IMG/VR virus record: IMGVR_UViG_3300027881_000108
Span: 1 to 20,576 of that record
DNA: 20,576 bases
Strand: one strand, 5' to 3'
From: a virus
The notes under the pieces: generated by a model
The model's input: the letters and a program-made list of their open reading frames with translations, nothing else
Told to the model about the DNA's origin: nothing
Database searches by the model: none
Position numbers and translations under genes: made by a program
Shown here: positions 1 through 20,576 of the stretch, in pieces
How the letters are laid out: every line of letters begins with the position of its first letter
Position numbering within the stretch: the stretch's first letter is position 1

Positions 1-2592
1 GGCGGCACTTATCGCCGCCGCCTTGACAATGGAGATTGCTTCCGAAACGGACAACGCATCTGAACCTGATAAATACGGAGCAGAATACTGATCCGCGCCG
101 ATGTCCCACAGATCCCCGCCCCGCCAGTTGTCCATGACCGCAACAGATGAACTGTTGCAGTAAAGTCCTGAATCGCCGGACGTAATCCTGTCTGCGTGGG
201 TATCGTCAACAGAAAGGTCTAACGCCCCGTCGATATACACGTTGATCGTGATTGTTGCGCCAGTTCCCAACGCTTCAAGGCGAACCGTAGTCCCGGCAAC
301 AGCCGATATAGTTCCGATGGAAGTGCTACCCCCGTCCTTCACACGGTACAAACCCGTCCCGTAGATGGTGTAAAGCGTTCGGCTGGTATCCCCTGTATAC
401 ACCCGGACTCCCGGCCCACCATTGGCGACCAACACATCAAACTCGCTCCAATGGTTCGCATCGGGAGTGAAATCATTGTAATAAGCGACAGACGGATCAC
501 CGCCACCACCCCAATCGGAACAGCGAATCTGATTCGAGTAAAGTTCCGGCCCCTCCGTCGTCCCGCCTAAAAACGGAGTCCAGTCTCCGGAAACAGGATC
601 TTCGTTGGCACGGTTGAAATCGTCGGAGTAAACAGTCGGCCTCGCATCCCCATCAATATCGTCGGAGTAAAGACCGTTTGAGGGATCGGCGTATCCAACC
701 TTCCGCAACGCCGAACCGGAGGTGAGGTGCAAGTTCTCTGAACCACCCGTCACATTCACGAAGTTCGCGGTCGAATAAGCGACGGATGCGGTGGAACCGG
801 AATAGCCTGTCGCGGAAGAATGGGCGCACGTTGTACGGGTGATCGTGCCATCATATTCGGTGGTGCAATTCCCGACATAGGAATTGTAAAGATTAAAAGT
901 CGCACCGCCCGTGTTCCCGTTTCGATAGCCATAAGTTCCATTACTGACGGAGGTACAGTTATAGACTTTCATCACTACGCCATCAGCAGATGCCGCAGAT
1001 GAAACATATATCCCGGCGTAGCCCCACCCATAAAAGAGTGAGTTCGTAACAGTAAAAGCACTACCTGAAACGGGATATAAGCCTCGCCCATTAGACGCGG
1101 TGGCGACGGTAGCGCGAGAAATTATCTTGTCGAATCTAATATCTGTGGTGGAACCCACACCATCAATTTCGATTCTCGCAAGCGTTGTCGCTGTCACATA
1201 ATCCCAACTGAATTGGATGCCAATGACCCGGACATAATCTTCTTGGATATAAAGAAGCCTTTCGTCGGCAGAAGGTCTTGTTATTCGATAAATGTTATCG
1301 TTCCACTTCCCGCCGTGCGACGAATTCGCTTCGATTTGCATATACCCGGTTGCATCCGTTGTCCAACCAGATATAGTTACTGCCGTCGAATCTGCTGTTC
1401 CACTTCCCGCATCTTGATTTGAGGCGCAAATTACTTGGGAAACGTAGTCATCCCCCGTCGCCGTGGAGATGTCATCCTGCATCGCCGCTTCCCAGACGTT
1501 CAGAGAAACGTAAGCGTGAGAACCACCCGAAAGCGTGAACGATCTCCCGTTCCCCGAAGCCGCCGAATCAGGATCAACATATCGGGTAACGATCCTGTCG
1601 ATATCGACGGCAGTTGGCTCATCTGCCCCAACAGAGAACTTGTACCGCCTGAAATATCCGTGGATGTCGTAGGCCGAGTCAGTTGCAAAGTCGGGAGTCC
1701 CGGCATCCTCAAGAGCGGAGCCGGAAGCCAGATGGAAGTCCTCACTTCCTGCTGTTACGTTCACGAAGGTTGCGGTTGAATAGGCGGCTGTAGATGTAGA
1801 CTGTGTGCCGTCTTCCGAATAGCAGGTTGTAAGCGTCATTCCAGAATCATAATCTACGCTTCCAGTATTCCCTGCGTAGCAGTTCTTTAACGCCACCGTC
1901 CCTGCTGCGTATGCAAATCCCTGAAACCCTCCCTCTGCCACGCAGTTGTAAACATTCGCCGTCGAACAGTTGATCTTTATTGCCGCATTATTTACGGTGG
2001 CATAGGCTCCAACACCATAGCCCACGCAGTTAAATATATCGACCTGCGCATAGGTTGCATCATTTATATAGATTGCCGCTTCGTAGTAGGTAGCATTTCC
2101 CGAGGCCCAACAAATCAGTTTCTTTAATTCAATGAGTCCCGTTGCTCCCAAATTATTTATCCGAAACGCATCTTGCCCATTTGCCGACGAACTGGTTTTT
2201 CTTAGTTGTAAACCAATAAACTTCGCATAAGGTTCTCTCATATCGAGAACACCCCCACCACTCCCGGCGGCTTCCATGCGGTATATCCCCGAGTTCCACT
2301 TCCCTCCGTGGCTTGAGTTCGCCTCGACCTGAATATATCCCGTAGTATCACAAGTCCAACCGTTGATTTGTGCATTCGTATCTGCCGTCCCGCCCCCTGC
2401 ATCCAAATTAGACGAGCAGACCGCTTTCTCAATCGAATCGCTTCCCGTAGCCGTGGAGATGTCTGCTTGTCGAGCCGCTTCCCATGCGGTAAGCGAGTCA
2501 TACGCGCAGTTCCCGGTAGTTAAAATCTGCTGTGTACCGTTCCCTGCGGCGGCGGCATCAGGATCGACGTATCTGGTATTCAGGGTTGCCAT
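1..2592 (-). CDS. Putative tailspike/receptor-binding protein: duplicated beta-helix modules plus LamG-like domain (partial at left edge)
   Basis: From an ATG at 2592, directly after the TAG of the upstream gene, the minus strand stays open for 864 codons to base 1, so the C-terminus lies outside the window. I translated it by hand. Residues about 7-325 and 337-652 are two copies of one module: each begins RYVDPD.AA.GNG, then has WEAA.Q.DISTATG, a GTAD...GWT.D.TGY segment, EANSSHGGKWN, and ends with FVNVT.GSE..HL.SGSAL. The low-complexity, Asn/Thr/Ser/Gly-rich middles (YNC, LKNCY, VTNSLFYG) look like rungs of a right-handed parallel beta-helix. Residues about 655-828 (DDFNRAN..., then a run of beta strands with VYIDGALDLSV) resemble a LamG/concanavalin-like domain. 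WDIGADQY follows at 829-836. The position behind the distal tail genes suggests host glycan binding or cleavage; no catalytic residues are identified. A bacterial-type surface beta-helix protein is the alternative. Confidence 0.8.
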   Translation of the reverse strand, partial: MATLNTRYVDPDAAAAGNGTQQILTTGNCAYDSLTAWEAARQADISTATGSDSIEKAVCSSNLDAGGGTADTNAQINGWTCDTTGYIQVEANSSHGGKWNSGIYRMEAAGSGGGVLDMREPYAKFIGLQLRKTSSSANGQDAFRINNLGATGLIELKKLICWASGNATYYEAAIYINDATYAQVDIFNCVGYGVGAYATVNNAAIKINCSTANVYNCVAEGGFQGFAYAAGTVALKNCYAGNTGSVDYDSGMTLTTCYSEDGTQSTSTAAYSTATFVNVTAGSEDFHLASGSALEDAGTPDFATDSAYDIHGYFRRYKFSVGADEPTAVDIDRIVTRYVDPDSAASGNGRSFTLSGGSHAYVSLNVWEAAMQDDISTATGDDYVSQVICASNQDAGSGTADSTAVTISGWTTDATGYMQIEANSSHGGKWNDNIYRITRPSADERLLYIQEDYVRVIGIQFSWDYVTATTLARIEIDGVGSTTDIRFDKIISRATVATASNGRGLYPVSGSAFTVTNSLFYGWGYAGIYVSSAASADGVVMKVYNCTSVSNGTYGYRNGNTGGATFNLYNSYVGNCTTEYDGTITRTTCAHSSATGYSGSTASVAYSTANFVNVTGGSENLHLTSGSALRKVGYADPSNGLYSDDIDGDARPTVYSDDFNRANEDPVSGDWTPFLGGTTEGPELYSNQIRCSDWGGGGDPSVAYYNDFTPDANHWSEFDVLVANGGPGVRVYTGDTSRTLYTIYGTGLYRVKDGGSTSIGTISAVAGTTVRLEALGTGATITINVYIDGALDLSVDDTHADRITSGDSGLYCNSSSVAVMDNWRGGDLWDIGADQYSAPYLSGSDALSVSEAISIVKAAAISAA
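109..630 (-). other. LamG-like domain inserted before the terminal beta-helix motif
   Basis: Residues about 655-828 of the left-edge protein differ from the beta-helix repeats. They start with SDDFNRAN, have strand-rich segments such as SEFDVLVAN and VYIDGALDLSV, and end with MDNWRGGDL. This pattern is typical of laminin-G/concanavalin-like jelly rolls found in phage and bacterial surface proteins. The domain sits between DIDGDARP (end of module 2) and WDIGADQY, two motifs that normally lie close together in this kind of beta-helix protein. The family assignment is by eye. Confidence 0.55.
619..671. repeat. 14-base direct repeat at the LamG insertion junction
   Basis: The 14-mer atcgtcggagtaaa occurs at 619-632 and again at 658-671 on the plus strand. 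In the protein it encodes the two YSDD sequences, one before DIDGDARP and one at the first residues of the LamG-like domain. It marks one edge of the inserted domain. Confidence 0.75.
637..2574 (-). repeat. Two diverged ~330-residue beta-helix module copies
   Basis: Within the left-edge gene, the segment starting at 2574 (residue 7) is repeated from 1584 (residue 337). The first 100 residues of each copy align almost without gaps. RYVDPD, DISTATG and EANSSHGGKWN are shared exactly, and the DNA keeps matching blocks, for example around the DISTATG codons near 1460 and 2455. The central beta-helix parts have diverged more. Copy 2 ends at about 637, where a different domain interrupts it. Confidence 0.8.
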
Positions 2593-3405
2593 CTATTCTG
2601 TCTCTCTGTCCCTTATGAACGGCGCGATTTCTGCCGCCGTTGCTACGAGTTCCCTGCCCGCCGCGATGATCGTATCGGCATAGGCCGGATCGAGGTAGAC
2701 CTTCCTTCGGCAGATCGTATCTTGCGCCGCCCGTTGCACTTCGTCCCGAACCCTCTGGATCACAACATCCCTACCGATGTCGAAGGTAATGACCCCACCA
2801 GCATTGGATATGACCGCTGCGTCATGTTCTGTAACTGTGTCATCGAACATATCCTCAAAGTCGTCAAGGTTCATCCTCGGCGGGGGAGGGACAGCGTTGT
2901 AATCCGCTTCCATCCGATGTATCCCGGTTCCCTCGTCGTATGCGGTTTCGTTGAACACGATTAGCGAAACATCCCGGCTCCAAAAGTTCGGTGATTGAAG
3001 AATCGCGCTGATGGCGATGTCGAACCGGACAGCGTTCCCGCTCAGGCCGATGTTTACCGCACCCCATCTTTCAAGGTAGTTCTGCACCTTCGCAACGGTA
3101 AGATGCCCCTTGCCGGATGGGTTCGGGTTCGTCGCGGAGAGATCGAGCCGCCATCCGTCGAGGACAACGTCTCTGGCGACCACCGCGTAGTCCACGGTAC
3201 GATCCCACGATTGCATATAACTTTCGACCTGAACTTTTGTCCTGTCGGCAATCTGCAAGATGAGAAACGGCGGTTGCGGAGGGGATACGTGAGGTTTGCT
3301 GTCCTCGTACACCTCGACGATGTACCCCTTCTTGTACGATCCCCTGTATTCCTTGTCGGGGTCAGCGTGGGTATTGTCCTTGTCGTACACCAATAGTTTC
3401 GCCAT
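2593..3405 (-). CDS. Phage tail-region protein of unknown function
   Basis: A 270-residue protein starting with ATG at 3405, one base after the stop of the upstream gene. A GAGGA Shine-Dalgarno sits about 8 bases before the start, inside the end of that gene. The N-terminus (MAKLLVYDKDNTHADPDKEY, then a RGSYKKGYIVEV segment) resembles short domains found in uncharacterised phage proteins near tail genes. A proline run (PPPP, about residue 174) is followed by an acidic stretch (DDFEDMFDD), and the C-terminal third is helical and charged. No signal peptide, membrane segment or catalytic motif is visible. Its place between the distal tail protein and the tailspike-like protein suggests a structural or assembly role at the tail tip, but this rests on position only. 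Confidence 0.75.
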   Translation of the reverse strand: MAKLLVYDKDNTHADPDKEYRGSYKKGYIVEVYEDSKPHVSPPQPPFLILQIADRTKVQVESYMQSWDRTVDYAVVARDVVLDGWRLDLSATNPNPSGKGHLTVAKVQNYLERWGAVNIGLSGNAVRFDIAISAILQSPNFWSRDVSLIVFNETAYDEGTGIHRMEADYNAVPPPPRMNLDDFEDMFDDTVTEHDAAVISNAGGVITFDIGRDVVIQRVRDEVQRAAQDTICRRKVYLDPAYADTIIAAGRELVATAAEIAPFIRDRETE

Positions 3406-3406
3406 T

Positions 3407-4174
3407 TCACAATTCCTCGTTGAACGTCATCTTCGTTGACCACAAGGGAGAATTGGATGGATGAAGTTTTACCTTCCTGGCACTGAATGATGCGTACTTC
3501 ACATAATAAAACCAAGCGTAGGCCATATTCGTTCTATCAATGTCAATGAACAGTGGAGTATGCGTCCCGACTGCCTCTGCGATTGTCTTGAATTGGGCCA
3601 TCTGCGTGTTCGATATCAGGTCGAAGCTTACCTTGACCTGATGATAGATGCTTCGTTCGTCAGAGTAAGTTTGCCCACCTATGGCCCTCCTGGTATCCGA
3701 TAAATCAATGGGGACTATGTCAAGTCCCTCATGCGTTATCTTCTTTGTCGTTTCGTAGTACGGCCCGATGAAGATGCGTCCCACGTCCCGCGTTTCTCCC
3801 GATGCGGATTTCGTGAACGTGAATCTCCACCACCGATACGATTGTGCCGAGCCGAAGTAGTACGCAAGGTCGTCTGCATTCCAAGTGATCGCCTGATCGA
3901 CAGACGGCCCGCCCCATGAGTCCGTTGCGTTCGCCTGAATCTTGATGAGCGTATCGCTTCCGGTCAGATCATGGTTTATCGCGGCGAACGCCTGTACGTT
4001 CTGCGCCGATCCGAAATCGAACTTGACCCACTCCAGCGCGGTCGATGTTCCGGTGCGCCATACCTTCGTCCGAAGGTCATGCTGTACGTTGTCATCGGGA
4101 AGGTCGGTTCCTTCGGATGAGGACGTGATAACAGTCGCACCCGCATCGACAAGGTTGTCATAGAGTAATCGCAT
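3407..4174 (-). CDS. Distal tail protein with discoidin-like (galactose-binding fold) domain
   Basis: A 255-residue protein whose ATG overlaps the tape measure stop by one base (TAATG at 4174), so it is probably translationally coupled. Residues about 25-140 have the pattern of an F5/8-type (discoidin) jelly roll: an early Trp in VWRTG, then WVKFDFGSAQNVQAFAAINH, a DTLIKIQAN strand, YRWWRFTF and a closing VGRIFIGPYYE. Residues about 150-255 form a second domain containing FDLISNTQMAQFKTI and a Tyr/Phe-rich stretch. Lying directly behind the tape measure, it occupies the slot where siphoviruses encode the distal tail (Dit) or first tail-tip protein. I infer a structural tail-tip role, possibly with carbohydrate binding; no experimentally defined family is recognised with certainty. 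Confidence 0.75.
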   Translation of the reverse strand: MRLLYDNLVDAGATVITSSSEGTDLPDDNVQHDLRTKVWRTGTSTALEWVKFDFGSAQNVQAFAAINHDLTGSDTLIKIQANATDSWGGPSVDQAITWNADDLAYYFGSAQSYRWWRFTFTKSASGETRDVGRIFIGPYYETTKKITHEGLDIVPIDLSDTRRAIGGQTYSDERSIYHQVKVSFDLISNTQMAQFKTIAEAVGTHTPLFIDIDRTNMAYAWFYYVKYASFSARKVKLHPSNSPLWSTKMTFNEEL

Positions 4175-6906
4175 TACGCCGGCCTCAACTGAATTATCCC
4201 TGTCCTCTGGCTGTCATGGAACCATTCCGCAAGAACCCGTCCGTCGATGATAAGCTGGGTCACATTACCCCCCCCTTTACCCATCTTGCTTTCGGGGATG
4301 ATCCACTCATCCTCCCCGCCTTCCCCGGCCCGAATGATTCTCCCCCCTGGAGTCGCAGACACCCTACCTCCTTCGGCATATCCAGGAATCTTTGAAAGTG
4401 ACAGGGCCGTCCCATACGCGGCAATCATCCCGGCTATTGCAGGAGCGGAGTTCGCCCCGAAGGTGGCAAGGGATACGGCTGCGGCGGCGGGCGCCCATGC
4501 GGCGGCGACGGCGGCTCCTGCGGTGACCTGTGCGGCGGTTTCGGCCGCCGCCAGCGTACTCGATATGACAGAAGCGATAACCCGCTGGACTAACCAGTTC
4601 ACGATCATCTCAAGGATGGTTTCCCCGAAGGATTTGAACGCCTCTTTGAGCGTTGTTACCCCTCTGATTGTTTCAGATATCGCAGTACTCAATCCTTGGG
4701 AGATCGTCTGTGCGGCTTCTGCTGTATAAGACATGATTGTCCTGTTTGCCGTAAACCACAGTTCCATGTAGACACCAAGATAGTCCTTTGCCCCGGCGAT
4801 AATTGCGTTCCCTTCATCCGGCAGTGCGTCCTTGAGAGCCGCGAGATACGTTTTGAGAATGCCCGTTTTATATTCGTTGTATTCATTTGTCCTTTCTTCC
4901 AATGTCCCATAGTGGTCGTCGTAGGTCTTACTTTCCTGGTCAAGAGCCTTTATCCGTGCGGTCTGAATCCACTTGTTCTCTTTAACTTGGTAATCATTGT
5001 ATTCATTGAGTCGTTGCGTTATCGTTCCGTAGAAGTCATCGTAGGTTTCACTAAGCTTCGATAGCATTTTTATTTGTCGTTTTTGTGCGGCGGTGTATCC
5101 TACCTCTTTCTCATCGCCAGCCCCACCGGCTCCTGGTTCTGTTTTGAGTAATAGATCGGCAAACATCTTGTCCCGTTCAGCTTCCAAGGACTGCATCGTT
5201 TCAGAGGTTCCGGCCCTGGTCAGAATACCAAGTCCGAAGAGGTACGCCATTGCGTTCTCCTCGCCCCGCTTCTGCCACTCTGCCGGGTCGCCAACCAAGC
5301 CCAAGCCGAGGTCGCCCATTGCGGCCCCCTTGTCACCCAACCCCTCCAAGGTTCTCCCGAATCTCTCAACCAAGCCATTCAATTCCCGAAAAATGAGAAC
5401 CCAGCCCTCAAATATCGCACCGAGAACCTTGGCGACAGTCTTTACCGCCTCCCAAGCAATCTGTATGGCGGTGACCAATCCCTCCTGCTCTATGAGATAG
5501 TCATTGATGTTTGTTACAAAACCAACAATATCCTTGTAGGCCGGGGCCATCGCTCCCCGGAGGATTTTGTATGTCATCGTACTCAGCGTTGCCGCCTGTG
5601 CTGAAAGCGTCTTCTCAATTTCCTTGCTTCCCTCTACATATCCGGGCAAGATCCTGATGATGTTCTCAAGCAGGACTCCCTGCTCACGCCATAACGGGAT
5701 CATCACTTTCGTGTTTACACCCATCGCCGCAAGCTTCTTGACGATCATTGCCCCCTGGACGTTCGCACCCTCCATCAACGCCCGAACCTCTTGCATGGCC
5801 TGTCGTTGGAAGTCCTGCCCTCGGGTCATCAGCTTGACGATGTTTGCAAACACCACGAACTGGTCTTGTGTCTTCTGCGTGGAAAGATCCACCGCACCCC
5901 CGTAGGTGGCCCACGCATCTATCAACACCGTGAGTTCTTGGGCGGTCCCAACGAAAGCCCGATCCATCTCCTGTATCTTCTCAACAACCCCACCGGCAAT
6001 CCTGTTCATCCTTTCAAAAGGCACGGAGGGATCGTTTGTGGCAAAGGCTGATGCAAGCGATATTTGTGCCTGCCTCAAATCCTCAATGCTTTTAATGCCC
6101 TTTACGAACGCACCAACGGTTGCCTCGTATAAACCACGGATCGCCATCATTGCGACCCGGAAGACAATCGCCCCCTTGACCATCTCCATCCAGCCGAGCT
6201 TTATCTTTCCGACGTTCGCCATCTGCCGACCGGCCTGTTGGTCATCTAACACTTTCAGCTTTGCGTTCAATGCAGTTTGTGCGTTTAGTATTACCCGATT
6301 TTTTCCTAAGTTGGCGGCCTTGATATTTTCAAACGCCCTAACAGCATCTGCCCTCATATTGTTATAGTGGGCTGCTGACTTTATCCCAAGAATTGCATAA
6401 TTCCTCTCCATCTCAGTCGTTGCCATTCTTGCCTGTGCAACTTCTTGTCTCCTGATCGCACCCAGCTTCGCATCCCTGGCGATTGCGGCGGCGACTTCGT
6501 TTGCCGACCCCTGCCCCGCTGCGGTGGCGATTGCGGCATAGGCACTATACGCATCCGTCTTCATCTGGGCATACATGGCTTGCGATGTGATACCCAACTT
6601 CTGGTAAGTCGATTCCTGCCACAAGTATTGCTGTCGGTTGAGTTTATCTAATTCAGCATTATGGATCTGATGCGCCCGAAGTTTTGCATTAAGGGAAACC
6701 CCTGCGTGTTTTACAATGGCATCATAGGTGTTTTGCGAACTTTTTCGCATAATCGAAAACATTTCATCGGAAGTGCCGCCTAACCTCTTCCAGTTTGTTT
6801 CAAGATGAGTGGAGGCTTTGCTTGCGGATGCCTGTAATTCAGCCAGCTTGCTCTTGAACCGCCTGGGATCAAGGTCGAGTTCAATAAAAATCGTTCCAGC
6901 GCTCAT
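4174..6906 (-). CDS. Tail tape measure protein
   Basis: At 910 residues this is the longest complete gene here. Its ATG overlaps the stop of the gp10-like gene by four bases (ATGA). Tape measure proteins span the tail tube lumen and fix tail length; at about 0.15 nm per residue this predicts a tail near 137 nm. The N-terminal 225 residues are helical and contain three related units of about 60 residues. A membrane-like patch follows at about 238-275 (MVKGAIVFRVAMMAIRGLYE), then a central helical region. Two copies of a 21-residue unit lie at 619-639 and 659-679. An Ala-rich hydrophobic stretch (about 765-840) precedes a C-terminal AEGG...PGGRIIRAGEGGEDEWIIPESKM segment, which is common in tape measures of this type. 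The position after the chaperones and before the distal tail gene agrees. Confidence 0.95.
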   Translation of the reverse strand: MSAGTIFIELDLDPRRFKSKLAELQASASKASTHLETNWKRLGGTSDEMFSIMRKSSQNTYDAIVKHAGVSLNAKLRAHQIHNAELDKLNRQQYLWQESTYQKLGITSQAMYAQMKTDAYSAYAAIATAAGQGSANEVAAAIARDAKLGAIRRQEVAQARMATTEMERNYAILGIKSAAHYNNMRADAVRAFENIKAANLGKNRVILNAQTALNAKLKVLDDQQAGRQMANVGKIKLGWMEMVKGAIVFRVAMMAIRGLYEATVGAFVKGIKSIEDLRQAQISLASAFATNDPSVPFERMNRIAGGVVEKIQEMDRAFVGTAQELTVLIDAWATYGGAVDLSTQKTQDQFVVFANIVKLMTRGQDFQRQAMQEVRALMEGANVQGAMIVKKLAAMGVNTKVMIPLWREQGVLLENIIRILPGYVEGSKEIEKTLSAQAATLSTMTYKILRGAMAPAYKDIVGFVTNINDYLIEQEGLVTAIQIAWEAVKTVAKVLGAIFEGWVLIFRELNGLVERFGRTLEGLGDKGAAMGDLGLGLVGDPAEWQKRGEENAMAYLFGLGILTRAGTSETMQSLEAERDKMFADLLLKTEPGAGGAGDEKEVGYTAAQKRQIKMLSKLSETYDDFYGTITQRLNEYNDYQVKENKWIQTARIKALDQESKTYDDHYGTLEERTNEYNEYKTGILKTYLAALKDALPDEGNAIIAGAKDYLGVYMELWFTANRTIMSYTAEAAQTISQGLSTAISETIRGVTTLKEAFKSFGETILEMIVNWLVQRVIASVISSTLAAAETAAQVTAGAAVAAAWAPAAAAVSLATFGANSAPAIAGMIAAYGTALSLSKIPGYAEGGRVSATPGGRIIRAGEGGEDEWIIPESKMGKGGGNVTQLIIDGRVLAEWFHDSQRTGIIQLRPA
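4870..5052 (-). repeat. Tandem 21-residue repeat, period 40 residues, in tape measure
   Basis: Residues 619-639 and 659-679 both read S(E/K)TYDD(F/H)YGT, then N EYN(D/E)Y, exactly 40 residues apart. The DNA copies are at 4990-5052 and 4870-4932. The units are acidic and Tyr-rich, with predicted amphipathic helices between them. Confidence 0.7.
6241..6795 (-). repeat. Three ~60-residue repeats in the tape measure N-terminus
   Basis: Residues about 38-93, 100-155 and 169-222 share the scheme LG.(T/K)S..M/H...M.......(Y/F)..I, followed by a helical A/N/K-rich tail. The anchoring LG pairs lie at residues 42, 104 and 173, so the period is 62-69 residues. The copies have diverged strongly at the DNA level, which points to an old duplication. 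Confidence 0.6.
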
Positions 6907-7388
6907 TTGAAAGCTCCCGGAGATTGCTTCATGACTTTCTCAACGCCTTTCTTCGCCTTGCCTTTCATCGTATTGAATGTGGGTCGCATGAAAGGTTGTG
7001 CTTTCATTTTCACGGTTCCGTATTCAACAAAATGTGCGTAAGGAGCTTTGAAGTGTCCCGCATAGACCCGGATGTTGTCCGGCCGTGATCCCTTCAATAC
7101 CTTGCGGATGGAAGCTTGTAATGTACCGGGTATTCTCCCGGTCCAATGCTTTACCGTGAAAGCCACTTCTTTTCTTTTCTTAACCGGAATGGTTACGCCA
7201 CGACTCCGCTTCGGGGTGAACCTCAGATGTCTTATTGAGACACCCCCGGGTTCCCGTGTGATGGTTCCGACAGGACAATTCCCCTTCGCCACGACAACTA
7301 CGTCATCCATGAACGCACTTCCCCCTTGCCTCGCAACCTCCTGAACCTTTCCGAATATCTCCATCGCCCTCCAATTAGCGACCCTCAT
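6903..7388 (-). CDS. HK97 gp10-like head-tail joining/tail component
   Basis: A 161-residue protein counted from ATG at 7388, which overlaps the upstream stop as ATGA and has an AGGAG site 9 bases before it. A longer frame to 7436 exists but would overlap the upstream gene by about 50 bases. The C-terminal half carries the signature of the HK97 gp10 family: HFVEYGTVKMKAQPFMRPTF (residues about 119-138), that is, (F)xEYGT followed by PFMRP. The basic N-terminal half is more variable and has KRKEVAFTVKHWTG in the middle. Family members act at the head-tail or tail terminator interface. They are usually encoded between the head closure and tail completion genes; here the gene lies between the chaperones and the tape measure. 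Confidence 0.85.
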   Translation of the reverse strand: MRVANWRAMEIFGKVQEVARQGGSAFMDDVVVVAKGNCPVGTITREPGGVSIRHLRFTPKRSRGVTIPVKKRKEVAFTVKHWTGRIPGTLQASIRKVLKGSRPDNIRVYAGHFKAPYAHFVEYGTVKMKAQPFMRPTFNTMKGKAKKGVEKVMKQSPGAFK

Positions 7389-7723
7389 TTCGACGGACTC
7401 CTGTCCTGCTTCTCGTTTATTCTTTCTATCGTCCAACGGGAGAGATCCAGCACCTTCAAGAACACTTTAGGTCCGTTCTGGACATGAAGCCGATCTATTG
7501 CTTCCCAGACAGCAAGGTGGTTGATGTCCACCGGCCCAGATGGTCCCATGATGAATTGATTCTGCACCAGACCAAAGATCAGAAACGCATCTTCGTTGCT
7601 TTCATGCATAGCGGGGCGACAGTCACCGCAGGGAGGTTCTTGCGATGGCTCCCTCATGGCGTATATATCTTTACAGGTCACACATTTCGCCAGGTTCTCC
7701 GCCCTCCACTGTGCGACCTCCAT
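7385..7723 (-). CDS. Tail assembly chaperone, downstream frame (gpT-like) with zinc-ribbon motif
   Basis: A 112-residue frame whose ATG shares one base with the stop of the upstream chaperone frame (TGATG at 7725-7721). It can also be entered by a -1 shift at the slippery heptamer just before. Residues 14, 17, 32 and 35 are cysteines in a CX2C-X14-CX2C arrangement, which suggests a zinc ribbon. The C-terminal half (NEDAFLIFGLVQNQF...GPVDINHLAVWEAIDRL) resembles short proteins found in many phages between the tail chaperone and the tape measure (DUF1799-like). In lambda, the equivalent T domain is made only as a G-T fusion and recruits tail tube protein to the tape measure. Here both fused and independent synthesis look possible. 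Confidence 0.75.
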   Translation of the reverse strand: MEVAQWRAENLAKCVTCKDIYAMREPSQEPPCGDCRPAMHESNEDAFLIFGLVQNQFIMGPSGPVDINHLAVWEAIDRLHVQNGPKVFLKVLDLSRWTIERINEKQDRSPSK

Positions 7724-8181
7724 CAGTTTTTTCCAGCCACCTCCTCCGACTCAATGTTCGCCCCGGTTATGAGTTGCAAGCACCTCCCTATGAAACGGGC
7801 GAACTGCGGAATGTTCATCAGCTTCAACTTGTTCTCCAAGGTACAAGGGATCTCCTTCTCGTCCTTGTCGAGCAAGTTTTTCCAGTCCTGAATCGCATAA
7901 TCCCAGATCATTTCACGTTCCTTCTTCTCCTGCACCTCTGTCTGGTCATAATACGTTCCCCGCTCCATCGCCCGGGTCTTGGGGTTATGGACCCACTCCT
8001 GGACTTTCTTACGGGTCTTCGCTTGGATGTCCTCGACCACTTCGGGGTTGGAGATGCGGATTTGCACCCTCCCTGCGTTCTCCTCTGGGTCGAGATACTG
8101 TATCTCCCCGTTCTCCTTGATCTTCGATTTGAAAAACTTGAACCACTCCCCCTCTGCCGCACCAGTAATATCGAACTTCAT
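7723..8181 (-). CDS. Tail assembly chaperone, upstream frame (gpG-like)
   Basis: A 152-residue protein starting at ATG 8181 with a GAGAGGGGG Shine-Dalgarno 4-5 bases upstream. A second in-frame ATG at 8196 lacks a good site. The segment WDYAIQDWKNLLDKDEKEIP followed by CTLENKLKLMNIPQFARFI is typical of siphovirus tail assembly chaperones, soluble proteins that hold the tape measure while the tube polymerises. The gene lies between tail tube and tape measure, the conserved location. The last codons are GGA AAA AAC TGA; the A AAA AAC heptamer would allow a -1 shift into the next frame, giving a fusion of about 265 residues. Confidence 0.8.
   Translation of the reverse strand: MKFDITGAAEGEWFKFFKSKIKENGEIQYLDPEENAGRVQIRISNPEVVEDIQAKTRKKVQEWVHNPKTRAMERGTYYDQTEVQEKKEREMIWDYAIQDWKNLLDKDEKEIPCTLENKLKLMNIPQFARFIGRCLQLITGANIESEEVAGKN
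7726..7732 (-). promoter_or_regulatory. Putative -1 programmed frameshift site A AAA AAC
   Basis: On the minus strand the end of the upstream chaperone gene reads GGA AAA AAC TGA. The heptamer A AAA AAC fits the X XXY YYZ rule and abuts the stop codon. After a -1 slip the next codons are CTG ATG GAG GTC, in frame with the downstream chaperone gene. An AGGAGG lies 7 bases upstream of the heptamer, comparable to the stimulatory Shine-Dalgarno of E. coli dnaX. I see no strong downstream pseudoknot by eye. Confidence 0.7.
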
Positions 8182-8208
8182 AAAACCCCCTCTCATTGTT
8201 ATTTGCTG

Positions 8209-8625
8209 TTACACCAACACCCACGGGCCTGTGGCTTTCCCGGTGAACTTGATCGTCGCCAGTCCACCCTTGTCGATCCCGATTGCGGTTGTCTGCACCA
8301 GCATCCCCGCCGCCGTGACCGTGGTGGTGTCGGGAGTCCAGTAGCTGGTGTTGTCCACATATAGCCTGATAGTGCTGATTTTGCTGTTGTTCAGGTTTGC
8401 ACTCAGGAGAACTTCCTGTCCCGTTGTGTCTCCGGGGTCGTACAATCCCTCGAATGACACGTCGCCATAATCGAGTAACCCCGTGAGGTACTGTTTTGCT
8501 GTGTCCCCGAAGGAAGTTGACTCGAGGAGGTCCGTTGAGATTCCCGGAAGTTCCCACATACCCATTCCAACAACCGTGTCTGCGCCGAGCGTAACCTTGG
8601 CGTTGTTGCCAGCCTTGAAACTCAT
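8209..8625 (-). CDS. Major tail tube protein
   Basis: A 138-residue protein starting with ATG at 8625. The start overlaps the glycosyltransferase stop as ATGA and has a strong AAGGAGG site 7 bases before it. The sequence is strand-rich. It opens with MSFKAGNNAKVTLGADTVVG, has GISTDLLESTSFGDTAKQYLTG (shown here without the middle of the tube), a LLDYGDVSFEGLYDPGD hairpin and closes with IGIDKGGLATIKFTGKATGP. This organisation fits phage tail tube subunits of the lambda gpV/HK97 class: short, lacking Cys, with D/E-rich loops. It is placed directly before the chaperone genes, as expected. The strong ribosome site is consistent with a protein needed in high copy. It is also a plausible acceptor for the glycosyltransferases encoded just upstream. 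Confidence 0.85.
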   Translation of the reverse strand: MSFKAGNNAKVTLGADTVVGMGMWELPGISTDLLESTSFGDTAKQYLTGLLDYGDVSFEGLYDPGDTTGQEVLLSANLNNSKISTIRLYVDNTSYWTPDTTTVTAAGMLVQTTAIGIDKGGLATIKFTGKATGPWVLV

Positions 8626-9320
8626 TTCACTTCCTCCTTCTGTGGTGGTTTGGTGACAAGGATGCCATGCTCCTCACGATGTTTCGCCTTGGCCTCCGCA
8701 TCGCTAAGTGTTCGGTACAGGTTCCAGGTTCCCTCAGTAATTATGAATTGTGACAAGTGTCCAGCCGGGGTCGATGTATCGACGAAAATCTCGTACCCGG
8801 CTTTTCGTAGGTCTGAACAAAATCCGATGTCCTCCCCAATCGGCTTGTCGGTTTCCGGGTCTTTACGGGAACGGAACCACGGCATCGGCATTTCCCTGAA
8901 CACCTTCATGTCGTAAAGAATGCACCCCGTCCCCGTTGCATCCACTTCGACAAGCGAGCCAGGTTCCCACTCGCTGACTGTTTTGTAATTCCCGATCTCT
9001 CCCCGAAGCATCAACGGATCGAAAGGCGGATACCTCCGGAACACCAAGCACCCGACAACAAGCTTCTGATGTGCCATCAGCCGCTCGATGGTTTTCGGAT
9101 GGTAGGTCTGGTCCGTATCCATCAGCAACAGATGTGTGCAGTTCGACTGTATTGCATCCCTCACCAACTCGTTCCTCATTTCATCAATCGACCCGCTACT
9201 TGCTCTCATGTAGATGAAGGGAGGTTTCTCCAGCGTGACGAATGAATCGAGAAACGATGCGGGAACCATATGGTAAGAAAGGGGCAATCCTATGCCTAAA
9301 CGCATATTGCTGATCTTCAC
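8622..9320 (-). CDS. Glycosyltransferase, GT-A fold (family 2-like)
   Basis: A 232-residue protein with a GTG start at 9320 that overlaps the upstream stop as GTGA; GAGGGGG lies 7 bases upstream. It has no signal peptide or membrane segment, so it should be cytoplasmic. Motifs fit a small GT-A glycosyltransferase: SIDEMRNELV (residues 44-53), THLLLMDTDQTYHP with a DTD metal/nucleotide-sugar motif at 68-70, EVDATGTGCILYDMKVF (125-141), GEDIGFCSDLRKAGYEIFVD with a likely acid pair E163-D164, and a His at 188 (GHLSQ). Similar proteins are found in phage structural modules and are usually annotated only as glycosyltransferase. Sugar donor and acceptor cannot be told from sequence. Coupling to the tail tube gene suggests a virion target. 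Confidence 0.85.
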   Translation of the reverse strand: MKISNMRLGIGLPLSYHMVPASFLDSFVTLEKPPFIYMRASSGSIDEMRNELVRDAIQSNCTHLLLMDTDQTYHPKTIERLMAHQKLVVGCLVFRRYPPFDPLMLRGEIGNYKTVSEWEPGSLVEVDATGTGCILYDMKVFREMPMPWFRSRKDPETDKPIGEDIGFCSDLRKAGYEIFVDTSTPAGHLSQFIITEGTWNLYRTLSDAEAKAKHREEHGILVTKPPQKEEVK

Positions 9321-10570
9321 GGCTTTACCCCCTCAAAGCCTGATTGCCAATGCACCGGGTGCGGAAAATACTTATGGTCAACGGGCATCCTTTTCAGCCC
9401 GACGAACCCGGCGTTCTCCATCGTCTCTTTCAGCAACGCCGCACTGTATGCGTACTTGTGCGGGGAATTTCTCCTGTCCCTCCACGAGTAGACGTAAAGA
9501 TCGTTGAACTCCCGGAGCCTGTCCGGGGTGGGATTTTGGATATAATCCTTTATGAGAACATCGTAGTCAGGCACGACTACGGAAATCTTCCCGCCGTGTT
9601 TCAGGAGGCGGAACCAGTACCGCAAGGCATCTCCTCCAGTCGGCCAATCGAAATGCTCGAGGATATGCCCTGCATACATCTCGTCAACTTCCCCCGCTCC
9701 ATACGGGAGAGCAAGGATGTCGCATACCAAGTCAGGGTTCCGTTCCTCATCAAGGTCGATGTTGACGAATCCAGGCAGATGAAAAGGACCGCACCCCAAG
9801 TTAAGACGTAAGCCTTCTTCTCCCTCTCCCCGAACGATTTGCTCATCCCAAAACCCATCGCCCCATTTCTTCTTGAGGCGATCCGACGTTTCAACGCAAA
9901 TGTCTTTGTAGACGAGCGTCCCCTCACTCTCCATTTCCTTGAAGGTTACGCCCCCCTCATGGTGGACATAGACATCGTTTGCGATGCAGATGCGATCCCC
10001 TGCCTCCCTCGCCCGATAGCAGAAATCTATTTCCTCCCCGCTACAAGGCCACATCCCCTCATCGAAATCCCCGATCTCATCGAACAGGGATTTCCTGAAA
10101 ACGAAACAGAAGCCTGTGATCCAGTTGACCTCCGTTACCACCCCGCTATACCCTTCGCGGTGCAAGGCTGCGGCCTTGTTAAGTTCATCCTTGTTCTCAT
10201 AAGCTTGGAGCGTAACCCTTTGATGGCCGGCGGCGTAGTTTGTCATCGGTCCAACGATGGAGAAGGTGTCCAACCGGGCTTCCAACAGATCAGCCCACCC
10301 GTGGGTCACGATGACATCGTTGTTCAGCAGGATAATCGTTTCGTGCTTCGCCGCACGGATTCCCTGGTTGGCCGCTACCGGGAATCCCTTGTTTTCTTCA
10401 TTGCGAATCATCGTGACATCGATGAACCCCACATACGGTCGTGGTATCGGCGGGGCAGATCCGTTGTCCACGATGACGAGTTCGTAATCCTCCGTTGTTT
10501 CCCGAATTGCCGTGATACATTCCAAGGTCAGTTCGTGCTGGTTCCATACCGGAATGATAATTGACTTCAT
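9317..10570 (-). CDS. Bifunctional GT2 glycosyltransferase - SAM-dependent methyltransferase fusion
   Basis: A 417-residue protein from ATG 10570, overlapping the upstream stop as ATGA. Residues 1-230 are a family 2 glycosyltransferase: SIIIPVWNQHELTLECI, VDNGS (34-38), NKGFPVAANQGI, LLNNDVIV (NND at 83-85 in place of DxD, as in rhamnosyltransferase-like enzymes), ITGFCFVFRKSLFDEIGDFD and SGEEIDFCYRAREAG with VYVHHEGG. Residues 250-417 are a class I methyltransferase: LRLNLGCGPFHLPGFVNIDL is motif I with the SAM-binding GxG-type loop and acidic end, VDEMYAGHILEHF is the motif II region, and HGGKISVVVPDYD follows. The protein is soluble. I infer addition of a sugar and methylation of the sugar or its acceptor, acting with the next gene. 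Substrates are unknown. Confidence 0.9.
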   Translation of the reverse strand: MKSIIIPVWNQHELTLECITAIRETTEDYELVIVDNGSAPPIPRPYVGFIDVTMIRNEENKGFPVAANQGIRAAKHETIILLNNDVIVTHGWADLLEARLDTFSIVGPMTNYAAGHQRVTLQAYENKDELNKAAALHREGYSGVVTEVNWITGFCFVFRKSLFDEIGDFDEGMWPCSGEEIDFCYRAREAGDRICIANDVYVHHEGGVTFKEMESEGTLVYKDICVETSDRLKKKWGDGFWDEQIVRGEGEEGLRLNLGCGPFHLPGFVNIDLDEERNPDLVCDILALPYGAGEVDEMYAGHILEHFDWPTGGDALRYWFRLLKHGGKISVVVPDYDVLIKDYIQNPTPDRLREFNDLYVYSWRDRRNSPHKYAYSAALLKETMENAGFVGLKRMPVDHKYFPHPVHWQSGFEGVKP

Positions 10571-10830
10571 GCAACACCTAATTTATCTATCATTCCGCGC
10601 ACGACACGCTTCAAGGGATTTTGTTCTTTCAATTCAACTTTTAATTCGTGCCGGCTGATAACACCCACGAATTCGGCAGCTTCTCCTTTCTCGACATATC
10701 TCACGGCCTTTATCCCTGCTATTTCGCCAGCGGCAAACCGAATGTCTAATGATCTGGTGTTTTTCACATCGATGCCGAACGCCGCACAAACCTCCTTGCA
10801 GATTGGATCATGACCAGTAACTAATGCCAT
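10567..10830 (-). CDS. Small phage protein of unknown function
   Basis: An 87-residue protein from ATG 10830, with a run of seven G's about 6 bases before the start serving as ribosome site. It is soluble and mixed alpha/beta: ICKEVCAAFGIDVKNTRSLD IRF resembles the start of small uncharacterised phage proteins in which an alpha helix with LG(I/L)D is followed by a strand of alternating hydrophobics. The C-terminal part is charged (ELKVELKEQNPLKRVVRG). It overlaps the glycosyltransferase fusion by four bases, so it may be co-translated with it. No function is assigned. Confidence 0.65.
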   Translation of the reverse strand: MALVTGHDPICKEVCAAFGIDVKNTRSLDIRFAAGEIAGIKAVRYVEKGEAAEFVGVISRHELKVELKEQNPLKRVVRGMIDKLGVA

Positions 10831-10855
10831 CGAACACCCCCCCTGGAATCCCCCC

Positions 10856-11266
10856 TCAGTTTTTTTTCATCATGATGTAGTAATCCACGGTGTACTGGTA
10901 ATATTGACCGCCCCCTTCTTCCACATCCAATCCCCCGCTCAGAAAGGTCGCATTATGTCGTTCCATCAAGAGGTGCGTGTTCCCGGTGATCGACAGGGAG
11001 CAATAGTCGTACAAGGCTTTCAAATTCGTCAGGATGTCTTCAATCTCCGTAGTGCCGGATGTACTTGAGAAGATCGAAAACTGAATAAGAACGTCTTCCA
11101 ACCTCTCCGTAAACGTATCTGCCGGTATATCGGAGATCAGGTCGTAGACAACGTAAGGCCAAGTTACACCTTGCGGTGCGCGGGCCTTGTAGAGCCTCCC
11201 GCCGATGGAAGTTGAAAATGCGGAACCGGAGATTTTCCCATAAATGGCCGTCGTTAGATTCTTCAT
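10856..11266 (-). CDS. Tail completion/terminator protein (DUF3168-like)
   Basis: A 136-residue protein. I choose ATG 11266 because it overlaps the head closure stop as ATGA and has AAGGAAG just upstream; a GTG at 11281 in the same frame lacks this. The N-terminus LTTAIYGKISGSAFSTSIGG followed by RLYKARAPQGVTWPYVVYDLI, then a VLIQFSIFS strand, an EIEDILTNLKALYDY helix and a final QYTVDYYIMM strand follows the layout of the DUF3168 family (tail completion proteins such as SPP1 gp17). These cap the tail tube and dock it to the head. The place after connector and head closure genes agrees. Confidence 0.75.
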   Translation of the reverse strand: MKNLTTAIYGKISGSAFSTSIGGRLYKARAPQGVTWPYVVYDLISDIPADTFTERLEDVLIQFSIFSSTSGTTEIEDILTNLKALYDYCSLSITGNTHLLMERHNATFLSGGLDVEEGGGQYYQYTVDYYIMMKKN

Positions 11267-11580
11267 AGAACTTCCTTGCACAAAAGTTCCTGCATCTGGT
11301 TTTTTTCGTTCGGGTTAATTATGCTTACGATGGAAAAATACCTCGTCCCGAATAAAATCCTCCAGGCCGGAGTGAGATCCCCGTAGTACCGAATCCTTAC
11401 TCGATGCGTACCAATCATCGTGGGAGAGGCCGCCAGGATCTGCTCCTTCGCCGGTATGGGCCAGATGGCGGCACGGACAAAAGCGACCCTCGCCCAGGTT
11501 TTCGTAAAACCCCCCATGCCATCCGAAACGGAGGTGAAGGATTGCAACTCAATCTTGTGTCTGAGATCCCCGATCCTCAA
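11263..11580 (-). CDS. Head closure / head-tail adaptor protein (SPP1 gp16-like)
   Basis: A 105-residue protein. TTG at 11580 is the preferred start because it overlaps the connector stop as TTGA, has GGGGGG just upstream and makes the protein begin MRIGDLRHKIELQ, the usual start of this family. A GTG at 11592 would add four residues. Family features seen: RIGDLRHKIELQSFTSVSDG, GGFTKTWARVAFVRAAIWPI, EQILAASPTMIGTHRVRIRY and WRILFGTRYFSIVSIINPNE, a small beta barrel ending in an ELLCKEVL strand. These proteins form the ring that closes the portal channel and receives the tail. Neighbours on both sides are the expected partners. Confidence 0.88.
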   Translation of the reverse strand: MRIGDLRHKIELQSFTSVSDGMGGFTKTWARVAFVRAAIWPIPAKEQILAASPTMIGTHRVRIRYYGDLTPAWRILFGTRYFSIVSIINPNEKNQMQELLCKEVL

Positions 11581-12161
11581 AACGCCCCCCACAACCTCTC
11601 TGAAGCAAGAAGCCTATCGACCACTTTGTTCTCATGAACCGTTATGCCGATGATGTTTTCACCCCGGTCCTCGTACATCTGGGCGACCAGCATCTTGATG
11701 GCCGATTTAATCTTCATCGGAACTGAGGCTCGGGTTGTCCACCCGCATACCATCCGAATTACAATCGGCTTCGATGAGTAGAGAACATCGGTAGGCCAGG
11801 AAGTGTTCGGTGGAAGGACAATACGCCCGAGTTGTTCCGTGTTCGTTTCCACGAGGTAGTCCGTGGTCACGGTCATCGTGTTCTGGGTTCCATCCGAGTC
11901 CGTGTATTTCATATGGGTAACGGATTGAAGGTTCCCGAAGGGCAACAGGATGGATTTCCCCGGCGGAAACTGCTCAAGGTAATAATCCCAGGTCTGCGTC
12001 AGGATAACCCGTCGAGTCCAGTCCTCCACTTCCTCCCTGGCAGAGGTGATGTACTGGGATATCAGATCATCGTCATCGTGGATCACCACACGCAAATGAT
12101 CCTTGCAATCCGCAACCAGGACAGGCTCGAGAGTCGGTGCCGTAAAAAGGTCAGCCTTCAT
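11577..12161 (-). CDS. Head-tail connector protein (HK97 gp6 / phiE125 gp8-like)
   Basis: A 194-residue protein from ATG 12161 with GGGAG five bases upstream. The N-terminal part (LEPVLVADCKDHLRVVIHDD DDLISQYITSAREEVEDWTRR) is the helical gp6-type connector signature: VxxCKxHLR, two acidic residues before LISQYI, and EVEDWTxR. A long insert (about 65-150) contains strands around the IVLPPNTSWPTD loop. A final helix pair (IKSAIKMLVAQMYEDRG) closes the fold, and a VVDRLLASERLWGAF tail matches the ending of phiE125 gp8-like proteins, which include the L...R... motif. Connectors form a dodecameric ring under the portal. It follows the head genes and precedes the closure gene, as in HK97-like phages. 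Confidence 0.9.
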   Translation of the reverse strand: MKADLFTAPTLEPVLVADCKDHLRVVIHDDDDLISQYITSAREEVEDWTRRVILTQTWDYYLEQFPPGKSILLPFGNLQSVTHMKYTDSDGTQNTMTVTTDYLVETNTEQLGRIVLPPNTSWPTDVLYSSKPIVIRMVCGWTTRASVPMKIKSAIKMLVAQMYEDRGENIIGITVHENKVVDRLLASERLWGAF

Positions 12162-12171
12162 GGGTTCTCCC

Positions 12172-12711
12172 TTACGGAGCCAAGTAGGACGCGGAAGGAA
12201 CGGGAATGTACCGGGCTGTCACATCGCAGACCGTGGATGCATCAGCCGCCCCGCCGGCGATTGTCAACTGGATCTTGTTCCCGACAGGCAGATAGAACGG
12301 GGTCGTGTATGCAAACTCCGTATCTGCGATGAGGTTCGCCTTCGCACCATTCGCGGCAGAAAGCAATTCGATCACCGTCGTGGTGTCCGTCTGGATCGAG
12401 ATGCTCGTGATCGTCGCGTCATCGGTTACGTCCGGAGAACTCGGCATGGTGAGCATAAAGCTCTGGACGTACACCGTTCCTGTCGTGGCGGTGTAGAGAT
12501 CATACGTTGCCGCAGCCTGTTGCAAGTCGATGGTCGTGTCGCAAACGATGGAACCAACCTCGGTGATCTCCCAGTTCGTCCCATCGTAGGTAATGCTTCG
12601 GATGTTCGTATCGTATTCCAAGAAGGTCGAGCCAACCGGAACGCCTGTAGGCTTGGAGTCAGCCGCCAAACCCACGAAATTCTTTATCCCCGTAATCAGC
12701 TTGACAGCCAT
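12172..12711 (-). CDS. Putative head decoration/fibre protein, third of the small-protein set
   Basis: A 179-residue protein from ATG 12711 with GGAGG seven bases upstream, lying just behind a terminator-like hairpin. Residues 1-50 (MAVKLITGIKNF, then TGVPVGSTFLEYDTN and ITYDGTNWEI) form a short N-terminal unit seen in assorted phage structural proteins. The rest is strand-rich and Thr/Ala-rich. It includes YTATTGTVYVQSFMLTMP and ends with TIAGGAADASTVCDVTARYIPVP, which loosely recalls the YVPLSDGA / YTPLSEGA ends of the two upstream paralogues. I infer a beta-sandwich virion protein, probably on the head, from its place between capsid and connector genes. No enzyme motif is seen. Confidence 0.65.
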   Translation of the reverse strand: MAVKLITGIKNFVGLAADSKPTGVPVGSTFLEYDTNIRSITYDGTNWEITEVGSIVCDTTIDLQQAAATYDLYTATTGTVYVQSFMLTMPSSPDVTDDATITSISIQTDTTTVIELLSAANGAKANLIADTEFAYTTPFYLPVGNKIQLTIAGGAADASTVCDVTARYIPVPSASYLAP

Positions 12712-12724
12712 CCCTTATCCTCCG

Positions 12725-12795
12725 AAAAGAGGGCGGCGGGGAGGTTTAGACCCCCCAACGGTCCTCGGTTCGGCCTACCGCTTCGGCCGCCGCCC
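12725..12795 (-). terminator. Terminator-like compound hairpin inside the late operon
   Basis: On the minus strand GGGCGGCGG (12795-12787) pairs perfectly with CCGCCGCCC (12739-12731) and is followed by TCTTTTC. The loop contains a second stem, GGGGGGT with ACCTCCCC around CTAA. It lies between the stop at 12807 and the ribosome site of the gene starting at 12711. Partial termination would reduce transcription of everything downstream. An mRNA-stabilising or processing hairpin is the alternative. Confidence 0.6.
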
Positions 12796-12806
12796 ATCAT
12801 TGAGTG

Positions 12807-13352
12807 TTAGACTGATGCTGTGACTTCTGCCCCTTCGGACAAAGGCGTGTAGTGAATCACATACCTTCCGCTCGCCGTTCCCGCTTGCGTTCCGCCTTCG
12901 ATCAATGCGGAGATAAGCCCGACTCCGTTTACGGGAGGGGATGCTCCACTCTCGTATCCCAAGTCCACGGGTTCTGCGAGATACGAAATCCCCGCACTCG
13001 GACCCGCCGCCACCGCAGTCACACTCGAAACCCCGAGCCACATCGCCCTTGAGCCTGGGCCAAGAGTGGCAAGGGAAGCGGAAGCCGCCCCGATGTCTGC
13101 AATGCCGACAGCGGGAGTCGTATTCGTCCACCTGAATGCCAGGGTGGTAGCATTGGCATCAAGTACCGCCGTGATTTCCAAATACAAGGCGTGAACCTTG
13201 ATCCGGCCGATCACATCAAAGATTGAAAACGTGACAGGGTTCGTCCAGTACGTTGCCAGGTCTGTGAGAACGGCTGTCTCCACCCGTAACCCACCGACAA
13301 CATTCGCCACCATGTCATACGTTGATGGACTATATTTGTGTCCCATTACCAT
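12807..13352 (-). CDS. Putative head decoration/fibre protein, paralogue B
   Basis: A 181-residue protein from ATG 13352; AAGGAG lies 7 bases upstream and favours this ATG over a second one two codons later. It is a tandem paralogue of the gene at 13377-13898. Shared landmarks in order are VV.GL.V.T, a YW pair, IF.V.GRI...LY..IT, TTP, a DI.A segment with PG..., WLG, and the C-terminal Y.PLS.GA.VTA.V. It is rich in Ala, Gly, Thr and Val with almost no charge clusters, as expected for a beta-rich virion subunit. The position downstream of the major capsid gene suggests a head-decorating or head-fibre role; this is inference. No homologous family of known function is recognised. Confidence 0.7.
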   Translation of the reverse strand: MVMGHKYSPSTYDMVANVVGGLRVETAVLTDLATYWTNPVTFSIFDVIGRIKVHALYLEITAVLDANATTLAFRWTNTTPAVGIADIGAASASLATLGPGSRAMWLGVSSVTAVAAGPSAGISYLAEPVDLGYESGASPPVNGVGLISALIEGGTQAGTASGRYVIHYTPLSEGAEVTASV

Positions 13353-13376
13353 TGTATTTCTCCTTGTCGTGAAGAA

Positions 13377-13898
13377 TTAAACAGCCGCAGTAACGTATGC
13401 ACCGTCACTCAGGGGAACGTACTCGATATAGAAAGTGATGTTCCCATCAGTAGCGTCTGCAATCGAACCATCAGTCGTAATCCCGCCAATGAAACTTGTT
13501 CCATCGGCAGCAACTCCGCCGATGATAAAGTTGGCTCCCGGACAAATCGCCATCATCGGAGGACCAGCGATTCCACCCGCAGTTGCGACGGTTCCACCGA
13601 GCCACGCCACGCTATCGCCTGGAACCTTCGCATTGATTGAGGCGACTACCGCACAGATGTCCGCCTTGGCAATGACCGGAGTGGTGGAAACGTAGGCGTA
13701 GTTCGGTTGGGCCGCCCCTGCCATCGTTTCGGTGATTAGTGCGTACAGCCCCATGAGGCGAATCCGACCGAAGACGTTGAAGATCGTCGCGGTGTCGGCG
13801 GTCAACCAATAGTCGGTTGCCTCAAGGTTCTCCGTCGTCCGTACCACAAGGCCGCGTTTCAGGTCGCCCACGGCCTCCCTTGTTGATTTCTTAGCCAT
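13377..13898 (-). CDS. Putative head decoration/fibre protein, paralogue A
   Basis: A 173-residue protein from ATG 13898 with AAGGAG 7 bases upstream. A short basic N-terminus (MAKKSTREAVGDLKRG) precedes the region shared with the next gene: RGLVVRTTENL, YWLTADTATIFNVFGRIRLM, then STTPVIAKADI, VPGDSVAWLGG and the end YVPLSDGAYVTAAV. The middle has a Gly/Ile-rich stretch (FIIGGVAADGTSFIGGITTDG). No membrane segment or enzyme motif is convincing. The two genes share their overall plan and nearly identical leader sequences, so they arose by duplication. Possible roles are capsid decoration, or two subunits of a hetero-oligomeric spike. Confidence 0.7.
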   Translation of the reverse strand: MAKKSTREAVGDLKRGLVVRTTENLEATDYWLTADTATIFNVFGRIRLMGLYALITETMAGAAQPNYAYVSTTPVIAKADICAVVASINAKVPGDSVAWLGGTVATAGGIAGPPMMAICPGANFIIGGVAADGTSFIGGITTDGSIADATDGNITFYIEYVPLSDGAYVTAAV

Positions 13899-13929
13899 AA
13901 TGTTTCTCCTTCATCAAAACGGATTGTGG

Positions 13930-14106
13930 TTACTCGGGTGCTTCTTCCGGCACCGATGGCCCCGGCGGATCGACTGCCTTTTCCGCTTCCGGTTCCGGTT
14001 CGGTTGCTACCGGGCCGCGTTTCTCGGCTTCGATGGCGAGCTTGATTTCTTCCTTCGCGATTCTTCTTGCGATTTCCTCCACCTGTGTGATTTCTTCTCG
14101 AAGCAT
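13930..14106 (-). CDS. Small acidic coiled-coil/disordered protein
   Basis: A 58-residue frame from ATG 14106, with GGGGGG about 6 bases upstream. A TTG at 14121 would extend it by five residues, but that codon falls in the U-tract of the preceding terminator-like hairpin, so I prefer the ATG. The first half (LREEITQVEEIARRIAKEEI) is a charged amphipathic helix. The second half is Pro/Glu/Ala-rich (ATEPEPEAEKAVDPPGPSVP) and probably disordered. The gene has its own spacing in the operon and low sequence complexity. It could be a minor head protein or an assembly factor, or a chance frame. Confidence 0.5.
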   Translation of the reverse strand: MLREEITQVEEIARRIAKEEIKLAIEAEKRGPVATEPEPEAEKAVDPPGPSVPEEAPE

Positions 14107-14119
14107 ATTTACCCCCCAC

Positions 14120-14150
14120 AAAAGGGGAGCGGCCCCGAAGGACCGCCCCC
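14120..14150 (-). terminator. Intrinsic terminator-like hairpin with UUCG loop
   Basis: The minus strand reads GGGGGCGGTCC-TTCG-GGGCCGCTCCCC followed by TTTTG. The stem has 11 pairs (one G-T) and a single bulged T, and the tetraloop is UUCG. It lies 14 bases after the stop at 14164 and before the mini-gene. It fits a rho-independent terminator, probably leaky, because the next genes belong to the same module and no obvious promoter follows. Confidence 0.7.
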
Positions 14151-14163
14151 GGTTAAAAGTTAA

Positions 14164-14631
14164 TTACGCAAGACCCGTAGCCGACAGGTCGCTGGTGTAT
14201 CTCGGCTGGAGGATCGCGACGGCATGGGTGTACGCACTCGTCCCGGCAGAAGAAAGCGCCACCGTCAACCAATCCTCGTTGTTCGCCAGATCCATCGCCT
14301 TCGAGTCGATCTCGAGGACGAGCATCCTGGTCGTGTACGTCGCCTGCGTGAGCGTCAAGGTTGCCGCCGCCACCCACGCCTCAAGAACATCGGCGTTGGC
14401 CGAACCGATGGCAGCACCACCCCGCGCGTGACGGAAGGTCAGGGCCGAGGTCAACGCCCCGTCCGTCGCACCGCTGTTCACGGTCAGAACCGCATCACCG
14501 ACAATCGCACCGAAGGTGATAGCGATGGTGGCCTTGTGGAAATGCTTCATGTTGATGCTGTCGAAACTTACCCCTGCACCCGTATCCGGGCTGGAAAGCA
14601 GAGGGATGATCTTGAGGTCTTCTGAATACAT
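14164..14631 (-). CDS. Small head-region protein adjacent to the major capsid gene
   Basis: A 155-residue protein from ATG 14631 with AAGGAG six bases upstream. It begins MYSEDLKIIPLLSSPDTGAG, then has HFHKATIAITFGAIVGDAVL, a Gly/Ala-rich core (GGAAIGSANADVLEAW), TYTTRMLVLEIDSKAMDL and ends near VAILQPRY. This plan, with strand-rich segments and an LEID strand, is found in small phage proteins encoded next to major capsid genes and of unknown structure. It has no Cys or enzyme motif. I infer a virion or decoration protein made in high amounts, given its strong ribosome site and the terminator-like hairpin directly after it. Confidence 0.7.
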   Translation of the reverse strand: MYSEDLKIIPLLSSPDTGAGVSFDSINMKHFHKATIAITFGAIVGDAVLTVNSGATDGALTSALTFRHARGGAAIGSANADVLEAWVAAATLTLTQATYTTRMLVLEIDSKAMDLANNEDWLTVALSSAGTSAYTHAVAILQPRYTSDLSATGLA

Positions 14632-14645
14632 TCCGATCTCCTTCT

Positions 14646-14660
14646 ACGGGGGAACCCCGT
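14646..14660 (-). other. Short perfect hairpin between capsid and next gene
   Basis: ACGGGG-TTC-CCCCGT on the minus strand forms a six-pair stem with a three-base loop, 17 bases after the capsid stop and just before the AAGGAG site of the next gene. No U-run follows, so it is not a classical terminator. It may stabilise the capsid mRNA end or affect translation of the next gene. Confidence 0.5.
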
Positions 14661-14677
14661 TGGCCTTTGTTGGTTGA

Positions 14678-15997
14678 TTACGCTCTGGTCGCCAATGCGA
14701 TGAAGTGTGACTGGGTGTAGTTCGCACCGCCCTTGTAAGGCGTGAGAGCGGAGGCACGAACGGGTTGACCGTCGAGACGCAGGATGAAACGGAAGACTTG
14801 TTCGTCGTAGATGAAACGAACGTGGATGCTTACGTCCGACTGGAGTCCGCCCTTCTCGGCAAGGATGTACCCGCCGAGGTCGACGTAGAGAATGTCACCG
14901 ACCGTTCCGAGGCTCTGGCATTGCTCGATGGGAACGACGGGTCTGCCGTACAGCGTGTCGTAAGGCGAGGTTGAAAGCCCCCCGGCGGGCAAGTAAACCG
15001 GAACGCCCCCGGTGCCGACCGGCAAGACCATCGAGTGAAGTTGCGGCTCGATGTTCTGGTTCACCAGCCAGATCGAGTTCACGCGGGACGATGCGAAAAG
15101 CCTCGAACGCATGTTGATGATGTTTTCCGCAACGACCGTGTTGGCCTGCTGGCCGGTTTCCTTGGGAACCGTGACCAGGCATCCGGCGTTGAGAATGCCG
15201 AGCGGCATCCCCGCGCCAGTTCCGTTGATGATCGCATCATCGGTCAGGAAGCCGAACTCGGAAGCAAACCCCGCCCGGATGAAGCCTTCGAGTGCGGCAG
15301 CATCGTCGAGCAGCTCATCCGTCGCGTAACAAAGCCCGATCAATTTCTTCAGGCTCAGTTCGATTTTTCTGAACTTCGGTTTGCTCTTGGTCTTCTCGTC
15401 CGCTTCGTCCGCCCAGTATCCGAGGATACCCCCGAAGCGGTTTGAAGCACGGGAGGTTTCGTCCACACCGTTGATCTTGATGCTGTTGGACCCCGCGCTG
15501 ATCGGTTGCCGACGGCACCTTGCCGCCAGTACCCCGGTTGCGAAAATGTCCTGAAGCAACGCGGAAGAAAAATCCTGCTGGACGAGGAATCCGCCGTCGC
15601 TCGGAACCGTTTCGGAAAGCCCGGATGCCGCCGCCGCCGTGATGCGGAGCCTCGTATCCACGGTCCCGCCGGGAAGTCCGGCCCTCATGACTGCGGCCAT
15701 CTGCGCCCCGAAGGTGGGGAAGCGATCCTTTGCTTCGGCCTCCGGAGTTCTTGGCGGTTGCGGCTCCGGCTTCGTGAGCGGAGGAAGCGGGGCTTCGAGT
15801 TCGCCCTTGATCCTCTCCTGCCGTTCCATCACCGCGATGGTGTTCCTGTACTCCTCGACCGTGTCAAGCAGTTCGGTTTTCAGTTTGCGTTCCTTTTCGG
15901 AAGGGTCGCGGTTTTCCGAGATGCACAGTGCATCGATGTCGTCCGCCTTCCGCATCAAGTTGCCAATGTCCACCTTGTATTGCGATACTGTCTTCAC
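14678..15997 (-). CDS. Major capsid protein, HK97 fold
   Basis: A 439-residue protein with a GTG start at 15997 and GGAGGT six bases upstream. Residues about 5-68 are a charged coiled-coil delta (scaffold-like) domain and 69-88 a proline-rich linker. The N-arm starts near DRFPTFGAQMAAVMRAG (91-107), so the maturation protease probably cuts between about 85 and 112. The HK97 core follows: SDGGFLVQQDFSSALLQD, IELSLKKLIGLCYATDELLD, DDAIINGTGAGMPLGIL, the P-domain helices, then GRPVVPIEQCQSLGTVGDIL YVDL in pieces and a final EQVFRFILRLDGQPVRASAL. This matches the length and order of HK97-type capsid precursors. A dedicated protease lies immediately upstream. Confidence 0.95.
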   Translation of the reverse strand: MKTVSQYKVDIGNLMRKADDIDALCISENRDPSEKERKLKTELLDTVEEYRNTIAVMERQERIKGELEAPLPPLTKPEPQPPRTPEAEAKDRFPTFGAQMAAVMRAGLPGGTVDTRLRITAAAASGLSETVPSDGGFLVQQDFSSALLQDIFATGVLAARCRRQPISAGSNSIKINGVDETSRASNRFGGILGYWADEADEKTKSKPKFRKIELSLKKLIGLCYATDELLDDAAALEGFIRAGFASEFGFLTDDAIINGTGAGMPLGILNAGCLVTVPKETGQQANTVVAENIINMRSRLFASSRVNSIWLVNQNIEPQLHSMVLPVGTGGVPVYLPAGGLSTSPYDTLYGRPVVPIEQCQSLGTVGDILYVDLGGYILAEKGGLQSDVSIHVRFIYDEQVFRFILRLDGQPVRASALTPYKGGANYTQSHFIALATRA

Positions 15998-16013
15998 TTT
16001 CCTACCTCCATCT

Positions 16014-16862
16014 TTAAGTGGTGGGTGCTGCTACTTCGGCCCTCGTAAGGAGGTCCGAGATGCGGTCCTTTTTCGCTGGAGTCGGTTCCGGCTCCACATC
16101 CCGTGGAGGGATCGCTACCGTAGGGGGTTCTACCTCGCCACCTTCATCCCGAAGGTCGTCGGTATATCCCCGCGCAAGGACTGATTTCGCAACCGTTGAA
16201 CTGCACCCTACATCCCGTAGGGCTTGTTCACAGTCACGCGCAGTTGGTATTTCCCGTAGTGCCTGCAACCTTTGTGGCACGTTCTTGAAGCCCATTTTCG
16301 CCAAAGCGGGGACGAACTTGGCACAGGCGGCCATGTCGTATTTTTCCCCGATCACGTCGGCAAACCCTTCGTCCTTCGTTTCCTCTGCGTTCAGCCAGGT
16401 TTCCCCGTCGAGCAGAGCCTTGATCGCATCTTCGTCTTTCCCGCTTTTTTCCATGTACGCCCCGATCATCGTGTCCCTGACCTTGTCCAGGATGTCAGCG
16501 GTCTTCCGCATGTCCTCGGCCGTGCCGATGGTGAAGCCGGAAGGGTTGTGCATCATGTAAATGGCGTTCTCTGCCATGACAACCTTCTCGCCGGCCAGAG
16601 CGATGACGGAAGCGATTGATGCCGCAATCCCATCGACAAAAGACACGACGGCTGCGGGGTGGCGCTTGATCGCGTTGTAGATCGCCGCACCATCGAACAC
16701 ATCACCGCCCGGGCTGTTGATGTGCATATCGATCTTGGGACTCTTGATGGCGTTCAGTTCAACGATGAACTCCTTCGCCCCCATTCCCCAGAACCCGATT
16801 TCGTCGTACAGCCAAATCTCCGAAACATCTGCCTTGTTTTTTATCTCGTACCATCTCCTCAT
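16014..16862 (-). CDS. Head maturation protease, ClpP-like (S14 family)
   Basis: A 282-residue protein from ATG 16862, overlapping the portal stop as ATGA with GGAG-rich sequence just before. The ClpP-type core is clear: HINSPGGDVFDGAAIYNAI (residues 47-65), DGIAASIASVIALAG with nucleophile Ser82, IYMMHNPSG with His105 and LDGETWLNAEE with probable Asp152, giving a Ser-His-Asp triad. Residues about 210-282 form an extra C-terminal part (RDCEQALRDVGCSSTVAKSV) with a Pro/Glu-rich linker and a final basic/hydrophobic helix, common in phage prohead proteases. It is expected to cut the delta domain from the capsid precursor after head assembly, and possibly itself. Confidence 0.95.
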   Translation of the reverse strand: MRRWYEIKNKADVSEIWLYDEIGFWGMGAKEFIVELNAIKSPKIDMHINSPGGDVFDGAAIYNAIKRHPAAVVSFVDGIAASIASVIALAGEKVVMAENAIYMMHNPSGFTIGTAEDMRKTADILDKVRDTMIGAYMEKSGKDEDAIKALLDGETWLNAEETKDEGFADVIGEKYDMAACAKFVPALAKMGFKNVPQRLQALREIPTARDCEQALRDVGCSSTVAKSVLARGYTDDLRDEGGEVEPPTVAIPPRDVEPEPTPAKKDRISDLLTRAEVAAPTT

Positions 16863-18178
16863 TGCCCTCTCCTCCTCGCAGCTTCGTCTTGGTCTTCTCC
16901 GTTTTCTCTCTGGGGGGCCGGAATCGCTTTCGGCTCCTTCTCTTTTGCCAGCAGTTCCTTTATCCCACTGAGTGGCACCATGTTCATGGGGACAAAATGC
17001 TCATTGGCATACTCATTGGTGGACGGGTCTTTGTCTTCGAGTTCGCGGATATCGTTTATGGTGAACGCCCCGATGCCGAACATGGCCTTGTAGAATTCTC
17101 CGCGACTCTTTGAATCCCCGCGAAGCAACCCCTCGACGCTATGCTTGAAGTAAAGTTTCTGCCGACCCTGCTCGTTCGGGAGAAGAAGCTGCATGTTGTA
17201 GTTCTGCTCAAACCGGACGAGCCAGGGGAGAACCGAGTCGGTGACGAAGGACTGCTGCTCCTCCTGGATGTTGTTGAAGGAACTCTTCGTCATCTCCTTC
17301 AGCTTGTGGACCGGGAGGTTGTACCACCGGGCGATATCGGTCACCTGGAACTGGCGGCTCTCGAGGAATTGCGAGTCCTCGGGGGGAATCCCGATGTTCG
17401 CAACCGTCATCCCCTCTTCGAGAAGCAGGAGCCGATGGGATTTCCCAAGCCCGCTGTATTCTTGGACAAGAGATGTTTGCAAGTTGGAAGAAGCCGTGGG
17501 AGACAACTTCTGTGGGTGCGAAACAACGACTCCCGGGTGCGTACCCTGCCCGAAATAAAGGCTTCCGAAACTTTCGATTGCCATCCCGAGTCCGATGGAT
17601 TTCCGGGCCAAGGCGATCACCGAGTACCCCAGGAAACCATCGAACCCAAGACCGGGAACGTGAAGAACCTTCTCGCGTGGGAGAACGATATCCCTGTTGT
17701 CGACACGAACGATGTAAATGAGGTCGTTGCCCTTCATATCGATCCGCATCCGGTCGGGCGTGATGGGCCACAACTCAACGACTTCCCCCATGTAGTTCCG
17801 AACGATCTCCGCGTAACCGTTCCCCCAGGAAAGGACGTGGGAAGCTAAACATTCTCGCCCAGCCATCGCCGTCATGTACGGGTTCCATTGGTCGTGCATG
17901 ATGCGGTAGAGCGGCTTTTCCTCTGCGTGTTCTTTCTTCTTGTTCTTCTTCCGCATGAGGTGGAGTGGCAGCGATCCGAGGGTTCCCCCGATCAAGGTGA
18001 TCGCATTGAAAACGGCGGAGTAGGTAAGTGCGGTGGCCTCAGAGACGTTTTCCCCGGACAGGGATTGCGACCCGATCATGCTCCATAGCGACGGGTTCCA
18101 CGCTTTTTCATCCGTAAGCGCCAAATCAGCCGTGAAAAACTCCTTGATTTTCCCTAAAAGGCTCAAAATATCCCCCAA
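16859..18178 (-). CDS. Portal protein, HK97 family
   Basis: A 439-residue protein. The longest frame uses a TTG at 18178 with only a weak upstream ribosome site; the N-terminus MGDILSLLGKIKEFF fits portal proteins. HK97 portal features in order: ALTYSAVFNAITLIGGTLGSLPL (in the first 75 residues), WNPYMTAMAGRECLASHVL (about 98-116), GNGYAEIVRNYMGEVVELWP, KVLHVPGLGFDGFLGYSVI, ESFGSLYFGQGTHPGVV and RQFQVTDIARWYNLPVHKL (about 275-293). The C-terminal 35 residues are charged and disordered (PQRENGEDQDEAARRRGQ). The dodecameric ring is the DNA entry channel and terminase docking site. It lies between the large terminase and the protease as usual. Confidence 0.95.
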   Translation of the reverse strand: MGDILSLLGKIKEFFTADLALTDEKAWNPSLWSMIGSQSLSGENVSEATALTYSAVFNAITLIGGTLGSLPLHLMRKKNKKKEHAEEKPLYRIMHDQWNPYMTAMAGRECLASHVLSWGNGYAEIVRNYMGEVVELWPITPDRMRIDMKGNDLIYIVRVDNRDIVLPREKVLHVPGLGFDGFLGYSVIALARKSIGLGMAIESFGSLYFGQGTHPGVVVSHPQKLSPTASSNLQTSLVQEYSGLGKSHRLLLLEEGMTVANIGIPPEDSQFLESRQFQVTDIARWYNLPVHKLKEMTKSSFNNIQEEQQSFVTDSVLPWLVRFEQNYNMQLLLPNEQGRQKLYFKHSVEGLLRGDSKSRGEFYKAMFGIGAFTINDIRELEDKDPSTNEYANEHFVPMNMVPLSGIKELLAKEKEPKAIPAPQRENGEDQDEAARRRGQ

Positions 18179-18219
18179 TAATGGGTAAATTCCCTGTTAT
18201 TTCGCCTTGTTTTCGCCAA

Positions 18220-20004
18220 TTAAGCCTCGTCTTTCCTCCCGAAGGTCAGAACCCCCCTGGTTTCGTACACTGAGGTGGTTTCGGTCAGGAGCATCGCCCG
18301 GGAGAGGGCCATGATGAGTCCCACGACCCCGTCGATCCGCTCCGTTGATTTTTCCTTGTCGGGCTTGAGGTTGCCGGCCGGGTCGGTCCGCACGACGGTG
18401 TTGGACACCATCCAGGTAAGGACAGGGTTCCCTCCATGCGCCAACTCCTGGGCGATCACCATCTTCTCCAACTCCTTCGTTGGAGCGGCCATCGACGCAA
18501 AGCCCTGTCCAAACTGAACCAGAGAGCGTTTTCCCTCCAGTTCAAACCCCAGATCCTGCAAGTCAGTCGTTATTTTCTGGCTTCCCCATCTGTCGAATGC
18601 GAGTTCCGCGAGGTCGTATTCTTCCGTGTCCTGCCGGATCGTGTCGAGGATGAAGGCGTAGTCGATGATGTTCCCGGGGGTGAGGGTGATAAACCCCTGC
18701 CTCGCCCAGACATCATACGGAACCTTATCCCGACGTACCCGCTCCCGCATATTGTCTTCAGGGATAAAGAATCTACAGAGGATTTCATACTTTTCTCCGA
18801 TCACGGCCGGCGGGAACACCTTGATCCAGGCGGCGACATCGGTCACCGAGGAAAGGTCGAGTCCCCCGTAACAGGTTCGCCCCTTGAGTACCTCCGGGAC
18901 GACCGGAGTTCCGCAGGCCTGCCACTTCTCCATCGATAACCATTTCGTAACTGACTCCGTCCAAATACAAAAATTGAGTCTTTTGACGATGTTTTCCTTG
19001 GACGGCATCTCGGAGGCTTCCGCAACTTGTTCCCGGAGGTACTTTCTCGGAATGACGATGCCAAGCCCCGGGTTCGCCTTGATCCAGGTGTTCTCGTCCT
19101 TCCACGAGTCGCAATCCGCACACCCATCCATCGGGATAACCTTGCCATCGTCCGCACAAGCCTCGCATACGTCCAGACCGGACATATAGGCGAACCAGGC
19201 ATCGTTTTTTAACCCGTCCGGGGTGTCGAACCCATAGAGAATCTTTTGCGAATACTCGTGGTGCTGGTAGCAAATCGAGTGCCTGTCGTACCCGGCGTTC
19301 GTGATTTCAAAAATGAGTGCCTGCGTCCGACCCTTCGTACCGGCCCGCATCTTGTTGACCACCTGGTCGTTCGGGTGTTCGTGGATCTCATCGATTAGGG
19401 CGATGTGTGGTCGTTTCCCATCCAGCCCCCGATGCTCCGAACTCACCGGGCGGAAGTAGCTGTTCTCCGCTTCGTAGGCGATGTTGTTCTTGTCCACCCG
19501 GAGCCGACGCAGGAGGGCCGGAGATCCATTGGCAAACGCCTTGGCATCCCGAAAGAGAATCCCGGCTTGATCCCTCGTTGTGGCTGCCGAATATATCTCA
19601 GCCCCGGGTTCGTCATCCCTGACCAACCCGTACAGCCCGATCCCGGCGGCAAGAGGAGATTTTCCGTTCCCCTTCGCCATCTCCACATACGCAGTCCGGA
19701 ATCGCCTGTACCCGTCCTTCGTCTTCCACCCGAACAGACTGCCCACGATGAACTGCTCATATGGAATCAGGATGAACGGCTTCCCGTCGAATTCCCCCTC
19801 GTAGAACTTCAGGAGTTGGGGGAAGAACTCCATCGCATCCTTTGCCGCAGCCTTGTCGAAATGAAGCCCCCGCTTCCCCCCGACTTCCAGATCCTTCAGA
19901 TGACGCTTGCAGGCAAGCCGAATCCACTTGTTCGCCACGATCCGGCCGGCACCCACGTCACGGGCGTATTGCTCTACCGGGCAAAGGTCATCGTCAGCGT
20001 CCAC
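18220..20004 (-). CDS. Large terminase subunit (TerL)
   Basis: A 594-residue protein with a GTG start at 20004 overlapping the small terminase stop; GGGGAGGA lies 8 bases upstream. The ATPase half has FILIPYEQFIVGSLFGW, Walker A AKGNGKS (110-116) and Walker B IALIDE (201-206). The RNase H-like nuclease half has GLDLSS (Asp383), AELAFDRWGSQ (Asp471) and RIDGVVGLIMAL (Asp558) as likely metal ligands. Between them lies a CX2C-X11-CX2C cluster (Cys280, 283, 295, 298). Length and order match HK97-type terminases. It cuts concatemeric DNA and drives packaging through the portal encoded next. The 41 bases to the portal gene hold no clear terminator. Confidence 0.96.
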   Translation of the reverse strand: MDADDDLCPVEQYARDVGAGRIVANKWIRLACKRHLKDLEVGGKRGLHFDKAAAKDAMEFFPQLLKFYEGEFDGKPFILIPYEQFIVGSLFGWKTKDGYRRFRTAYVEMAKGNGKSPLAAGIGLYGLVRDDEPGAEIYSAATTRDQAGILFRDAKAFANGSPALLRRLRVDKNNIAYEAENSYFRPVSSEHRGLDGKRPHIALIDEIHEHPNDQVVNKMRAGTKGRTQALIFEITNAGYDRHSICYQHHEYSQKILYGFDTPDGLKNDAWFAYMSGLDVCEACADDGKVIPMDGCADCDSWKDENTWIKANPGLGIVIPRKYLREQVAEASEMPSKENIVKRLNFCIWTESVTKWLSMEKWQACGTPVVPEVLKGRTCYGGLDLSSVTDVAAWIKVFPPAVIGEKYEILCRFFIPEDNMRERVRRDKVPYDVWARQGFITLTPGNIIDYAFILDTIRQDTEEYDLAELAFDRWGSQKITTDLQDLGFELEGKRSLVQFGQGFASMAAPTKELEKMVIAQELAHGGNPVLTWMVSNTVVRTDPAGNLKPDKEKSTERIDGVVGLIMALSRAMLLTETTSVYETRGVLTFGRKDEA

Positions 20005-20506
20005 TCAGATAATCCTCCCCAGGATCGGATTCGGTCCCCATCGGGACGTTGATCTTCCCCCTGGAAGAAGGAGTCGTGCCGAATTCGCTGCACCAGAAAC
20101 GAAGAGAATCCAAAGACAGCCTCTGCTGGGCATACAGCGGGTTGATCTTCAGTTCCACGGCCATGACTTCGTTGGATCGACCCTCCTCGGACTTCTGCTC
20201 CAAGAACGAGTGCTTCTCAGTAAGCATCTTGAAATCGCACTCCTGAAGAGCCATCCGGATTCGGACACAAGCCGCATATGCAGTACACAGACTGGAAAAC
20301 GCCATCCCGTCATCCTCAGTCAGAATCCCGCGCTTGACGAACCCCGGAGCAAGCTTACTCCACTCCTTTTTCGCAATCGGATCGAGATCCCGGGGCATGG
20401 GAGGAGCCTTCCTCGCTGGCCTCGGTTCGCCCTCGGGCAATGGCCGTCTGCCAGGATTGCCACGGAGCAATTTCAATGCTGTTGGAATCGGTGGTCGGCC
20501 TGCCAT
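19994..20506 (-). CDS. Small terminase subunit, P27 family-like
   Basis: A 170-residue protein from ATG 20506 with AAGGAG 7 bases upstream. The N-terminus MAGRPPIPTALKLLRGNPGR followed by RPLPEGEPRPAR is the hallmark of P27-type small terminases. The PRDLDPIAKKEWSKLAPGFV segment and KRGILTEDDGMAFSSLCTAYA also fit, as do the closing LSLDSLRFWCSEFGTTPSSR and KINVP. It recognises the packaging signal in phage DNA and hands it to TerL, encoded directly downstream with an 11-base overlap. The packaging site is often near this gene; I cannot point to one. Confidence 0.93.
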   Translation of the reverse strand: MAGRPPIPTALKLLRGNPGRRPLPEGEPRPARKAPPMPRDLDPIAKKEWSKLAPGFVKRGILTEDDGMAFSSLCTAYAACVRIRMALQECDFKMLTEKHSFLEQKSEEGRSNEVMAVELKINPLYAQQRLSLDSLRFWCSEFGTTPSSRGKINVPMGTESDPGEDYLSGR

Positions 20507-20531
20507 TACAAATCTCCTTTCAAAATGATGA

Positions 20532-20563
20532 TTTCGCGGAGCCTAAACCTCCATTTCGCGAAA
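20532..20563 (-). other. Interrupted inverted repeat upstream of the small terminase gene
   Basis: On the plus strand TTTCGCGGAG, a 7-base loop, then CTCC, five unpaired bases and GCGAAA form a two-part stem. The octamer atttcgcg is also repeated directly at 20531 and 20553. The stretch before the gene (20507-20576) contains no frame I can support. It could end an upstream gene, or be part of a leader or packaging site; evidence is weak. Confidence 0.35.
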
Positions 20564-20576
20564 ATGCACAGATGGC

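What the first reader, a model, noticed from the sequence alone, without database searches (positions are those of the whole stretch)
8622..10570. Glycosylation cassette wired into the tail operon
Two soluble glycosyltransferases sit between the tail completion and tail tube genes. They overlap each other and the tail tube gene by four bases (GTGA, ATGA), so they are made together with structural proteins. Glycosyltransferases in phages more often act on host LPS or on modified DNA bases; this placement points to modification of the virion itself, most likely the tail tube or the Thr/Ser-rich small head proteins. Virion glycosylation is known in a few phages, but the acceptor and sugar here are open.
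Basis: partly seen in the sequence, partly recalled or inferred. Interest (0 to 1): 0.75.

Follow-up and report, generated by a model that had tools for sequence, protein, structure and literature searches.

The report
Phage tail-tube glycosylation gene cassette
An uncultured tailed phage carries sugar-attaching enzymes fused into the genes that build its tail; the same enzyme sits directly before the tail-tube gene in about 100 related phages, so these phages probably coat their own tails with a sugar whose recipe changes from phage to phage.

Summary
The first gene (9317-10570, -) is not a plain glycosyltransferase but a GT2 domain fused to a SAM methyltransferase. The second (8622-9320, -), here "GTB", is a small soluble GT-A enzyme with invariant catalytic residues. 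Its predicted fold is closest to STIV A197, lysyl-hydroxylase LH3, mimivirus R699 and ColGalT1, several of them protein glycosyltransferases. Among 105 distinct relatives, GTB lies directly upstream of the tail-tube gene in 96 and within three genes in the rest. The DNA between tail terminator and GTB is a variable cassette of soluble sugar enzymes (36 architectures in 82 loci). Tail-tube Ser94 is Ser or Thr in 121 of 122 GTB-linked tail tubes. It is Val in the one nested clade that lost GTB, and no GT2-family or GTB gene was found on those contigs. Most likely GTB glycosylates the tail tube in the cytoplasm, possibly at Ser94, and the cassette elongates and methylates that sugar. Virion glycosylation is already known (mycobacteriophages Che8, Corndog); Che8 gp108 has the same GT2-methyltransferase architecture. 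New here are a lineage-wide dedicated tail-tube enzyme, a swapping cassette and a nameable acceptor residue. Nothing biochemical is shown.

The parts
9317..10570 (-). 417-aa GT2-methyltransferase fusion gene
9932..10564 (-). GT2 domain (residues 3-213)
   Evidence: PF00535 9.7e-19, PF13641 8e-10; PDB relatives chondroitin synthase and GalNAc-T1
9392..9817 (-). class-I SAM methyltransferase domain (about residues 252-393; LNLGCG motif invariant in A1)
   Evidence: phrog_6636 1.2e-7, PF08241 8.7e-4 just under cut-off, invariant N257 L258 G259 C260 G261
8622..9320 (-). GTB: 232-aa soluble GT-A glycosyltransferase, constant gene upstream of the tail tube
   Evidence: synteny
9111..9119 (-). GTB DxD motif (D68, D70), invariant in 67 sequences
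8829..8837 (-). GTB GED motif (G162-D164), invariant in 67 sequences
8209..8625 (-). tail tube protein, proposed acceptor
   Evidence: phrog_10528 5.6e-8; model pLDDT 91 matches lambda gpV, GTA and monocin tail tubes
8344..8346 (-). codon of tail-tube Ser94, proposed O-glycosylation site (inferred)
   Evidence: S 118 / T 3 / Q 1 in 122 GTB-linked tail tubes; V in the GTB-less clade
8622..8625 (-). ATGA stop/start overlap GTB/tail tube
9317..9320 (-). GTGA stop/start overlap GT2-MT/GTB
10567..10830 (-). optional 87-aa ORF at the head of the cassette, function unknown
   Evidence: no Pfam or PHROG match; 39% identical copy in L001, absent in L003
10856..11281 (-). tail terminator, upstream border of the variable cassette
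   Evidence: PF11367 7.5e-9, phrog_176
7723..8196 (-). tail assembly chaperone, downstream of the tail tube
   Evidence: phrog_313 2.7e-6

Best explanation
It is a virion-glycosylation module built into the tail operon. GTB is a cytoplasmic GT-A enzyme that transfers a first sugar from a host nucleotide-sugar onto the tail-tube protein made right after it, most plausibly at Ser94 in a turn between two strands. The GT2 domain adds a further sugar and the fused methyltransferase caps or alters it. The modified subunits polymerise, so the tail carries many copies of a methylated glycan. In relatives the extension genes between tail terminator and GTB are swapped while GTB and its acceptor stay, which would give each phage its own tail glycan. 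Shown: gene order, domains, folds, conservation and cassette variability. Inferred: acceptor, site, sugar, order of reactions, biological role.
For: GTB-first and tail-tube-first searches converge: 105 distinct pairs, 96 adjacent, 7 with one gene between, 2 with two. Of 133 distinct tail tubes, 122 have GTB within four genes upstream, five lie near a contig end, and six truly lack it. Across pairs GTB is better conserved (median 45% identity) than the tail tube (38%) or terminator (31%). Catalytic DxD and GED are invariant. Fold neighbours: A197 Z 19.9, LH3 19.4, R699 17.8, ColGalT1 17.1, then generic GT-A near 14-15. 82 cassettes in 36 architectures, 226 proteins, no multi-pass membrane protein; enzymes include sugar C-methyltransferase, rhamnosyl-O-methyltransferase-like and sugar 4,6-dehydratase-like proteins and further GTs. 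Ser94 is the second most conserved tail-tube column; Val in the GTB-less clade, which is nested among GTB-bearing ones, with no GTB or PF00535 GT on those contigs. Precedent: Corndog O-methyltransferase and GTs lie in the virion operon (PMC4351075) and mycobacteriophage capsid and tail tube are glycosylated (Freeman 2023, as cited in PMC12363180 and PMC11600133); Che8 gp108 is also GT2-methyltransferase and gp110 is GT25-like.
Against: No biochemical or mass-spectrometric data. Synteny could be vertical inheritance: GTB-tail tube distances correlate (0.57) no better than GTB-terminator (0.56). Ser94 loss is one evolutionary event on a long branch, and three other well-conserved columns changed there too. 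The residue might be structural. Exposure of Ser94 in the assembled tube was not tested.
Confidence: 0.7

Rival explanations
1. Virion glycosylation, but another virion protein (capsid, decoration protein, tape measure or fibre) is the main acceptor; adjacency to the tail tube is inherited order.
For: Remote GTB relatives sit next to capsid or portal genes in other phages; a methyltransferase-GT fusion lies among head genes in L007; Corndog GTs lie by the protease yet act on capsid and tail tube.
Against: In this lineage GTB stays with the tail tube while head genes vary, and Ser94 tracks GTB.
Confidence: 0.15
2. The enzymes modify the host cell surface during late infection, for instance to block re-adsorption or superinfection.
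For: Phage GTs often do this (established knowledge); several cassette families (GT2, sugar methyltransferases, dehydratase) also occur in O-antigen and capsule loci.
Against: No multi-pass membrane protein among 226 cassette proteins; integrase on only 1 of 20 long contigs, so seroconversion of lysogens is unlikely; fold nearest to viral and protein GTs; strict tail-tube linkage.
Confidence: 0.08
3. The enzymes glycosylate modified bases of the phage DNA.
For: DNA-hypermodifying GTs exist in phages (Pyle 2024, cited in PMC12619734).
Against: A thymidylate-synthase-type match on 1 of 20 long contigs; none for TET/JBP, though that search had no positive control; sugar C- and O-methyltransferases and linkage to tail genes do not fit. 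The contigs are partial.
Confidence: 0.03
4. Neutral synteny: an old moron cassette fixed at this site, with no role tied to its neighbours.
For: Neighbouring tail genes are conserved too; distance correlations do not single out the tail tube.
Against: Cassette neighbours are swapped but GTB is almost never lost (122 of 128 tail tubes with readable upstream DNA); catalytic residues invariant.
Confidence: 0.04

Closest known systems
Mycobacteriophage Che8 virion glycosylation (gp108-gp110)
   Same: GT2-methyltransferase fusion (gp108) with two more small GTs in tandem; published to glycosylate capsid and tail tube (Freeman 2023, cited in PMC12363180)
   Different: Genes at the far right end, away from the tail genes; no significant sequence match to GTB or the GT2-MT profiles; its methyltransferase is TylF-like
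Cluster O mycobacteriophages (Corndog, Catdawg, Firecracker) O-methyltransferase + three GTs
   Same: Sugar enzymes embedded in the virion structural operon
   Different: Located between portal and protease; one of the three GTs (Catdawg gp36) is GT25 type by Pfam; no detectable sequence homology
STIV A197 (archaeal virus GT-A)
   Same: Closest solved fold, Z 19.9, rmsd 2.0 over 168 residues; thought to glycosylate the major coat protein, essential for replication (PMC10551542)
   Different: 19% identity; unrelated virus; acceptor also unproven
ColGalT1 / LH3 / mimivirus R699
   Same: GT-A domains acting on protein side chains (established knowledge); Z 17-19
   Different: Hydroxylysine or collagen acceptors; 12-16% identity

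Membership tests
Phage-encoded virion glycosylation system (Che8/Corndog kind) | phage encodes soluble GTs together with a sugar methyltransferase | tested here: met
Phage-encoded virion glycosylation system (Che8/Corndog kind) | virion proteins carry the glycan | not testable with these tools
   needs mass spectrometry of virions; phage uncultured
Phage-encoded virion glycosylation system (Che8/Corndog kind) | sequence homology to the proven enzymes (Che8 gp108-110, Catdawg gp33-36) | tested here: not met
   HMM and BLAST comparisons, best E 0.2-0.3; shared domain architecture only
GT-A fold nucleotide-sugar glycosyltransferase | GT-A fold | tested here: met
   pLDDT 94.7, Z 19.9 to A197
GT-A fold nucleotide-sugar glycosyltransferase | DxD metal-binding motif | tested here: met
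   D68 and D70 invariant in 67 sequences
Protein O-glycosyltransferase | transfer to a protein side chain | not testable with these tools
   only structural resemblance
GtrABC-type seroconversion cluster | membrane flippase and membrane GT | tested here: not met
   no multi-pass membrane protein among 226 cassette proteins, by a simple hydropathy scan
DNA hypermodification pathway | base-modifying partner (hydroxymethylase, TET/JBP) | tested here: inconclusive
   thymidylate-synthase-type match in 1 of 20 partial contigs; TET/JBP search had no positive control
Siphovirus tail tube protein | gpV-type tail tube fold | tested here: met

The most novel reading that the evidence does not exclude
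A large uncultured phage lineage has a dedicated tail-tube O-glycosyltransferase, inherited with its acceptor residue (Ser94), and a neighbouring hot spot where glycan-extension enzymes are swapped, so that tails wear a lineage-specific, diversifying glycan coat comparable to a bacterial O-antigen.
Probability: 0.45. Interest if true: 0.8.

Novelty: new variant of a known kind. Interest (0 to 1): 0.66.

Why it matters
Virion glycosylation has been shown in only a few phages. This would make it a near-constant trait of a widespread uncultured lineage, name enzyme, acceptor protein and residue, and expose a variable cassette that suggests selection on tail glycans (against host recognition or for adsorption). 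It is directly testable in a laboratory E. coli strain with two or three genes.

Tried and rejected
Close isolates: none; the best tblastn hits in the phage collection were 25-33% over the GT2 part and about 31% for GTB, blastn none, plasmids none. Sequence search of PDB with the GTB and tail-tube profiles gave nothing meaningful. Mirror-tree correlation could not single out the tail tube as partner. Profile comparison with single Che8 proteins was uninformative. Promoter/terminator scan found no more than shuffles. The TET/JBP search had no positive control. Freeman 2023 is not held and is cited second hand. The A4 tail-tube scan pattern itself demanded Ser94; the count was therefore repeated on 63 tail tubes found through GTB or GT2 (S 60, T 2, Q 1). 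Only the best 80 of 221 GTB relatives were examined.

Full report
Setting. The window is a 20,576-base IMG/VR record holding the structural half of an HK97-type siphovirus on the - strand: small and large terminase, portal, ClpP-like protease, capsid, small head proteins, head-tail connectors, tail terminator, the reported pair, tail tube, tail chaperones, tape measure, distal tail.

The observation. Two corrections. The 417-aa protein is a GT2 domain fused to a class-I methyltransferase, with the LNLGCG motif invariant in its close relatives. An 87-aa ORF of unknown function, optional in relatives, sits between tail terminator and the fusion and overlaps it by ATGA. The 232-aa protein (GTB) is hard to recognise by sequence, but its AlphaFold2 model is confident (pLDDT 94.7) and is a GT-A fold. 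The closest solved structures are STIV A197 (Z 19.9), LH3 (19.4), mimivirus R699 (17.8), ColGalT1 (17.1) and Mnn9 (16.7), clearly above the generic GT-A rows near 14-15. D68, D70, E163 and D164 are invariant in 67 sequences that include remote relatives.

Neighbourhood test. I scanned IMG/VR from GTB and from the GT2-methyltransferase, and separately from the tail tube, called genes with my own script, and labelled them with profiles. In 105 distinct GTB/tail-tube pairs GTB is directly upstream in 96, one gene away in 7 and two genes away in 2. Of 133 distinct tail-tube proteins, 122 have GTB within four genes upstream, five lie near a contig end, and six lack it with enough upstream DNA. By contrast the genes between tail terminator and GTB are a variable cassette: 82 complete intervals, 645 to 5,497 bp, 36 architectures. 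Its enzymes include sugar C-methyltransferases (PF08484/PF08421), RMNT_CmcI-type O-methyltransferases, a sugar-nucleotide 4,6-dehydratase-like protein, further GT2 and Gly_transf_sug proteins, radical-SAM proteins and NUMOD3 homing endonucleases. Of 226 cassette proteins none is multi-pass membrane by hydropathy, which fits a cytoplasmic acceptor rather than lipid-linked export. Median pairwise identity is higher for GTB (45%) than for tail tube (38%) or terminator (31%), and methyltransferase distances correlate least with the other genes, as expected if extension modules are swapped.

Other phages. Remote GTB relatives lie beside capsid or portal genes in unrelated phages: MW202711, MW202496 and Microcystis phage Mel-JY34, L070, L071, L077, L078 and L087. 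In L007 a methyltransferase is fused to a GTB-like domain, by my reading of the sequence, among head genes. So the family tends to accompany virion genes.

Acceptor residue. The tail-tube model is a gpV-type fold (pLDDT 91). Column 94, in a turn between two strands, is Ser in 118, Thr in 3 and Gln in 1 of 122 GTB-linked tail tubes; in the 63 found through GTB or GT2, where the search pattern did not demand it, the counts are 60, 2 and 1. It is the second most conserved column and the only Ser/Thr column above 95%. Thr93 beside it varies. The only close relatives lacking GTB (L207 and L213-L216) have Val there. No GTB or PF00535 glycosyltransferase occurs on those contigs of 10 to 38 kb (the GTB search has no positive control within that call, but the same profile rang in other genomes). 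They nest within GTB-bearing tail tubes that all keep Ser, so GTB and Ser94 were lost together. Limits: this is one event on a long branch, and G49, D63 and G69 changed in the same clade. Distant tail tubes without GTB (MissF, L218) also lack Ser here, but they are too divergent to weigh much.

Rivals. Host-surface modification lacks membrane partners, and an integrase was found on only 1 of 20 long contigs. DNA-base glycosylation lacks consistent base-modifying partners (1 of 20; the TET/JBP search is uninformative). Both are tested only on partial genomes. A different virion acceptor remains the strongest rival.

Relation to what is known. Virion glycosylation by phage-encoded GTs is established for mycobacteriophages Che8, Corndog and Myrna, on capsid and tail tube (Freeman 2023, read through PMC12363180 and PMC11600133). 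In cluster O the O-methyltransferase and three GTs lie in the virion operon (PMC4351075). Che8 gp108 is itself a GT2-methyltransferase fusion and gp110 matches GT25, the ColGalT family by established knowledge, although no sequence homology to the window proteins is detectable. The window thus works like these systems but is not shown to be a member by descent. What is new is the lineage-wide, tail-tube-specific linkage, the swapping cassette and a candidate acceptor residue with a natural negative control.

Confidence. Virion protein as target about 0.85; tail tube as the main acceptor about 0.7; Ser94 as the site about 0.45; identity of the sugar unknown.

Noticed in passing
window 7726-7732 (-): AAAAAAC just before the stop of the 157-aa tail chaperone, in register to shift -1 into the overlapping 112-aa ORF: a likely programmed frameshift of the gpG/gpGT kind. 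A-rich stretches occur near the end of this gene in most relatives.
   Followed up: partly
window 12807-13898 (-): Two adjacent small head proteins (181 and 173 aa) are tandem paralogues, 33% identical.
   Followed up: partly
L028:2327-4434, L031:1538-2443, L048:2099-2854: Homing-endonuclease-like proteins (NUMOD3 match in L031; the others by resemblance) sit inside the sugar cassette, a possible route for cassette swapping.
   Followed up: no
L049:3841-4833, L054:3302-4195: Radical-SAM proteins with the sugar enzymes; possible C-H chemistry on sugar or tail protein.
   Followed up: no
L007:7980-9203: Methyltransferase domain fused to a GTB-like domain, between the capsid/decoration genes and the head-tail connectors.
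   Followed up: partly
window 1-2592 (-): Distal tail protein has an internal repeat (TRYVDPD... twice), seen in the translation only.
   Followed up: no
L121/L238, L018, L038, L048, L106: Some relatives carry two tandem tail-tube genes behind one GTB.
   Followed up: no
L049, L056: Cassettes with two GTB copies, one at each border of the cassette.
   Followed up: no
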